From: Mycobacterium sp. MS1601
GTDB lineage: Bacteria; Actinomycetota; Actinomycetes; Mycobacteriales; Mycobacteriaceae
Direction of reading: 5' to 3'
Assembly: GCF_001984215.1 (NCBI RefSeq)
Contig: NZ_CP019420.1
Coordinates: 2,170,001 to 2,234,000, forward strand
DNA: 64,000 nucleotides
Part shown: positions 1 to 64,000 of the stretch, piece after piece
How positions within the stretch are numbered: position 1 is the stretch's first letter
How the letters are laid out: each line of letters starts with the position of its first letter
The notes under the pieces: generated by a model
Told to the model about the DNA's origin: nothing
What the model saw: the letters and a program-made list of their open reading frames with translations, nothing else
Databases searched by the model: none
Translations under genes and position numbers: made by a program

Positions 1-362
1 ACGGTGTAGGTGCGTCCGTATCCGAGGGGTTCGGCGGGCATCCATTCGGCGCGGTCGCGGGACAGCACGCCGTCGACCACCTTGCCGGATTCGTTGGTCA
101 TCACCACGTCGGTGAGGGTGCCGGAGCTGGCCTTCACCCGGACGGCGTTCACGGGGGCGACGTCGCGCTGGTCGGATGCCGGTTCGATCGTCATGGACAG
201 CGGCTTCGGGGGTGCGACAGCCTCGGGCGCCTGAGTGACCTCCGGCGCAGCCACCGAATCCACCAAACGTGTTGCAGATGAACCAGTTTGGACAGCGGCG
301 ACTGCCACGATCACCAGCCCTACGCCGAAGGCCACCCGATTTCGTCGGCGATCGAAGAACAA
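1..362 (-). CDS. L,D-transpeptidase (LdtB/LdtMt2 type), N-terminal part, cut by window edge
   Basis: Only the N-terminal ~120 residues are inside the window. They read as a short basic cytoplasmic stretch (RRRNR), a hydrophobic export or anchor segment (FGVGLVIVAVAAV), a Pro/Ala/Glu linker, and the start of an Ig-like domain with GTLTDVVMTN and EPLGYGRTYTV, which are hallmarks of the first Ig-like domain of mycobacterial L,D-transpeptidases. This family makes 3->3 peptidoglycan crosslinks in the periplasm with a YkuD-fold catalytic domain, which must lie to the left of the window and cannot be checked. I prefer TTG at 360-362 as start because GGAG sits 7 nt upstream; GTG at 333-335 is the alternative. 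It is transcribed away from the SGNH gene, and the two share a 120-bp intergenic region. Confidence 0.75.
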   Translation of the reverse strand, partial: MFFDRRRNRVAFGVGLVIVAVAAVQTGSSATRLVDSVAAPEVTQAPEAVAPPKPLSMTIEPASDQRDVAPVNAVRVKASSGTLTDVVMTNESGKVVDGVLSRDRAEWMPAEPLGYGRTYT

Positions 363-482
363 GAAACAACTCCGGAGGTCGGTGCACTACGCGGTCGGGG
401 GTACAGCAAGGTCTACGCACCAACATAGTAGGTGGGAACGGACGGTCGCGCGGCCTCGTGACGTGACCGTAGCCTGACCGGT

Positions 483-1139
483 ATGAGCACCAGACGGATC
501 CTGTGTTTCGGCGACTCACTGACGTGGGGATGGATCCCTGTCGAAGAAGGTGTGCCCACCGAGCGGTTCCCGCGTGACGTCCGGTGGACCGGCGTGCTGG
601 CCGACCTGCTGGGCGACCGCTACGAGGTGATCGAGGAAGGCCTGTCGGCGCGCACCACCACCGCCGAAGACCCGGCCGACCCCCGGCTCAACGGTTCGCA
701 GTATCTGCCGTCGTGTCTGGCCAGCCATCTGCCGCTGGACCTGGTGATCCTGATGCTCGGCACCAACGACACCAAGGCGAATTTTGGCCGCACCCCGTTC
801 GACATCGCCACCGGTATGGGAGTGCTTGCCACGCAGGTGCTCACCAGCGCCGGTGGCGTGGGGACCAGCTATCCCGCGCCGCAGGTGCTGATCGTGGCGC
901 CGCCGCCGCTGGGCGAGCTGCCCCACCCCTGGTTTGACCTGGTGTTCTCCGGCGGCCGTGAGAAGACCGCCGAGTTGGCCCGCGTGTACAGCGCGCTGGC
1001 GTCGTTCATGAAGGTGCCGTTCTTCGACGCCGGCTCGGTGATCAGCACCGACGGCGTGGACGGGATCCACTTCACCGAGGCCAACAACCGCGACTTGGGC
1101 GTCGCCCTCGCCGAGCAGGTGCGTGCCCTGCTCGGCTGA
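483..1139 (+). CDS. SGNH/GDSL hydrolase, MsAcT-like acyltransferase/arylesterase
   Basis: A 218-residue SGNH-fold protein that closely resembles, along its full length, the M. smegmatis esterase/acyltransferase MsAcT (about 216 residues), which moves acyl groups from esters to alcohols even in water and also perhydrolyses esters. Visible motifs: ILCFGDSLTWGW with nucleophile Ser12 near the N-terminus, the block III motif MLGTNDTK, and DGIHF with Asp193 and His196, offset by one from the MsAcT triad Ser11/Asp192/His195. There is no signal peptide, so it is cytosolic, probably the octamer typical of the family. A TAGCCT hexamer (470-475) ends 7 nt before the ATG, which suggests leaderless transcription and supports this start. 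The physiological substrate is not known for the family. Confidence 0.93.
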   Translation: MSTRRILCFGDSLTWGWIPVEEGVPTERFPRDVRWTGVLADLLGDRYEVIEEGLSARTTTAEDPADPRLNGSQYLPSCLASHLPLDLVILMLGTNDTKANFGRTPFDIATGMGVLATQVLTSAGGVGTSYPAPQVLIVAPPPLGELPHPWFDLVFSGGREKTAELARVYSALASFMKVPFFDAGSVISTDGVDGIHFTEANNRDLGVALAEQVRALLG

Positions 1140-1169
1140 GCGCCGCCTCGTCGACCCGGCTGGCCGTGT

Positions 1170-2516
1170 CTAGCCCGCGATGCGGATCAGCTTCTTGTTG
1201 ACGAACTCGTCGATGCCGAAGCGGCCGAGCTCGCGGCCGAAGCCGGACCGCTTGACCCCGCCGAACGGGAGCTCGGCGCCTTCGGCACCGACGGCGTTGA
1301 CGAACACCATGCCGGCCTCGATCTTGTCGGCAACGCGCTTTGCCTGCTCGGAGTCGGTGGTGAACACATAGGAGCCCAGCCCGAACGGGGTGTCATTGGC
1401 CAGTTCGATGGCCGCGTCCTCGTCGGCAACCTTGTAGACCGTGGCCACGGGCCCGAACAGCTCTTCCTTGGCAGACGCCTTGTCCGGCGACACCCCGGTC
1501 AGCACGCCGGGCGGGAAGAACGCCCCCTTGCGCTCGCCCACGGAAGTCAGCGTGGCACCGTCGGCCACCACCCGCTGGACCTGTTCTTCGAGCCGCTCTG
1601 CCGCGGCAACCGAGGACAGCGGGGCCAGCCCCTCCGCTTTGGCCAGCACCTTCTGGGTGAACTTGTCGATGAACTCGTCGTAGACGTTCTCGGTGACGAT
1701 GATCCTCTTGGCGGCATTGCAGGCCTGGCCGGTGTTCTCGAAGCGGCCGTCGACGGCGGCCTCCACCGTGGCGTCCAGGTCGTCCGCGGACAGCAGGATG
1801 AACGGGTCGGAACCGCCGAGTTCGAGTACCACCTTCTTCAGGTTCCGTCCGGCGATCTCGGCAACGGCGGCGCCGGCACGCTCGGAACCGGTCAGGGACA
1901 CACCCTGCACCCGCGGATCGGCGATGACCTCGGCAATCTGTTCGTTGGTGGCGTAGACGTTGACGTAGGCCCCCTCCGGATAGCCGGCGTCGAGGAAGAT
2001 CTTCTGCAGCGCAGCCGCGGACTCCGGGCATTGCGGTGCGTGCTTGAGCACGATGGTGTTGCCCAGCACCAGGTTCGGGCCGGCGAAGCGTGCCACCTGG
2101 TAGTAGGGGTAGTTCCACGGCATGATGCCCAGCAGTACACCCACCGGCCCGCGCCGAATCAGCGCGCTGCCTTCACCGTCGAGCAGGTCGATGGGCTCGT
2201 CGGCCAGGAACTTCTCGGCGTTGTCGGCGTAGAACTCATAGATCGACGCGCTGAACTCGACCTCACCCACCGACTGGTCCAGCGGCTTGCCCATTTCGCG
2301 CTGGATGATCGCGCCCAGTTCGTCCTTGCGCTCGTTGTGCAGGTCGGCGACCTTGCGGATGAGCTCGGCCCGCTGCGCGACGGTGGTGGACTTCGACCAC
2401 TCCTTGAAGGCCTTGGCAGCCGATGCCACCGCCGCCTCGATCTGTTCACCGGTTGCGGTGGGGTACTCCTGCACCACGTCACCGGTCGCCGGATCAACAA
2501 CCGCGTACAGACTCAT
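1170..2516 (-). CDS. gabD1: NAD(P)-dependent succinate-semialdehyde dehydrogenase (GabD1-like)
   Basis: A 448-residue aldehyde dehydrogenase superfamily protein, full length for GabD1-type enzymes (about 450-460). It should oxidise succinate semialdehyde to succinate in the cytosol (GABA shunt or variant TCA cycle). Motifs: MPWNYP with Asn135, Lys158 in VLKHA for cofactor binding, LELGGSDPF with general base Glu232, and NTGQACNAAKR with nucleophile Cys266. It ends with FVNKKLIRI, typical of the family. A purine-rich AAGGGCAGG stretch just before the ATG serves as ribosome binding site. It converges with the SGNH gene and diverges from the threonine dehydratase. Substrate choice among semialdehydes is inferred from overall similarity, not from specific residues. 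Confidence 0.85.
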   Translation of the reverse strand: MSLYAVVDPATGDVVQEYPTATGEQIEAAVASAAKAFKEWSKSTTVAQRAELIRKVADLHNERKDELGAIIQREMGKPLDQSVGEVEFSASIYEFYADNAEKFLADEPIDLLDGEGSALIRRGPVGVLLGIMPWNYPYYQVARFAGPNLVLGNTIVLKHAPQCPESAAALQKIFLDAGYPEGAYVNVYATNEQIAEVIADPRVQGVSLTGSERAGAAVAEIAGRNLKKVVLELGGSDPFILLSADDLDATVEAAVDGRFENTGQACNAAKRIIVTENVYDEFIDKFTQKVLAKAEGLAPLSSVAAAERLEEQVQRVVADGATLTSVGERKGAFFPPGVLTGVSPDKASAKEELFGPVATVYKVADEDAAIELANDTPFGLGSYVFTTDSEQAKRVADKIEAGMVFVNAVGAEGAELPFGGVKRSGFGRELGRFGIDEFVNKKLIRIAG

Positions 2517-2661
2517 GCCCTGCCCTTCGTCGTCTTTTCAAGTTTTGGACGCGGATTCTGTACCCCAGACGCCATCTGAGGAACCGAATCCGTCTCCGCT
2601 CCATCCTTCGCCGGAATGCGACGTTGCGCCAGCGCTTGGACAAATCGGGGACAATCCCACC

Positions 2662-3597
2662 ATGCAGCTGGTCACCGTCGACGACATCCGCGCAGCGGCC
2701 GAGCGGATCCGGGAGTCGGTGGTGCGAACCCCGCTGGTCCCCGCGTTGTGGGCCGCCGATCTCTGGCTCAAGCCCGAGAGCCTGCAGGCCATCGGCGCGT
2801 TCAAGGTGCGGGGCGCGTTCAATGCCATCGGCAGCTTGGACCCCGCCGTCCGGGCGCGCGGGGTGGTTGCCTACTCCAGCGGCAACCACGCGCAGGCCGT
2901 CGCCTACGCGGCCGCGCAGTACGGCATCCCGGCGCACATCGTGATGCCGGAGGAGACGCCCAACATCAAGGTCCAGGCCACCCGCGACCACGGTGCCGAG
3001 GTGCTGCTCTGCGGCGCAGGGCAGCGTGAGAAGGTGGCCGCCGAGGTGGTCGAACGCACCGGCGGCGTGCTGGTTCCGCCTTTCGATCACCCCGCGATCA
3101 TCGCCGGGCAGGGCACGGCCGGCTTGGAGATCGCCGAGGACATGCCCGATGTCGAGACCGTGTTGATCCCGGTCAGCGGCGGCGGGCTGGCCTCCGGCAT
3201 CGGGACCACAATCAAGGCGTTGTGTCCACAGGCCAGTGTCTACGGGGTGGAACCGGAGTTGGCCGCCGATGCCGCCGAGAGCCTGCAACTGGGCCGACGG
3301 GTGGAGTGGTCCATCGAGGACCGCAACCGCACCATCGCCGACGGACTGCGGTCGGTGCCGTCGGAACTAACGTTCACGCACCTGCAGCACGTACTCGACG
3401 GCATCATCACCGTCACCGAGGACGAGATCCGCGATGCGGTCCGCGAGCTGGCCTTGCGCGCGCACCTGGTGGCCGAGCCCAGCGGAGCTGTGTCGCTGGC
3501 AGCCTTTCGCAAGTCGTCGATCCCCTTCGGTCGGACCGTCATTGTCGTCTCGGGCGGGAACATCGAGCCGACGCTGCTCAGCGAGATCCTGAGCTGA
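2662..3597 (+). CDS. threonine/serine dehydratase (fold-type II PLP enzyme)
   Basis: A 311-residue PLP enzyme of the threonine ammonia-lyase/serine racemase family, converting L-threonine (or serine) to a 2-oxoacid and ammonia. Near the N-terminus is IGAFKVRGA with the Schiff-base lysine Lys48; SSGNHAQ binds the carboxylate and SGGGLASGIG is the phosphate-binding glycine loop. It lacks the C-terminal ACT regulatory domain of biosynthetic IlvA, so it is the short, catabolic-type or racemase-like form. The reading frame is open further upstream, but that extension lies antisense to the aldehyde dehydrogenase gene; ATG 2662 matches the normal N-terminus (MQLVTVDDIRAAAERI). Confidence 0.88.
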   Translation: MQLVTVDDIRAAAERIRESVVRTPLVPALWAADLWLKPESLQAIGAFKVRGAFNAIGSLDPAVRARGVVAYSSGNHAQAVAYAAAQYGIPAHIVMPEETPNIKVQATRDHGAEVLLCGAGQREKVAAEVVERTGGVLVPPFDHPAIIAGQGTAGLEIAEDMPDVETVLIPVSGGGLASGIGTTIKALCPQASVYGVEPELAADAAESLQLGRRVEWSIEDRNRTIADGLRSVPSELTFTHLQHVLDGIITVTEDEIRDAVRELALRAHLVAEPSGAVSLAAFRKSSIPFGRTVIVVSGGNIEPTLLSEILS

Positions 3598-4002
3598 GCC
3601 CCACAGCCAAGGTGTGATCCTCGTCAATCTGATGTGTCCGTGTGGTTGCCATCACGAAAACAAGATTGCTGGTAGGTAACCGACGCACTGCCCCACAACC
3701 GGCGACGCCGGCATATTCAAGTTATGCAGAGGTTTACCTCGTTAACGTCAATTGATCTGCGTCAATATTCTTTGGACGCTGATTTGGCAATGTTTACCTA
3801 GCTCAACTAGATTCCACATATTTAACGCTATGGTTCGTTTGCTATGGATGCCTACCAGGCTTGGGTCGGAACGAATCTGCACGTTTGCATCCATCTCAAA
3901 AAAACTCTTACCCAGGAATTTTGCTAGTTTCCTTAACGCAACCTGAGATCCGGCTTACGATCTCTCACACAGCCCATCCGTAACTCAAGGGGGACCCCGA
4001 CC
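3598..4002. other. 405-bp AT-rich intergenic region upstream of first acidic-tail gene
   Basis: No gene is supported here; the only open frame (3752-3946) has no ribosome binding site and unlike composition. The stretch from about 3650 to 3960 is much richer in A/T than its surroundings. Three short islands recur at the same distance upstream of the second paralogue: AACGTCAATT (3744-3753, also 5894-5903), CGTTTGCTA (3836-3844, also 5985-5993) and TTTCCTTAACGCAACCTG (3928-3945, also 6076-6093). The last contains the promoter annotated separately. The equal spacing implies that the control region was duplicated together with the gene. Confidence 0.7.
3933..3961 (+). promoter_or_regulatory. predicted promoter of first acidic-tail gene
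   Basis: TTAACG (3933-3938) and TACGAT (3956-3961) are separated by exactly 17 nt, a normal housekeeping sigma-factor layout. Transcription would start near 3968, giving a leader of about 35 nt with an AAGGGGG ribosome binding site (3987-3993). The same arrangement, with identical spacing and an identical 18-bp core, lies before the second paralogue. Confidence 0.65.
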
Positions 4003-5802
4003 ATGCAAATCTCGCTTCGCTCCTACCTGACTGCCGGCGTATCGCTAACTGCAGCCACTGCCATCGCCATGACCCCGCTCGCCATCCCTGCAAACGAGCG
4101 TGCAATCACGATCCCCAACGTGTCGATCTCTGACATCCAGCTGACCGTGACGCCGGCCGAGATCGTCGCGTTCTTCGACAACCTGCAGGACGAACTGGCC
4201 GACTTCAACGCCGGCATCGCCGAGCTTCTCGGGATTCCGGGCGTAACCCTGGCCGACGGCCTGCAACTGGCCATCGACACCAACGAGGAGTTCTTCGCGA
4301 CGCTGAGCGGGCTGACCGACAACCCGAATCTCATCGCGATCCTCGATGCGCTCGAACTCGGCGTCAACGACGGACTCGAGTCTCTTCAGGGCGCCGTGAT
4401 CGATGCCAACTCCAACCTGGTGCTGACCACCCGGAATCTGGCCGATCTGCTGACCAGCACCATCACCGGCTCGCTGTCGAACGTGCTCTCCACGTTCGTG
4501 GGCGTGCTGAACAACCCGCTCGACGTCAGCGCCTACGCCGCTGTGCTGAGCACCGGAGTGGTGGGCACCGGCCAGCTGTTCGCCAGCAACGGACTGTCGG
4601 CGATCCAGGAAGTCGGCGACTCCGGCTTCGACTTCGCCTGGACCGGTTTGGATCTGGCCGACTACCAGATCTACAACGCCCTCTACACCGTGGGCGACCT
4701 GCTGGATGCGACCAGCGCCGCGACCGGTAGCGACCTGATCGTCGCCATCAACGACGCCATCCAGAGCATCACCCTGGCACCCGCCCAGGCCATCCGTGCC
4801 GTTGCCTTCGACACCACGTTCGACGTCCTCGACGGCGCGTGGACCGGATTCGACCAGATCTTGGGCGGCCTGAACAACGGCTACACCTACATCGACCCCG
4901 AGACCGAGGAGGAGATCTTCGTTCCCGGCCTCGTCAGCATCGTCGGTAACTCGCTGCGGCTCGCCATCAATGTGGTGGGCCAGGCCCCGCTGAACCCGGC
5001 CAACTACCTGGAAGCCGGCGGCGTTCTGATCGCCGGCGGCTTCGACGGCTTCAACAGCAGCGTCCGCACCGTCGGCAACGTCGCCCAGATCCCGTTCAAC
5101 GTGGGCATCGAGATCACCGGGGACATCACCCAGACGATCACCGGCCTCACCCTCGGCTTCGCCACCGCGCTCAGCGACATCCTGACCGCGCTGGGAATGC
5201 CTGCCGAAGTCGCGAACCTGCCGGTGGCCCTGGCCGACGGCCTCAACGAGGTGATCGCCGGCGGCGCCGCCGCGTTCGCGGGCGGGCTGGGCATCGCCTC
5301 GGCGCTGATCGAAGGCGGTGCCACCACCGTCATCAACATCTCGAACGACATCGAGCAGGCCATCTTCGGGGTCATCACCGACCCCGATCCCGAAGAGGCT
5401 GCGGGCGCCACCATGCTGTCCGCTCCTGGTGGTGCTTCGACGCAGAAGGTCGCCACCGAGCCGTCCGAGGACCCGGCGCCCGTCGCCGAGGACAACACCG
5501 AGGAGGAGACTCCCGCCGAGGACGCCACCGACGAGGAAGCCCCCGCCGAGGAGGACGCCACCGAGGACGAGGCAGAAGCACCGGCCGACGACGCCACCGA
5601 GGACGATTCCGAAGCCCCGGCCGACGACGCCTCGGCCGACGACGATTCCGACGCCAAGGAAAGCCCGTCCTCTGCCAGCGAGAAGACCGAGCGCGGCACC
5701 AAGAAGGCCGAGCGTGACGCCGAAAAGGCCGAAAAGTCGGACAACAGCAGTTCCAATTCCGGCGGCGGTTCGGACTCCGATAGCGGTTCGGACTCCGAGT
5801 AG
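4003..5802 (+). CDS. exported mycobacterial protein with acidic C-terminal tail, paralogue 1 (GjpA-like porin candidate)
   Basis: A 599-residue protein, first of three tandem paralogues. The N-terminus (MQISLRSYLTAGVSLTAATA) looks like a secretion signal: a basic residue, a hydrophobic core, then Ala-rich with no obvious lipobox. Residues about 45-465 form a mildly amphipathic Ala/Leu/Gly/Asn-rich body with motifs shared by all three copies: SLSNVLS, LNNPL, IAGGFDGFN, ISNDIEQAIFG. From about residue 465 the protein becomes a Glu/Asp/Ala/Pro tail, turning Lys-rich (TERGTKKAERDAEKAEKS) and ending in Ser/Asp repeats. Such proteins are often labelled outer-membrane porin GjpA-like in mycobacteria and Gordonia; that label is from memory and not proven here. 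It has its own promoter and terminator. Confidence 0.85.
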   Translation: MQISLRSYLTAGVSLTAATAIAMTPLAIPANERAITIPNVSISDIQLTVTPAEIVAFFDNLQDELADFNAGIAELLGIPGVTLADGLQLAIDTNEEFFATLSGLTDNPNLIAILDALELGVNDGLESLQGAVIDANSNLVLTTRNLADLLTSTITGSLSNVLSTFVGVLNNPLDVSAYAAVLSTGVVGTGQLFASNGLSAIQEVGDSGFDFAWTGLDLADYQIYNALYTVGDLLDATSAATGSDLIVAINDAIQSITLAPAQAIRAVAFDTTFDVLDGAWTGFDQILGGLNNGYTYIDPETEEEIFVPGLVSIVGNSLRLAINVVGQAPLNPANYLEAGGVLIAGGFDGFNSSVRTVGNVAQIPFNVGIEITGDITQTITGLTLGFATALSDILTALGMPAEVANLPVALADGLNEVIAGGAAAFAGGLGIASALIEGGATTVINISNDIEQAIFGVITDPDPEEAAGATMLSAPGGASTQKVATEPSEDPAPVAEDNTEEETPAEDATDEEAPAEEDATEDEAEAPADDATEDDSEAPADDASADDDSDAKESPSSASEKTERGTKKAERDAEKAEKSDNSSSNSGGGSDSDSGSDSE

Positions 5803-5815
5803 CACCCACCTCACC

Positions 5816-5850
5816 GAACGGGCCCATTCCCGCAGGGAGTGGGCCCGTTT
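5816..5850 (+). terminator. intrinsic terminator after paralogue 1
   Basis: A perfect 10-bp stem, AACGGGCCCA (5817-5826) with TGGGCCCGTT (5840-5849), encloses a 13-nt loop that can itself pair CCC with GGG. It begins 14 nt after the stop codon. Only a short T run follows, as is usual for mycobacterial terminators. Confidence 0.8.
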
Positions 5851-6150
5851 GAGTGCGGCGAGGTCGGATGGCTACTCGCGAATTCTTCTCGCGAACGTCA
5901 ATTACCTTGCTGAAGCGCTTCACTGCCCAGAACTAGCAACTTTGCAGATCGGCTAGAAGCGCACCTAGCCAGCCAAACCCTTTCCGTTTGCTAACTATCA
6001 TCCACCCGGGACGCGAGCCTTGAAATCGCGAAAGCTAGCGCATCGCATTAGCGTCTCAAACTGGGAATTTACCGCTTTCCTTAACGCAACCTGTGAGCTA
6101 ACCTACACTCGTCAACGATTCAGCCCGTTAACTTGAGGACGCTCACACCC
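5851..6150. other. intergenic region upstream of second acidic-tail gene
   Basis: About 300 bp without a supported gene. It carries the same three sequence islands as the region before paralogue 1: AACGTCAATT at 5894-5903 (257 nt before the ATG, versus 259), CGTTTGCTA at 5985-5993 (166 versus 167) and TTTCCTTAACGCAACCTG at 6076-6093 (75 in both). Between the islands the two regions differ, so the islands look selected, probably as promoter and regulator sites. Confidence 0.65.
6081..6109 (+). promoter_or_regulatory. predicted promoter of second acidic-tail gene
   Basis: TTAACG (6081-6086), a 17-nt spacer and TACACT (6104-6109). The -35 and its flanks are identical to those before paralogue 1, while the -10 differs only within the variable TANNNT positions. 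The leader would be about 35 nt with GAGGA (6135-6139) as ribosome binding site. Confidence 0.65.
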
Positions 6151-7929
6151 ATGCAGATCACGGCCCGCTCATACCTGACCGCCGGCATTTCGCTAACTGC
6201 GGCCACCGCTTTGGCCCTCACCCCCATCGCGATCCCTGCAAACGAGCGGGCCATCACCGTTCCGAAGGTGACGACGGCGGACGTCCAGCTGGCGGTAACC
6301 CCGAGCGACGTCATCGAGTTCTTCGACAACCTGCAGTCGGAGATCGCAGCGTTCAACGCGGCCGTCGCGCAGCTTGCGCTGATCCCGAGTCAGAGTGTGG
6401 TCGACGGTCTGCAGGCGGCCATCGATCTGAACAACGATATCTACAACACCCTGATCAGCTCGACTGACAACCTGACGTTGCAGGCGCTGTTCGAAACCCT
6501 GCAGATCAGCACCGACAACAGCCTCCGGTACGTGCGTGATGCGGTCGGATACAACGGCGAGGTCGTCGTCTACTCCCACGAGGAGATCGCCGACCTGCTC
6601 AGTGGCATCGTGACCGGCTCCATGTCGAACGTCCTGGCCGCCGTCGTCGGCGTGCTGAACGACCCGCTGACATTCAGCAACTACGCCAACCTGGTGAATT
6701 CGGGTATCGCCTCGGCGGCGCTGCTGGGTAACAACTCCGGGGAGATCGTCCGCAGCGCCACCGACATCCCCTTCGAGCTCACCTACACCCAGCTTCACCT
6801 GGCCCAGAGTGAGATCAACAACGCATTCCGCACCGTCTCCGGTCTCGTCAACGTCGGGGCGATGGCCACCGGAAGCCAGCTCATCCAAGCTGTCGCCGTC
6901 GCGGTCGAGAGCATCACGCTGCTGCCCGCGCAGCTGGTCGTCAACGCGCCGTTCAGCCTGGCCAACAACACGATCGGCGCGGTGGACGAGGGGCTCACCG
7001 CGATCCTCGACGGCATCGTCGGCTACGACGCCGGCGACGGCCTGCGCGCCCCCGGACTGATCACCATCGCGTCCACGGTGCTCCAGATCGCCGTCACACA
7101 GATCGGCCTCAACCCGCTGGACCCCCAGCGCTATCTCGAGGCGGGCGGTGCCCTGATCGCCGGCGGGTTCGATTCGTTCAACCTCACGGTGGACACCGTC
7201 GGCTCCGTGGCACGCGTCCCGGGCAACTTCGTCTACAACCTCTTCACCCCGGAGCCAGGAACCGAAAGCCTGACGTTCTCGGTGATCCGGATGAACGACC
7301 TCATCGCGAACTCGATCGCCGGCGTCCTGTTCGAACTGGGCCTGCCCGACGACATCGTGAACGTGCCGCGGGTCATCGCCACACAGATCAACAATGTCAT
7401 CACCGCCGGCGCCAACCTGGTGGTCGGTGGCGTCGAGATCGCCGACACCGTGATCGGGGAGACCACCAGCTTCCTGATCACCGTGTCCAACGACATCGAG
7501 AACGCACTCTTCGGCGCCCGTCCGCCACAGCAGGAAGAGAACTTCAGCGCGCTCGCCGCTGCGGCCGACGAATCGGATTCCAAGCCCGCCGACAACCGGT
7601 CAGGTGACGTCGTGCTGGCCGTCGACGACCAGACCGATGAACCGGTCGAAGAAGTCGCCGAAGAGGAAACGCCTGTCGAAGCCGAGGCTCCTGTCGAGGA
7701 AGTGCCGTCCGACGAAGACGTCGATGACACCGAGCCCGTCGACGAGGAGGAGCCGGCGGACGAGGAACCCGCCGAGGACGACACCGCCGCTGACGACGAA
7801 GCCACCGACGATGCTCCTGCCGATGACGCCGGCGCAGACGAGGGCGCCGACGACACCTCGGGAAGCGACGACACGAAGTCCGAGAAGTCCGACACTGCAA
7901 GCACTTCGGACTCCAGCGACTCCGAGTAA
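6151..7929 (+). CDS. exported mycobacterial protein with acidic C-terminal tail, paralogue 2 (GjpA-like porin candidate)
   Basis: A 592-residue paralogue of the gene before it. It keeps the signal-like N-terminus (MQITARSYLTAGISLTAATA), the conserved segment NERAITVPKVTT, and the shared blocks SMSNVLA, LNDPL, YLEAGGALIAGGFDSFN and VSNDIENALFG. The last ~130 residues are an acidic tail of Glu/Asp/Pro/Ala that ends SDSSDSE, like copy 1. A TTG 18 nt upstream is also in frame, but the ATG aligns with the starts of copies 1 and 3. It has its own promoter and terminator, so it is transcribed as a separate unit. Function unknown; the family may form an outer-membrane channel or surface protein, which is inference from naming convention only. 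Confidence 0.85.
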   Translation: MQITARSYLTAGISLTAATALALTPIAIPANERAITVPKVTTADVQLAVTPSDVIEFFDNLQSEIAAFNAAVAQLALIPSQSVVDGLQAAIDLNNDIYNTLISSTDNLTLQALFETLQISTDNSLRYVRDAVGYNGEVVVYSHEEIADLLSGIVTGSMSNVLAAVVGVLNDPLTFSNYANLVNSGIASAALLGNNSGEIVRSATDIPFELTYTQLHLAQSEINNAFRTVSGLVNVGAMATGSQLIQAVAVAVESITLLPAQLVVNAPFSLANNTIGAVDEGLTAILDGIVGYDAGDGLRAPGLITIASTVLQIAVTQIGLNPLDPQRYLEAGGALIAGGFDSFNLTVDTVGSVARVPGNFVYNLFTPEPGTESLTFSVIRMNDLIANSIAGVLFELGLPDDIVNVPRVIATQINNVITAGANLVVGGVEIADTVIGETTSFLITVSNDIENALFGARPPQQEENFSALAAAADESDSKPADNRSGDVVLAVDDQTDEPVEEVAEEETPVEAEAPVEEVPSDEDVDDTEPVDEEEPADEEPAEDDTAADDEATDDAPADDAGADEGADDTSGSDDTKSEKSDTASTSDSSDSE

Positions 7930-7944
7930 TCGGACATAGCACAC

Positions 7945-7976
7945 CGGATGGGCCCGCTCGGGGGCGGGCCCATCCG
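7945..7976 (+). terminator. intrinsic terminator after paralogue 2
   Basis: A perfect 12-bp stem, CGGATGGGCCCG (7945-7956) with CGGGCCCATCCG (7965-7976), and an 8-nt loop. It sits in the short gap before paralogue 3; only about 40 nt separate its end from the next ATG, with no visible promoter there. Confidence 0.8.
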
Positions 7977-8017
7977 TTCATCACCAGCCTCACCACCGAG
8001 CCAGGAACCCCCACACC

Positions 8018-9769
8018 ATGCAGATCTCAGCCCGTTCGTATCTCACCGCAGGCGTCTCGCTGACCACGGCGGCCGCCTTGGCGCTGACGCCCGTGGCGGT
8101 TCCCACCGCCGACCGCGCCCTGCCCATCCCGAAGGTCACCGTTTCCGACGTCAACCTGACCGTCACCCCCGGCGAGATCGTCGAGTTCTTCGACACCCTC
8201 AGAACCCGGATCGACGAGTTCAATGCGTCGGTCGCCGACGTGGCGGCCATTCCCGGCCAGACGGTGGTCGACGGGATCGTGGCCGCGATGGGACTCAACG
8301 ACTCGTTTTTCGAGTCCCTGGTCAGTGCCGTCGACAACCCGACGTTGATCGCTCTCCTGCAGACCATGGAGATCATCAATGAACGCGCGCTGCGTGAGCT
8401 TGCGTTCTACGTGGATCACAGCAACCAGACGATTGTGCTGGCGGGCCAGGACATCGCTGATCTGCTCGCCGGGATCATGACCGTCTCGCTGTCGAACATC
8501 CTGTCTGCTGCCGTCGACGCCCTGAACAATCCGTTGTCGTTCGAGAAGTACGCCCACGTCTTGGCGGCAGCCGTCGGAAACGGCTTCCTGGCCGTCAACG
8601 GCAGCAGCCTGATTGCGCAGAAGGCCGGCAACGCCGGATTCGACCTGACCTTCGGCACAATCGAATTCGTTCGCGCCGAGGTCACCACGGCACTCGATGC
8701 CGTGCGCCGGCTCTCCTACTTCGCTTCCGGTGCCACCGGAAGCCAGCTGGTGCAGGCCGTCGTCGCGGCCGTGGGCACCATCGGCCTCGCTCCCGCGTAC
8801 CTGGGGCTGCGTCTGCCTGCCAGCCTGGCCGAGGAGACGGTGCTGTCGGCACAGTCGGCGTTCAACACCGTGTTCAACAGCATCGCCGGCTACCGAGATG
8901 TCGAAGGCCAGTACGTCCCCGGTGTCGTCACCGCGCTCGGCGAGGCGGTGCGGGGAGCCATCGACGAGATCGGTCACGGACCGCTGAACCCACAGCGCTA
9001 CCTCACGGCCACGGCCCTGATGATCGCCGGCAGCTTCGACGCCGCGAACATCTCCATCAACGCCGCCGGAGCGCTGGCCCAGGTGCCGTTCACCTACGGG
9101 ATCAACCTCATCGCTCCCGACGCCCTGCGCCCCAACCTGACCTCGACTGTGGTGGCGCAGAACATCCAGATCGCGAACGCACTGTCGAACCTGTTGCGCA
9201 CGGCGGGACTTCCCGACGACATCGCCGACCTCCCCTTCAACGTCGCACAGCAGGTCAACGACGCGATCATCGGCACGGCCTACACCGTCGCCGATGGGCT
9301 GGCCAACGTCAACGCCGCCATCACCAACGGCACCGACCTGGCCATCACCGTGTCCAACGACATCGAGAACGCGATCCTGGGGGCACTGTCTGCAGAGGAG
9401 CCCGACCCGCCCGCCTCGGGTGGCGACGACGAGCCCGCCGACAACGAGCCCATCATCATCGTGCCGCCAGTCGACGACAACACCGACGACGAGGACAACA
9501 CCGACGACGGGTCCACCGATCCTGACGATTACATCGTCGACGACGGGGATGACACTGACTGGGACGACGACATGTTCGGCGCTGCCGACGAGTCCGATGC
9601 TGACGACGAGGAGCTCGCTGACGAGATTCCTGCCGAGGACGAAGCTCCCGCCGCGCAGGACGCCACCGACAGTGACGCATCCACCTCGGACAGCGACGAC
9701 ACCACATCCGAGAAGTCCGAGAAACCCGACAACGATGGCGATTCCGCTGCCGGCGACGCCGCCGCCTGA
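8018..9769 (+). CDS. exported mycobacterial protein with acidic C-terminal tail, paralogue 3 (GjpA-like porin candidate)
   Basis: A 583-residue third paralogue: N-terminus MQISARSYLTAGVSLTTAAA, then shared blocks SLSNILSA, LNNPLSF, PLNPQRYL, MIAGSFD and VSNDIENAILG. The acidic tail (from about residue 455) is richer in Asp (DDNTDDEDNTDDGS) and ends in Ala rather than the SDSE of copies 1 and 2, so this is the most diverged copy. A weak AGGAA lies before the ATG. Unlike copies 1 and 2 it has no promoter islands upstream: only about 40 bp separate it from the previous terminator. Expression probably depends on read-through of that terminator. Confidence 0.85.
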   Translation: MQISARSYLTAGVSLTTAAALALTPVAVPTADRALPIPKVTVSDVNLTVTPGEIVEFFDTLRTRIDEFNASVADVAAIPGQTVVDGIVAAMGLNDSFFESLVSAVDNPTLIALLQTMEIINERALRELAFYVDHSNQTIVLAGQDIADLLAGIMTVSLSNILSAAVDALNNPLSFEKYAHVLAAAVGNGFLAVNGSSLIAQKAGNAGFDLTFGTIEFVRAEVTTALDAVRRLSYFASGATGSQLVQAVVAAVGTIGLAPAYLGLRLPASLAEETVLSAQSAFNTVFNSIAGYRDVEGQYVPGVVTALGEAVRGAIDEIGHGPLNPQRYLTATALMIAGSFDAANISINAAGALAQVPFTYGINLIAPDALRPNLTSTVVAQNIQIANALSNLLRTAGLPDDIADLPFNVAQQVNDAIIGTAYTVADGLANVNAAITNGTDLAITVSNDIENAILGALSAEEPDPPASGGDDEPADNEPIIIVPPVDDNTDDEDNTDDGSTDPDDYIVDDGDDTDWDDDMFGAADESDADDEELADEIPAEDEAPAAQDATDSDASTSDSDDTTSEKSEKPDNDGDSAAGDAAA

Positions 9770-9783
9770 CCCCTGATCGAGAT

Positions 9784-9813
9784 AATGGGCCCGCTCGCAA
9801 GAGTGGGCCCATT
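9784..9813 (+). terminator. intrinsic terminator after paralogue 3
   Basis: AATGGGCCC (9784-9792) pairs with GGGCCCATT (9805-9813); inside, CTC and GAG can pair around a GCAA loop. It shares the TGGGCCC/GGGCCCA core with the two preceding terminators and is followed by TTGTCT. Confidence 0.8.
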
Positions 9814-9828
9814 TGTCTCGGTGGCACA

Positions 9829-10791
9829 GTGGTGGTCGTGACCTACGTCGAGTCCAGTGACCACCCCGAGCTTTTCGTCGAACACGCCTTCCCCGAACAA
9901 CTGGTGGATCTCGGTGAGATCCGGATGAACTACGCCGTCGCCGGTGACGCCGCCAATCCGGCGCTCCTGCTGATCCCCGGGCAGAGCGAATCCTGGTGGG
10001 GCTACGAGGAAGCGATGGGCCTGCTGGCCGACCGCTTCCAGGTGTTCGCCGTGGATCTGCGCGGACAGGGCCGTTCCACGTGGACGCCGGGGCGCTACAG
10101 CCTGGACCTGTTCGGCGGCGACCTGGTGCGGTTCATCGACCGGGTGATCGGCCGTCCCACAGTGGTGTGCGGCTTGTCCTCAGGCGGGGTGATTGCCGCC
10201 TGGCTGTCGGCTTTCGCCGCTCCGGGGCAGGTCCGCGCTGCCCTCTACGAAGACCCTCCACTGTTCTCGTCACAGACCACTCCCGCTGTGGGGCAATCGA
10301 TTCGACAGGGCGTGGGGGCCGTCTTCCGGATCTGGCACAAATGGCTGGGCCCGCAGTGGAGCATCGGCGACTACGCCGGCATGCAGGCCGCGATGGGCCG
10401 CGAACTACCCGAGTGGATGCTCCGGATGCAATTGGCCGCAGGGGCCTCCAACAATGCCGGCGAACCCCCGCAGAACCTACTCGAATACGACCCTGAATGG
10501 GGCGACGCCTTCGTCTCCGGCCGGGTGGCGCTGAACTGTGATCACGAGGCGATGCTGCAGCAGGTCAAGGTGCCGGTGCTGTTCACCCACCACTTCCACT
10601 ACGTCGACCCGGACACCGGCAATCTGCTGGGCGCCATCAGCGAGCAGCAGGTGAACCACGTCCGGAAACTGGTCGAGGGCACCGGCAACTCGTTCACGCT
10701 GCGGGAGTTTCCGGAGATGCCGCACTCGATGCACGGCACCGCGCCGGCGACCTATGTCGCGACGCTGACGGAGTGGCTGGCCGGGCTCTAG
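9829..10791 (+). CDS. alpha/beta hydrolase
   Basis: A 320-residue alpha/beta-hydrolase fold protein of the esterase/lipase type, probably cytosolic. LLIPGQSESWWGY holds the oxyanion region, DLRGQGRS is the usual strand-5 preamble, and CGLSSGGV contains the nucleophile serine elbow (G-x-S-x-G). A late EMPHSMHG supplies the likely catalytic histidine. The start is uncertain: GTG at 9829 and GTG at 9838 are both in frame and neither has a good ribosome binding site, since the gene begins directly behind the terminator of the upstream gene. Substrate unknown. Confidence 0.8.
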   Translation: MVVVTYVESSDHPELFVEHAFPEQLVDLGEIRMNYAVAGDAANPALLLIPGQSESWWGYEEAMGLLADRFQVFAVDLRGQGRSTWTPGRYSLDLFGGDLVRFIDRVIGRPTVVCGLSSGGVIAAWLSAFAAPGQVRAALYEDPPLFSSQTTPAVGQSIRQGVGAVFRIWHKWLGPQWSIGDYAGMQAAMGRELPEWMLRMQLAAGASNNAGEPPQNLLEYDPEWGDAFVSGRVALNCDHEAMLQQVKVPVLFTHHFHYVDPDTGNLLGAISEQQVNHVRKLVEGTGNSFTLREFPEMPHSMHGTAPATYVATLTEWLAGL

Positions 10792-10801
10792 GTGAAGATG
10801 G

Positions 10802-10889
10802 CGGTGGCGGAGGGATTTGAACCCTCGGACGGGGGTTACCCGTCACACGCTTTCGAGGCGTGCTCCTTAGGCCGCTCGGACACGCCACC
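10802..10889 (-). tRNA. tRNA-Ser (anticodon CGA)
   Basis: On the minus strand a full class II cloverleaf can be drawn: acceptor GGTGGCG/CGCCACC, anticodon stem CACGC/GCGTG around loop CTCGAAA (anticodon CGA, reads UCG), long variable arm, GGTTCAAATCC T-arm, discriminator G. CCA is not encoded. It lies just downstream of tadA on the same strand. Confidence 0.95.
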
Positions 10890-10946
10890 GTGTGGCAGCT
10901 TACCGGTCACCTGCTCCCCGCCCTAATCGCCTGCTGACCAGTGATC

Positions 10947-11399
10947 TCACCGCTGCCGCGCGAAGAACTCCTCCATCAGCGCGGCGCACTCGTCGGCCAA
11001 CACTCCCCCGCGCACCAGCGGCCGGTGGGTCAGCCGACGGTCGCGCACCACGTCCCACAACGACCCCACGGCGCCGGTCTTCGGCTCCCACGCGCCGAAC
11101 ACCACCCGTGCCACCCGCGCCATCACCAGCGCGCCGGCGCACATGGTGCAGGGCTCGATGGTCACCGCCAGCGTCGTACCCTCCAGCCGCCACCCGTCAC
11201 CATGAGCAGTGGCCGCTGCCCGCAACGCCAGGATCTCCGCGTGCGCGGTCGGATCGCCGAGCACCTCGCGGGCATTGGCGGCGCGAGCCAGTTCGATACC
11301 GGCGGCGTCGAAGACCACCGCGCCGATCGGCACATCCAGCGGACCCACCTCTGCGGCAGCGTCCAGTGCCGCCCGGATGGCGTCGTCGTCAGAGATCAC
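10947..11399 (-). CDS. tadA: tRNA-specific adenosine deaminase
   Basis: A 150-residue cytidine/deoxycytidylate deaminase-fold enzyme. TadA converts A34 of tRNA-Arg(ACG) to inosine so it can read CGU/CGC/CGA. Zinc and catalytic motifs are complete: HAE with His53 and Glu55, and PCTMC with Cys84 and Cys87. Length matches bacterial TadA. Its ATG overlaps the stop of the upstream gene by 4 bp (ATGA), so the two are translationally coupled. The window also carries the substrate tRNA-Arg(ACG) at 48.7 kb. Confidence 0.93.
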   Translation of the reverse strand: MISDDDAIRAALDAAAEVGPLDVPIGAVVFDAAGIELARAANAREVLGDPTAHAEILALRAAATAHGDGWRLEGTTLAVTIEPCTMCAGALVMARVARVVFGAWEPKTGAVGSLWDVVRDRRLTHRPLVRGGVLADECAALMEEFFARQR

Positions 11400-11923
11400 C
11401 GATCGAGTTTGTCCAGCACCGCCGACAGCTCATCGGCGAAGCCCATCTCCCGCGCGATGCGCACCAACTGTTCGTCGGCGTACAACTCGGTGTCGGCGAG
11501 GATCACACCGAGCACCCCTTCGGTCAGCCCCAGATCGGCGAGCACGCCGAGGTCACCCTCTTCGAACGGGTCGGAATCCTCGAGTTCCTCCTCGTCGACC
11601 TCGATGTCCAGCCTCTCCAGGACTTCGTAGGCGAGGTCGTAGTCCAGCGCGGCGGTGGCATCGGAGAGCAGTAACCGGATCGCGCCGGGCGCCGGGCGCA
11701 GGATGACGAAGAACTCATCATCGATATCGAGGAGACCGAATACCGCTCCGCTGCTGCGCATTTCACGCAGTTCGGTCTCCGCCGCCTTTACGCTGCCCAG
11801 TGCCGCCGATGTCAACGCCGTACAGCGCCATTTGCCGTCCTCCCGCACGACGGCCACTCCGAAACCGTCCGAGCCGTCGAGCGCTTCCGGTACATCCTGC
11901 TTCGAAGCGCGCTGCGGTCCCAT
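11396..11923 (-). CDS. tRNA adenosine deaminase-associated protein
   Basis: A protein of about 175 residues found next to tadA throughout actinobacteria; function not established. It is acidic in its C-terminal half (IEVDEEELEDSDPFEEGD). Readable features are FGVAVVREDGKWRC and the LLLSDATAALDYDLA region. The frame is open for 20 codons further upstream, but ATG at 11921-11923 gives a normal N-terminus (MGPQRASKQDVPE), and TAGCGT lies 8 nt before it, which fits a leaderless start. It is the first gene of the two-gene tadA operon and diverges from tyrA across about 80 bp. Confidence 0.82.
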   Translation of the reverse strand: MGPQRASKQDVPEALDGSDGFGVAVVREDGKWRCTALTSAALGSVKAAETELREMRSSGAVFGLLDIDDEFFVILRPAPGAIRLLLSDATAALDYDLAYEVLERLDIEVDEEELEDSDPFEEGDLGVLADLGLTEGVLGVILADTELYADEQLVRIAREMGFADELSAVLDKLDR

Positions 11924-12003
11924 GCTTGGTAACGCTACTGCGCACACACCACAGTTGACCAGGGCATCACCACCTGACCCCATCGGTGTGCAACGCTGAC
12001 AGC

Positions 12004-12963
12004 GTGAGCGGTCCAGCGGTGTGTGTCCTCGGCCTGGGATTGATCGGCGGTTCGCTGATGCGGGCGGCGGCAGCCGCGGGCCGGACGGTGTTCGGCTACA
12101 ACCGCTCCGTCGAAGGCGCCGATGCCGCCACCTCCGACGGATTCGACGCCTCGATCGACCTCCAGGCGACGCTGGAACGCGCTGAGGCGGTCCGGGCGCT
12201 GGTGGTGATCGCCGTCCCGATGCCCGCCGTACCGGACATCCTCCGGGCCATCGCCGCGATTGCCCCGCACTGTCGGCTGACCGACGTCATCAGCGTCAAG
12301 GGGGCGGTGCTGGAGGCGGTGCGCCAGGCCGGTCTGCTGGACAACTACGTCGGCGGCCACCCCATGACAGGCACGGCGTTCTCCGGTTGGGACGCCGGAG
12401 ACGCCGGATTGTTCGCCGGAACTCCGTGGGTGGTGTCGGTCGACGACCACGTGGACGCCGGAGTGTGGACCGACGTGACCCAGCTGGCGTTGGACTGCGG
12501 CGCATTCGTGGTGCCGGCCCGCGCCGACGAACACGACACCGCCGCTGCCGCGATCTCACATCTGCCGCATCTGGTCGCCGAGGCGGTCGCCGCCACGGCC
12601 GCTGATATCCCCCTGGCGTTCGCCTTGGCCGCGGGGTCCTTCCGCGACGGCACCCGGGTGGCGGCAACCGCTCCGGGTCTGGTGCGGGCGATGTGTGAGG
12701 CCAATGCCGAGGACCTGCTCACGGTCCTGGATCGCACCCTCGACCTGCTGACCGCGGCGCGCAGCTCGCTGGCAGAGAACCGCTCAGTGCAGACACTGGT
12801 CGAAGCCGGATATGCCGGGCGTACCAGCTACGACGCGTTCACCAGGCCCGATATCACCTCGATCACCGTCGGTGCGCACGGATGGCGCGCCGACCTGGCC
12901 GCGGCGGGCCGGGCCGGCGGGGTGATCAGATCCGCTCTGCCAGCCCTGGGTAGTCGAGGATGA
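12004..12963 (+). CDS. tyrA: prephenate dehydrogenase
   Basis: A 319-residue enzyme that oxidatively decarboxylates prephenate to 4-hydroxyphenylpyruvate with NAD in tyrosine synthesis. The N-terminal Rossmann motif GLGLIGGSL is clear, followed by GGHPMTGT, the prephenate-binding region typical of TyrA, and [11 protein letters not shown] in the helical dimerisation domain. There is no chorismate mutase or ACT domain. I chose GTG 12004 ([12 protein letters not shown]) over the open GTG at 11986, because the Rossmann strand should begin within a few residues of the start. Its 3' end overlaps the convergent gene by 38 bp. Confidence 0.9.
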
Positions 12964-13519
12964 ACCCGTCGGAGTCCACCGTCACGGTGGTCTCGGCGAC
13001 CGGTGAGTGCAGCTTGATTCCGTCGGGGCCGCTGGCATAGCTGATGGTGGCCGGGGCCACCTCCAGTTCGGGGATGCGCACGTAGACCACCTGCAGGTTC
13101 ACCGACTCCGAGTGCTCGTAGAGCCCGGTGCGCCGGATCGGCAGCGCATTGAAGAACGGGCTGAACACCACGTCGACGTCGAGCGCACCGTCGAACTCCG
13201 AGCGCGACGTCTGCCCGGAGTGGTGCTGGATCACCCACATGTTCTCTTCGTCGCGGGCGATCGACAGCTGGCGCTCGCGCTCGGCTGACGTGACGGTCAA
13301 CGACAGCCGGTTGGTGGCGCCCTTTTCGTCGGTCACCAGGTCATAGGACGCGCTGAACGCCGGCGTGGTGTCGTCGGCGGCCGAGACGATGCGTCCGTAG
13401 GCCTTGATGCGCTTGCCGGCCAACTGCACCCGCACCGATTCCATGCGCGCCGCAGTGTGGGCACGCCACGTCAGGATCCTCGGCCAGGCGCTGTCGCCTT
13501 GAGCGGTGGCTGCACTCAT
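12926..13519 (-). CDS. conserved hypothetical protein, putative glycolipid-binding family
   Basis: A 197-residue cytosolic protein ([20 protein letters not shown]). It resembles the putative glycolipid-binding family (PF06475-like) and sits where M. tuberculosis has Rv3755c; both statements are from memory. Recognisable parts are [23 protein letters not shown] and [17 protein letters not shown]. No catalytic motif or membrane segment is seen. The ATG at 13517-13519 overlaps the proZ stop by 4 bp, so it is the last gene of the pro operon by coupling. The open frame continues upstream, but only antisense inside proZ. The 3' end overlaps tyrA by 38 bp. Confidence 0.72.
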
Positions 13520-14292
13520 TCTTCTACCGTAGGCGACGGGCCGCCGCGTTCGTAGCCCGGTTGCCCACTTGAATGCGATTCCAGCGCCACCTCGTCGTCC
13601 AGCAGAGGTTGGGGAACCCGCCGGAACCGGCCTGTCCCAGGTACCGATGCCCACACCGCCAGCGCCAGCAACCCGTCGAGGATCAGCGCCAGCAACGTCA
13701 CCAACAACGCCCCCACCAGGGCCAGGTAGAACTCACGGACCTTGATGCCGTCGATCAGGTAGCGGCCCAGCCCGCCCAGGCTGGCGTACGCGGCCACGGT
13801 GGCCGTCGCGACGATCTGCAGGGTGGCCGTCCGCAGGCCGCCCAGGATCAACGGCAGGGCGTTCGGCGTTTCGACCCGCAGCAGGATCCGCGATTCGGTC
13901 ATTCCCATGGACCGGGCGGCGTCGACGACGTCGCGGTCGACGTTGGCGATGCCCGAGTACGTGCCGGCCAGCAGAGGCGGGATGCCGAGCAGCATCAGCG
14001 CGACCGTCGGCGGCACCAGACCCAGACCCCAGAGCAGCACCCCGAGCAGCAGTACGCCCAGGGTGGGCAGCGCACGCAACGCGTTGACACCGGTGACCAC
14101 CAGGAAGGTGCCGCGGCCGGTGTGCCCGATCAGCATGCCCAGCGGGATCGCAACCAGCGCGGAGAAGAACACCGCGACCGCCGTGTACTGCAGGTGCTCG
14201 AGGATGCGGGCGCCCAGTCCGGCAGGGCCACCCCAGTTGGCGGCGGTGAAGATGAAACTCAGCGCGTCGGTGAGGAACGCCATGGGACCCAT
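13516..14292 (-). CDS. proZ: glycine betaine/choline ABC transporter permease ProZ
   Basis: A 258-residue integral membrane permease of the OpuC/ProU type with about six hydrophobic segments. It contains the EAA-like loop AARSMGMTESRILLRVETP, which contacts the ATPase. The C-terminal 40 residues are hydrophilic and cytosolic. It is the second of two permeases in the proX-proV-proW-proZ set, with its start overlapping the proW stop by one base. OpuC-type systems use two related permease subunits with one ATPase, as here. Confidence 0.88.
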   Translation of the reverse strand: MGPMAFLTDALSFIFTAANWGGPAGLGARILEHLQYTAVAVFFSALVAIPLGMLIGHTGRGTFLVVTGVNALRALPTLGVLLLGVLLWGLGLVPPTVALMLLGIPPLLAGTYSGIANVDRDVVDAARSMGMTESRILLRVETPNALPLILGGLRTATLQIVATATVAAYASLGGLGRYLIDGIKVREFYLALVGALLVTLLALILDGLLALAVWASVPGTGRFRRVPQPLLDDEVALESHSSGQPGYERGGPSPTVEE

Positions 14293-14936
14293 CAGGCACC
14301 TGCCTTCACACGGGCCCAGGGAGTGATGGCGCGGCCCGCCACCATGATCAGGGTGTCGATGATGATCGCCAGCACGAATATCGCGATGATGCCCGCGATG
14401 ATCTGGTCGCTCTTGTTGGACTGGTAGCCCTCGGTGAACCAGGTGCCCAGGCCGCCGATGCCGATCACCGAACCCACCGACACCATCGAGATGTTGGTGA
14501 CCGCCACCACGCGAACACTGGCCACCATCACCGGAATTGCCAGTGGCAGTTCAACTTTCAGCAGACGAGTGATGGGCTTGTAGCCTACGGCGGTAGCCGC
14601 GTCCAGCACCGCGGGCGACACCGCGTCCAGCGCCTCGGGCACCGCGCGCACCAGCAGCGCCACGGTGTAGAGCGTCAACGCCACGATCACGTTGGCCTCG
14701 TCGAGAATGCGGGTCGGGATGATCAACGGCAGCACCACGAACAGCGCCAGTGACGGGATGGTGAAGATGACGCTGGCCGTCACCGTCGTCAGTCGCCGCA
14801 GGAAGGTGGTACGCCGCACCAGCGCGCCCAGTGGCACGGCGATCAGCAACCCGATGACGATGGGCACCAACGACAGCCGCAGATGGATGACCGTCAGTGT
14901 CCACAGGTCGTCGAGGTGGGTGAACAGGTAGTTCAC
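14292..14936 (-). CDS. proW: glycine betaine/choline ABC transporter permease ProW
   Basis: A 214-residue permease with five or six membrane segments and the loop AATAVGYKPITRLLKVELPLA, the ATPase-contacting EAA region. It begins with GTG (14934-14936), 3 nt after the proV stop, and is a paralogue of proZ (shared GGLG motif near the C-terminus). It sits in the cytoplasmic membrane and forms the translocation pore with ProZ. Confidence 0.88.
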   Translation of the reverse strand: MNYLFTHLDDLWTLTVIHLRLSLVPIVIGLLIAVPLGALVRRTTFLRRLTTVTASVIFTIPSLALFVVLPLIIPTRILDEANVIVALTLYTVALLVRAVPEALDAVSPAVLDAATAVGYKPITRLLKVELPLAIPVMVASVRVVAVTNISMVSVGSVIGIGGLGTWFTEGYQSNKSDQIIAGIIAIFVLAIIIDTLIMVAGRAITPWARVKAGA

Positions 14937-14939
14937 GGC

Positions 14940-16043
14940 TCAGCCTCGACTCGACCGCTGTGATTCCAGGGCCATCAGCACGTCATCGGCTTTCACACCG
15001 CCGGCCACCTGCTCGGCGGCGTCGACGGCCACCCCGAGACCCGCCGGTGACGACAGTGCGGCGTCAAGCGCCTGGCGCAGGGTGCCGTCGGGGCGGAACA
15101 GGGATCCACCGGCAATGGTGCTGTCGTACAACGAGCTTCCGCTGCGGTGCAGCTTCACCCCTTCGGCGTCGATCCAGGCGTACGGCTTGCCGTCGTCTTT
15201 GGTGACCAGCATCCACTCCCCGTCGGAGAGGGTTAGCGCGTCGATGCCGGCTTCGGTGACGTGGTTCAGCGGGTGCAGGGGAACCCCGGTGGCACCGAAG
15301 AACTGCAACCCACGGTAGCCACGATCGGCGCCCACAAACGCGGCCACGGCGTCATTGGCGGGGTTGGACAGCAGTCGCGAGGGCTCGTCGTACTGCTGCA
15401 GCACTCCGCCGCGGCCGAACACCGCCACCTTGTCGCCGAGTTTGATGGCCTCGTCGACGTCGTGGGTGACGAACACGATGGTCTTGCGCAACTCGCTTTG
15501 CAGGCGCAGGATCTCGGCCTGCAGGTCCTCACGGACCACTGGGTCGACGGCCGAGAACGGTTCGTCCATCAGCAGGATGGGCGGGTCGGCGGCCAGGGCG
15601 CGTGCGACGCCGACGCGCTGTTGCTGCCCACCGGAGAGCTGCGACGGGTAGCGGTTGGCCAGCTTCGGGTCCAGCCCCACCCGTTCGAGCACCCCGTAGG
15701 CGGCTTTGCGTGCGTTCCTTCGAGATTCGCCGCGCAGCACCGGAACGGTGGCGACGTTGTCGATCACCCGCTGGTGTGGCATCAGGCCGGCACTCTGGAT
15801 CACGTAGCCGATCCCCAGCCGCAGCTTCACCGGGTCGACCTTGGTGACGTCCTTGCCGTCGACGGTGAGCGTCCCGGACGTCGGGTCGATCATGCGGTTG
15901 ATCATGCGCATCGAGGTGGTCTTGCCGCAGCCGGACGGGCCGACGAACACGGTCAGAGTGCCCTCGGGCACTTCGAGATTCAGCGTGTCGACGGCGACAG
16001 TGCCGTCCGGGTACTGCTTGGTCACCTGGTCGAAGGTGATCAT
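14940..16043 (-). CDS. proV: glycine betaine/choline ABC transporter ATP-binding protein ProV
   Basis: A 367-residue ABC ATPase. Walker A is GPSGCGKT (residues 35-42), the signature is LSGGQQQRV, Walker B is ILLMDEP, and the switch histidine is in VFVTHD. The C-terminal ~130 residues form an accessory domain in the place of the CBS tandem of OpuCA-type ATPases, which in relatives senses ionic strength; here it is shorter and less clearly CBS-like. The ATG directly follows the proX stop (TAGATG). It energises uptake of compatible solutes for osmoprotection. Confidence 0.9.
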   Translation of the reverse strand: MITFDQVTKQYPDGTVAVDTLNLEVPEGTLTVFVGPSGCGKTTSMRMINRMIDPTSGTLTVDGKDVTKVDPVKLRLGIGYVIQSAGLMPHQRVIDNVATVPVLRGESRRNARKAAYGVLERVGLDPKLANRYPSQLSGGQQQRVGVARALAADPPILLMDEPFSAVDPVVREDLQAEILRLQSELRKTIVFVTHDVDEAIKLGDKVAVFGRGGVLQQYDEPSRLLSNPANDAVAAFVGADRGYRGLQFFGATGVPLHPLNHVTEAGIDALTLSDGEWMLVTKDDGKPYAWIDAEGVKLHRSGSSLYDSTIAGGSLFRPDGTLRQALDAALSSPAGLGVAVDAAEQVAGGVKADDVLMALESQRSSRG

Positions 16044-16988
16044 CTAGCCTCCGAGAGGTTGGTCGAAGCCGTTGTCCTGCACCCACTTCTGCGCGGCCTC
16101 ATCCGGGTCGACGCCCTGATTGCCCTCCACCGCGGTGTTGAGATCGATCAACCCCTGGGTGGTCAGCTTGGCCGACACCGCATCCAGAATGGTCTTGAGC
16201 TCGTCGGACATCTTCTGCGAACTCACCACCGGCACCACGTTGGCGGCCGGGAAGTTGTTCTTGGGATCCTCGAGTACCACCAGGTTGTTCTGCGGGATCG
16301 CCGGTGACGTGCTGAAGATATCGGCCGTGGTGACGGTGCCGTCGACCAGTGCCCGCACGGTGGCCGGTCCTCCACCGTCGCTGATCGCGATGAAGTTGTT
16401 GGGTGCGATGTCCAGCCCGTACTTCTCCTTGAGCCCCGGCACGCCCTCGGCGCGGTTGAGGAACTCCGAGGGCGCCCCGAGTTTCACCTCGGGCGAGTAC
16501 CGGGCCAGATCCTCGATGGTCTTGAGGTTCCACCGTTGCGCGGTCTCGGCGGTGACGGCCAGTGTGTCGACATCCTCAGCCGGCGATGGCGTGAGCATCG
16601 ACAGGGCCCCCGGCAGCGCCCGGTGCAGGGCCAGCTCGACGGCCTCGGGTGTGGTGGCGGTGGTCTCCGGGTCGAAGTACTTCAGCAGGTTTCCGGTGTA
16701 TTCGGGCACCAGGTTGATCGAAAAATCCTGCAGCGCGGGAATGTAGGTCTCGCGGCTGCCGATCCCGAACTGGCGGGAGACGGTGAAGTCGTTGGCTTCC
16801 AACGCCTGGGCGTAGATCTCGGCGATGATCTTCGACTCCGGGAAGTCCGCAGAACCCACCGTCAGGGTTTTCAGATCACCGGATATCTCACCACCACCGA
16901 GTGGATTGGAGCTGCCACAGGCCACCAGCGCGAACGCCGTCCCCACCACCGTCACCAGGATCCGCATGCGCGCTCGCAGCGTGGTCAT
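16044..16988 (-). CDS. proX: glycine betaine/choline ABC transporter substrate-binding lipoprotein ProX
   Basis: A 314-residue OpuAC/ProX-type binding protein. A basic N-terminus, hydrophobic core and lipobox LVAC (Cys24) show an outer-leaflet lipoprotein. Family features include VGSADFPESKIIAEIYAQ and the substrate-cleft stretch VPEYTGNLLKY. It is the first gene of the operon. On the minus strand a TAGGGT hexamer (16996-17001) ends 7 nt before the ATG, with TGTCAC 17 nt further upstream, so transcription is probably leaderless from this promoter. Osmotic induction is expected for the family but not visible in sequence. Confidence 0.9.
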   Translation of the reverse strand: MTTLRARMRILVTVVGTAFALVACGSSNPLGGGEISGDLKTLTVGSADFPESKIIAEIYAQALEANDFTVSRQFGIGSRETYIPALQDFSINLVPEYTGNLLKYFDPETTATTPEAVELALHRALPGALSMLTPSPAEDVDTLAVTAETAQRWNLKTIEDLARYSPEVKLGAPSEFLNRAEGVPGLKEKYGLDIAPNNFIAISDGGGPATVRALVDGTVTTADIFSTSPAIPQNNLVVLEDPKNNFPAANVVPVVSSQKMSDELKTILDAVSAKLTTQGLIDLNTAVEGNQGVDPDEAAQKWVQDNGFDQPLGG

Positions 16989-17081
16989 CTGGCCGACCCT
17001 AGCCTGATGTGTCCGGCGGTGACATGTTTTAACCCAGGCGAAGCGGTTTGCTTCCGTCCCTTTACGGGCAAAGATGGGCCT

Positions 17082-17432
17082 ATGAGCATCGACCCCACCG
17101 TTCCGTCGCCGGAACCGTTCGAACCCCTGGCGGATCCCGCGCCGGCCACCAAACCGGCGCCTCCGGAGTCCGCGGTGAAGTTCACCCGTGCCGCGGCGCT
17201 GTGGGGATCACTCATCTTCGGCTTCCTCGTGCTGATCGTGCTGCTGATCTTCATTGCGCAGAACACCGAGTCGGCAGAGTTCGCCTTCCTGGGGTGGCAT
17301 TGGAGCCTGCCGCTGGGCGTGGCGATCCTGTTCGCCGCGGTGGCTGGCGGTCTGCTGGCCGTGGCCGTGGGCGCGGTACGGATCTTCCAGTTGCGCCGGG
17401 CGGCGAAGAAGAACCTGAAGGCCGGGCTCTAA
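17082..17432 (+). CDS. LapA-domain membrane protein
   Basis: A 116-residue protein with a Pro/Ala/Glu-rich cytosolic N-terminus of about 45 residues, then two membrane helices separated by the short LapA signature QNTESAEFAFLGW, and a basic end (RRAAKKNLKAGL). This DUF1049/LapA family is involved in envelope assembly in other bacteria; the mycobacterial role is unknown. The frame is open far upstream, but that is antisense to proX; ATG 17082 gives the standard start. The last 4 bp overlap the convergent transglutaminase gene. Confidence 0.82.
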   Translation: MSIDPTVPSPEPFEPLADPAPATKPAPPESAVKFTRAAALWGSLIFGFLVLIVLLIFIAQNTESAEFAFLGWHWSLPLGVAILFAAVAGGLLAVAVGAVRIFQLRRAAKKNLKAGL

Positions 17433-18232
17433 CGAATCGAGACCAGCTGGTCCACCGAGTCCCTGGGCAACTCGCCGTCCACCACCGCGGTGACGACGGC
17501 GTTGTTGAGGGTGATCGCACCCTTGTGGTTGTCCAGGAATGCGGTGTCGGCGGCGTCTCGACCCGTCGCGATGCGCACCATGGCCTGGCGCGGTGCAAGA
17601 CATGTGGCGTCTACTACCCGCCAGTGTCCGTCGACAAACGCTTCGGCGACGGCGTGGAAGTCCATCGGTTCACAGCCCGGGGCATAGACGGCCACCAGAC
17701 GGGCGGGCACGTTGACCGCGCGCAGCAGCGCGACGGTCAGATGGGCGTAGTCGCGGCACACGCCTGCCCCTGCGAGCAGGGTGTCGACGGCGCCGTCGAT
17801 GGGGTCGCTGGACCCTGGCACATACGACAGCCGGGTGCCCACCCAGGACGACACCTTCTCCAGGATGGTCACCGAATCCGCGTACTTGCCGAACTCGGTG
17901 GCGGCAAATCCGAAGAACTTGTCCGCCTCGGCGTAGCGGCTGGGCCGCAGGTAAGTGGACAGGTCGATGTCGGTGACCGCCACGGGGTCGGCTTGGCCGA
18001 TGACGGACGCCGAGTAGCTGGCCTTCAGGTTCCCGACGCCGGCCTCGAACTTGTGGATCCGGTTGCCGTGCTCGCCGATGATCTCTCGAGCCGCAATTTC
18101 CTTGCCGTCCAAGGTGAACGACAGCTCCTCGGTCACCTGGGCACCGGGTTGTGGCGCGACGGCGATCTGAAACTCGAGGGTGGTGGGTTCGGTGATCTCC
18201 ACGTCGAGCTCTGCACCGACGTCACGCTTCAT
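17429..18232 (-). CDS. transglutaminase-like cysteine protease family protein
   Basis: A 267-residue protein with a beta-rich N-terminal domain (about 1-100) and a C-terminal transglutaminase-like domain. The triad is complete: Cys159 in GAGVCRDYAHL, His193 in MDFHAVAEAF and Asp208 in WRVVDAT. It lacks a signal peptide, so it is probably cytosolic. In actinobacteria such proteins are often encoded near circularly permuted ATP-grasp/alpha-E genes, which are not seen here. ATG at 18230-18232 is preferred over the longer open frame. Peptide bond hydrolysis or crosslinking is the family chemistry; the substrate is unknown. Confidence 0.8.
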   Translation of the reverse strand: MKRDVGAELDVEITEPTTLEFQIAVAPQPGAQVTEELSFTLDGKEIAAREIIGEHGNRIHKFEAGVGNLKASYSASVIGQADPVAVTDIDLSTYLRPSRYAEADKFFGFAATEFGKYADSVTILEKVSSWVGTRLSYVPGSSDPIDGAVDTLLAGAGVCRDYAHLTVALLRAVNVPARLVAVYAPGCEPMDFHAVAEAFVDGHWRVVDATCLAPRQAMVRIATGRDAADTAFLDNHKGAITLNNAVVTAVVDGELPRDSVDQLVSIR

Positions 18233-18305
18233 CTCGGCACGCTTTCTTTTGGGTAGTCGCAGGGGCACGCCGCTATCTACCCATGTCCGCACGCCCGCAA
18301 ACCAG

Positions 18306-18917
18306 TCACGCCCAGCGCCGGTTGCGGGGCAACAGGTCCCACACGTGTTCGGTGCCGTTGACGGCGACAACCGTGGCCTGACCGGCGCGCGAGTACAGCA
18401 GCCGGGTCACTGACACATAGTCCACCGGGAAGGACAGCAGCCGCGTGGTCCCGAGGATCTCGTGCAGCAGGACGTTGATCACCCCGCCGTGGCTGAACAC
18501 CGCCACGGTGTCCTCGTGGTTGGCGACGGCCACGATATCGGCCACGGCGGCACCGATCCTGGCGCGGAAGGCACCTTCGTCCACCCCGCCCGGCAGGTGC
18601 CCGTCGGCCATCCTGGCCCAGTCCTCGGGGCGTTCGGATCGCAGCAGCTCCACCGGTATGTAGGCGGCCATATCGCGGTCGTATTCGGCCAGGCGGTCGT
18701 CGACCTCGACCGTCATGTCGAGGGCAGCGGCCAGCGGGCCGGCGGTCTGGACGGCACGCCGCTGGGGGCTGCTGACCAGCCGGGCCAGTGGAAATCGCTG
18801 CAACGCCTCGGGCAACCGCTTGGCCTGCTCGATGCCCTCGGCAGCCAGATCGGGGTCGGAACCCTGTCCGTGTTCGGTGCGCTGCGGCAGCGCATGCCGG
18901 ATCAAAAGCAGTTGCAT
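18306..18917 (-). CDS. histidine phosphatase family protein
   Basis: A 203-residue phosphoglycerate-mutase-fold phosphatase. It begins MQLLLIRHALP with the phosphorylated His8 and Arg7; SSPQRRAVQTA carries the second arginine; VFSHGG holds the second catalytic histidine. It likely dephosphorylates a small metabolite in the cytosol, substrate unknown. The frame stays open for over 100 codons upstream, but those are antisense to the metallopeptidase. A TATCGT hexamer on the minus strand (18925-18930) ends 7 nt before the ATG, which marks this start and suggests a leaderless mRNA. Only 19 bp separate it from the divergent gene. Confidence 0.85.
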   Translation of the reverse strand: MQLLLIRHALPQRTEHGQGSDPDLAAEGIEQAKRLPEALQRFPLARLVSSPQRRAVQTAGPLAAALDMTVEVDDRLAEYDRDMAAYIPVELLRSERPEDWARMADGHLPGGVDEGAFRARIGAAVADIVAVANHEDTVAVFSHGGVINVLLHEILGTTRLLSFPVDYVSVTRLLYSRAGQATVVAVNGTEHVWDLLPRNRRWA

Positions 18918-18936
18918 GCGTGCAACGATATGGCCC

Positions 18937-19972
18937 ATGCGTGCCTTCGCCTGCCCGGTGTGTCGCGGATTCACGCCGTTCGAGAGCGACCGCTGTCCGA
19001 ACTGCCAGGCCGGCGTGGGTCTGCACCTGCCCACCAAGACCATGCTCGCGGTCACCGACAACGGGGTGGAGGTCGACGGCCGCCGCTGGGTCCGCTGCAC
19101 CCAGTCGCAGACCCTGGACTGCAACTGGCTGACACCCGCCGAGCACACCGATGCGGCCGTGCGGGGCCGCTGCCTGGCCTGCTCACTGATCCGCCGCGAA
19201 CCCGCTCCGGATGACACCCTGGCCCGCGAGAAGCTGGTGCCCACGGCGCAGGCACTCCGCAGGCTGGTCTATCAGCTCGAGGACATCCAATTGCCCATCA
19301 CCCCGTGGTGGCGCGCCGACGGCGGGTTGGCCTTCGATCTGCTGTCCAGTTACACCACCGGGCAGAAAGTGGTCATCGGGCACGCGAACGGCGTCATCAC
19401 CATCGACCTGGTGGAGAGCCTGGACGCCTATCGGGAGCAACTGCGGGTCACCCTCGGTGAGCCGTACCGCACCATGTTGGGTCATTTCCGCCACGAGGTG
19501 GGCCACTACTACCAGAACATCCTGGTGGAACGCCCAGGCGGAACGCTGCTCGACCGTTGCCGCGCTCTGTTCGGTGATGAAACAAGAAGTTACGCCGACG
19601 CGATCAACCGGCACTACCGGTTCGGCGCGCCGGACGGCTGGCAGGCGTCGTTCATCTCGGAGTACGCGACGATGCATCCGTGGGAGGATTTCGCCGAGTG
19701 CTTCGCGCACTACCTCCACATCACCGACACCATCGACACCTGCCGGGAAGCCGGCTTGGTGCTGCGCGCCGATCAGGTGCGCTTCTTCGGACCTCGTGAC
19801 ATCGTGGCGCTGGAGTCCTACGCCGAGGCACCGATCGAACAGCTGCTTTTCGACTGGAAATGGTTGGCGCTGTTCTTCAATCGGGTCAACACCGCGATGG
19901 GCAAGAGTCCGCTCTACCCGTTCGAGCTGCCACCGCCGGTGGTGACGAAGCTCGGTTTTGTGCACACCGTCA

Positions 19973-19983
<11 letters not shown>
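18937..19983 (+). CDS. zinc-ribbon putative metallopeptidase
   Basis: A 348-residue protein. The N-terminus has two metal-ribbon-like Cys sets: Cys6/Cys9/Cys20/Cys23 (CPVC, CPNC) and Cys54/Cys62/Cys79/Cys82. The middle contains HEVGH (His186, Glu187, His190), the HExxH zinc protease motif, followed by PWEDFAECFAHYLH, where Glu254 or a neighbouring residue is a candidate third ligand. This matches the putative zinc-binding metallopeptidase family (Peptidase_Mx-like) whose members are mostly uncharacterised. No signal peptide, so cytosolic. ATG 18937 is chosen because it places the first CxxC at the usual distance from the start. The 3' end overlaps the alkylsulfatase gene by 11 bp. Confidence 0.82.
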
Positions 19984-23227
<3,244 letters not shown>

Positions 23228-23235
23228 CGATCGAA

Positions 23236-23283
23236 ACGGAGCTCAGACAACTGATTCGGTGAAATCCGTCGTCTGAGCTCCGT
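23236..23283. terminator. bidirectional terminator hairpin between convergent genes
   Basis: A perfect 13-bp inverted repeat, ACGGAGCTCAGAC (23236-23248) and GTCTGAGCTCCGT (23271-23283), with a 22-nt loop. It fills most of the 62-bp gap between the ends of the decarboxylase and the glycosyltransferase operon. Confidence 0.75.
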
Positions 23284-23289
23284 CTCGCG

Positions 23290-25160
23290 TCAGGAGCTGA
23301 GGTCGTAGACCGTGGTCCCGTCGATGGTCTGGGAGGTGAAGTTGTCCTTCACCCACTGCGTGATCTGAGCAGCCTCACTGTCACCGTCACGGCCGCCGGG
23401 ACCCCGATCATTGGCCAGGAAGTAACCCACCTGGCCGTCGGCGACGTACTGCTGGAACTGCGCCAGCGTGGGCGCGGGATCGCCACCCATGAACCCGCCG
23501 ATCGCCATCACTGGCTTACCGGTCTCCAGTTGCACGCTGCTGGACTGCATGGACCCCACAGCTGCTGCGGCCCATCGACTTTCGCTACCGGAGACCAGAT
23601 TCGCGACGGCCTCGGAGCTGCCGCCAAAGCCACCCGGGCCGCCGCCACCGCCGGGGAACGCCATGTCGTGGCGGGCCGGGCCCGAGGTCGGGATGGGCCC
23701 GGTGGCACTGTTGCCCACGGTCTGCACGGTGTACGCACCGGGGGCTGCGAGTCCGCACAGCAAACCCGCGAAGGCCAACACGGCGGTGTAGCGGCCCAAC
23801 TGATGCCCACCCACGATCAGCACCGCGGCCACCACGATGGCACCCACCAGCACCACCCAGCGCAGAAACGGCAGCCACTCGGGGTTCGGTTGAGCAGCAC
23901 GAAGTTCCACACACCGGTGGCGGCGAGCATGAGCGCCAACGGGATTCGCGCCGACAGATGCGCGCGTCCCTGCCACAGCTTGGTCACCGAGATCGCGGCC
24001 ACCGCAGCAACACCCGGTGCCAGCGCCACGGTGTAGTAGGGATGCATGATCCCCTTCATGTAGCTGAAGATCAGCGCCGTGACCACGGTCCAGCCGCCCC
24101 ACAGCAGCAGCGCGGCGCGGGTGCGGTCGGTGCGTGCGGCGCGGCGGGTGAACCACAGTCCGACCACCAGGCCGATCAGCGCGGCGGGCAACAGCCAGGA
24201 GATCTCCGTGCCCATCGACTGCCCGAACATCCGGGTGATACCGGGATCACCGCCGAACATGGCGTTGCCGCCACCGCCGGGCGGGCCGCCGACCGCCGAG
24301 CCGTTCTCGGCGCCCGCGGTGGGGTTGCCGTCACCGCCGAACACACGGCCGAGGCCGTTGTAGCCCAGCGCCAGTTCCAGCAGGCTGTTGTCGGTCGAGC
24401 CACCGATGTAGGGCCGAGAGTCGGCCGGCCAGAGACTGACCAGCGCGACGAACCAGCCACCGGAAACCACCATCGCGGCAAGGCCGGACATCAACGCACC
24501 CAGGCGTTTCCACACACTGCCCGGCACGGCGACCAGCACCACCAGCCCCAGTACCGGCACGATGAGGAACGCCTGCAGCAACTTGGCGAGGAAGGCGAAG
24601 CCGAGCGCCACACCGGCCAGGGCGCTCCAGCGCACCGCCGCACCGTCGAGCGCGCGGACAATGCAGTAGGCCGCCACCACAAGCAGCAGCACCAGGAGCG
24701 CGTCGGGGTTGTTGAATCGGAACATCAACGCCGCCACCGGGGTCAGCGCCAGGGCGAGGCCGGCCAGCAGCCCCGCACCGGGCCCCGAGGTCCGCTTCAC
24801 CGCGGCATACAACAACGCCACCGACGCCACACCCATCAAGGCTTGTGGCACCAGCATGCTCCAGGAGCTGAACCCGAAGATCTGCCCGGACAGTGCCATC
24901 ACCCACAGGGCGGCAGGCGGCTTGTCGACGGTGATGACGTTGCCCGGATCCAGCGACCCGAACAGCAGCGCCTTCCAACTCTGCGAACCCGCCTGCACCG
25001 CGGCGGCGTAGAACTCGTTGGCCCAGCCGAGTGAGCCCAGCGCCCACAGGTACAGCACGGCGGTGCCGGCGAGCAACGCCAGCAGGGCCGGCCGCTCCCA
25101 GCGGCGCGCGGGTTTCGGTTCGGGTTCGGTGAGGTTCACCGGAGCTTCGAGCACGGTCAT
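23290..25160 (-). pseudogene. GT39-type membrane glycosyltransferase (YkcB-like), interrupted by a one-base frameshift
   Basis: The gene reads in one frame from ATG 25158-25160 (MTVLEAPVNLTEPEPKP) through about 11 hydrophobic segments to VWNFVLLNRTP, then continues in another frame at PEWLPFLRW to a normal end (TIDGTTVYDLSS). The paralogue at 26.5 kb reads straight through the same point (RYSTWLPWLRW). Adding one base to the G4 run at 23881-23884 (C4 on the coding strand) restores a 623-residue protein. Motifs include VTVDKPPAALW-like luminal loop residues, MFRFNNPDALL and MHPYYTVALAP. As found, translation would stop about 20 codons after the shift and lose the last three membrane helices and the soluble C-terminal domain. 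It could be a sequencing error, a true pseudogene or a phase-variable switch. Confidence 0.8.
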
Positions 25161-26458
25161 GATGTTTCCTTCTCGGCTCGGCGGGGGTTGAACACCCAGC
25201 CGCGTAGCAGGACGAAGCGGACGACGGTGGCCAACAGGTTGGCACCCACCAGCACCAGGAGTTCGACAGCGCGCGACGGCTCACCGACGGCGTGCAACAC
25301 CGCCAGCGATCCGCTGGTCAGGGCGAGCCCGATCGCGAACACCAGCAGACCCTCGAACTGGTGCCGTACCACGCGCACGCGCCCCCGGACCCCGAAGGTG
25401 AAGCGGCGGTTGGCCGCGGTGTTGGCGATGGCGGTGACCAGTAGTGCCACCAGGTTGGCGCCCTGGGCGCCGAGCGGACGCAGCGCCAGGAACAGCACCA
25501 GGTAGGCCAACGTCGACAACACACCGATGGTGGCGAACCGGACCACCTGCCGCAGCAGCGACGGCGGCGGCTCGGCGGCCGGGGTCAGCTGGGCGCCGAT
25601 GGCGGCCACCGGGATGCGACCGCCGGCGAACCCGGCCAGCAGGCGGGCAATCCCTTTGAGGTCGGCGATGGCGGTAGCCACGATGTCGACCCGGCTGTCG
25701 GGGTCGTCGATCCAGTCGACCGGCACTTCGTGGATGCGCATGCCGCTGCGTTCGGCCAGCACCAGCAGTTCGGTGTCGAAGAACCAGCCCTTGTCATGCA
25801 CGTGCGGCAACAGGCGGGCCGCGGCGTCGGCGCGGATGGCCTTGAAACCGCACTGGGCGTCGGTGAAACGCGCCGCCAGGGTGGAGCGCAGGATCAGGTT
25901 GTAGCAGCGGGAGATCACCTCGCGCTTGGCGCCGCGCACCACGCGGGATCCGCGGCCCAGCCGAGTGCCGATGGCCAGGTCGGAGTGACCGGAGATCAGC
26001 GGCGCCACCAAGGGGGCCAGCGCGTTCAGATCGGTGGACAGGTCGACGTCCATGTAGGCGAGCACCGGCGCGTCCGAGGTGGTCCACACGTCGTGCAGTG
26101 CTCGACCGCGGCCCTTGAGTTCGAGCCTGCTCACCTGCACCTCGTCGAACTCGTCGGCCAGCTGCGCGGCGATCTTCGGAGTGTCGTCGACGCTGGCGTT
26201 GTCGGCGATGGTGATGCGGAACGGGAACGGGAACTCCGTACTCATGTGACGATGTAACCGGCGCACCGAGTCGGCGAGCTGGTCCTGTTCGTTGTAGACG
26301 GGAACCACGACGTCCAGCACGGGAACTCCACGGTCGGCGGCCAGCAGTGCGGCATTGCGAGAGGCGACTCGCGGCAGGTCCAAGCAACTCATATCTTCAT
26401 CGTGGGTGTCGGTCGTGGGCCGGACGTGAGCCCTTCCTGTGTGCGGGCTATGAGTCAT
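25157..26458 (-). CDS. bifunctional GT2 glycosyltransferase / GtrA-like membrane protein
   Basis: A 433-residue fusion. Residues about 45-285 are a family 2 glycosyltransferase of the polyprenyl-phosphate sugar synthase type: VVVPVYNEQDQL, ADNASVDDT, YMDVDLSTD (metal-binding DxD) and TDAQCGFKAI. Residues about 300-425 are a four-helix GtrA/DPMS-like membrane domain (RFATIGVLSTLAYLVLF, NRRFTFG). It should charge polyprenyl phosphate with a sugar at the inner face and help flip or anchor it, supplying donor for the flanking GT39 enzymes. Its start overlaps the upstream stop by 4 bp and its stop overlaps the next start by 4 bp. ATG for MSCLDLP at 26392 is an alternative start. Confidence 0.87.
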   Translation of the reverse strand: MTHSPHTGRAHVRPTTDTHDEDMSCLDLPRVASRNAALLAADRGVPVLDVVVPVYNEQDQLADSVRRLHRHMSTEFPFPFRITIADNASVDDTPKIAAQLADEFDEVQVSRLELKGRGRALHDVWTTSDAPVLAYMDVDLSTDLNALAPLVAPLISGHSDLAIGTRLGRGSRVVRGAKREVISRCYNLILRSTLAARFTDAQCGFKAIRADAAARLLPHVHDKGWFFDTELLVLAERSGMRIHEVPVDWIDDPDSRVDIVATAIADLKGIARLLAGFAGGRIPVAAIGAQLTPAAEPPPSLLRQVVRFATIGVLSTLAYLVLFLALRPLGAQGANLVALLVTAIANTAANRRFTFGVRGRVRVVRHQFEGLLVFAIGLALTSGSLAVLHAVGEPSRAVELLVLVGANLLATVVRFVLLRGWVFNPRRAEKETS

Positions 26459-28254
26459 GCGGACAGGTCGTAAACCGTGACGCCGTCGACGTCCTGGCTG
26501 GGAAAGTTGGCGTGCACCCAGTCCGCGATCCGATGGGCCGAGTCGGATCCGCTGGACTCCGACCCCATCATGCGCAGCGTCGCGGAATCCATGAAGTAGT
26601 GGATCTGCTTGGCGGCCACCAGTTCCTGGAAGCGTTGCAGTGTCGGGGCGGGGTCGGTGCCGTTGTAGCCGCCGACCGCCATCACCGGCAGCCCGCTGCT
26701 GAGCTGATAGCCGGCGGCGTTGTTCGAACCGACGGCGGCGGCCACCCAGGTGTAGTCCTGCGAATCCTGTTGCAGCAGAGCAACCATGGCAGCACTGGAT
26801 GGCTCGGCGTCAAGCAGACCCGGCGGTCCGCCGAAGCCGGGGGACGGACCGGATGAGGGGATGGCGCCGCTGTGCGTGGTGGCTGCGGTGGCAATGCTGA
26901 ATGCCGCGGGCGCGGCCAGCATCGCGGCCAGTGCGACCGTGGCCACCACCGTGGCCGTCCGGGCCGGGAATCGGCCGACCACCAGCATCAGCAACCCGGC
27001 GGCCAACCCGGCCACCAGCACCGTCCACCGCAGCCACGGCAACCATGTCGAATAGCGCTGCAACAGAAGGAAAGCCAGGACAGCGGTGATCAGCACGGTG
27101 CCGGCCAGTACGATCGCCACCCTCGGGTCGTGGCGGCGCTGCCACAGTGCTGGCAGGCCGATACCCAGGCAGGCGGCGATCGCGGGGGCCAGCGCCACGG
27201 TGTAATACGGGTGCACGATGCCGTGCATGGCACTGAACACCGCTGCGGTGCACACCAGCCAGCCGCCCCACAACAACAGGGAGGTGCGTGCGGCACCGCG
27301 GGTGCACCACACTCCGGCCACCAGGACGATCAGCGCGGCGGGCAGCAGCCAGCCGATCTCGCCGCCCATCTGTCCGCCGAGCAGACGCGCCCATCCGACG
27401 TCGTGGTTCATGTTGCCCAGGCCGCCCACCTCGTCACCGGTCAACCGTCCGAGTCCGTTGTAACCCAGCGTCAGCTCCAGGATCGAATTGTCCTGCGATC
27501 CACCGATGTACGGCCGGGCATCCGCAGGCCACAGCTCGACCAGAAGCAGATACCAGCCTGCGGACACCACCAGGGCCGCAGCGCCCGCGCTCAGCCGCCG
27601 AACCCGTTGCCGGACAGGTTGTTCGGCGGCGATCAGATAGACCACTGCGAACACCGGCGCCACCAGCAGGGCCTGCAGCATCTTGGCCAGGAACCCGATA
27701 CCCAGGGCGGTTCCCGCCGCGACCATCCACCACGGTGAGCCGTCCAGTGCGCGCAGCACGCAGTAGGCGGCCACCACCAGGCTGAGCACCAGTAACGCAT
27801 CGGGGTTGTTGAACCGGAACATCAGTGTCGCGACGGGGGTCAGGGCCAGGACGGCACCGGCGAGCAGTGCACCGGGTGGCCCCGAGACCCGTCGCACCGC
27901 CGCGTAGAGCACTGCCACCGCGGCCACACCCATCAGCGCCTGTGGCACCAGCACGCTCCAGGCGTTGAACCCGAAGAGACGTGCCGACAGACTCATCACC
28001 CACAGCGCGGCCGGGGTTTTGTCGACGGTGATGGCGTTGGCGGCGTCACTGGACCCGAACAGCCATGCCGTCGCGTCCTGCGAGCCCGCCTGCACGGCGG
28101 CGGTGTAGAAGCTGTTGGCCCAGCCGCTGGCGCCCAGGTTCCACAGATAGAGCACCGCGGTGACCGCCAGCAGCACCGCCACCGCGATCGGCTCCTGCCA
28201 GGACCTGGTGTGCGTCGAAGCGGCGGCAACAGGTCGCGGCACAGTGAGGGTCAC
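26455..28254 (-). CDS. GT39-type membrane glycosyltransferase with YkcA/B-like C-terminal domain
   Basis: A 599-residue membrane enzyme, intact paralogue of the frameshifted gene at 23.3 kb. About 11 or more hydrophobic segments cover residues 20-480; LYLWNLGASGWANSFY and AITVDKTPAALW are in the first external loop, where PMT/ArnT enzymes bind their lipid-linked donor, and MFRFNNPDALL follows. The last ~120 residues are a soluble domain (AAAVGSNNAAGYQ to VDGVTVYDLSA), outside the membrane. It uses a polyprenyl-phosphate sugar, acceptor unknown. The frame extends upstream inside the kinase gene; GTG 28252-28254 matches the paralogue's N-terminal length and lies 44 bp after the kinase stop. GTG 28240-28242 is the alternative. 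Confidence 0.84.
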   Translation of the reverse strand: MTLTVPRPVAAASTHTRSWQEPIAVAVLLAVTAVLYLWNLGASGWANSFYTAAVQAGSQDATAWLFGSSDAANAITVDKTPAALWVMSLSARLFGFNAWSVLVPQALMGVAAVAVLYAAVRRVSGPPGALLAGAVLALTPVATLMFRFNNPDALLVLSLVVAAYCVLRALDGSPWWMVAAGTALGIGFLAKMLQALLVAPVFAVVYLIAAEQPVRQRVRRLSAGAAALVVSAGWYLLLVELWPADARPYIGGSQDNSILELTLGYNGLGRLTGDEVGGLGNMNHDVGWARLLGGQMGGEIGWLLPAALIVLVAGVWCTRGAARTSLLLWGGWLVCTAAVFSAMHGIVHPYYTVALAPAIAACLGIGLPALWQRRHDPRVAIVLAGTVLITAVLAFLLLQRYSTWLPWLRWTVLVAGLAAGLLMLVVGRFPARTATVVATVALAAMLAAPAAFSIATAATTHSGAIPSSGPSPGFGGPPGLLDAEPSSAAMVALLQQDSQDYTWVAAAVGSNNAAGYQLSSGLPVMAVGGYNGTDPAPTLQRFQELVAAKQIHYFMDSATLRMMGSESSGSDSAHRIADWVHANFPSQDVDGVTVYDLSA

Positions 28255-28298
28255 CTGGCCAGGGTGCTGGGCCAGCGTGGACGCACCATGGGTGTCGG

Positions 28299-29789
28299 CT
28301 ATGTCCCAGCTGTGAAAGGCAACCTCACACTCACGATCGTGCTGCCCGGCCTGCTGCTCAGCTCGATGTGCCCACCGTGCGCCTTGACCACCGCGGCCAC
28401 GATGGCCAACCCGAGGCCGGTGCTGCCGCCCTTGCGTGAACGCGACGAGTCGCCGCGGGCGAACCGCTCGAACACCTCGGACTGCAGATCCGTCGGGATA
28501 CCCGGGCCGTCGTCGGCCACGCTGAGCACCGCGCCGTCGGGGTCGGCGGTCAGCGACAGGGTGACGGTGGTGCCGGGCCCGGTGTGTGTGCGGGCGTTGG
28601 CCAGCAAGTTGGTCAGCACCTGCTGCAATCGGGCGGCGTCGCCGGTCACCATCACAGGCTCGTCGGGCAGGTCCAGATTCCACTGGTGATCGGGTCCGGC
28701 GATGTGGGCGTCACTCACCGCGTCGACGGCCAACTGCGACAGGTCCACCTGTTCACGTTCCAGTGGCCGGCCCGAATCGAGCCGGGCCAACAACAGCAGA
28801 TCCTCGACCAGATGGGTCATCCGCTCGGCTTCCGACGCCACCCGGCCCATGGCGTGGGCCACCTCGTCGGGCACCTCGTCGCGGCGGCGTTGCGCCAGCT
28901 CGCTGTACCCGCGGATGGCGGTCAACGGTGTGCGCAGCTCGTGGCTGGCATCGGCGACGAACTGCCGCACCCTGGTCTCGCTGGCCTGCCGCGTCGACAG
29001 CGCCGCAGAGATGTGGTCGAGCATCCGGTTCAGCGCCGAACCCATCTGTCCCACTTCGGTATTGGGATTGGCATCTTGTTCGGTCACCCGCACCGGCAAA
29101 GCCACCTCACCGCGGTCCAGCGGAAGGTTGGCCACCTTCTGCGCCGTGTCTGCGACGCGGTCCAACGGCGCAAGGGCACGCCGGATGATCACCACCCCCA
29201 ACGTGATCGCGACGCCGACCGCCAGCACGGTCACCACCGCGAACACCAGCAGAACGCGCAGCATGGTGCCGTTGACGTCGTTCATCGGCAGCGCCACCGC
29301 GATCACCTCACCGAATCGGTTGTAGGTGGCCACGGTTCGGTAGCTGCCCAGCCCGTCGAGGTCGATGGTGACCGCACGCCGGTGTGGGGCGACGCCGCTG
29401 AGTTGCGCCTGCGCTGCGTCACTGAGCTCCGCGCGTTGACCGAACGTGGTCAAGACGCCGGCCTTGACCTCGCCTCCTTGCCCGAACACCGCCGCCACCA
29501 TGCCCACCGGCTGTCCGGGCGCGTCCAGGAAGTCGGGGCCCGGCCCTGGTCGAGGACGGGGCCCGACGCTGCTGCCGGGTATCGGCGGTGGCGGCGGCAA
29601 ACCCGACATCATGGCCGAGCGGCCGGTCGCGTCGACCAGCTGGCGGTCCAGCTGGTGCATCAGATATTGGTACAGCGCCAGTTCGGTCGCGGCGCCGATC
29701 CCGACGCACACGAGCACCAGCAGCAGGATCTGGCCCAACAGCAGGCGCCGACGCAGCGACCAGGAGCTAGGAAGCCGGTTTGAGGACAT
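28299..29789 (-). CDS. trcS: sensor histidine kinase, TrcS-like
   Basis: A 496-residue classical membrane sensor kinase. Membrane helix 1 spans about 16-41 and helix 2 about 177-201; between them is a ~135-residue extracytoplasmic sensor with a striking Pro-rich stretch (GLPPPPPIPG, PRPRPGPGP). HAMP follows, then the phospho-acceptor His283 in DASHELRTPLT, and the ATPase N box NLLANARTHT, G1 VADDGPGIP and G2 TGLGLAIV. It overlaps the regulator gene by 23 bp. Identification with M. tuberculosis TrcS rests mainly on the near match of its partner regulator to TrcR from memory. The downstream glycosyltransferases are probably co-transcribed. Confidence 0.85.
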   Translation of the reverse strand: MSSNRLPSSWSLRRRLLLGQILLLVLVCVGIGAATELALYQYLMHQLDRQLVDATGRSAMMSGLPPPPPIPGSSVGPRPRPGPGPDFLDAPGQPVGMVAAVFGQGGEVKAGVLTTFGQRAELSDAAQAQLSGVAPHRRAVTIDLDGLGSYRTVATYNRFGEVIAVALPMNDVNGTMLRVLLVFAVVTVLAVGVAITLGVVIIRRALAPLDRVADTAQKVANLPLDRGEVALPVRVTEQDANPNTEVGQMGSALNRMLDHISAALSTRQASETRVRQFVADASHELRTPLTAIRGYSELAQRRRDEVPDEVAHAMGRVASEAERMTHLVEDLLLLARLDSGRPLEREQVDLSQLAVDAVSDAHIAGPDHQWNLDLPDEPVMVTGDAARLQQVLTNLLANARTHTGPGTTVTLSLTADPDGAVLSVADDGPGIPTDLQSEVFERFARGDSSRSRKGGSTGLGLAIVAAVVKAHGGHIELSSRPGSTIVSVRLPFTAGT

Positions 29790-30501
29790 ACCCCGCCCCG
29801 CGCAGCGTGTGGATCATCGGCTCGCGGCCGCTGTCGATCTTCTTGCGCAAGTATGAGATGTAGAGCTCGACGATGTTGGACCGGCCGCCGAAGTCATAGC
29901 TCCAGACCCGGTCCAGGATCTGTGCCTTCGACAGCACCCGCTTGGAGTTGCGCATCATGAAGCGCAACAGTTCGAACTCGGTCGAGGTCAGGGTGATCGG
30001 CTCACCACCACGGGTCACCTCGTGGCTGTCCTCGTCGAGCACCAGGTCACCGACCACCAGTTGGGCGCCGCTGTCCTCGGTGGTGACGCCGGTGCGGCGC
30101 AGCAGGGCGCGCAGCCGCAACACCACCTCTTCGATGCTGAACGGTTTGGTGACGTAGTCGTCACCGCCTGCGGTGAGACCGGCGATCCGGTCTTCGAGCG
30201 CGTCCTTGGCGGTGAGCAGCAGCACCGGCAGCTGCGGGTTCTGTTCGCGTAGCTTGCGCAGCACGTCGAGCCCGCTCATGTCGGGCAGCATCACATCGAG
30301 CACCACGACGTCGGGTCGGTTGCCCCGCGCGGCGGTCACGGCCGAAGCCCCGTCCGCGGCGGTGGTGATGTTCCAGCCTTCGTAGCGCAGCGCCATCGAC
30401 ACCATCTCGGCAAGCACCGTCTCGTCGTCCACCACCAGCACGTTGATGGGGTTGCCGTCGGCTCGGCGCATGACGACACGTTCGGCAGCTCCAGACATCA
30501 T
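29767..30501 (-). CDS. trcR: OmpR/PhoP-family response regulator, TrcR-like
   Basis: A 244-residue regulator: receiver domain (about 19-135) with acidic pocket DDE, phospho-acceptor Asp69 in VVVLDVMLPDMSG and KPF near its end; then a winged-helix DNA-binding domain (about 148-240) with FELLRFMMRNSKRVLSKAQILDRVWSY-type helices and YISYLRKKID. The stretch from VTKPFSIEEVV through YVLKPA matches TrcR as I remember it. It begins with ATGATG after a GGGAG. Four CTGTG/CACAG boxes lie just upstream in the divergent control region and may be its targets. Confidence 0.87.
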   Translation of the reverse strand: MMSGAAERVVMRRADGNPINVLVVDDETVLAEMVSMALRYEGWNITTAADGASAVTAARGNRPDVVVLDVMLPDMSGLDVLRKLREQNPQLPVLLLTAKDALEDRIAGLTAGGDDYVTKPFSIEEVVLRLRALLRRTGVTTEDSGAQLVVGDLVLDEDSHEVTRGGEPITLTSTEFELLRFMMRNSKRVLSKAQILDRVWSYDFGGRSNIVELYISYLRKKIDSGREPMIHTLRGAGYVLKPAS

Positions 30502-30535
30502 GGCTCCCAGTATTTGGTTTCCCGATGGGCCGACC

Positions 30536-30611
30536 CTGTGTCGATCCTATGCGCCGGCTGTGAGCGGCGGGCGCATAACCGCCACTGATCGGCCGCACAG
30601 CCGGCGCACAG
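30536..30611. promoter_or_regulatory. repeat-rich control region between trcR and the divergent gene
   Basis: TGCGCCGGCTGTG (30550-30562) and CACAGCCGGCGCA (30596-30608) form a perfect 13-bp inverted repeat with a 33-nt spacer. Within it, CTGTG occurs at 30536 and 30558 (22 bp apart) and CACAG at 30596 and 30607 (11 bp apart). Helix-phased direct repeats of this sort are how OmpR/PhoP-family regulators bind. Assignment to TrcR is inference from position. Confidence 0.5.
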
Positions 30612-30634
30612 ACTCTCGGGCCACCGTGGTCGGC

Positions 30635-31114
30635 ATGGAAACCCAGAGCGATCACGTATGGGGAGCCCCGCAGACCGAGCCCGCCCACTGGTCGCTGGGC
30701 AAGACACTGGCTGCCGTGGGCATCGCGGTGGTGTTGGCCGGCGCGGGAGCCGCGGTGATCTACGCAGCGTCGGGAACCACCACCCAGGGCATGGGTGGGC
30801 CAGGGTTCGGCGGTCCGCCGCCGGGCGGGTTCGGGGGCACCCAGTCCAGCGTGTCCGACTCACTGCACGGCGAGTTCGTGGTTGCCGACGGCAGCGGTGG
30901 TTACGCCACCGAGCTCACCCAGACCGGCGTCGTCACCGAGATCTCCGACACCGCGGTGACCGCCCGCAGTGAGGACGGTTTCAGCCGGACCTACGTGATC
31001 ACCACCGACACCAGGCAGGGACGTGAGCCGGTCGAGGTGGGTGACACCGCCAGGATCCGGGCCGTCTCCGCCAACGGCGTCGACACCGCGACGGTGATCT
31101 CGCCCGCGGAGTAG
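30635..31114 (+). CDS. small membrane-anchored exported protein
   Basis: A 159-residue protein with a 25-residue cytosolic N-terminus (METQSDHVWGAPQ), one membrane helix at about 28-47 (TLAAVGIAVVLAGAGAAVIYA), a Gly/Pro linker (GGPGFGGPPPGGFGG) and a ~90-residue extracytoplasmic beta-rich domain (TGVVTEISDTAVTARSEDG, then EVGDTARIRA), similar in style to DUF5666-like OB-fold domains. Function unknown. It is divergent from the two-component operon and shares its repeat-rich control region, so it is a likely regulon member. The glycosyltransferase C-termini carry similar Gly/Pro linkers. Confidence 0.75.
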   Translation: METQSDHVWGAPQTEPAHWSLGKTLAAVGIAVVLAGAGAAVIYAASGTTTQGMGGPGFGGPPPGGFGGTQSSVSDSLHGEFVVADGSGGYATELTQTGVVTEISDTAVTARSEDGFSRTYVITTDTRQGREPVEVGDTARIRAVSANGVDTATVISPAE

Positions 31115-31134
31115 GTGGGTGCGAGGATGGCGCC

Positions 31135-31884
31135 ATGCCCATCGTGTTCGTGCACGGCAACCCCGAGACGTCCGCCATCTGGGAGCCGCTGGTGGAACAG
31201 CTGGGCCGCGATGACGTGGTGTTGTTGTCACCGCCGGGTTTCGGCGCCCCGATTCCGGACGGCTTCGGCGCCACCCACCTGGAGTACCGGGACTGGCTGG
31301 AAACAGAGCTCAGCCAGTTCACCGGGCCTGTCGACCTGGTGGGCCACGACTGGGGCGGCGGTCATGTCCTCAACGTCGTGATGCACCGGCCAGAGCTGGT
31401 GCGCAGCTGGGTCAGCGATGTGGTGGGGATCTTCGACACCGACTACGTATGGCACGACCTGGCGCAGGTCTGGGCCACGCCCGGCGCAGGCGAGCAGCTG
31501 ATCGACGTGATGCTGGGCGGCACCGTTGCCGAACGCGCCGAACGCAACGAGAGCCTCGGTATGCCGCCCGAGGTCGCGGTACGGGTGGCCGCCGGCCAGG
31601 ACGAGGCGATGGGCCGGGCCATCTTGGCGCTGTACCGGTCGGCGGTGCAACCGGTGGTGTCCGAGGCCGGGCGCAACCTCGACAACGCGGCGGCCAGGCC
31701 CGGTCTGGCCATTCTCGCGTCCGAAGACCACTTCGTCGGCACCGACGAGATGCGTCGCCGCGCCGCCGGCCGCGCCGGCGCCAGGGTGGAGGTGCTCGAG
31801 GGGTTGGGTCACTGGTGGATGTTGCAGGATCCGGCACGCAGCGCAACGGCGTTGACGCGGTTCTGGGGCGCGCTGCCGCATTAA
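31135..31884 (+). CDS. alpha/beta hydrolase with aspartate nucleophile (haloalkane dehalogenase/epoxide hydrolase-like)
   Basis: A 249-residue alpha/beta-hydrolase. The oxyanion motif is FVHGNPETS and the nucleophile elbow is VGHDWGGG, with Asp72 instead of Ser or Cys; the catalytic histidine is in GLGHWW. HGNP plus an aspartate nucleophile is typical of haloalkane dehalogenases and epoxide hydrolases. The Trp next to the nucleophile (HDW) is one of the halide-binding positions of dehalogenases, but a second halide-binding residue cannot be assigned by eye, so the activity is left open. It follows the anchored protein by 20 bp with GCGAGGA as ribosome binding site. Cytosolic. Confidence 0.82.
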   Translation: MPIVFVHGNPETSAIWEPLVEQLGRDDVVLLSPPGFGAPIPDGFGATHLEYRDWLETELSQFTGPVDLVGHDWGGGHVLNVVMHRPELVRSWVSDVVGIFDTDYVWHDLAQVWATPGAGEQLIDVMLGGTVAERAERNESLGMPPEVAVRVAAGQDEAMGRAILALYRSAVQPVVSEAGRNLDNAAARPGLAILASEDHFVGTDEMRRRAAGRAGARVEVLEGLGHWWMLQDPARSATALTRFWGALPH

Positions 31885-31894
31885 TCTGCCCCTC

Positions 31895-32254
31895 ATGACG
31901 TTCATCGAGGCAGTCGAACTCGTCGGCACCGTCATCGACGGTGTCGGGGTGGCAGTGATCGCGGTGGGCGGTGTGATCGCGGCCGTTGTCGCAGTGCGAC
32001 GGCTGCTGCACAGGCAGCCCGGTACCTATTGGAAGTTCCGCGAGCAGCTGGGCCGCTCGATCCTGCTCGGCCTCGAACTGTTGGTGGCGGCCGACATCAT
32101 CAAGACGGTGGCCGTCACGCCGACGTGGGAGAGTGTCGCCGTGCTCGCTGGCATCGTGGTGATCCGGACCTTCCTCAGCTGGTCGCTGGAGGTCGAGATC
32201 AGCGGCCGCTGGCCCTGGCAGAAACCCGCGTCGAACACACCCGAAAGCGCTTGA
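31895..32254 (+). CDS. DUF1622 family membrane protein
   Basis: A 119-residue membrane protein with three hydrophobic segments (about 8-35, 55-70 and 80-95) and the family-typical REQLGRSILLGLELLVAADII. Function unknown. A TAATCT hexamer (31882-31887) lies 7 nt before the ATG, so it may have its own leaderless promoter inside the end of the hydrolase gene. The MFS gene follows after 3 bp. Confidence 0.82.
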   Translation: MTFIEAVELVGTVIDGVGVAVIAVGGVIAAVVAVRRLLHRQPGTYWKFREQLGRSILLGLELLVAADIIKTVAVTPTWESVAVLAGIVVIRTFLSWSLEVEISGRWPWQKPASNTPESA

Positions 32255-32257
32255 GCC

Positions 32258-33412
32258 GTGGCGCCGTTGATGCCCCTGTACGCGGCGGGGTTTGTCACGG
32301 CCTTCGGCGCCCACAGCATCGCGGCCAGCCTCGGCAGTTTCACGGGAAACCAGGATCTGCTGACCCTCGGCTTGCTGTTGGCCGTCTACGACGGCGCCGA
32401 GGTGCTGCTCAAGCCGGTGTTCGGGGCGCTGGCCGACCGTGTGGGTGCCCGCCCGGTGCTGCTCGGTGGACTGGTGGCCTTCGCAGCGGCGTCGGCGGCG
32501 TTTGTGATCGCGGGCAACCCGGCCGGGGTGGGGCTGGCACGGTTCGGTCAGGGTGCGGCAGCGGCGGCGTTCTCCCCCGCTGCCTCGGTGCTGGTGTCGC
32601 GACTGACGCCGGCCGGCGCCCAGGGCCGCGGGTTCGGCCGTTACGGCGCCTGGAAAGGCCTGGGCTATACATCGGGTCCGGCGCTGGGCGGGATATTGAT
32701 CCACGGCGGTGGTTTCTCGCTGCTGTTCTCCACCTTGGCGGTGTTGGCCGCCGCCGTCGCGGTGTGGGCGTTGGCGGTGGTGCCGTCAGTGGCACCGCTG
32801 CCCCGCACCCGCCAGACGGTCGCCGACCTTGCCCGTAGGCTCACCAGCTCCGGATTCGCCCGTCCCACATCGGCATTGGCGGCAGGCACGGCAGTGCTGT
32901 CGGTGGGTGTCGGGTTCCTGCCGGTGGCCGGCGCCGAGCGCGGGCTCGGCCCGCTGGCCACCGGTGTCATCGTCTCGGTGCTGGCGGCCACCACGGCACT
33001 GGTGCAGCCCCGGATCGGACGCCTACGCGACGACGGACGGCTGCAGGATCGGTTCGGCATGGCATCGGGTCTGGCGCTGACCGCGTTGGGCTGTGCGGCC
33101 GTGCTGATTCCCGGTGTCGCCGGGCTGGTGGTCGCCGCCGTGGCCATCGGTCTCGGCGTCGGCATCGTCACTCCGCTCGGTTTCGCTCACCTGGCTGCGA
33201 CGTCCCCCGCCGAGCGTCTGGGACAGACCATGGGGTCGGCCGAGGTGGGCCGCGAACTCGGCGATGCGGGCGGGCCGCTCCTGGTGGGCGGGCTGGCGAC
33301 GGCGCTGACCCTGACGCCGGCTCTGCTGGTGTTCGGCGGGTTACTCGCCGCGACCGCCGGACTGCTGAGCCACCAGCCACGCCTGCCCCCACCGGTTGCA
33401 GAGGCGGGATAG
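32258..33412 (+). CDS. MFS transporter
   Basis: A 384-residue major facilitator with about 11-12 membrane helices. The loop between helices 2 and 3 has GALADRVGARP, the MFS motif A, and GRLRDDGRLQDRFG marks the corresponding loop in the second half. It starts with GTG 3 bp after the DUF1622 stop. Most similar in style to drug or sugar efflux MFS proteins; substrate unknown. Cytoplasmic membrane. Confidence 0.85.
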   Translation: MAPLMPLYAAGFVTAFGAHSIAASLGSFTGNQDLLTLGLLLAVYDGAEVLLKPVFGALADRVGARPVLLGGLVAFAAASAAFVIAGNPAGVGLARFGQGAAAAAFSPAASVLVSRLTPAGAQGRGFGRYGAWKGLGYTSGPALGGILIHGGGFSLLFSTLAVLAAAVAVWALAVVPSVAPLPRTRQTVADLARRLTSSGFARPTSALAAGTAVLSVGVGFLPVAGAERGLGPLATGVIVSVLAATTALVQPRIGRLRDDGRLQDRFGMASGLALTALGCAAVLIPGVAGLVVAAVAIGLGVGIVTPLGFAHLAATSPAERLGQTMGSAEVGRELGDAGGPLLVGGLATALTLTPALLVFGGLLAATAGLLSHQPRLPPPVAEAG

Positions 33413-33487
33413 CCGGCGGGCACGCGCGGCATCCGTTGGCGCGCCTGTCGGCCATTCCCCCAGGTTACTGAGCGACAATCTCGGGCT

Positions 33488-34765
33488 ATGAGTGATTCCC
33501 GGGTGACGCGCGGGTTGCGCCGGTTCCGCAAAGACCTGCCCGCCCCGCTCGGTGAGCCGGACACCTATGACCTGGCCGATATCGCGGCGATGCTGCGCGA
33601 GCTGGGGATCGCCCTGGTAGAGGTGGAGCAACCCACCAATCAGATCGCGGTGCGGCTACGCAAGATCGCAGCGATGTACACCACCGAGAAGCTCAGCGTG
33701 GTGGTGCTGCCGACGGTGTTGATCATCCAGATCGGCACCGCGGCCTACGAGGTGGACGTGACCACCCGCATCACCACGCAGTTGAACCTCGCGGGCAAGA
33801 TCGACGCCATTGCCGAGCTGGCCGATGCCGGTGCCATTGCACCGCTGGAAGCGGTGGAGGCCGTCGCGGCTGCCCGGCAGACGCCGTATCGATTCGGCCC
33901 GGTCGCCGGAGTGGTCGGGTACGCGGTCACCACACTGGGTTTCGGACTGGTGATGAACCCGACGTGGGCGTCGCTGTGGGGGTACGTGTTCCTGGGCACC
34001 GTCGTCGGCGCCATCGTGATAGCGGCGCGGCCTTACCCGTCGCTGAAACCGGTGGTGCCGCCGCTGTCGGCGTTGGTCGTCACGCTGCTGGCCACCTGGT
34101 TTGTCGCCGACGCCGCCAATGACGGCCTGCTGCGGGTGATCACGCCGGCCTTGGTGGCGGTGCTGCCCGGTATCGCATTGACCATCGGGGCACAGGAGCT
34201 GGCCAGCTCCGCGATCATCGCCGGGTCCAGTCGCGCGATCTTCGGCGTGACCCAACTCGGGTTGATGGTGTTCGGGCTCGCGATGGGACTGCACATCGCG
34301 GGTCCGCTTGCCCCGCAACAACCGTCGGCCCAGATGGGCTGGTGGTCGCTGTACCTCGCGATCATCGTCATCGCAGTGGGCCTCTATCTGTATCTGTCCG
34401 CGCCACCGGGGACGCTGATCTGGTTGATGGCCGCTGTCGCGGTGGCGCTGCTCGGTCAGCAATTCGGCGGACTGTTCCTGTCGAACTCCCATTCCGCCGC
34501 GGTGGGCGCCTTTTTGGTGGTGCCGTTTGTCATGGTGGTGCGCCACATCAAGGGGGGCCCGCCCAGCATCGTGATGATGCTGGTGGCGTTCTGGACGTTG
34601 GTACCGGGGGCATTGGGATTCGAGTCCCTGTCAGAGGTGACCACCCACGTCGACCCGGATGTCACCACCCTGGGTGTGACGATAGCGGCGATCTTCTCCA
34701 TCGCCCTGGGGACTCTGATCGGGTGGAGCGTCTTCCACGCCCGGCTGCGCCGCAACGAGATCTAG
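33488..34765 (+). CDS. threonine/serine exporter family protein (ThrE-like)
   Basis: A 425-residue protein with the ThrE layout: an N-terminal soluble region (about 1-145; RFRKDLPAPLGEPDTYDLADIAAMLRE-type start) followed by around ten membrane helices in two blocks (DUF1212 and DUF3815 in other systems fused as one chain). In Corynebacterium ThrE exports threonine and serine with the proton gradient. Readable parts are VTTRITTQLNLAGKID and GARQTPYRFGP-like residues at the soluble/membrane boundary. It ends in CTAG shared with the opposite-strand remnant region. Confidence 0.85.
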   Translation: MSDSRVTRGLRRFRKDLPAPLGEPDTYDLADIAAMLRELGIALVEVEQPTNQIAVRLRKIAAMYTTEKLSVVVLPTVLIIQIGTAAYEVDVTTRITTQLNLAGKIDAIAELADAGAIAPLEAVEAVAAARQTPYRFGPVAGVVGYAVTTLGFGLVMNPTWASLWGYVFLGTVVGAIVIAARPYPSLKPVVPPLSALVVTLLATWFVADAANDGLLRVITPALVAVLPGIALTIGAQELASSAIIAGSSRAIFGVTQLGLMVFGLAMGLHIAGPLAPQQPSAQMGWWSLYLAIIVIAVGLYLYLSAPPGTLIWLMAAVAVALLGQQFGGLFLSNSHSAAVGAFLVVPFVMVVRHIKGGPPSIVMMLVAFWTLVPGALGFESLSEVTTHVDPDVTTLGVTIAAIFSIALGTLIGWSVFHARLRRNEI

Positions 34766-34795
34766 CTCGGCGCCGGTTTCAGATCCAGCAGGGCG

Positions 34796-34894
34796 TCAAC
34801 GTCCAGGTCGGCGAAGGACCGGGTCGGAGAAGCAGTTGTCGACCACCACGCTCCCCGAGCCGGTTCCGATGATCACCAGGTCGTGGTGACGCAC
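34796..34894 (-). pseudogene. possible remnant of a mycothione reductase-like flavoprotein N-terminus
   Basis: From GTG 34892-34894 the minus strand reads VRHHDLVIIGTGSGS, then VVVDNCFSD and a stop at 34796. HHDLVIIGTGSGNS is how mycobacterial mycothione reductases begin (from memory), a dinucleotide-binding GxGxxN start. The match ends after about 15 residues. In another minus-strand frame the region before 34763 reads SFADLDVDALLDLKPAPS and stop, which may be a leftover C-terminus. The gap between the ThrE-like gene and the FAD operon may thus hold a collapsed gene. Too short for certainty. Confidence 0.35.
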
Positions 34895-34933
34895 GCGGTG
34901 TTTTGTGCCCGGCCCGGGTGACCTCCAACCGTC

Positions 34934-36127
34934 TCAGGTGGCCCCGTCGATCTCGATCATCACCGGGCCGCCCCGGCGGTCAGCCCCGTCGAGCAAACTC
35001 GACGGGATGCGGAACACCCGCCCGGGTGCGGCCGGCCAGGGCAGTCGCCGGTGGCCGATGACCTTTCCAGCCTGCAGCGCAACCACTTTCGGGGTATGGA
35101 TGTACTCGTCGGTCCAGGCCAACAGTCGGTGTCGGGCCGGGGCCGGATCTCCCGGGCGCAGCAGTGACGGCGCGATCCAGCGCAGCGGCGCTGCCACCTG
35201 GACCGCGATGCCGTCCTGCGACGCCTGCCGTCCACCCAGATGGTTACGCACCTGCGCGGCGACGTGCCTGCCGTCCAGGGCAGCCACGTCGGCGGTGTCG
35301 ACGGGGTGGCACAGGTTGCCGATGGCGAACACCCCCGGACGACTGGTGCGCAGGGCGGTGTCCACCGTGGGCCCCAGGGTGCCGGCGTCCAGCGCCAACC
35401 CACCGGAGCGCACGAGTTCGTGGTCGGGGATCCAGTCGCCGGTGAGAACCACGGTGTCGCAGTCGACGATGCGCCTGGCTCCGGTGTCGAGGTTCTCGAT
35501 CTCGACAGCCTCGACGGTCGGCTTTCCGAGGATCCGCGTGACGCGGGTGCGGGTGGCGACGTGCGTGCGCTGGAGCGTCGAGCGCTGTTCGGTGGTCATC
35601 AGCACCGTCTTGCAACCGGCGTGACGCAGCGTGAGCACCGCCGAGTAGCTGACCAGTTCGGCCCCCACCACCACCGCACGCGTACCGACCTTGCCGTGTT
35701 TGAGGTGGACGACGTTCTGCAGGTGGCCCGTGGTGTAGATGCCTGCGGAACGGTCGCCGGGGATCAGTCGCGCGGACCGGGGCCGTTCACGCGCGCCGGT
35801 GGCCAACACCACCGCGTGCGCTGAAATCTGCTCGCGCCCTTGGGGTGACGTGATCTCCAGAGTCCGCTCGTCGGCCCACCCCGTGACCATGGTGTTGGTG
35901 CGGACAGCTGCCCTGGCCGCCTGGGCGACCAGCCGGCGGGCATACTCGGGGCCGCTGACGAACCGCTTCATGTCGCGGATGCCGTAGCCGGGGTGATCAC
36001 TGTGCCGCGGGATCCCGCCCGCCTCATTCTCTCGTTCCAGCACAACAACATTCAGGTCGGTAGCCAGTTCGGCGGCGGCAGTCAGGCCCGCCGGTCCCCC
36101 TCCGACGATCACGACGTCGTAGGTCAT
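34934..36127 (-). CDS. NAD(P)/FAD-dependent oxidoreductase (partner of the FAD dehydrogenase upstream)
   Basis: A 397-residue pyridine-nucleotide-disulfide-type flavoprotein. VVIVGGGPAGLTAA binds FAD, VVLATGARERPR follows, GTRAVVVGAELVSYSA is the second nucleotide-binding site and PGVFAIGNLCHP is the second FAD motif. No redox-active CxxC is seen, so it is not a thioredoxin-reductase-like enzyme. This type is the electron-transfer subunit in heteromeric dehydrogenases such as HcnB/OoxA. It is the last gene of a coupled operon: its ATG overlaps the upstream stop by 4 bp. Confidence 0.85.
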   Translation of the reverse strand: MTYDVVIVGGGPAGLTAAAELATDLNVVVLERENEAGGIPRHSDHPGYGIRDMKRFVSGPEYARRLVAQAARAAVRTNTMVTGWADERTLEITSPQGREQISAHAVVLATGARERPRSARLIPGDRSAGIYTTGHLQNVVHLKHGKVGTRAVVVGAELVSYSAVLTLRHAGCKTVLMTTEQRSTLQRTHVATRTRVTRILGKPTVEAVEIENLDTGARRIVDCDTVVLTGDWIPDHELVRSGGLALDAGTLGPTVDTALRTSRPGVFAIGNLCHPVDTADVAALDGRHVAAQVRNHLGGRQASQDGIAVQVAAPLRWIAPSLLRPGDPAPARHRLLAWTDEYIHTPKVVALQAGKVIGHRRLPWPAAPGRVFRIPSSLLDGADRRGGPVMIEIDGAT

Positions 36128-37509
36128 CGGTTGGCCTCGATCTCACAGTTGTCGTTCATCAGTGCCTGCACTTCGGCGCCGCAGAAGAAGGCCTGGCAGC
36201 GTCCGTTCATCACCCGGGTTCGTCGCCGCAGCCCGTCGAGCGCGGCCGGTGGAATCACCGAGTGGCAGGCATCGCGGATCTCACCCTCGGTGACGCGTTC
36301 ACAGAAGCAGACGATGCGACCGTACGCCGGGTCCTCCGCGATCATCTCAGGCCGCTGGTACGGACGCGGGAACGCCTCGCCGAGGTTGGGCATGACCGGT
36401 GGCGCGGGAAGATCGTCACTAGGTACCAATTCCATTCCAGCGGAGGAAAGTTGGTCATGCACATACTCGGCGACAGCCATTCCTGAGGTCAGACCGGTGG
36501 ACCGGATACCGCCCACCAGCAGGTAACGCTGCGCTGGATCAGCTTCGATCAGGTAGTCCGAATGGTCGATGGCCGCGCGCAGACCCGCGTAAGTGGCCGT
36601 CACCTCCTCGTCGAGCAGCCGCGGCATGAGGGTGCGCCCCTTCTCGAGGAGGAACTCGAAGCCGGCCTCGGAGGTGCCCGTGGCGGTGCGGTCCTGCAGG
36701 TCCTCGGATGTGGGTCCGAGCATGACGTTGCCGTAGATGGTAGGGCTGACCAACACCCCTTTGCCGCGCGACGTCGGCACCGGTAGCACGATCTTGTCGA
36801 CCAACGGGCGGGCCAGTTTGTCGTAGACGATGAGTTCACCGCGCCGCGGGGTGACCGTGAAGCGGCTGTATCCGAAGAGGGCGTCGATCTTGTCGGCACC
36901 CAGTCCGGCGGCATTGACCACCCAGCGAGCCTGCACCGGCCCCTTGACGGTGTGGACGGTGGTGAACTCCGCACTGCTGTCGATGGATTCGACACGACGG
37001 CCGGTCAGCAACGTGGCGCCGCGGTTGACCGCATCGGTGGCCAGTGCCAGGTTGACCGTCCAGGTGCAGATGATCGACTCATCAGGCACCGTCAGGCCAC
37101 CCAGTGCACCGGGGCCGAGGTGGGGAACCTGCTGGTACACCTCCTCGGAGCCCACCAGCACGCACTGGTGGTAGCCGTTCTCCTCGGCCTTGTGTAGCAG
37201 TGCGGGCAGCGCATCCAGCTGCTCCTGGTCCCAAGCCACCAGGATCGCGCCGGTGTGTTCCACCGGAATGCCGGTGTTTACCGCGTATTTCGACAGCAGC
37301 TGGTAACCGCGTCGCACCATCTCCGATTCGAGCGTTCCGGGTTTGGCGTCGAATCCGGTGTGCAGGATGGCGGTGTTGGCCTTGCTGGTGCCGTCGCCCA
37401 CGTCGTCGCGTGCCTCCAACAGGGCCACCGACACGTGGTGGCCGGAGAGCTCACGGGCAATTGCCGAGCCGACGATGCCGGCCCCGATGACGGCCACATC
37501 ATAAATCAC
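36124..37509 (-). CDS. FAD-dependent dehydrogenase, GlpA/DAO fold with C-terminal BFD-like [2Fe-2S] domain
   Basis: A 461-residue flavoprotein. Residues 1-370 are a DAO/GlpA-type dehydrogenase (VAVIGAGIVGSAIARELSG, LLEARDDVGDGTSKAN, HTGFDAKPGTLE, LLVGGIRSTGLTSG). After a linker comes a BFD-like iron-sulfur domain: VCFCERVTEGEI gives a CxC pair and NGRCQAFFCG gives the CxxxxC pair. Glycerol-3-phosphate dehydrogenases of the anaerobic/archaeal type and opine or hydroxyproline dehydrogenases share this plan. The GTG start (37507-37509) overlaps the kinase stop by 4 bp. If the kinase makes a phosphorylated polyol, this enzyme would oxidise it and pass electrons to the downstream flavoprotein. Confidence 0.87.
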   Translation of the reverse strand: MIYDVAVIGAGIVGSAIARELSGHHVSVALLEARDDVGDGTSKANTAILHTGFDAKPGTLESEMVRRGYQLLSKYAVNTGIPVEHTGAILVAWDQEQLDALPALLHKAEENGYHQCVLVGSEEVYQQVPHLGPGALGGLTVPDESIICTWTVNLALATDAVNRGATLLTGRRVESIDSSAEFTTVHTVKGPVQARWVVNAAGLGADKIDALFGYSRFTVTPRRGELIVYDKLARPLVDKIVLPVPTSRGKGVLVSPTIYGNVMLGPTSEDLQDRTATGTSEAGFEFLLEKGRTLMPRLLDEEVTATYAGLRAAIDHSDYLIEADPAQRYLLVGGIRSTGLTSGMAVAEYVHDQLSSAGMELVPSDDLPAPPVMPNLGEAFPRPYQRPEMIAEDPAYGRIVCFCERVTEGEIRDACHSVIPPAALDGLRRRTRVMNGRCQAFFCGAEVQALMNDNCEIEANR

Positions 37510-38921
37510 TGGAAAGTCCTATCAGCTAAAAGTCGCCACTGCGAACGGAATTCGGCGGCACGGTCGTTGCTCCACGCCGGCTCGTAGGTGGCCGCCGGCG
37601 ACCAGTCGGGAACCACCTCCCCCAGCGCTCGGGTGGGGTCGAGACTCAGTTTGGCCAATGCCGCCGCTCCGAGCGCAGTGGCGTGTGGTGAGGGATAGAC
37701 GTCCACCGGAACCTGGGTCAGGTCGGCGCAGGCCTGCATCAGGATCCTCGACCGGGTGAGACCGCCGTCGACCCGAAGCCGGGTCAGGGGCGCGGCGCTG
37801 TCGGAGTTGATGGCGGTGACCAGCTCGGCGATCTGCGCGGCGATGCCCTGCAGCACCGCGAGCACCAGATGTCCACGTCCTGTCGACAGGGTCATCCCGG
37901 CCAGCACGGCTCTGGCCTGCGACTTCCACCACGGTGCTGCCAGCCCGGCCAACGCGGGCACACACAGCACTCCCTCGGTGTCCGCGGCGGCCACCCGGTC
38001 CATCTCCTCGGCGCCGGAGATGACGCCCAGTGAGATCAGCCATTTCACTGCTGAGGCTGCGGTGTAGACCTGGCCGTCGACACAGAAGGTGTCCTGCCCC
38101 GCAACCCGCCAGGCCACCGAGGAGGTCAGCCCCGCGGTCGATCGCACCCCGCTGCCGCCGGTGTTGGCCAGCAGGAAGGCACCTGTTCCGAGGGTGCACT
38201 TCGCCGTGCCGGGGTCCAGACAGGATTCTGCGAGCAACGCGGCCTGCTGGTCGACCACCACTCCGCCGACGGGTACCTCCTCTCCGAAGAGCTTTGTGGT
38301 GCCGATGATTTCGTCGTTGGCGACGATGGCGGGCAGCCGTTCCTGGTCGAGTCCGAACAGTGCCAGCAGCTCAGTGCTCCAGCCCTGGTCACCCAGCTCG
38401 GCCACCAGCGACCGACTGGCGGTGGTGGCGTCGGTGACGAATGCTCCGGTGAGCTGGTGCAGTAGCCACGTATCCGTCGTGGTCACCACACCTGCGGTGG
38501 TGACGTTGCGCCGCAACCAGGCCATCTTGGGCGCGGAGAAATACGGATCGAGCACCAAGCCTGTCCGTGCTGCCAACTCGACAGCATGGTCTTCCACAGC
38601 GGCGCAGATGCTTTCGGCACGCCGGTCCTGCCAGACGATCGCCGAGCCCAGTGGTCGGCCGGTGTCGGGGTCCCACGCCAGCACAGTTTCACCCTGGTTG
38701 GCCAGCGACACCACGTCGATGCGTCGTCCCGCTTCGGCGACGGCGGCGCGGCCGGCGCCGAGCACGGACTCCAGGAGTTCACCGGGGTCCTGCTCGACGC
38801 CGCCGTCCGTGAGATACACCGGGTGCACCGGGATCTCGGCGAGCCCCACCACTGCACCGGAGTCGTCGACCACGATGGCCTTGGTCCCCGAGGTGCCCTG
38901 GTCGATGGCGAGAACTGTCAA
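37506..38921 (-). CDS. FGGY-family kinase, glycerol-kinase-like with altered glycerol pocket
   Basis: A 471-residue FGGY kinase closest to glycerol kinase. Phosphate loop LAIDQGTSGTK is intact, and DPYFSAPK (Tyr127), VWQDR (Trp97) and VDQQAAL (catalytic Asp224, Gln225) match glycerol-binding Tyr135, Trp103, Asp245 and Gln246 of E. coli GlpK. But the pair Arg83-Glu84 in NQRET is here NQGET: Arg is replaced by Gly77, Glu78 is kept. Arg83 binds glycerol hydroxyls, so a larger or different polyol is likely. It starts with TTG (38919-38921) overlapping the permease stop. ADP-binding and hinge regions (RVDGGLTRS) look normal. Confidence 0.85.
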   Translation of the reverse strand: MTVLAIDQGTSGTKAIVVDDSGAVVGLAEIPVHPVYLTDGGVEQDPGELLESVLGAGRAAVAEAGRRIDVVSLANQGETVLAWDPDTGRPLGSAIVWQDRRAESICAAVEDHAVELAARTGLVLDPYFSAPKMAWLRRNVTTAGVVTTTDTWLLHQLTGAFVTDATTASRSLVAELGDQGWSTELLALFGLDQERLPAIVANDEIIGTTKLFGEEVPVGGVVVDQQAALLAESCLDPGTAKCTLGTGAFLLANTGGSGVRSTAGLTSSVAWRVAGQDTFCVDGQVYTAASAVKWLISLGVISGAEEMDRVAAADTEGVLCVPALAGLAAPWWKSQARAVLAGMTLSTGRGHLVLAVLQGIAAQIAELVTAINSDSAAPLTRLRVDGGLTRSRILMQACADLTQVPVDVYPSPHATALGAAALAKLSLDPTRALGEVVPDWSPAATYEPAWSNDRAAEFRSQWRLLADRTFQ

Positions 38922-40399
38922 CGTGCGCCCTGGTTGTCGAGTTCGGCGTCGATGGAGTGCATATCGGGCATCTTGAGACCGTCCTTACCGCGGGTCACCA
39001 GAAGATAGCCCAGGTAGCAGGCGCCGATGGCCACCATCACCAATACGTAGAGCCACGGATCGCGGAACGAGGCGTCCCGGAACAGCGACAGCGCGAACAC
39101 CAACCAGATGACGGCGACGACCATGATCGGCACCTCCCAACGGCCCAGGCTGAAGCCCGCACTCGGCGGCAGCTTGCGACGGGTGGCGATGTAGAGAACG
39201 ACGGTGATGGCGTAGATGACCGCAGGCAGCAGTGTTGCCGCACCGAAGAGTTTGAACAGTGCGTCGGTGCTGGTGGAGAAGATCCCGAGGATCACAGCCG
39301 ATATGGCGGTGAGCGCGATCGTCGCGTTCAGCGGGGTCTTGGTCTTCGCGTTCACCTTGTTGAGCACCTGCCAGCCGGGGAAGCGCTGGTCACGGGACAT
39401 GGCCCAGACCAGGCGGACACCGGACAGCAGGATCACCAGACCGCAGGCGAAGATCGCGATGGCCACCAGCACCAGCAGGGCCGTGCCGACGAAGGAGCCG
39501 AGGATGTCGCGGATGACGTCGGCGATCGGGGTGCCCGATTCGGCCAGCGCCACCGGATCGTCGACCGCGGCCGTCACGACGAGCAGGAACAGGAAGCCCA
39601 GCACACCGGAGGCCAGCACCGCCTGCCACATGGCCCGCGGCACAACGATTTCCGGTCGCTTGGTCTCCTCGGCGAGGTTGGCTGCGGATTCGAAGCCGAC
39701 GATGGTGAACGCGCCCAGCAGGAAACCGAGCATCCACGGACCCGCCGCAGTGGCGGTGCCGAAGCTCCAATACCCTTCGGCGGGAACAGCTCCGGTGGAG
39801 AACAGGTTACCCACCGACAGCTTGTGCGCGGCCACTCCGACGATGAACAGCAGCACCACCAACGCCACCATGCCGACCAGTTCGGCCGTCACGGCGAAGT
39901 TGTTGACCCGTTCGGTCCATTTCATCGACAGCCCGACCAGCATCGCCTGCAACAGCAGCACGCCTGCGGTGATCAGGAAGGCGGTGGCGGGGGTGCCCTC
40001 GAAGTCGAACAGGGCGGGCACCACGGTAGAGGCGACGGTGTAGTCGACGGCGACCACGACGATGGCCAGGAAGGTGAACGAGATCCACCCGGTGATCCAG
40101 CCGAGGATCGGGTTGGCCAGTCGCGACACCCATTGGTAGGCGTAGCCGGTGACGGGGATGCGCGCGGCCAGCGAGCCCAGCAGCAGGGCGACGGCCAGCT
40201 GCCCGACGATGACGATGGGCCAGGTCCAGATGCCCATGGGGCCGGAACTGCCCAGCACGCTGCCGTAGGTGGTGAAGATGCCGGTGGCGATGGAGACGAA
40301 GGCGAACGCGACGGCGAAGGACGCGAAGCGTCCGGTGGAACGTTCGAGGCTCTCGGTGTAGCCGAACTGAGCTACCGAACTTCTGGAAGAATCTGTCAT
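38918..40399 (-). CDS. APC-family permease, amine/GABA/choline type
   Basis: A 493-residue transporter with 12 predicted membrane helices. GIFTTYGSVLGSSGP at helix 1 and FTIVGFESAANLAEETKRP at helix 6 and the following loop are typical of the amino acid/choline (ACT) subfamily, which includes GABA, choline and ethanolamine carriers. ATG 40397-40399 is chosen (MTDSSRSSVAQFGYTESLER); upstream codons are not protein-like. It is the first structural gene of the coupled operon, overlapping the kinase start by 4 bp. A nitrogen-containing substrate is the simplest reading, which is unexpected next to a glycerol-kinase-like enzyme. Confidence 0.86.
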   Translation of the reverse strand: MTDSSRSSVAQFGYTESLERSTGRFASFAVAFAFVSIATGIFTTYGSVLGSSGPMGIWTWPIVIVGQLAVALLLGSLAARIPVTGYAYQWVSRLANPILGWITGWISFTFLAIVVVAVDYTVASTVVPALFDFEGTPATAFLITAGVLLLQAMLVGLSMKWTERVNNFAVTAELVGMVALVVLLFIVGVAAHKLSVGNLFSTGAVPAEGYWSFGTATAAGPWMLGFLLGAFTIVGFESAANLAEETKRPEIVVPRAMWQAVLASGVLGFLFLLVVTAAVDDPVALAESGTPIADVIRDILGSFVGTALLVLVAIAIFACGLVILLSGVRLVWAMSRDQRFPGWQVLNKVNAKTKTPLNATIALTAISAVILGIFSTSTDALFKLFGAATLLPAVIYAITVVLYIATRRKLPPSAGFSLGRWEVPIMVVAVIWLVFALSLFRDASFRDPWLYVLVMVAIGACYLGYLLVTRGKDGLKMPDMHSIDAELDNQGAR

Positions 40400-40452
40400 T
40401 GGATCGGGCTTTCTGACTGAAGTTGACTGTTCGGAAGGATTTGTCTGGTCCC

Positions 40453-40478
40453 GCGGGCGGCGCTGCAACGCCGCCCGC
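40453..40478 (-). terminator. hairpin between regulator and structural genes
   Basis: GCGGGCGGCG (40453-40462) and CGCCGCCCGC (40469-40478) form a perfect 10-bp G+C stem with a 6-nt loop. It lies between the DeoR stop and the permease start. It may terminate the regulator transcript or act as an attenuator. Confidence 0.6.
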
Positions 40479-40485
40479 ACCCGTC

Positions 40486-41322
40486 TCACGGGCGTGCTGA
40501 CAGCACCGCACCTCCCGTCTCCTCGAATGCGGCGGCCACACCCGCGTCGGTGTTGGCGTCGGTGATCAGGCCGGTGACCGCGCTCAGCGGGCACACCCGA
40601 TACGGCGCAACCTGGCCGACCTTGGACGAGTCGGCCAGGATGTAGCTGCGCGCGCTGTTGGCGATGATGGTGCGGCGCACGTCGATCTCGTCGAGGTGAA
40701 AGTCGGTCAGACCTGCTTCGGCGTGCACTCCGCCGGATCCCAGCAGTGCGATGTCGGCGTAGATGTCGACGAAGAACGCTTTGGCGTGGGCACTCGAGCA
40801 GGCCAGGTCACCCGGGCGTACCCGGCCGCCGGCCAGCAGCACTTCGACGTTCGGGCGGTCGGCGAGCTCGACCGCGACGGGCAGTGACGGCGTGACGACC
40901 GTACCGACGAACCCGCGCGGGATGGCCTGGGCAACGGCCACCGCGGTGGTGCCGATGTCGATGACGACAGTCTGCCCGTCCTCGAGCAGGCCCGCTGCCA
41001 GTCGCGCGAGCTGGGCTTTGGCCTGGTGCCGGATCATCGAGCGCTCGGTGTACGACGGCTCGATGACGCGGCGGCTCTCCACTGGCGCAGCGCCGCCGTG
41101 CACCCGTCGCAGTGCGCCCTTCTCCTCGAGCAGCGCCAGGTCACGGCGCACGGTCTCGGCGGAGACTCCGAGGCGGCGGACCAGTTCATCGGTGCTGACG
41201 GCCTGCGCAGCAGCGACCGCTTCGACAATCGCTTCATGGCGTTCGACCGGGAGCACGTCAGATGACCGTTTGTGTGGAACTGTGACCGCGCATGACTGTA
41301 AGTGTGGGATGTGGTGGGTCAC
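40486..41322 (-). CDS. DeoR/GlpR-family transcriptional regulator
   Basis: A 278-residue regulator. The DeoR helix-turn-helix is at about 27-80 (RHEAIVEAVAAAQAVSTDELVRRLGVS, then SAETVRRDL and LRRVHGGA). The C-terminal sensor is a sugar-phosphate isomerase-like fold with VIDIGTTAVAVAQ, LLAGGRVRPGD and ADSSKVGQ. Members usually repress sugar or polyol genes and respond to a phosphorylated metabolite, here presumably the kinase product. The first 22 residues exceed the usual length; GTG at 41254-41256 (VLPVERHEAI) is an equally good start. It is upstream of and on the same strand as the permease operon. Confidence 0.85.
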   Translation of the reverse strand: MTHHIPHLQSCAVTVPHKRSSDVLPVERHEAIVEAVAAAQAVSTDELVRRLGVSAETVRRDLALLEEKGALRRVHGGAAPVESRRVIEPSYTERSMIRHQAKAQLARLAAGLLEDGQTVVIDIGTTAVAVAQAIPRGFVGTVVTPSLPVAVELADRPNVEVLLAGGRVRPGDLACSSAHAKAFFVDIYADIALLGSGGVHAEAGLTDFHLDEIDVRRTIIANSARSYILADSSKVGQVAPYRVCPLSAVTGLITDANTDAGVAAAFEETGGAVLSARP

Positions 41323-41390
41323 TCGTCAACCGGAAGAACCGAGCGATCCGCCGGAATCACGCGTTAAGGACCTGGCACGGACTCCGACCA

Positions 41391-41400
41391 ACCGTACGGT
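41391..41400. promoter_or_regulatory. ACCGTACGGT palindrome in phosphotransferase promoter
   Basis: A perfect 10-bp palindrome 12 nt before the GTG start. Its right half TACGGT fits a TANNNT -10 hexamer, so a bound repressor would cover the promoter. Which regulator binds is unknown; the DeoR gene and the downstream phosphotransferase both face this 90-bp gap. Confidence 0.4.
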
Positions 41401-41412
41401 AGGTTCGCGACT

Positions 41413-42441
41413 GTGGATGCCCCCGAAGCGCTGGCCCCGTGGATGTCCGCCCACGGCCTGGGCGACGGGCCGCTGACGAACGTCACTCCGATCACCGGCG
41501 GCACCCAGAACGTCATGCTGCGGTTCGAGCGGTCCGGCCGTCCCTATGTGTTCCGCCGCGGGCCACTGCACCTGCGCCCGGTCAGCAACAAGGTGATCCT
41601 GCGTGAGACCACGGTGCTACAGGCACTCGCCGACACCGACGTCCCACACCCCGGCCTGATCGCCGTGTGCGACAGCATCGACGTCCTCGGTGACGCGGTC
41701 TTCTATCTGATGGAACCGATCGACGGCTTCAATGCCGGCGCCGCGCTGCCGGAGCTGCACGCCTCCGATCCGCAGATCCGTCATCAGATGGGACTGTCGA
41801 TGGCCGACGCGCTGGCCCGCCTGGGCGCGGTGGACCACGTGGCCGTCGGGTTGTCCGACTTCGGGAAACCGGACGGATTCCTGGAGCGCCAGGTACCGCG
41901 CTGGACTTCCGAACTGGAGTCCTACCAAGATTTCGACAACTACTCCGGCGCCGAGATCCCCGGCTTCACCGATGTCGGAGCGTGGCTGCAGGACAACGTC
42001 CCCACAGCCTGGACGCCGGGCATCATGCACGGCGACTACCACTCCGCCAACGTCATGTTCTCGCCCACCGGACCCGACGTGGTGGCGATTGTCGACTGGG
42101 AGATGTGCACCATCGGTGATCCGTTGCTGGATCTGGGCTGGATGATGGCCACCTGGCATCTACCCGGCGAGAGTGAGGTCCTGGACCACGCGCTGATGAA
42201 GGCCGGTGGTCTGGCCACCCACGCGGAGATCCTCGAACGCTACGGCCGTGGCAGCACCCGCGACCTGTCGAACATCAACTGGTATGCGGCCATGGCGTGT
42301 TTCAAACTCGGAGTCATCCTCGAAGGCACCCATGCCCGAGCGTGTGCGGGCAAGGCGCCCAAGGAAATCGGCGATCTGCTTCACGCCGCGACACTGCGGT
42401 TGGTCGACCGTGCCCACACGTTCATGGACGGCGCTCTGTGA
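41413..42441 (+). CDS. phosphotransferase family protein (APH/ACAD10-like kinase)
   Basis: A 342-residue aminoglycoside-phosphotransferase-fold kinase. ITGGTQNVMLRF forms the nucleotide loop, MHGDYHSANVMF has the catalytic Asp, and VAIVDWEMCTIGDPLLDLGW has the metal-binding Asp. In actinobacteria this group accompanies acyl-CoA dehydrogenases and short-chain dehydrogenases and is likely involved in hydroxyacyl or lipid catabolism (ACAD10-like). It starts with GTG 41413. An SDR gene follows after 70 bp on the same strand. Confidence 0.84.
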   Translation: MDAPEALAPWMSAHGLGDGPLTNVTPITGGTQNVMLRFERSGRPYVFRRGPLHLRPVSNKVILRETTVLQALADTDVPHPGLIAVCDSIDVLGDAVFYLMEPIDGFNAGAALPELHASDPQIRHQMGLSMADALARLGAVDHVAVGLSDFGKPDGFLERQVPRWTSELESYQDFDNYSGAEIPGFTDVGAWLQDNVPTAWTPGIMHGDYHSANVMFSPTGPDVVAIVDWEMCTIGDPLLDLGWMMATWHLPGESEVLDHALMKAGGLATHAEILERYGRGSTRDLSNINWYAAMACFKLGVILEGTHARACAGKAPKEIGDLLHAATLRLVDRAHTFMDGAL

Positions 42442-42511
42442 TCGACGCCGAGATCCCCGATGCGCACGCAGTCGAGTACACCATCGCCCACCAGGCCCTG
42501 AGGAGCCCGTC

Positions 42512-43273
42512 ATGACCGTTCTGGATTCCTTCCGACTCGACGACAAGGTCGTCATCGTCACCGGCGCCTCCTCCGGCCTCGGCGTCGCGTTTGCCCAAGC
42601 CTTCGCCGAAGCCGGGGCCGATGTCGCGCTCGGCGCGCGCCGCGTCGAAAGGCTTTCCGACACCGCCGCTTTGGTGACCGCGACCGGCCGCCGGGCGGTG
42701 ACCGTTGGCACCGACGTGGCGGATCCGGCGGCCTGCCAGGCGCTGGTGGACGCCACCATGGAGGCGTTCGGGCGCGTCGACATCCTGATCAACAACGCCG
42801 GCATCGGCACCGCCGTCCCCGCCACCCGGGAAGCGCCGGAGGAGTTCCGCAAGGTCATCGACGTCAACTTGCACGGCTCCTACTGGATGGCGCAGGCGTG
42901 CGGGCGCGTGATGGAGCCGGGCAGCTCGGTGATCAACATCTCCAGCGTCCTGGGCATCACCACAGCCGGGCTGCCGCAGGCCGCGTACGCCGCGTCGAAG
43001 GCCGCCGTCATCGGCCTGACCCGTGACTTGGCTCAGCAGTGGGGCTCCCGCAAGGGAATTCGTGTCAACGCGCTGGCTCCCGGGTTCTTCAAGTCCGAGA
43101 TGACCGACGAGTACAAGCCCGGTTACCTCGACACCCAGATGCCGCGGGTGGTGCTGGGCCGCACCGGCGACCCTGCCGAACTGGCGGCCACCGCGGTGTG
43201 GCTGGCCTCGCCCGCGGGCGGTTACGTCACCGGCCAGACCATCGCCGTCGACGGCGGGTTGACCATCACCTAG
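42512..43273 (+). CDS. SDR family oxidoreductase
   Basis: A 253-residue classical short-chain dehydrogenase. Cofactor motif TGASSGLG (17-24), NNAG (about 94-97), catalytic Ser in NISSVLG, and Tyr159-xxx-Lys163 in AAYAASK. The C-terminal GGYVTGQTIAVDGG is standard for 3-oxoacyl-ACP-reductase-like enzymes. TGAGGAG lies before the ATG. The frame stays open upstream only as an overlap with the phosphotransferase gene. Likely acts on a hydroxyacyl-CoA or related alcohol with the upstream kinase; substrate not determinable. Ends one base before the convergent GntR gene. Confidence 0.88.
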   Translation: MTVLDSFRLDDKVVIVTGASSGLGVAFAQAFAEAGADVALGARRVERLSDTAALVTATGRRAVTVGTDVADPAACQALVDATMEAFGRVDILINNAGIGTAVPATREAPEEFRKVIDVNLHGSYWMAQACGRVMEPGSSVINISSVLGITTAGLPQAAYAASKAAVIGLTRDLAQQWGSRKGIRVNALAPGFFKSEMTDEYKPGYLDTQMPRVVLGRTGDPAELAATAVWLASPAGGYVTGQTIAVDGGLTIT

Positions 43274-43274
43274 C

Positions 43275-43916
43275 TCAGCTGGGGTCCAGCGTCATCCAAT
43301 TCAGCCGCGCGGCATGCGCGGCGCCATCGGCATCACCCGACTCCGCCCGATCGGCGATCTCGGCGTGCTGCGCCACCGATGACCGCCCGACCAGTGACGA
43401 GAACCGGACCCTCTCCATCCGGCGCAGCAGCGGCGTGTGCTGATCCAACACTGCCTTGGCTGCCGCATTGGCGCTCAGATCCACTGCCACGGCATGGAAC
43501 TCGTCGTCCGCGGCAATGGCGCCGTCCACATCCTTGGTGCGCAGGGCCAGCGCGAACCGCTCATTGGCCAGCCGCATTGCCGCGATGTGGTCGGCAGTCA
43601 TGATCGGAACCGCCTCGCGCACCGCCAGTTCGTGCATGGCCGCCACCACCGACTGCGCATCCTTCATCGCCCGCGTGTCCAGCGGGCTGACCATCGTGAA
43701 GCGACCGGGCTTCGTCTGCACCAGCCCGGCCGCCTCCAACCGCGCCAGCGCCTCCCGGATCGGGGTGCGACTCACCCCGAGCCAGGCACTCAACTCGGCA
43801 TCGACCAGCTTCTCCTCCGGTTCCAACGTGCCGTCGACGATGGCCGCACGGATAGCGGTGAAGGCGTCATCACGGAGCAGCTGCCGCTTGGGCGCTGCCT
43901 TTTGGGGCACCGGCAT
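43275..43916 (-). CDS. GntR family (FCD) transcriptional regulator
   Basis: A 213-residue FadR/VanR-type regulator. N-terminal winged helix (about 12-75) with [26 protein letters not shown]-terminal all-helical FCD ligand domain with D-x-x-FH ([10 protein letters not shown]) and late histidine (AQHAEI) as likely metal ligands. It is divergent from the ACC deaminase gene across 62 bp and probably regulates it in response to an amino or organic acid. A CAGAA-T-TTCTG inverted repeat lies at its own start. Confidence 0.87.
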
Positions 43917-43917
43917 A

Positions 43918-43971
43918 CAGAATTTCTGCCTTCCACATGCACTTTTGTCAACTGCATCAGTGCGATATATT
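43918..43971. promoter_or_regulatory. divergent GntR/acdS control region
   Basis: TATATT (43966-43971) ends 7 nt before the acdS ATG, giving a leaderless promoter, with TTGTCA (43945-43950) upstream at a 15-nt spacing. The inverted repeat ATGCA (43937-43941) N11 TGCAT (43953-43957) brackets that -35, and CAGAATTTCTG (43918-43928) lies next to the GntR start. These are candidate operators for the GntR regulator. Confidence 0.5.
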
Positions 43972-43978
43972 GCATTTC

Positions 43979-44983
43979 ATGGCCATCGCAGACTTCGCTC
44001 GCTATCCCCTGACCTTCGGGCCCAGCCCCGTCCACCGCCTGGAACGGCTCACCGCGCATCTCGGTGGCGCACAGATCTGGGCCAAGCGTGAGGACTGCAA
44101 CTCCGGCCTCGCCTTCGGTGGCAACAAAACCCGCAAACTCGAGTACATCGTCCCCGACGTACTCGCCCAGGGTGCCGACACACTGGTGTCCATCGGTGGC
44201 TACCAGAGCAACCACACCCGCCAGGTCGCCGCCGTCGCCGCGAAACTCGGCCTCAAGGCCCGACTGGTCCAGGAGAAGTGGGTGGACTGGGACGACCCGG
44301 TCAATGACAAGGTGGGCAATATTCTGCTGTCGCGCATCATGGGCGCCGACGTGCGCCTGGACCCCGCCGGGTTCGACATCGGTATCCGCTCCTCCTGGGA
44401 GGACGCCATCCGCGAGGTCGAAGAGTCCGGCGGCAAGCCCTATCCCATCCCGGCCGGCGCTTCCGAGCACCCGCTTGGCGGGCTGGGTTTCGCCAACTGG
44501 GCCCACGAGGTGCAGAAGCAGGAGGCCGAACTCGGCATCTTCTTCGACACCATCATCGTCTGCACGGTGACGGGTTCCACCCACGCCGGCATGATCGCCG
44601 GATTCGCCGGGCAGGACCGCCCGCGTCGCGTGCTGGGTATCGACGCCTCCGCGACTGTCGACAAGACGCGCGCTCAAGTAGCGCGAATTGCCCGGCACAC
44701 AGCCGAATTGATCGGGCTCGACCGCGACCTGCGTGACGACGAGATCACCGTCCTCGAAGGCTGGGCCGGTGACCTGTACGGCATCCCGGTGGAGTCGACC
44801 CTGGAGGCGATCAAGCTCTCCGGTCGGCTCGAGGGCATGATCATCGACCCGGTGTACGAGGGCAAGTCGATGGCCGGGCTGATCGATCTGGTGAAAGACG
44901 GCACGATCCCCAAGGATTCGAATGTCCTCTACGCGCACCTGGGTGGACAGCCCGCGCTGAACGCCTACTCCGGGGTCTTCTGA
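43979..44983 (+). CDS. acdS: 1-aminocyclopropane-1-carboxylate deaminase
   Basis: A 334-residue fold-type II PLP enzyme that matches Pseudomonas ACC deaminase along its length. It opens the ACC ring to 2-oxobutanoate and ammonia. Key residues are offset by one: Lys50 in FGGNKTRK (Schiff base), Ser77 in GGYQSNHT, Tyr293 and Glu294 in DPVYEGKSM, and Leu321 in YAHLGG. The Glu and Leu pair separates true ACC deaminase from D-cysteine desulfhydrase, which shares the fold. Plant-associated bacteria use it to lower ethylene. The 14 in-frame codons upstream are excluded because TATATT sits 7 nt before ATG 43979. Control by the adjacent GntR protein is likely. Confidence 0.9.
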
Positions 44984-45049
44984 ACCGCTTGGAGTCCGGC
45001 CCTCGGTTCCAGGCCGAAGTGATGAGTGCGCTTCTGTACCGTCGAACGG

Positions 45050-45658
45050 GTGTTGATCTGGATCAACGGGGCCTTCGGCGCAGGTAAGACCCACAGTGCC
45101 CACGAGTTGCACCGAAGGCTGCCCGGCAGTGAGGTCGCCGATCCCGAACTCATCGGGTTCGCGATGCACAAGATGCTGCCCGCCGCGGCGCGCCGTGACT
45201 TCCAAGACCTCCCGGGCTGGCGCGCTGCGGTGGTGGCGACGCTGCGCGAAGCCGAACGCACCGCCGACGGGCCGGTGATCGTGCCCATGACACTTGTACG
45301 TGACGACTACTTCGACGAGATCGTCGGCACCTTGCGGGCGGACATCGAGGTCCGACATGTCACGCTGGTGGCCTCACCGGCGACACTGCGGGCACGGTTG
45401 GGCACGCGTCTCGAGGCACTCGGGAGCCGGGTGTTCGGCGGCGACGGCACGTGGGCCATGCAGCAGATCGACCGGTGCGTCACTGCGCTGGCTGATCCCA
45501 GGTTCGCCAGCCACATTCCCACCGATGGCCGTTCACTCGACGAGGTGGTGGAGACCGTCGCCGCCGAGGTCGGGCTGAAACTCAGTGGCCCACGGTTGTC
45601 CCCGTTGCGTTTTCAGCTACGCCGCCTGTCTGTGGCAGCCCGGCACATTCGCCTCTGA
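45050..45658 (+). CDS. TmrB-like P-loop NTPase (tunicamycin resistance family)
   Basis: A 202-residue P-loop protein strongly like Bacillus TmrB: WINGAFGAGKTH with Walker A at residues 7-14, ADPELIGFAMHKMLP, IVPMTLVRDDYFDEI, HVTLVASPATLRARL, and WAMQQIDRCVTAL. TmrB confers tunicamycin resistance, probably by binding the drug. The start is GTG 45050: TACCGT (45037-45042) ends 7 nt upstream, and the protein then begins directly at the P-loop strand as TmrB does. The stop is one base before the convergent large gene. Confidence 0.85.
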   Translation: MLIWINGAFGAGKTHSAHELHRRLPGSEVADPELIGFAMHKMLPAAARRDFQDLPGWRAAVVATLREAERTADGPVIVPMTLVRDDYFDEIVGTLRADIEVRHVTLVASPATLRARLGTRLEALGSRVFGGDGTWAMQQIDRCVTALADPRFASHIPTDGRSLDEVVETVAAEVGLKLSGPRLSPLRFQLRRLSVAARHIRL

Positions 45659-45659
45659 G

Positions 45660-48581
45660 CTAGCTGCTCGAGCCCGGCATCCTCTGGACCACGACGTATC
45701 CGAGGTCCTGCATGATCGCGAGCATCAACGGGCTCAGGGTCCGATCACCCGGGCCGCGATCAATACCAGGATTCATCAGATCGTCGATCGTGTCGTCGTC
45801 GACATGGGCGACGTTACTGGCCGTCCACGGGTCCTCGGCAAACAGCGGGACCAGACCACCATGTACCGCAACAGCATTGGGGCCGGCATAGAACAAGCCC
45901 CCGTTACCGCCAGTGAGGTTCGGGTCCAGTTCGCGCCTCCAGGTGAGGTCGCGCCCGATAGCCCGGGCTCCGGAACTGTCGACCAGGAAGCTGTCATACA
46001 CGGTCCAGTACGTGCCGGTGTTGGCACCTGGGGCCTGCACCATGGAGATGAACCCGAAGGAGTGCATCAGTTCATGCATGGCGACCGTGCTGAAGTCGAG
46101 TTCGTTGGGCCCCACCGACGTTCCCAGTGCCCACGGGTAGGCAAAGTTCCAGGTGATGAACCCGTCTGCGGCAGCACCGTTGGGATCCGTACCGGTGCGG
46201 AGCTTGTTCTGCACCCAGGTCTGCAGGAAGGCGTCGCCGGTGACGGCCAGTCCGCTGCTGGCGGTGGCCAGAATGGAGGTACTCGCCGAGTCCCAGCCGG
46301 TGACCTCGTAGTCCAGGGTGACGGCCTTCTCCACGATGATGTTGTCGGCGAAATATCTTGCTGCCGAATTCAATTCGGCTCGCCGTTCGGTCGTCCAGTG
46401 CTCTGCGCCCGTGGTGTAGGTGAATTCGAAGCTGACCGCCCCCTGGTTGACCAGCACCGAGGAGCGGGTACCCGATGACCACAACAGGTCGAGAAGGTTG
46501 ACGTGCGGGCCCGTGTCGTCGGCGACGATGACAAATGTGTCCACCCCGCCGAAACCCGCATCGGGTACGTACGTCCACGAGCCGTCAGCTCCGAGCACCA
46601 CCGTGCCTGCCGTCGGCCGCTTGGACAGCCGATAGACGACGGCATCCCCTTCCGGATCGGTTGCCTGCACGTGTCCGACAATCGATTCGCCCGCCGCACC
46701 ACCGGTGATGACGGTGCCACCGACAGTCGGTGCCTGATTGAACAGCGACTGTCGCACCGCTGCGGGCAATGTGGCGACGACACCCCGCACCAGGTTCTCG
46801 ACGGGATCCCGGCTTGGCGATGGGCTTTGTTGTGTCGCCCATGGCCGATCGGAACCGATGACCGCGGCCTGCGCCGCCCACCGCGCGGTGGGGGTGTTCG
46901 GCGGGACCACGACGTAACCGAGGTCAGCCAGGATCCCGAGCTCGATGGGACTGAGTGCGTGCAGCCCGGGACCCGCGACCGTGCCGGCGTTCATCAGCAG
47001 CCTGTCGATCCCGGTGAAGGTGTGGTCATCCAGGTGCGATCCCGAGCTGCCTGACGCCCAGGGATTGGGCGTGTAGAGCGGCACCGGCGCGCCGTACGCC
47101 GCAACGGCATTGGGGCCGCCGAAGTACAGGCCGCCATTGCCGCCGGTCAGGTTGGGATCAAAGGCGCTGTTCCACTGGCCATCTGCACCGATCACCACGG
47201 TGCCGTCCGCCGTGGTGATCCATCTCTCGAAGTCCGCCCGATTCGGGTTGGAGTTCTCACCCGCCGCGTCCACGCTGCCCGCGAAACCGAGCGAGTGTGT
47301 CAGTTCGTGCAGCGCCGTGGTCCGGAAGTCGAGCTGCGTCGGCGTCGCAGTACCAGTCAGAGCCCAGTCGCGACCGAAGTTCCAGCTGATCCATCCATCA
47401 GCCTGGTCACCGTTGGCGTCGGCCCCCGTCTGCAGTTTGTGTTGCACGATGCCGGGAAAGAAGCCGGCAGTCTCGGTGTCGATCAGTTGACTGAAGCCCG
47501 TGGCCAGAGTGGGCGAATCCCAGTCCTCGTAGGCCTCGACGTCATAGGTGAGCGTCACCGGTTTGGTCACCAGGAAGTAGCCCATCAGTGCGTCGGCAGC
47601 ATCACGCAGTGCAGCCTGTCGCTCCGGAGTCCAGTGTTCGGCCCCGGTGGTGTAGTTGAAGGCGAAGTTGACGGCACCCTGGTTGACCAGCACGTCGGCG
47701 CGGGTTCCGAGCGGGCGGAACAGGTCTGCCAGGTTCACGTGCAGGCCGACGTCGTGCGCCGCGACGGTGAAGGTCGCAACGCCATCGAAGTCCGTGCCGG
47801 GCGTGTACGTATAGGTGCCATCCGGATTGATCTGCACAATGCCCGATTCCGGGCCGCGCACCAGTCGATAGACGAGGCGGTCACCGTCGGGATCGACGGC
47901 ATCGATCCGCCCGGTAACCGGTCCGGACGACCCGGCAGTCAACGTCACCGGCGCGACCACCGGCGCCTGGTTGAGAAAGGTCCGGCGCACGAAGTAGAGC
48001 CCGCCGTTCAACAGGTCCTTCACCGGCTCACCTACCGGCAGGGACTCGATGGCCTGCTTCGACGATTCGGTGAACGCCTCGATCTGTCCGGCGACGTCCT
48101 GGCGGCGTTCGGTATCGCGCCCCTCGGTCCGGGTGGCCCAGCGCTTGACGGGCTCAGCGACGTCATCCTCAGCATCGAGAAGATCGTCGGTGTCGGAGGT
48201 TTCCGAAGTTTCCAGATCTTCGGGCTCGTCGTCGTCGGACTCGTCGTCGGACTCGTCGTCTTCGAGCTCAGGCTCGGAGTCGTCGGGCTCGGGCTCGGAG
48301 TCGTCGGGCTCGGGCTCGTCAGTGTCGGGCTCGGGCTCGTCGCCGGCGTCGGTCTGTGCGGCCGCGCTGGAGGAGGGCTCGGAGTCAGAGGATGCCGAAG
48401 ACTGCGCCGACGCCGACGTGCTCTCGGTCTCGGCGGCGGCCACGCCGATCTCCGGCGCCAGGGTCGAGAACCCCAGCAACGCCGCACTGACACCCGCAGA
48501 GGCAGCCCCCAGCTGCAGCCACCGGCGCACGCGGAAACTCTCAGATCGACGAACAGGGCGAGTACCAGTCCGACCCGCCAC
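45660..48581 (-). CDS. exported protein with two tandem Ig-like + HExxH metalloprotease-like modules
   Basis: A 973-residue protein. Residues 1-50 are an export signal of the mycobacterial type (RRWLQLGAASAGVSAALLG). Residues about 50-145 are extremely acidic (runs of DSEPEPDD). Two homologous modules follow. Module 1 (about 203-560): an Ig/cadherin-like domain (VDPDGDRLVYRL, GTYTYTPGTDFDG) then a zinc-protease-like domain with HELTHSLGF (His425, Glu426, His429), SHLDDH (His516) and LLMNAG. Module 2 (about 614-965): the same, with TDPEGDAVVYRL, HELMHSFGF (His836, Glu837, His840), AHVDDD (His926) and LMNPG. Conserved His516/His926 may be third zinc ligands, since HExxHxxG is not followed by the usual third His. 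GTG start has GGAGAGG upstream. Substrate unknown. Confidence 0.85.
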   Translation of the reverse strand: MAGRTGTRPVRRSESFRVRRWLQLGAASAGVSAALLGFSTLAPEIGVAAAETESTSASAQSSASSDSEPSSSAAAQTDAGDEPEPDTDEPEPDDSEPEPDDSEPELEDDESDDESDDDEPEDLETSETSDTDDLLDAEDDVAEPVKRWATRTEGRDTERRQDVAGQIEAFTESSKQAIESLPVGEPVKDLLNGGLYFVRRTFLNQAPVVAPVTLTAGSSGPVTGRIDAVDPDGDRLVYRLVRGPESGIVQINPDGTYTYTPGTDFDGVATFTVAAHDVGLHVNLADLFRPLGTRADVLVNQGAVNFAFNYTTGAEHWTPERQAALRDAADALMGYFLVTKPVTLTYDVEAYEDWDSPTLATGFSQLIDTETAGFFPGIVQHKLQTGADANGDQADGWISWNFGRDWALTGTATPTQLDFRTTALHELTHSLGFAGSVDAAGENSNPNRADFERWITTADGTVVIGADGQWNSAFDPNLTGGNGGLYFGGPNAVAAYGAPVPLYTPNPWASGSSGSHLDDHTFTGIDRLLMNAGTVAGPGLHALSPIELGILADLGYVVVPPNTPTARWAAQAAVIGSDRPWATQQSPSPSRDPVENLVRGVVATLPAAVRQSLFNQAPTVGGTVITGGAAGESIVGHVQATDPEGDAVVYRLSKRPTAGTVVLGADGSWTYVPDAGFGGVDTFVIVADDTGPHVNLLDLLWSSGTRSSVLVNQGAVSFEFTYTTGAEHWTTERRAELNSAARYFADNIIVEKAVTLDYEVTGWDSASTSILATASSGLAVTGDAFLQTWVQNKLRTGTDPNGAAADGFITWNFAYPWALGTSVGPNELDFSTVAMHELMHSFGFISMVQAPGANTGTYWTVYDSFLVDSSGARAIGRDLTWRRELDPNLTGGNGGLFYAGPNAVAVHGGLVPLFAEDPWTASNVAHVDDDTIDDLMNPGIDRGPGDRTLSPLMLAIMQDLGYVVVQRMPGSSS

Positions 48582-48687
48582 GTTTTACCTCTCCGCAAAT
48601 TTTAGGAGAGCTCAAGATAGCGCACCGCCAACCGCAGTGCAGCTAATCGATTGTGAACCCGGCGAGCCGCCGGAGGTGTGTGCTGAG

Positions 48688-48760
48688 TGCGCCCGAAGGG
48701 ATTCGAACCCCTAACCTTCTGATCCGTAGTCAGATGCTCTATCCGTTGAGCTACGGGCGC
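48688..48760 (-). tRNA. tRNA-Arg (anticodon ACG)
   Basis: Cloverleaf on the minus strand: acceptor GCGCCCG/CGGGCGC, D-arm GCTC...GAGC, anticodon stem TCTGA/TCAGA around CTACGGA (anticodon ACG, A34 target of TadA), T-arm GGTTCGAATCC, discriminator A. CCA not encoded. Confidence 0.95.
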
Positions 48761-48785
48761 TTGGTCCAACTATTCAGTTATGTGG

Positions 48786-48874
48786 CGGAGGCGAGAGGAT
48801 TTGAACCTCCGGTCCGCTTTAAGGCGGACAACTCATTAGCAGTGAGTCCCATTCGGCCGCTCTGGCACGCCTCC
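48786..48874 (-). tRNA. tRNA-Ser (anticodon GCT)
   Basis: Class II cloverleaf on the minus strand: acceptor GGAGGCG/CGCCTCC... with long variable arm (GTCCGCC/GGCGGAC-type pairing), anticodon stem ACTCA/TGAGT around CTGCTAA (anticodon GCT, reads AGC/AGU), discriminator G. It lies 25 bp from the tRNA-Arg gene on the same strand. Confidence 0.95.
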
Positions 48875-48962
48875 TTGAACGTCCTTGGAGATTACCGGAC
48901 CGTCTTGGTAGCACCGGAACCGCCGAGGCAAGAGCGTACAGCCACTCACATATGCTGACCAA

Positions 48963-50012
48963 ATGACCGCCCGCTTGCGCCCGCTGATGGCCGACCTTCC
49001 GGCCTATACACCGGGCAAGACAGTGCCCGGCGCCATCAAGCTGGCCAGCAATGAAACCGTCGACGGCCCACTGCCGAGCGTGCGCGCAGCCATCGAGAAC
49101 GCCACCGACAATCTGAACCGCTACCCCGACAACGGGTACGTCGAGCTCAAGGAACACCTGGCCAAGCACGTGGGTTTCGCTCCGGAGAACATCGCGGCCG
49201 GCTGCGGATCGGTGAGCCTGTGCCAGCAACTCATCCAGATCACCGCCACCGTCGGCGACGAGGTGATGTTCGGCTGGCGGGCTTTCGAGGTGTACCCGCT
49301 TCAGGTTCGAGTGGCCGGCGCCACGCCGGTCCAGGTTCCGCTGAAGGATCACACCCATGATCTGGACGCGATGCTGGCCGCCGTCACCGACCGCACCCGG
49401 CTGATCTTCGTCTGCAACCCGAACAACCCCACGTCCACCGTGGTGGACCCGGACAAGCTGGCCGCCTTCGTCGCGGCAGTTCCCAACGACATCCTGATCG
49501 CCATCGATGAGGCCTACGTGGAGTACATCCGCGACGGCCTGGTGCCCGACAGTCTCGGGCTGGTGCGCAACCACCCCAACGTGGTTGTGCTGCGCACGTT
49601 CTCGAAGGCCTACGGGCTGGCGGGCGCCCGGGTGGGTTACGCGGTGGGCGATCCGGACATCATCACCGCGCTGGGCAAGGTCTATGTGCCCTTCACCGCG
49701 ACCAGCCTGAGCCAGGCGGCCGCCATCGCCTCCATCCAGGCCTCCGACGAACTGATGGCCCGCACCGACGCCGTGGTGCTCGAACGGGCTCGGGTGTCCG
49801 CCGCGCTGCGTGGCGCGGGCTACGAACTGCCGAACTCCCAGGCCAACTTCGTCTGGCTGCCCCTGGGGCCGGAACGCACCGCAGACTTCGTGGAACAGGC
49901 TGCCAACGCCCGGGTACTGGTTCGCCCCTACGGCACCGACGGCGTTCGCGTGACCATCGGTGCGCCGCACGAGAACGACACGTTCCTGGAGTTCGCTCTC
50001 GGCTGGATCTGA
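48963..50012 (+). CDS. pat: aromatic/histidinol-phosphate aminotransferase
   Basis: A 349-residue fold-type I aminotransferase of the HisC/Pat group; the mycobacterial copy at this position (hisC2/pat) transaminates aromatic amino acids. LASNETVDGPLPS, RYPDNGYVELKEHLA, CNPNNPTSTV, IDEAYVEY and RTFSKAYGLAGARVGY with Schiff-base Lys215 are all present, as is VRPYGTDGVRVTIG near the end. A TATGCT hexamer (48951-48956) ends 6 nt before the ATG. Distinguishing Pat from HisC by eye is not certain; synteny favours Pat. Confidence 0.88.
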   Translation: MTARLRPLMADLPAYTPGKTVPGAIKLASNETVDGPLPSVRAAIENATDNLNRYPDNGYVELKEHLAKHVGFAPENIAAGCGSVSLCQQLIQITATVGDEVMFGWRAFEVYPLQVRVAGATPVQVPLKDHTHDLDAMLAAVTDRTRLIFVCNPNNPTSTVVDPDKLAAFVAAVPNDILIAIDEAYVEYIRDGLVPDSLGLVRNHPNVVVLRTFSKAYGLAGARVGYAVGDPDIITALGKVYVPFTATSLSQAAAIASIQASDELMARTDAVVLERARVSAALRGAGYELPNSQANFVWLPLGPERTADFVEQAANARVLVRPYGTDGVRVTIGAPHENDTFLEFALGWI

Positions 50013-50094
50013 GGGGTCCAGGCCACCCGGCGGCCCGCCGCTGTTGATCGGGGCTGGCTATGCCGCGCCGTAGACAGGCACTACCGTCGACACG

Positions 50095-50385
50095 ATGAAG
50101 GCATTCGCGGTCGCGGTCGCCGCCGTGGCGGTTGTCCTGTCGGGCTGCACCAACACCGTCGAAGGCGTGGTGGCACAGACCACCGAACCGGTGGCCGTGG
50201 ACGGAATGACATGCGAAGACTTCACCGCCTTGAGCGACCGTGACCGTCGGGCCGTCATCGACGAGATCCTGGCCGACAAGACGGTCGACCAGCCGGTGTT
50301 CGTGGCCGGGCTGGCGCAGGTGATCTGCCAGGCCATCCCGGAGGCCGATCTGAAGGACGTCCTGCTCGGATTCGCCGGACGCTGA
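50095..50385 (+). CDS. small lipoprotein, DUF732-like size
   Basis: A 96-residue predicted lipoprotein: MKAFAVAVAAVAVVLSGC has a lysine, hydrophobic core and lipobox LSGC (Cys18). The mature part is about 78 residues, acidic and helical (LSDRDRRAVIDEILADK), with two further cysteines (MTCEDF, VICQAI) that may form a disulfide. TACCGT (50083-50087 region, hexamer 50082-50087) ends 7 nt before the ATG, suggesting a leaderless transcript. Function unknown. Confidence 0.75.
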   Translation: MKAFAVAVAAVAVVLSGCTNTVEGVVAQTTEPVAVDGMTCEDFTALSDRDRRAVIDEILADKTVDQPVFVAGLAQVICQAIPEADLKDVLLGFAGR

Positions 50386-50421
50386 CCCGCGAGTCCCGAC
50401 CAACCGGTTAGCCTGGCGTCC

Positions 50422-51246
50422 ATGGGTGACGTTTACGAATCGCTGTCCGTCGAGATCAAGGACCGCGTGGCGCAGGTGACGCTGCTGGGCCCGGGCAAGG
50501 GCAATGCCATGGGCCCGGCGTTCTGGGCCGAACTGCCGGTGGCGTTCCGCGCACTGGACGCCGACCCCGACGTCCGGGCCATCGTGCTGACCGGATCCGG
50601 CAGGAACTTCAGCTACGGACTGGACCTGGCCGCGATGGGCAACGTCCTCGGGCCCATGATGGCCGACGGTGCACTGGCGGGTCCGCGCGCCGATTTCCAC
50701 GCTCACCTCAAGACCATGCAGGACGCCATCACCGCAGTGGCCGACTGCCGTACACCGACCATCGCCTCGGTGCAGGGTTGGTGCATCGGCGGAGGTGTCG
50801 ACCTGATCAGCGCCGTGGACATCCGGTACGCCAGCGCCGACGCGAAGTTCTCGGTGCGCGAGGTCAAGCTGGCGATCGTCGCCGACGTCGGCAGCCTGGC
50901 TCGGTTGCCGCTGATCCTGAGTGACGGACACTTGCGGGAACTGGCATTGACAGGCAAGGACATCGACGCGGCACGGGCCGAAAAGATCGGCTTGGTCAAC
51001 GACGTCTACGCCGATGCGGAGGCATCCCTGGCCGCCGCGCATGCCACGGCCGCCGAGATCGCCGCCAATCCCCCGCTGGTGGTCAAGGGCATCAAGGACG
51101 TCCTCGACGAGCAGCGCACCGCCGACGTCGCGGCGAGCCTGCGTTATGTGGCGGCGTGGAACTCGGCATTCCTACCGTCGAAAGATCTGACCGAGGGCAT
51201 CTCCGCGATGTTCGCCAAACGGCCGCCGGAGTTCACCGGCCAATGA
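50422..51246 (+). CDS. echA21: enoyl-CoA hydratase/isomerase family protein (crotonase, EchA21-like)
   Basis: A 274-residue crotonase. The oxyanion hole is formed by GRNFSYGLDL and GWCIGGGVDL. The segment FSVREVKLAIVADVGSLARLP resembles delta3,5-delta2,4-dienoyl-CoA isomerases, with Glu and Asp in the places of their catalytic acids, more than it does hydratases. It should act on unsaturated fatty acyl-CoA in beta-oxidation. TAGCCT (50409-50414) ends 7 nt before ATG. The position between pat and the tRNA-Ser gene matches M. tuberculosis echA21 (from memory). Confidence 0.85.
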   Translation: MGDVYESLSVEIKDRVAQVTLLGPGKGNAMGPAFWAELPVAFRALDADPDVRAIVLTGSGRNFSYGLDLAAMGNVLGPMMADGALAGPRADFHAHLKTMQDAITAVADCRTPTIASVQGWCIGGGVDLISAVDIRYASADAKFSVREVKLAIVADVGSLARLPLILSDGHLRELALTGKDIDAARAEKIGLVNDVYADAEASLAAAHATAAEIAANPPLVVKGIKDVLDEQRTADVAASLRYVAAWNSAFLPSKDLTEGISAMFAKRPPEFTGQ

Positions 51247-51262
51247 CCCGGCCGCCCCATGG

Positions 51263-51349
51263 CGGTGGCGGAGGGATTTGAACCCCCGGACGGTGTTAGC
51301 CGTCTCTCGCTTTCAAGGCGAGTGCATTAGGCCGCTCTGCCACGCCACC
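51263..51349 (-). tRNA. tRNA-Ser (anticodon TGA)
   Basis: Class II cloverleaf on the minus strand: acceptor GGTGGCG/CGCCACC, anticodon stem CTCGC/GCGAG around CTTGAAA (anticodon TGA, reads UCA/UCG), long variable arm, GGTTCAAATCC T-arm, discriminator G. Acceptor and T-arm are nearly identical to tRNA-Ser(CGA) at 10.8 kb. Confidence 0.95.
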
Positions 51350-51367
51350 GCCGACAAGCGTAGCGGC

Positions 51368-51880
51368 TCAGGCGCGGCCGAACTTACCCGGACGTTCGAC
51401 GTGCTTGAGTGCGGTGCTGATGCGGCGGCAGTTCTCGCCCATGGCAGCCATCTGCGGACGCGAAAGCTGCCCCAGGAAGTGCGTGCGCACCCCTTTGCAG
51501 TAGGTCACCATCGCCTCGCGGACCACCTGGCGGCCCTCGTCGGTGATGGCGGCCAACACCCCGCGGCCGTCGTCCGGGCTGGCCATCCGCCGCACGAAGC
51601 CCTGTTTCTCCAGCCGTCGGATCTGCCGCGTCACCCGACTGGGCAACGACAGCAGTACCTGAGCCAGATCCCCCATCCGGGCCGAACCGGTGGGCGAGCG
51701 GTCGAGTGTGTCGAGCAGCCGCACGTCACTCAGCGTCAGCTGATGTGAGTCAGTGAGCCCCCGGTTCAATGCGGCATACATTCGCAATGCCGAATCGAGG
51801 AAGTGTTGCCACGCCCTCTCCTCGGCAATATCGAGCCCGGGCATATCGCTTGCGGTGCGCCCGGCAATCATCCCCTCCAT
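51368..51880 (-). CDS. MarR family transcriptional regulator
   Basis: A 170-residue MarR-type winged helix protein: LTLSDVRLLDTLDRSP, then MGDLAQVLLSLPSRVTRQIRRLEKQGFVRR as the recognition region and SPDDGRGVLAAITDEGRQ as the wing. MarR proteins are dimeric repressors relieved by small aromatic ligands. It is divergent from the quinone oxidoreductase gene across about 65 bp, its most likely target. The start may be ATG of MPGLDIAEERAW, 12 codons in. Confidence 0.85.
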   Translation of the reverse strand: MEGMIAGRTASDMPGLDIAEERAWQHFLDSALRMYAALNRGLTDSHQLTLSDVRLLDTLDRSPTGSARMGDLAQVLLSLPSRVTRQIRRLEKQGFVRRMASPDDGRGVLAAITDEGRQVVREAMVTYCKGVRTHFLGQLSRPQMAAMGENCRRISTALKHVERPGKFGRA

Positions 51881-51945
51881 GCGCTGATGGTAAGCGATGA
51901 CGCCTTCCCAGGTAGTCCAAACCTGCAGGTAGTAGCGTGACGAAT

Positions 51946-52929
51946 ATGCGTGCGATTGTCGCAGAGTCGTCCGAGGAGCTGATTTGGCGCGACGTGCCCG
52001 ATGTAGCGCCAGATCACGGGGAAATACTGATCAAGGTGGCTTGCGCGGGCGTCAATCGCGCCGATTTGCTGCAGGCCGCCGGCAAGTATCCGCCGCCGCC
52101 CGGCGCGAGCCCGATTCTGGGCCTCGAAGTTTCCGGAACCGTGGTGGGGCTGGGCGGTTCAACCACGGACTGGCAGATCGGGCAAGAGGTGTGCGCTTTG
52201 CTGGCCGGTGGTGGTTACGCCGAGTACGTCGCCGTTCCGTGCGGCCAGGTTCTCCCGCTCCCGGACGGAGTCAGCGTGTATGACGCGGCGGCCCTGCCGG
52301 AGGTCGCCTGCACGGTCTGGTCCAACCTGGTGATGACAGCGCACCTGTCGGCCGGGCAGTGGGTGCTGATCCACGGCGGCGCCAGCGGCATCGGCACCCA
52401 CGCCATCCAGGTGGCCAGCGCGCTCGGCGCCAGGGTGGCAGTGACCGCAGGTTCGCGCGCCAAGCTCGACCTCTGCCGCGAGCTCGGCGCCGAGGTCGTC
52501 ATCAGCTACCGAGACGAAGACTTTGTCGAGCGCATCAGAGATGCCTCCGCAGGCGCGGGCGCGGACGTCATCCTCGACATCATGGGTGCCTCCTACCTGG
52601 ACCGCAACATCGATGCACTGGCCAACGACGGGCAGCTCATCGTGATCGGCATGCAGGGCGGAGTCAAGGGCGAACTGAATCTGGGCAAACTGATCAGCAA
52701 GCGGGCCAGGGTGATCGGCACCGCCCTGCGCGGACGGCACGTCGGGGGCGCGACGGGTAAGAGTCCGATTGTGCACGCTGTGGCGGAGTCGGTGTGGCCC
52801 ATGATCGCCGACGAACAGGTGCGCCCGATCATCGGCGCGACGTTCCCCATCGAGGAAGCGGCCGACGCCCACCGCCTGCTGGAGTCGGGCCAGGTGACCG
52901 GGAAGATCCTGCTGACCGTCCAGCGCTGA
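51946..52929 (+). CDS. NAD(P)H-quinone oxidoreductase (zinc-free MDR, PIG3-like)
   Basis: A 327-residue medium-chain dehydrogenase/reductase without zinc ligands. N-terminal AGVNRADLLQAAGKYPPPPGASPILGLEVSG is the PIG3/quinone reductase signature region; VLIHGGASGIGTHAIQVA binds NADPH; DLCRELGAEVVISYRDEDF follows; the end has GRHVGGATGKSPI and ESGQVTGKILLTV. It reduces quinones or other reactive carbonyls in the cytosol. GTG 51937 is in frame, but TAGCGT (51933-51938) ends exactly 7 nt before ATG 51946, so the latter is preferred. Possibly controlled by the divergent MarR. Confidence 0.87.
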   Translation: MRAIVAESSEELIWRDVPDVAPDHGEILIKVACAGVNRADLLQAAGKYPPPPGASPILGLEVSGTVVGLGGSTTDWQIGQEVCALLAGGGYAEYVAVPCGQVLPLPDGVSVYDAAALPEVACTVWSNLVMTAHLSAGQWVLIHGGASGIGTHAIQVASALGARVAVTAGSRAKLDLCRELGAEVVISYRDEDFVERIRDASAGAGADVILDIMGASYLDRNIDALANDGQLIVIGMQGGVKGELNLGKLISKRARVIGTALRGRHVGGATGKSPIVHAVAESVWPMIADEQVRPIIGATFPIEEAADAHRLLESGQVTGKILLTVQR

Positions 52930-52932
52930 GAC

Positions 52933-54129
52933 TCAGCCGAGACTGGCGAGCGCGCGAACCAGCTGGTCCACCTCGTACATCGTCGAGTAGTGCGCCAGGC
53001 CCACGGTGACCGCACCGCCGACGTCGTTGACCCCGATGACGTCCAGCACCCGGGAGTTGGCGTTGGGAATGGCGAGCACGCCGTTGTCGGCCAACCGCTG
53101 CACCACCCGCTCGGCGGGCACGTTCTGCACGGCGAAGCTGACGACAGGTATGCGGTCATCCGGTGCGCCCAGCACCATCACCAGCGGCAGCGAGCGCAGC
53201 GACGTCAGCAGGTAGTCATAGATCCGGTCCAGATACGCGGCCGCGGATTGCATTGACACAGAGAGTCTTTCGCGCCGACTGCCCACAGCGGCCTCGTCCA
53301 GGCCGGCCAGGTACTCGATGCTGGCGACCACACCGCCGAGCAGACCGTACTGGTGCCCGCCCATCTCGAGGCGGGCCGGGCCGGTGGCATACGGGTTCAT
53401 CGACACCGAACCGAAGCTGTCGATCAGGGCGGGGTCACGGAACACCAGGGCTCCGATCGGCGGGCCGCCCCAGCCGATGGCGTTGAGGGCTACGACGTCG
53501 ACGTCTGATTCCTGGATGTCGATCAGCCGGTACGGCGCGGCAGCAGTGTGATCGACCACCACCAGACCGCCGATCTCGTGGGCGAGCTTGCTGACCGGAC
53601 TCAGGTCGACGACGGTGCCCAGAGTGGCCGACGCCGACGCGATGGCCACCAGCCGGGTGGGCTTGGTGATCAGACCTTCCCACTGCCACTCGGGCAGCTC
53701 ACCGGTCTCGATGTCGACCTCGGCCCATTTGACCTTGGCGCCATAGCGGTTGGCCGCGCGCAACCACGGCGAGATGTTCGCCTCGTCGTCCAGTCGGGTG
53801 ACCACTAGCTCATAGCCCAGCCCCGCGCGCGACGACGAGGCGTCTGCCAACGACGTCAGCAACACTGCCCGGTCGGCGCCGAGCACAACGCCGTTCGGGT
53901 CGCCGTTGACCAGATCCGCGACCGCCTGCCTGGCGGCGTCCACCAGAGCGGCGCTGCGCCGTGCCGACGGATGGGGGCTGGATGCAGTGGCCATCGAGGT
54001 GCGAAACGCCGTCGACACCGTGGTGGAGACCGAGTCGGGCACCAACATGCCGGACTGCGCATCAAAATGCACCCAGCCGTCGCCCAGAGTCGGATGCAGA
54101 CCACGCACCCGGGCGACGTCAAATGCCAT
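52933..54129 (-). CDS. class V aminotransferase-fold protein (cysteine desulfurase-like) lacking an obvious PLP lysine
   Basis: A 398-residue fold-type I protein of the class V/NifS-like group ([70 protein letters not shown] with Asp193). Where class V enzymes have S-x-H-K-x-x-G-P, this reads [18 protein letters not shown] (about 213-230), with no lysine. Without it a normal PLP aldimine cannot form, so it may be a pseudoenzyme or bind PLP differently. From memory the syntenic M. tuberculosis gene is Rv3778c. TAAGGT (54137-54142, minus) ends 7 nt before ATG, supporting this start. Confidence 0.82.
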
Positions 54130-54464
54130 GCCAGCCACCTTAGAAGGTCTACACAAGTTCTGGGTATTGGTCCGGTCGGGAGGCAGAGGGGTTTGACACA
54201 CACCGCTGCTGACCGAACCGGGGTCACTGGCGAGCAATACTAGTCCAGTGTCCTCTGAGATCGGAGCGCTAACACCGCAGTTGTTGCTGGGCTACGGAAG
54301 ACAAATTCCAGGGTGCACTATGGCGTTTGCCAGCAGTTGTGGATCACCGGCGAAAACGGCCGCTCCCGACAGCAGTCGACAGTCGTACTCCGGGGCCTGA
54401 GCCCCCACGGACTAGTGTCGCTAGACAACAGCGACCCATGGCGCGAAGGAACAGAGAAGAAGAC
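54130..54464. other. 335-bp gap; position of a membrane glycosyltransferase gene in M. tuberculosis
   Basis: No supportable gene. It holds the leaderless promoter of the class V protein at its left end and, at 54413-54418, TAGTGT, a candidate -10 for the bpa-wzt-glfT1-wzm unit, with initiation near 54426. The middle (54150-54400) shows neither open frame with start signals nor clear hairpins. From memory M. tuberculosis has a large GT-C gene (Rv3779) between the flanking homologues; it is absent here. Confidence 0.6.
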
Positions 54465-54977
54465 GTGAGCACGGACGACGACAACATCGAGATCATCGGC
54501 GCGGATCCACAGCAGGCCGGCCCCGCAGACGGCGATGAAGACAAGTCGGTGACCGATCTGGTGCAGCAGCCCGCCAAGGTGATGCGGATCGGCACCATGA
54601 TCAAGCAGCTGCTCGAAGAGGTGAAGGCCGCTCCGCTGGACGACGCCAGTCGCAACCGGCTCCGCGAGATCCACAAGACCTCCATCGCCGAACTCGAAGA
54701 CGGCCTGGCGCCGGAACTGCGCGACGAGCTCGAGCGGCTGGCCCTGCCGTTCACCGAGGACACCGTGCCCTCGGATGCCGAACTGAGGATCGCGCAGGCC
54801 CAGCTGGTCGGCTGGCTGGAAGGTCTGTTCCACGGCATCCAGACCGCCCTGTTCGCCCAGCAGATGGCAGCCCAGGCACAGCTGGAGCAGATGCGCCAGG
54901 GTGCACTGCCGCCTGGTGTGAGCGCGCCGGGACAGCAACGCGGCGGCCAACATCCCGGCACCGGGCAGTACCTGTAG
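54465..54977 (+). CDS. bpa: bacterial proteasome activator
   Basis: A 170-residue helical protein (Bpa/PafE), a ring-shaped ATP-independent activator that opens the 20S proteasome for unfolded substrates. An acidic N-terminal arm (STDDDNIEIIG) is followed by KVMRIGTMIKQLLEEVKAAP, the four-helix core with SDAELRIAQAQLVGWLEGLFHG, and a Gly/Gln-rich linker to the C-terminal GQYL, the motif that docks in the proteasome pockets. I chose GTG 54465, which has GAGAAGAAG upstream; ATG 54438 (MARRNREED) is an alternative start. It is the first gene of the galactan export run. Confidence 0.92.
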   Translation: MSTDDDNIEIIGADPQQAGPADGDEDKSVTDLVQQPAKVMRIGTMIKQLLEEVKAAPLDDASRNRLREIHKTSIAELEDGLAPELRDELERLALPFTEDTVPSDAELRIAQAQLVGWLEGLFHGIQTALFAQQMAAQAQLEQMRQGALPPGVSAPGQQRGGQHPGTGQYL

Positions 54978-54985
54978 TCACCGCT

Positions 54986-55795
54986 GTGAGTTCTCCTACT
55001 CGGCCGCATATCGAGACCCGCAACGCGTGGGTCGAGTTTCCGATCTTCGACGCCAAGTCGCGTTCACTGAAGAAGGCGTTCCTGGGCAAGGCCGGCGGCA
55101 CCATCGGGCGCAACGAGTCCAACGTCGTCGTCATCGAAGCGCTGCGCGACATCACGATGTCGTTGGAGATGGGTGACCGGGTGGGCCTCGTCGGCCACAA
55201 CGGGGCAGGCAAGTCCACCCTGTTGCGGCTCCTGTCCGGGATTTACGAGCCCACCCGCGGATTGGCGACGGTGCGCGGCCGGGTGGCGCCGGTGTTCGAC
55301 CTCGGTGTCGGCATGGACCCCGAGATCTCCGGCTTCGAGAACATCATCATCCGCGGGTTGTTCCTGGGCCAGACACGCAAGCAGATGCTGGCCAAGGTGG
55401 ACGAGATCGCCGACTTCACCGAACTCGGCGAGTACCTGTCGATGCCGCTGCGCACCTACTCCACCGGCATGCGGGTTCGTCTGGCGATGGGCGTGGTGAC
55501 CAGCATCGACCCCGAGATCCTGCTGTTGGACGAGGGCATCGGCGCCGTCGACGCCGAGTTCCTCAAGAAGGCGCAAACCCGGCTGGCCGCGCTGGTGGAG
55601 CGTTCCGGAATCCTGGTCTTCGCCAGCCACTCCAACGAGTTCCTGGCGCGACTGTGCAAAACCGCGATGTGGGTGGACCACGGCACCATCCGGATGAGCG
55701 GCGGCATCGAAGAGGTGGTGGGCGCATACGAAGGTCCCGACGCCGCCCGCCACGTCCGCGAGGTGCTCGAAGAGCAGGCACGGGACCGCGCATGA
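54986..55795 (+). CDS. wzt: galactan/polysaccharide ABC exporter ATP-binding protein
   Basis: A 269-residue ABC ATPase of the Wzt/RfbE type. Walker A is GHNGAGKST (70-78), the family-specific FDLGVGMDPEISGFENI precedes the signature TYSTGMRVRLAM, Walker B is ILLLDEG and the switch is FASHS. It lacks the extra C-terminal carbohydrate-binding domain of E. coli Wzt. In mycobacteria it powers flipping of the lipid-linked galactan for arabinogalactan assembly. GTG start lies 8 bp after bpa; its stop overlaps glfT1 by 4 bp. Confidence 0.9.
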   Translation: MSSPTRPHIETRNAWVEFPIFDAKSRSLKKAFLGKAGGTIGRNESNVVVIEALRDITMSLEMGDRVGLVGHNGAGKSTLLRLLSGIYEPTRGLATVRGRVAPVFDLGVGMDPEISGFENIIIRGLFLGQTRKQMLAKVDEIADFTELGEYLSMPLRTYSTGMRVRLAMGVVTSIDPEILLLDEGIGAVDAEFLKKAQTRLAALVERSGILVFASHSNEFLARLCKTAMWVDHGTIRMSGGIEEVVGAYEGPDAARHVREVLEEQARDRA

Positions 55796-56682
55796 CTGAC
55801 ACGGTCTACGCCGTGGTGGTCACCCATCGTCGTCGCGAGCAACTCGCGGAGTCCTTGGGTGTGCTGTCATCACAAACCCGGCCGCTCGACCACCTGATCG
55901 TCGTCGACAATGACGACGACTCCGCGGTGCGCGATCTGGTTGCCGCCCAGCCGGTGCCGACCACATACCTGGGTTCGCGCCGAAACCTGGGCGGCGCAGG
56001 CGGTTTCGCTCTCGGCATGCTGCACGCACTGGCCGCCGGCGCCGACTGGATCTGGCTGGCCGACGACGACGGCCGCCCACTGGGGCCCGACGTGCTGGCC
56101 ACCTTGATGGCGTGCGCGCGCAAGCACGGATTGGCCGAGGTGTCACCGATGGTGTGCGACCTCGACGACCCCTCCCGCCTGGCCTTCCCCCTGCGCCGCG
56201 GGCTGGTGTGGCGCCGCCGGGTCGACGAGCTGCGGGTGGACGGCGGCGACCTGCTGCCGGGCATCGCCTCGCTGTTCAACGGCGCGCTGTTCCGGGCAGC
56301 GACATTGGAAGCCGTTGGTGTGCCGGATCTTCGGCTGTTCGTCCGCGGCGACGAGGTGGAGCTGCACCGGCGGCTGGTGCGCTCGGGTGTGCCGTTCGGC
56401 ACCTGCTTGGACGCGGTGTACGTGCACCCGCAGGGCGGCGACGAGTTCAAGCCCATTCTCGGCGGCCGCATGCACACGCAGTTCCCCGACGATGCCACCA
56501 AACGCTTCTTCACCTACCGCAACCGCGGCTACCTCTTGTCGCAGCCAGGCCTACGCAAACTGATACCGCAGGAGTGGGTGCGGTTCGGTTGGTTCTTCCT
56601 GGTGTCGCGGCGCGACCCGGCCGGCCTGCGGGAGTGGATCAGGCTGCGGCGGCTGGGCAGACGGGAAAGGTTCGGGCGATGA
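55792..56682 (+). CDS. glfT1: galactofuranosyltransferase GlfT1
   Basis: A 296-residue GT2 enzyme that adds the first galactofuranoses to the rhamnosyl-GlcNAc-PP-decaprenyl linker of arabinogalactan. VVVTHRRREQL begins the GT-A fold, DHLIVVDNDDDS binds UDP, WIWLADDDG (Asp91-93) is the metal-binding motif, and LFVRGDEVELHRRL contains the likely catalytic base region. The basic C-terminus (RLRRLGRRERFG) suits membrane association. ATGA overlap with wzt before it and with wzm after it shows tight coupling. Confidence 0.92.
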   Translation: MTDTVYAVVVTHRRREQLAESLGVLSSQTRPLDHLIVVDNDDDSAVRDLVAAQPVPTTYLGSRRNLGGAGGFALGMLHALAAGADWIWLADDDGRPLGPDVLATLMACARKHGLAEVSPMVCDLDDPSRLAFPLRRGLVWRRRVDELRVDGGDLLPGIASLFNGALFRAATLEAVGVPDLRLFVRGDEVELHRRLVRSGVPFGTCLDAVYVHPQGGDEFKPILGGRMHTQFPDDATKRFFTYRNRGYLLSQPGLRKLIPQEWVRFGWFFLVSRRDPAGLREWIRLRRLGRRERFGR

Positions 56683-57509
56683 CGATCATCGACGCGGCAG
56701 CGCAATCCAAGACGCTCTCACGGGCACGACGCGACCTGGTGGACGGCTTCAACAAGCGCGAGCTGTGGCTGCACCTGGGCTGGCAGGACATCAAACAGCG
56801 CTACCGGCGCAGTGTGCTGGGCCCCATCTGGATCACCATCGCCACCGGCACCATGGCGGTGGCGCTGGGCGGGCTGTACTCCAAGCTGTTCAATCTCGAA
56901 CTGTCCGTGCACCTTCCGTACGTGACGCTGGGGTTGATCATCTGGAATCTGATCAACGCCGCGATTCTCGAGGGCGCGGACGTGTTCGTGGCCAACGAGG
57001 GGTTGATCAAGCAGCTACCGACGCCGCTGTCGGTGCACGTCTACCGGCTGGTGTGGCGGCAGGTGTTGTTGTTCGCGCACAACATCATCATCTTCGTGAT
57101 CATCGCGATCATCTTTCCGCAACCCTGGTCGTGGGCCGATCTGGCATTCATCCCGGCGCTGGCGTTGATCGTGCTCAACTGCATATGGGTGGCACTGTGT
57201 TTCGGCATTCTGGCCACCCGGTACCGCGACATCAGCCCACTGCTGTTCAGCCTGGTGCAGCTGCTGTTCTACATGACGCCGATCATCTGGAACGACCAGA
57301 CGCTGCGCGATCAGGGTGCCGGTAGCTGGGCCAGGATCATCGAGTTCAATCCGCTGCTGCACTACGTGGACATCGTGCGCGCACCGTTGTTGGGCGCCGA
57401 TCAGGAACTGCACCATTGGGTGGTGGTCATCGTCTTGACCATCGTCGGGTGGACGGTCACCGCGTTCGCGATGCGGCAGTACCGGGCCAGGGTCCCTTAC
57501 TGGGTCTGA
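56679..57509 (+). CDS. wzm: galactan/polysaccharide ABC exporter permease
   Basis: A 276-residue ABC-2 permease (Wzm/RfbD) with six membrane helices. The amphipathic N-terminal helix contains WQDIKQRYRRSVLGPIW, typical for this family, and the C-terminal segment includes FYMTPIIWNDQ. It pairs with Wzt to move lipid-linked galactan across the membrane. It overlaps glfT1 by 4 bp and ends 25 bp from the convergent sugar ATPase. Confidence 0.92.
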   Translation: MTIIDAAAQSKTLSRARRDLVDGFNKRELWLHLGWQDIKQRYRRSVLGPIWITIATGTMAVALGGLYSKLFNLELSVHLPYVTLGLIIWNLINAAILEGADVFVANEGLIKQLPTPLSVHVYRLVWRQVLLFAHNIIIFVIIAIIFPQPWSWADLAFIPALALIVLNCIWVALCFGILATRYRDISPLLFSLVQLLFYMTPIIWNDQTLRDQGAGSWARIIEFNPLLHYVDIVRAPLLGADQELHHWVVVIVLTIVGWTVTAFAMRQYRARVPYWV

Positions 57510-57534
57510 TCCGGACCAGACCACCGCGGCGGGC

Positions 57535-58287
57535 TCAGGTGAACGCGCGCGCTCCGGTGACCTGCGCAACCAGTTCGGCGCCGGTGACGTCAGCGGTACG
57601 CGCTCCCGACACCACGCTTCCGGCACGCATCACCCACACCTGCTGCGACAGTCGCATCACCTGTTCGAAGTTGTGACTGATGATGAGAACCGACGTGCCT
57701 GCGCCCACGATGCGCCGGATCAGATCTTCGACCTGGGTGGTCTCTCGCAGACCGAGCGCCGCGGTGGGTTCATCCATGATCACGAACTGGTTGGACCACA
57801 TCACCGCACGCGAGATGGCCACGGCCTGACGTTGCCCACCCGAGAGTCGCTTCACCGTCGACGTCACGTTGGGGACGTTGACAGCCAACCCCGAGACCAG
57901 TTCGTGGGCTCGTCGCCGCATCTCGGCGCGTCTGATCAACCTCAATGGCCCGATTCCCCGGGTGAGTTCGCGATTGAGAAAGATGTTCTGCCACACCGTC
58001 AACTGATCAGCCAGAGCCAGGTCCTGGTAGACGGTCTCGATCCCGGTTCGACGGGCATCGAGCGGCGAGCCGAAGTGCACCGGTTCACCGTCGACGAGGA
58101 TCTTGCCGCTGTCAGGTGTGTGGTAGCCCGCGAGGCACTTGATCAGGGTGGACTTGCCGGCGCCGTTGTCCCCGACGATCGCGGTGACCTCCCCGGGCTT
58201 GGCGTACAACGACGCACCCTTGAGCGCTTCGACATTGCCGAAGGATTTGGTGAGGTCGACGACCTCGATCTTGTTGTCGGCCATCAT
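57535..58287 (-). CDS. sugar ABC transporter ATP-binding protein (single NBD, FrcA-like)
   Basis: A 250-residue ATPase. Walker A GDNGAGKST, Q-loop region ETVYQDLALAD, signature RLSGGQRQAVAISRAV, Walker B FVIMDEPTAALG, switch LIISHN. Unlike RbsA/XylG it has one nucleotide-binding domain, as in fructose-type FrcA, so it must work as a homodimer. The ATG (ATGATGG) overlaps the permease stop by 4 bp. Last gene of the binding protein-permease-ATPase operon. The open frame upstream is antisense or overlapping noise within the permease gene. Confidence 0.88.
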   Translation of the reverse strand: MMADNKIEVVDLTKSFGNVEALKGASLYAKPGEVTAIVGDNGAGKSTLIKCLAGYHTPDSGKILVDGEPVHFGSPLDARRTGIETVYQDLALADQLTVWQNIFLNRELTRGIGPLRLIRRAEMRRRAHELVSGLAVNVPNVTSTVKRLSGGQRQAVAISRAVMWSNQFVIMDEPTAALGLRETTQVEDLIRRIVGAGTSVLIISHNFEQVMRLSQQVWVMRAGSVVSGARTADVTGAELVAQVTGARAFT

Positions 58288-59303
58288 TTCCTCCCGCGCA
58301 TCAGGGTGGCCGCCGCGAGTACCACGACACCGACGACAGCGGGTTCGAAGAACGCTTCGACCCCGACCATGGTCAGTCCGGTCTGCACCACGGTGAGCAG
58401 CACCGCGCCGAGCATGGGCCCCCAGACCGTGGCGCGCCCGCCGAACAGACTGGTACCACCGAGCACCGTGGCGGCGACGGCCTTCATCACGTAATCGGTG
58501 TTGACCGCGGGTTGGGTCGATCCCACGTACAGGATCAAGAAGATGGCCGCGGTACCGGCAAGGGCACCGCCGATCATGTATCCGACGAGCTTGACCCGCG
58601 ATACCCGGATGCCCATCGCCTTGCTCGCGTCCATGCTGTCGCCGACGGCGAGCAGGTGAGTACCGAGCGCGGTGTAGGTGAGGAAAACATGAAGCGCCAC
58701 TCCGATGACCAGCACGATCACGAAGTTCCACCGCAAGAACGCCACCGATTCCCTGGCGATGGTCTGCAGCGCCTCATCAGCGATCGGTACCGGGATACCG
58801 CGTGACACCACCAGGCCGATGCCCATGACCACGCCCATGGTGCCAAGGGTCACGATCATGTCCGGGATACGCACGCGGCCGACAAAAAACCCGTTGGCGG
58901 CCCCGACAACCACTCCCACTCCGATCGCAAGCAGGCAGGCGACGAGCAATCCCCAGCCGGCCTGATAGGCCAGGCCGAACACCACGCTGGCCAGCGCCAG
59001 CGTGGCGGCCATCGACAGGTCGATACCCGCGAGCATGACGGCGAACGTCATGCCCACTGCCAACAACACGGGGATTGCGGCGTCGGCCAGCATGGCGTTG
59101 ACGTTGTGCCAGGTCGCGAAGTTCGGTGCGGCGACGGAGAAGGCCAGGAATGCGATCACCAGCGCCATCGGCGCGGTGGCCTTCGTCCACGTCTCCTCCA
59201 GGCCGACCACGCGGAGTAGCCGTTGCCGGCGGGACGGTCCAACCGTCCCGCCGGAATCGACCCGCCCGCCGGTGGCAGCTCTGCGCGCGATTCCGCTCGT
59301 CAT
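58284..59303 (-). CDS. sugar ABC transporter permease (RbsC/FrcC family)
   Basis: A 339-residue permease with about 8-10 membrane helices. Family motifs are VGMTFAVMLAGIDLSMAA in the first half, NGFFVGRVRIPDMIVTLGTM in the middle, AVGDSMDASKAMGIRVSRVK as the ATPase-contacting loop and AVAATVLGGTSLFGG near the end. Residues 1-45 are a hydrophilic cytosolic extension. It starts 5 bp after the binding protein stop. Confidence 0.9.
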   Translation of the reverse strand: MTSGIARRAATGGRVDSGGTVGPSRRQRLLRVVGLEETWTKATAPMALVIAFLAFSVAAPNFATWHNVNAMLADAAIPVLLAVGMTFAVMLAGIDLSMAATLALASVVFGLAYQAGWGLLVACLLAIGVGVVVGAANGFFVGRVRIPDMIVTLGTMGVVMGIGLVVSRGIPVPIADEALQTIARESVAFLRWNFVIVLVIGVALHVFLTYTALGTHLLAVGDSMDASKAMGIRVSRVKLVGYMIGGALAGTAAIFLILYVGSTQPAVNTDYVMKAVAATVLGGTSLFGGRATVWGPMLGAVLLTVVQTGLTMVGVEAFFEPAVVGVVVLAAATLMRGRK

Positions 59304-59308
59304 CCGAG

Positions 59309-60349
59309 TCAGCCCTCGAAGGGGTTCGGCACGGTGAAGCCGGCCGGAGGAGCAGGTGCGGTGGCCAGTGCGTCGGCTGCGTTGGATTTGTCGACGATCA
59401 GGACCGGGGTGTCCACCCGCTCAGGTAGAGCCTTGCCCTCCGAGGCAGCAAGACACGCCTGCACCGCCTGGTAGCCCATGAGGTAGGGGAACTGTTCGAC
59501 GGTCGAGGCCAGCTTGCCGTCGACGATCGATTGGAGCTCTTCCTCGGTGCCGTCGATGCCGACAACCACGACATCTCCAGTGCGACCTTCCTGTTCGATC
59601 GCTTCCTGAATTCCCAGCGCCTGGGTGCCGGCGGGAGTGAAGAACCCCTTCACCTCCGGGTTGGCCCGCATGATCGCGGCAGCCGAGTTCTTGGCTTTGA
59701 CGCGGTCTGCGTCTGCAGAGACCGTCTGAACGGTTTCCAGCTTGCCGTCGACGACGCTGTGAAAGCCCTTCTGCCTGGCGATGTTTCCCGCATCCTGGGC
59801 CAGCGTGCCGATGACCGCCACCTGCGAGCCTTCCGGGACCAACTTCAGCAGTGCTTCGCCACCGGCGGCACCCGCCTGCTCGTTGACGGTGCCGATGTAG
59901 GTCTGCACGTTGACACCCTGGGCCTTGGCCGCGTCGAGATCGGCCTCGAGGTCGATGTTCACCACGGTGGCGTCCCCGGCCTGCGCCAGCGGGGTGAGCA
60001 GATTCGTCGGGCTGGTCGGGTTGATCACGTAGCAGTCGTAGCCCTCAGAGACCAGGGTCGACAGCTTGGACGCCTGCCCGGTGTCGTCCGACACGTTCTG
60101 GGCGGCCTGCACGTTCAGTTCGACACCGAGCTTGTCGGCGGCGGCCTCGGCACCGGTGACCATGGCGCCGAAGTACGTGTTGTCCAGCGGCTTGGTCACG
60201 AAGGCGACACGCACCCCGCCCTGACTGTCGGCACCGGAGTCACCGGCGGTGTCGCCGCTGGTCCCGGAGGAACACGCAGCAAGACAGGTGGTCGAGACGA
60301 GAACGAACATGGTCAATAACGGTCCACGCCGTGAGGTCGAGCTTCGCAT
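59309..60349 (-). CDS. sugar ABC transporter substrate-binding lipoprotein
   Basis: A 346-residue periplasmic-binding-protein-I type protein (RbsB/FrcB). The N-terminus has arginines, a hydrophobic core and lipobox LAAC, followed by a Ser/Gly/Asp linker; FVTKPLDNTYFGAM begins the binding fold, and GYDCYVINPTSPTNL and VVGIDGTEE are typical cleft segments. Start ATG 60347-60349 follows AAGGAAA; a GTG 21 nt upstream is also in frame. First gene of the ABC operon; the palindrome at 60439-60450 lies in its control region. Ligand probably a pentose or hexose, not resolvable. Confidence 0.88.
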   Translation of the reverse strand: MRSSTSRRGPLLTMFVLVSTTCLAACSSGTSGDTAGDSGADSQGGVRVAFVTKPLDNTYFGAMVTGAEAAADKLGVELNVQAAQNVSDDTGQASKLSTLVSEGYDCYVINPTSPTNLLTPLAQAGDATVVNIDLEADLDAAKAQGVNVQTYIGTVNEQAGAAGGEALLKLVPEGSQVAVIGTLAQDAGNIARQKGFHSVVDGKLETVQTVSADADRVKAKNSAAAIMRANPEVKGFFTPAGTQALGIQEAIEQEGRTGDVVVVGIDGTEEELQSIVDGKLASTVEQFPYLMGYQAVQACLAASEGKALPERVDTPVLIVDKSNAADALATAPAPPAGFTVPNPFEG

Positions 60350-60438
60350 CGGGCTTTCCTTACTCTTCACTGAGTTGACTTGCTGGTGATGGAGGGCACA
60401 TGGACATCCATGCTGTAACCGACATCATTCACAAGTCT

Positions 60439-60450
60439 GACAACGTTGTC
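60439..60450. promoter_or_regulatory. candidate LacI operator upstream of the sugar ABC operon
   Basis: GACAACGTTGTC, a perfect 12-bp palindrome with a central CG as LacI/GalR-family operators have, flanked by CT and TA. It lies about 90 nt before the binding protein start and 13 bp beyond the kinase stop. The half site GTTGTCA recurs in the kinase/aldolase divergent region. Confidence 0.6.
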
Positions 60451-60463
60451 TAGATGTTGGTCG

Positions 60464-61825
60464 TCAGTTGCCCGATCCGACAGGTGCCGGAACTGGTCTC
60501 GTGTCGTTTCCGGGCATCGCTGCGGCAATCGGCCACCAACCCAGCTGAGCGCCGGTGATGGCGGCAGCACCGCGAGTCACGGTCTCCGTGATGTTCGAGA
60601 CGACCTGCGGATGCGTGCCGAACCACCGCTTGGCCGCCATCCAGCGCGGCGATCGCGTTCCACCACCGGTGAGCACAGTGCGCCCGAGGGCACCACTGAC
60701 GGCGCGCAGGGCCGCTTCCCGATCGGCCGCCATCCGGGCGTAGTGGTCGATGACACTGGCCCACGTCACGGCATCACCGACGTGTTGGCCCAGGTCACCG
60801 CGCTCGAGCTGCAGCGAATCGCAACGCTGCAGCTCGGGGGCGACACCGGGGGCGGGAGCGGCGGCATCGAGCTCGGCCCTGTCGGCCACAGCCGCCCCGA
60901 GGAGTGTCTGCAAGGCGAGCCCCGGCCGCAGCCCTTCTGCCATCACCAACAGGTCATCGGCACCTGGCCAGGTCTCGATGGTGAAGCCGGCGCGAACCAG
61001 CCGGGCCGCACCCCCCACCGCGGCGAGTCGTCCACGGGAGATCGACACCAACAGCCCCTCGCTGGTACCCACCGAATGCACCACGTCGCCCGCCAGCGCC
61101 CCGCTGCCCACCGCGGCAACGGGATGGTCGTGACCGGCGACCAGCACGCGACAGCTCGAACTCAGGCCCAGTGTCCGGGCCAGGACAGTCGAGGCTGACT
61201 TCCCGGCGCCTGCGGGTGCGACCACGGGCGTGCTGACGAACCCCAGTCCGGCGTTGTTCCAGGGCATACGCATGTAGCGCGACCGCACGGGATCGAACGC
61301 ACCGCTGGTCGATGCCAGCCCCGCTTCCTGAACCGCGACGCCGGTCAGTCGCCATGCCAGAGCTCCGGCCACACCCAGGAAGGTGCCCGCCGGGCAGCCC
61401 CGATACCGGGCCAGCCAGCCCAGCTTGGCGATTGTCGAGGTGGTGCGGGCGTGCCCACCAGTGACCGCCGCCAACTCCCCGACGGGCCTGGCCGACTCCA
61501 GCGCGGCGATGATCTCAGCGCCGCGCTCGTCGTACCAAGCTGGAAAGTGCAGGTCAGCCAATTCTCCGTTGACCAGGACAGTGCCGACCTCGCCCATCGA
61601 GGCAATTCCGATTCCGGCCACCGAGCCAACTGCGGCGATCACCTCCGAGAGCGCCTGCTCAGCTGCGGAGAGGAGTTCGAGGATCGGGAAGTCGAGCCCG
61701 TCCTCGGACCGATTCATCGGGGTCGGCACCACTCGCGCCTCGACGACGCTGCCCGCACGGTTGTAGGCCAGCACCTTTGTGCCGGAGCTACCGATGTCGA
61801 TTCCCACCACAACGTCGTCTCGCAT
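60464..61825 (-). CDS. FGGY-family carbohydrate kinase
   Basis: A 453-residue sugar kinase of the FGGY superfamily, smaller than typical xylulokinase (about 480-500). Phosphate loop VVGIDIGSSGTKV, ASMGEVGT in the sugar pocket, LVAGHDHPVAAVG with the catalytic Asp, and TVLTGGGTRSPRWM in the ADP site. It phosphorylates an imported sugar before aldol cleavage. ATG 61823-61825 has GGAGG upstream; 31 in-frame codons before it lie in the divergent control region and are excluded. It is separated from the ABC operon by 114 bp with its own operator candidate, but all run in the same direction. Confidence 0.85.
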   Translation of the reverse strand: MRDDVVVGIDIGSSGTKVLAYNRAGSVVEARVVPTPMNRSEDGLDFPILELLSAAEQALSEVIAAVGSVAGIGIASMGEVGTVLVNGELADLHFPAWYDERGAEIIAALESARPVGELAAVTGGHARTTSTIAKLGWLARYRGCPAGTFLGVAGALAWRLTGVAVQEAGLASTSGAFDPVRSRYMRMPWNNAGLGFVSTPVVAPAGAGKSASTVLARTLGLSSSCRVLVAGHDHPVAAVGSGALAGDVVHSVGTSEGLLVSISRGRLAAVGGAARLVRAGFTIETWPGADDLLVMAEGLRPGLALQTLLGAAVADRAELDAAAPAPGVAPELQRCDSLQLERGDLGQHVGDAVTWASVIDHYARMAADREAALRAVSGALGRTVLTGGGTRSPRWMAAKRWFGTHPQVVSNITETVTRGAAAITGAQLGWWPIAAAMPGNDTRPVPAPVGSGN

Positions 61826-61892
61826 CGAACCTCCGTCGAATGACCTGGGACCACGGTTTCCTTCTGGCAATTGTCGCAGTAGTCTGTCTATC

Positions 61893-61909
61893 GTTGTCAG
61901 AGATGACAA
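61893..61909. promoter_or_regulatory. candidate LacI operator in kinase/aldolase divergent promoter
   Basis: TTGTCA (61894-61899) GAGA TGACAA (61904-61909) is a perfect inverted repeat, and CGTTGTCA (61892-61899) repeats the right half of the palindrome at 60439-60450. Position between divergent kinase and aldolase genes allows joint control of both. Confidence 0.55.
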
Positions 61910-61947
61910 GGCGAACAATCCGCCGAGCGAACTTCCCAGGAGAATAA

Positions 61948-62955
61948 ATGACGCTCATCACCCTTCGAAGTGCTCTAGATGCCGCCCGCCGTGGCGGCTA
62001 CGGGATAGGGGCGTTCAACGTCACCGATCTGGTGCAGGTCGAGGCAGTTCTGGACGCAGCAGAACAGACCAACTCGCCGGTGATCGTCCAGACGCTGGCG
62101 GGCTCCTCTGCCTTCGGCTCCGACGAGCTGTTCTGGGAGATGATGCTGCGGACAGTGGATCGGTACCCTTCCGTTCCCACCGTGGTGCACCTCGACCACG
62201 GCCCCGACGCAGCCACCTGCCGACGTGCTGTCGAAGCGGGCTTCAGCAGCGTCATGATCGACGGCAGCCTCGACCCGCAGACCCACCAGCCGGCCAGCTT
62301 CGCGGCCAACGTCGCCGTCACCGCAGAGGTGGTGGAGTTCGCGCACGCCCGCGGGGTCTCGGTCGAGGGCGAACTCGGCACGATCGGAGGTTCCGAAGAT
62401 GGCGGAACCCACCGCGAGATCGTGCTTGCCGACCCCAACGAGGCGGAAGCCTTCGTGGCACAAACCAACGTCGACGCACTCGCGGTGGCGATCGGAACCT
62501 CGCACGGCGCCTACAAATTCGCGAGCCCACCCGATGGTTCGGTACTGCACATGGGTCTGATCTCAGAGATCTCGGCGAAGGTGCCGGACACCCATCTGGT
62601 GATGCACGGCTCGTCCTCGCTGCCCGCGGATCTGCGCGCGGTGATCAACGCCCACGGTGGAACCCTTCCAGAATCCTGGGGTGTCCCCGAAGAGGAGAAG
62701 GCCCGTTCCACCAAGCTCGGCGTCACCAAGATCAACCAGGGAATGGACTCCCATATGGCGTTCATGGCGGCTCTGCGAAGCAGCTTGGCCGCCGATGGCA
62801 TAACGGTGGATCCGGCTCCGGCGCTGCGCGGCGCCCGAGAAGCGATGCGCGACATCATTGCCGAGCGCATGGTGGTGTTCGGGCAGGCGGGGCACGCCGG
62901 TGAGTTCGCCGACACCGCCCCCTTCGTCGCGGCCTCGGCTCTGGTGCGGGGCTGA
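61948..62955 (+). CDS. class II (zinc) ketose-bisphosphate aldolase family protein
   Basis: A 335-residue class II aldolase. FNVTDLVQVEAVLDAAE begins the barrel; VVHLDHGPD supplies the catalytic Asp and first zinc His; VEGELGTIGGSEDG, GTSHGAYKF and VMHGSSSLP supply further Glu and His ligands and the phosphate loop; KINQGMDSHMAF follows. It cleaves a ketose (1,6-bis)phosphate to dihydroxyacetone phosphate and an aldehyde. Sequence divergence from FbaA and the local sugar genes suggest a tagatose- or other ketose-specific role. AGGAG precedes the ATG. Confidence 0.88.
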   Translation: MTLITLRSALDAARRGGYGIGAFNVTDLVQVEAVLDAAEQTNSPVIVQTLAGSSAFGSDELFWEMMLRTVDRYPSVPTVVHLDHGPDAATCRRAVEAGFSSVMIDGSLDPQTHQPASFAANVAVTAEVVEFAHARGVSVEGELGTIGGSEDGGTHREIVLADPNEAEAFVAQTNVDALAVAIGTSHGAYKFASPPDGSVLHMGLISEISAKVPDTHLVMHGSSSLPADLRAVINAHGGTLPESWGVPEEEKARSTKLGVTKINQGMDSHMAFMAALRSSLAADGITVDPAPALRGAREAMRDIIAERMVVFGQAGHAGEFADTAPFVAASALVRG

Positions 62956-62999
62956 TCCACCCGTCGGAGATGATCGGAAGCTCGTAGCCGGGAGGGAAG

Positions 63000-64000
63000 A
63001 TGACAGAGACCGATCGTCCGCGCGGATTTCAACGCCCGCCGCGGCTGACCGACATCGCGCAGCGCGCCGGGGTGTCCATCAAGTCAGTCTCGCGGGTGCT
63101 CAACGACGAGCCGTACGTCACCGAGGAGCTGCGCGCCAAGGTGCTCGTAGCGGTCGAGGACCTCGGCTATGTCACCGACAACCGAGCCCGGGTGCTGCGC
63201 ACCAACAAGTCGGGGTTCCTCGGCATCATCGTTCCCGACATCCGCAACGGCTTCTTCGCGGGTCTGATCCATCAGTTCGAGAAGCGGCTTTCGGTGAGCG
63301 GCCAAACGATGCTTCTGGGGATCTCGGGGGAGCGCCCGGAACGCGAGGAAAAGTATCTCAAGCTGTTCCGCCAACAGCGGGTGGATGGGCTGGTGGTTCT
63401 CCCGACAGGTGCACCCAGCCTCGCAGATGTCGCCACGCGCGTGCCCACCGTGGTGCTCGACCGCACCCACGAATCCATCCACAACAGCGTCGATCACGTC
63501 CTGGTCCGCAACAAGGAAGCGGCGTACACCCTGACGCAGCATCTGATCGACAAGCGCGGGCTGCAGCGGGTCGCGATGGTTACCGGCGAGGCGACGATCT
63601 CCAGCGTTCGGGAGCGCCAATTGGGTTATCTGGAAGCCATCGAAGGGGCCGGACTCGAGCCGCTCATCAGCGCCGGACACACCTCGCGGGAGGCTGCGGC
63701 CGAGGGTGCCATAGACCTGATGTCGCGGATCGAGCCGCCGTTCGGGGTGCTCGCCACCGGTAACCGGATGTTCTGGGCGGTGATGACGGCGGCCAACCAT
63801 CTGCGGCTTTCGGTTCCCCGCGACGTCGCGGTGGTGACCTTCGACGGTATCGGTGACACCTCGTCACCGGGATTGCCGCCCACACAAGCGGTCCTGCCGG
63901 TCCCGACGATGGTAGCCAGGGCGTTGCAATTGCTGACCGAGCGGGAGAACGATCCCGGCCGCCCCTACCAGTCGGTGTCGCTGGATTGCGACATCGAATA
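63000..64000 (+). CDS. LacI-family transcriptional regulator, cut by window edge
   Basis: 333 codons are inside the window without a stop. The helix-turn-helix is at about 15-45 (LTDIAQRAGVSIKSVSRVLNDEPYV), followed by the hinge region (RARVLRTNKSGFLGIIVPDIRNGFF) and a periplasmic-binding-like ligand domain (HILVRNKEAA-type hinge, VVTFDGIGD). GGGAGGGAAG lies just before ATG 63000. It follows the aldolase by 44 bp on the same strand and probably represses the aldolase, kinase and ABC genes, responding to the sugar or its phosphate. The C-terminal end lies outside. Confidence 0.9.
   Translation, partial: MTETDRPRGFQRPPRLTDIAQRAGVSIKSVSRVLNDEPYVTEELRAKVLVAVEDLGYVTDNRARVLRTNKSGFLGIIVPDIRNGFFAGLIHQFEKRLSVSGQTMLLGISGERPEREEKYLKLFRQQRVDGLVVLPTGAPSLADVATRVPTVVLDRTHESIHNSVDHVLVRNKEAAYTLTQHLIDKRGLQRVAMVTGEATISSVRERQLGYLEAIEGAGLEPLISAGHTSREAAAEGAIDLMSRIEPPFGVLATGNRMFWAVMTAANHLRLSVPRDVAVVTFDGIGDTSSPGLPPTQAVLPVPTMVARALQLLTERENDPGRPYQSVSLDCDIE

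Follow-up and report, generated by a model that had tools for sequence, protein, structure and literature searches.

What does an operon handle that couples an amine-type permease to a glycerol kinase-like enzyme and two flavoproteins? The question is raised by a locus of Mycobacterium sp. MS1601 (contig NZ_CP019420.1) lying in the window, i.e., the whole stretch of 64,000 nucleotides analysed here. The initial annotation could match the locus to no described pathway, and among the open-licence papers listed by our literature searches there was likewise no description of one. The locus consists of the following features:

34934..36127, minus strand: FAD partner (second flavoprotein, Pyr_redox_2, 397 aa, no CxxC; Pfam PF07992, E 2.6e-25)
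36124..37509, minus strand: GlpA/GlpO-like DAO-family flavoprotein with C-terminal BFD [2Fe-2S] domain, 461 aa (DAO E 2.6e-63, Fer2_BFD E 2.8e-8)
37506..38921, minus strand: FGGY kinase (FGGY_N/C) of a GlpK sister subfamily, 471 aa, TTG start (TIGR01311, 410.9 bits)
38918..40399, minus strand: APC-superfamily permease, 493 aa, ATG start (AA_permease_2 E 2.6e-45)
40453..40478, minus strand: GC-rich 10-bp stem with a TTGCAG loop between the regulator and permease genes, pairing conserved
40486..41256, minus strand: DeoR/GlpR-type regulator, likely GTG start at 41256 (HTH_DeoR E 1e-18, DeoRC E 8.2e-44)

Layout and spread of the gene set

The four structural genes are joined by 4-bp overlaps of the TTGA, GTGA and ATGA types, exactly as first described; the permease ORF as listed extends to 40594, past the ATG at 40399. 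Pfam domains identify a ThrE-type exporter gene and an APH-type gene in the flanks. The neighbourhood search proposed for the five-gene set revealed that it recurs across Actinobacteria, while Proteobacteria carry a rearranged version. The set is widespread and includes an uncharacterised locus of P. aeruginosa, whose DUF1937 (1t1j) and S58-type peptidase genes were also examined and explain nothing yet. In Salinisphaera, an actinobacterial-type kinase and permease are combined with a flavoprotein pair of the Pseudomonas type. No relative was confirmed in a scan of viral contigs. Among the 75 of 80 named loci in which the gene caller found the kinase, the 4-bp overlap is exact at 42/51 permease-kinase, 53/68 kinase-GlpA and 54/62 GlpA-FAD junctions, according to the gene calls. 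The kinase is missing from the calls of the other five loci and is recovered by tblastn in 80/80, the match being incomplete in one of them (L085). Several sources and databases name the kinase of the set "glycerol kinase".

The kinase and the flavoprotein pair

The kinase has in common with GlpK its fold, its length and six of the seven glycerol-site residues examined. In agreement with the initial annotation, Glu84, Trp103, Tyr135, Asp245 and Gln246 are retained in the alignment, and Gly77 stands where E. coli GlpK has Arg83; in addition, Phe270 is retained and Asp occupies the position of Glu303. Glycine at the Arg83 position characterizes 78/78 actinobacterial-type kinases (window and Salinisphaera counted), 8/8 proteobacterial kinases and 3/3 further ones, thus 89/89 family kinases overall with the window counted, and 120/120 among the matches listed, again including the window. 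The available part of PMC3245297 gives Arg83, Glu84, Tyr135, Asp245 and Phe270 as the GlpK signature and reports these residues, Arg83 included, as identical across all GlpK clusters. The window kinase retains four of the five, Arg83 being Gly in 86/86 aligned family members (window counted). TIGR01311 is its best NCBIfam model, yet the score lies below the family cut-off of 590.35 bits. With the AlphaFold2 model of the kinase (mean pLDDT 90.6), Foldseek returned glycerol kinases for all 50 among the matches listed. The protein shares 36% identity with the GlpK of the host and 38% with the Agrobacterium kinase, against 63% between the respective permeases. In an unrooted tree (n=29) the four GlpKs fall on one side of a branch and, as far as sequences tell, the kinase is a sister of GlpK. 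A rooted tree, in which the outgroup branches are long, requires a single change to Gly in 38% of bootstrap trees and is not decisive on a single clade of Gly kinases.

As for the flavoproteins, the DAO protein keeps the residues at MpGlpO His51, Lys258, Arg320 and Ser348 (4/4 in the alignment), the last three of which we take to be active-site residues of that enzyme. His51 is likewise an active-site residue, described in the accessible part of PMC10726252 as the base acting on the C2-hydroxyl. Its retention suits alcohol oxidation no less than amine oxidation. The motif GIRSTGL of the DAO protein carries RST, as opposed to KSP or ESP in the G3P enzymes compared, and its score with NF033460 (type 2 G3P oxidase) is 219.4 bits against a cut-off of 460. 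A Mesorhizobium locus in which an APH-fold kinase replaces the FGGY kinase had at first seemed to prove that the substrate is an amine; we treat it as a different branch, since its flavoprotein lacks matches to His51 and Lys258, and discarded it.

The FAD partner (AlphaFold2 model, mean pLDDT 89.8) adopts a fold of the thioredoxin-reductase type. Thioredoxin reductase identity was ruled out, given the missing CxxC and 72.7 bits against a cut-off of 343.45. The description of a DAO protein with a [2Fe-2S] BFD domain plus an FAD partner stood, whereas that of a GlpAB-like pair had to be abandoned, there being no useful similarity to GlpB: the FAD partner matches E. coli GlpB only at E 0.001 over 62 aa, which excludes a GlpAB complex. 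GlpA of E. coli GlpABC likewise belongs to the DAO proteins and ends in a BFD-type domain, but the second flavoprotein of the window is not GlpB-like, the flanking ThrE- and APH-type genes include no GlpC-like partner, and MpGlpO Lys258 and Ser348 are kept in the window and not in GlpA. The two-flavoprotein plan is also shared with heteromeric L-proline dehydrogenase, 1y56_B being matched by sequence and 1y56_A by fold (Foldseek, TMq 0.60); the window differs from it in its G3P-type site residues and in the coupled kinase and permease. A similar arrangement is seen in Firmicutes sets of DAO, FAD partner and DUF1667, which we take to be of the GlpTk type and which similarly place a DAO+BFD gene before a Pyr_redox_2 partner. 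The Ruminococcus proteins are 36% and, for the partner over 279 aa, 34% identical to those of the window. However, the Firmicutes sets carry ESP in place of RST, and the window set is adjoined by no DUF1667 gene and is coupled instead to a kinase and a permease. The GlpTk type itself is described in the part of PMC11962113 available.

Do these features simply define another pathway for glycerol, one that uses an unusual kinase? GlpK is the best NCBIfam model, some sources call the enzyme glycerol kinase, and the DAO protein retains G3P-site residues. We nevertheless consider this very improbable, as the glycine is invariant here where Arg83 is identical in all GlpK clusters covered by the available part of PMC3245297, the host encodes a canonical GlpK elsewhere, and the set has no glycerol facilitator.

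Transport, gene neighbours and the candidate substrate

The assignment of the transporter to the amine-type APC group was supported. The protein matches AA_permease_2; the best NCBIfam models, TIGR03428 and TIGR00907, are each far under their cut-offs. The permease is 63-67% identical to those of Agrobacterium, Roseateles and Salinisphaera, 62.5% to that of Streptomyces and 29% to that of Rhodococcus, and pairwise comparison gave no meaningful match with the P. aeruginosa permease. In 15/80 loci no permease match lies within the stretch fetched, some of these being on short contigs. Four alphaproteobacterial sets are adjoined by TRAP binding proteins that are mutually 73-84% identical. For the two compared, the closest solved chain is 4uab/4xf5 (443 and 453 bits), followed by matches of 63 and 55 bits; 4uab/4xf5 are presumably complexes with ethanolamine and 2-amino-1-propanol.

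Other neighbours, in some relatives, also suggest an ethanolamine-like amine. The P. aeruginosa set adjoins EutH, above its cut-off, and the Chelatococcus set has EutB and EutC genes directly downstream of the DeoR gene. The Paracoccus set adjoins a glutamyl-ethanolamide-like cluster of glutamine-synthetase-like, aldehyde dehydrogenase and Fe-alcohol dehydrogenase genes, whose products are all under every curated cut-off. Neighbour genes and transporter types of some relatives are thus shared with ethanolamine use (EutBC; glutamyl-ethanolamide GlnA4 pathway), yet the window set contains no lyase or ligase and uses a kinase and flavoproteins. In 3/75 loci, a gene of the RidA family lies no more than five genes from the kinase, a weak hint of an amine substrate.

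We consider it somewhat probable that the operon imports, phosphorylates and flavin-oxidises a small, positively charged amino alcohol related to ethanolamine; this estimate covers the whole class, in which ethanolamine itself and two-part or N-substituted substrates are special cases. Import, phosphorylation and oxidation, as originally proposed, still appear sound from the sequences, and of the substrates considered an ethanolamine-like amino alcohol is favoured over a branched polyol because of the EutH, EutBC, glutamyl-ethanolamide-like and TRAP neighbours. A neutral polyol (tetritol or branched) seems improbable in view of the amine-type permease and these contexts. It would suit the larger pocket expected here, and the enzyme plan resembles that of erythritol use, in which EryA/EryB are an FGGY kinase and a GlpD-like dehydrogenase; the window adds to this plan an amine-type transporter, a BFD domain and an FAD partner.

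We infer the substrate, reactions, electron path and inducer of the set as follows. The APC permease would import the amino alcohol, and the GlpK-derived kinase would phosphorylate its primary hydroxyl; Arg83, which would be repellent to an ammonium group, is gone, and the acidic residues Glu78 and Asp282, at the Glu84 and Glu303 positions, might hold the ammonium. The G3P-oxidase-derived flavoprotein would bind the phosphate and oxidise the carbon beta to this group, with electrons going by way of the BFD cluster and the second flavoprotein to an acceptor. The most economical substrate would be serinol (2-amino-1,3-propanediol), glycerol's amine counterpart, converted through serinol phosphate into DHAP and ammonium by oxidative deamination, with 3-amino-1,2-propanediol as an alternative. 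Naming serinol is a guess, possible rather than likely. Equally tentative is a serinol pathway spanning two phyla, in which loss of Arg83 would have turned a descendant of GlpK into a serinol kinase, and a G3P-oxidase descendant would have become a serinol-phosphate dehydrogenase. The Agrobacterium operon runs on with genes for class II FBP aldolase and FBPase, which fits DHAP as product; of the four sets that share this layout it is the one with the extension, which is absent in Roseateles and not recognised in Ensifer and Sinorhizobium. Further points count against the proposal: His51 is retained, the P. aeruginosa and Rhodococcus permeases are unlike that of the window, and a HAD-IB hydrolase gene near 11/75 loci is left unexplained if DHAP is the product.

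In Amycolatopsis and Saccharopolyspora, this hydrolase gene overlaps that of the FAD partner by 4 bp. It would find a place if the substrate were ethanolamine itself, as EutBC or the glutamyl-type cluster as neighbours could indicate. The kinase would then yield phosphoethanolamine, the flavoprotein would deaminate it to glycolaldehyde phosphate, and a HAD phosphatase and an aldehyde dehydrogenase would lead to glycolate. The EutH, EutBC and TRAP contexts agree with this, and so do four Rhodococcus loci that contain a cluster with aldehyde dehydrogenase; the single enzyme scanned there most resembles aminobutyraldehyde dehydrogenases, with a score of 590 bits, below the cut-off of 615. According to the accessible part of PMC6529630, Mycobacterium can turn ethanolamine over via glycolaldehyde and glyoxylate. 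We still regard ethanolamine itself as unlikely. The operon in the window has no EutBC and no phosphatase gene, the host genome gives just weak partial HAD matches, and an enlarged glycerol pocket would stay partly empty. Moreover, the host's sole EutB match, with an EutC-like gene beside it, lies ~2.1 Mb from the set; together with the canonical GlpK, it means that glycerol and ethanolamine are already served, which does not exclude a second gene for either.

That two unrelated ethanolamine-type modules adjoin the same TRAP and kinase module would be accounted for by a two-part or N-substituted substrate, e.g., an N-alkyl ethanolamine, for which Arg-to-Gly would give room; the set would handle one part, and ethanolamine would be freed for EutBC or the glutamyl pathway. 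This is quite unlikely, since no ethanolamine-type module adjoins the set in the sequence examined from Neorhizobium, Tistrella and Agrobacterium, and the EutB match of the host is remote from it.

The kinase is present in many genomes. Should the amino-alcohol reading be true, the "glycerol kinase" annotation would be corrected in two phyla, the uncharacterised P. aeruginosa locus would gain a function and amino-glycerols a genetic route. A core glycerol pathway would have been retargeted by paired changes, Arg83 to Gly in the kinase and KSP/ESP to RST in the flavoprotein.

Regulator and intergenic stem

The operon is probably substrate-inducible, and the DeoR protein may sense a phosphate of the pathway. 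Its longest ORF reaches 41322; the start is more likely GTG 41256, where the gene caller places it, in agreement with homologues beginning MLPVERH, MLPVARH or similar. As the best inverted repeat upstream of deoR is common to only 3/29 sequences, we claim no operator. A search of Rfam with the stem region gave no match at E values up to 0.1. Its pairing is conserved: 99% of 200 cells pair and, among 20 sequences, nine of the ten pairs are invariant, the tenth being changed on both sides in five and broken in two. The surrounding stretch 40440-40485 has a folding z of -2.99.

Operon layout and distribution

The initial annotation described a catabolic operon with coupled structural genes, and all four are indeed joined by overlaps of 4 bp each. 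Two features are considered here:

34934-41322, (-) strand: five-gene unit encoding a DeoR/GlpR regulator, an APC permease, an FGGY kinase, a DAO flavoprotein carrying a BFD-type [2Fe-2S] domain at its C-terminus and a second flavoprotein of the Pyr_redox_2 type (FAD partner)
40453-40478, (-) strand: stem-loop with a GC-rich 10-bp stem, located between the regulator and permease genes and highly conserved in the window and 19 related loci

The permease gene starts at ATG 40399 and the regulator gene probably at GTG 41256. The gene set proved genuine and widely distributed in a neighborhood search. When one genome per species was scanned, at least 553 stretches were found to encode a relative; among the best 80, retained as loci, all 80 match the kinase and the GlpA-like protein and 65 the permease (tblastn). 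The gene caller detected the kinase in 75 loci: the GlpA gene comes immediately after it in 68 of these and upstream of it in the remaining seven, and a DeoR-type gene occurs within five genes of the kinase in 50 and a GntR-type gene in 14. Overlaps of 4 bp recur at 42/51, 53/68 and 54/62 junctions. At E <= 1e-100 the kinase was detected in 30 of 118 sampled genomes of the host's genus, host counted, and the phylum sample contains it in 7 of 296 genomes; the operon is an accessory trait, as expected for a catabolic operon. Among the matches listed, the best named kinase relative is that of Mycolicibacterium tokaiense (86% identical).

Some individual loci deviate. A contig labelled as an Acidobacteria MAG (L010) carries a set 69-84% identical to that of the window, probably a binning error. 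The M. houstonense locus (L085, 8001-9952) looks disrupted, with a shortened kinase match and an adjoining additional partial FAD-partner match. Two loci missing the APC permease gene (L037, 4220-5650; L038, 5480-6910) possess a divergent gene whose product, judged by eye, resembles an NCS1-type permease.

A plasmid search with the FAD partner retrieved 23 records, which include all 12 that encode a P. aeruginosa-type kinase (E <= 1e-100). We examined 17, the remainder being three Streptomyces, Fusobacterium, Acetoanaerobium and Subdoligranulum records, and found DAO, FAD partner and FGGY kinase together in 14. Two Firmicutes records lack a kinase gene next to the DAO/FAD genes, and the Mesorhizobium record (L101, 4212-7433) has, instead of the FGGY kinase of other sets, an APH-fold choline/ethanolamine-type kinase gene preceding a DAO gene without the His51 match. 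Identity to the window kinase is 36-38% for the first four proteobacterial kinases aligned, yet the Agrobacterium permease is 63% identical to the window permease. Such permease identity despite diverged kinases does not extend to every set: the Rhodococcus permease is 29% identical and that of P. aeruginosa shows no meaningful match. Salinisphaera hydrothermalis (L076), a gammaproteobacterial mosaic, combines an actinobacterial-type kinase and permease (66%) with Pseudomonas-type flavoproteins (its DAO and FAD partner share 70% and 62% identity, respectively, with those of P. aeruginosa). This interchange of parts argues for a single substrate that the sets would share.

Kinase and flavoproteins compared with glycerol systems

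The proposed pathway parallels the route formed by GlpK and G3P dehydrogenase. Its kinase is a sister of GlpK: GlpKs match its predicted structure, and it falls outside the family both by the curated cut-off (TIGR01311, 410.9 bits against 590.35) and by the Arg83 signature. As annotated initially, Gly77 aligns with GlpK Arg83 and the Trp, Tyr, Glu, Asp and Gln of the glycerol site are kept. This Gly is invariant in 78 actinobacterial-type kinases (the window, 75 of the 80 loci, Salinisphaera included, and two loci on Streptomyces plasmids) and also in eight kinases of proteobacterial type, as are Glu84, Trp103, Tyr135, Asp245, Gln246 and Phe270. The genome scan is biased, because the peptide LANQGETV formed part of its seed; the eight proteobacterial loci, together with three further ones that also have the Gly, were instead retrieved via the FAD partner. 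NQGE occurs in 120/120 listed kinase homologs, the nearest 120 of 7997 matches. According to PMC3245297, Arg83 is one of five signature residues identical across all GlpK clusters, and PMC2680290 gives an Arg83-Glu306 salt bridge in the Plasmodium enzyme. By the E-G-S pattern, Glu306 would correspond to E. coli Glu303, where all 78 actinobacterial-type kinases have Asp and the eight proteobacterial ones Asp or Glu. Loss of the Arg with retention of both acids would suit a cation.

The DAO protein falls outside the type 2 G3P oxidase family by its curated cut-off. Residues aligned to His51, Lys258, Arg320 and Ser348 of the G3P oxidase MpGlpO are all present, the last three of which we take to be phosphate residues. 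Where MpGlpO has KSPGL, 89 of 94 DAO sequences have RSTGL; the five others are two truncated by contig ends, two from Firmicutes (ESPGL) and that of Mesorhizobium (RSTGF). His51 is described in PMC10726252 as the base acting on the C2-hydroxyl. In the two Firmicutes cases a similar FAD partner and then DUF1667 follow; these proteins may belong to GlpTk, a separate family of Thermotoga and Clostridium enzymes according to PMC11962113.

The FAD partner contains no CxxC, gives no useful match to GlpB, and has a fold similar to that of thioredoxin reductase and of the 1y56 alpha subunit (1y56 being a heteromeric L-proline dehydrogenase). Seven loci (L045, L046, L048, L049, L054, L055, L063) encode the same kinase alongside a shorter DAO (382-424 aa; in L045 the BFD domain is missing) and have no FAD-partner match; thus, the partner seems to be one option for electron transfer and not to take part in the chemical step itself.

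Neighboring genes and the substrate

An ethanolamine-like amine is suggested by several neighbors in relatives. The P. aeruginosa set adjoins EutH (705 bits, cut-off 575), and in Chelatococcus eutB and eutC lie directly downstream of a deoR gene divergent from the TRAP-DAO-FAD-kinase genes. Paracoccus has a row of deoR, TRAP, glutamine-synthetase-like, aldehyde dehydrogenase and Fe-alcohol dehydrogenase genes, a content resembling the glutamyl-ethanolamide route described in PMC6529630, though with each enzyme below its curated cut-offs. The TRAP binding proteins of Chelatococcus, Paracoccus, Neorhizobium and Tistrella are 73-84% identical to each other; for the two tested, the nearest solved chain is 4uab/4xf5 (443 and 453 bits; next matches 63 and 55), presumably complexes with ethanolamine and (S)-2-amino-1-propanol. 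The host (6.83 Mb) itself encodes EutBC and a canonical GlpK (36% identical to the window kinase, all site residues intact) near a putative MIP channel gene identified by eye; thus, neither ethanolamine nor glycerol needs the window operon.

A compound uniting features of glycerol and ethanolamine, namely serinol or 3-amino-1,2-propanediol, fits best. We lean slightly towards a cationic amino alcohol as the class, which includes ethanolamine and two-part or N-substituted amino alcohols; serinol in particular is a tentative and rather doubtful choice. Serinol phosphate, the amine analog of G3P, would be the candidate intermediate and DHAP the product, which the Agrobacterium operon could hand on; there, class II FBP aldolase and FBPase genes follow the permease gene, an arrangement not recognized in the three sets resembling it. 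Members of the DAAO family include amine oxidases, glycine oxidase and sarcosine oxidase among them (PMC10726252). The serinol reading alone leaves the HAD hydrolase, DUF1937 and the retained His51 unexplained. Near the kinase, HAD-IB hydrolase genes occur in 11 and RidA in 3 of 75 loci. An aldehyde dehydrogenase gene is present in four Rhodococcus loci, and the one scanned comes closest to aminobutyraldehyde dehydrogenases. In L078 (12087-12740) and L084 (12093-12755) the HAD-IB gene lies downstream of the FAD partner with a 4-bp overlap and could encode a pathway phosphatase. DUF1937, of the N-deoxyribosyltransferase-like superfamily, is found repeatedly alongside the proteobacterial sets (L090 1625-1981, L093 8640-8999, L100 9143-9499, L110 10642-11001, L111 10643-10999).

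The P. aeruginosa locus compared here is presumably PA1485-PA1492 (PAO1 map), and its DUF1937 protein matches 1t1j, fitting this identification. In PMC8151288, PA1487 is counted among presumed glycerol kinases, GlpK alone being said to be characterized. No description of this pathway was found among the open-licence papers listed by the literature searches.

The stem-loop upstream of the permease gene

Across the 20 stem-loop sequences, 99% of stem cells are paired and 19 carry a TTGCAG loop. Nine of the ten pairs are invariant; the tenth shows a double change in 5/20 and is broken in 2/20. The covariation score was matched by 3 of 500 shuffles, and the window fold (z -2.99) was equalled by 2 of 200. 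The element has no T-run and no Rfam match up to E 0.1. In one related locus (L030) the arms are kept around a longer loop, which fits an RNA hairpin better than an operator of fixed spacing.
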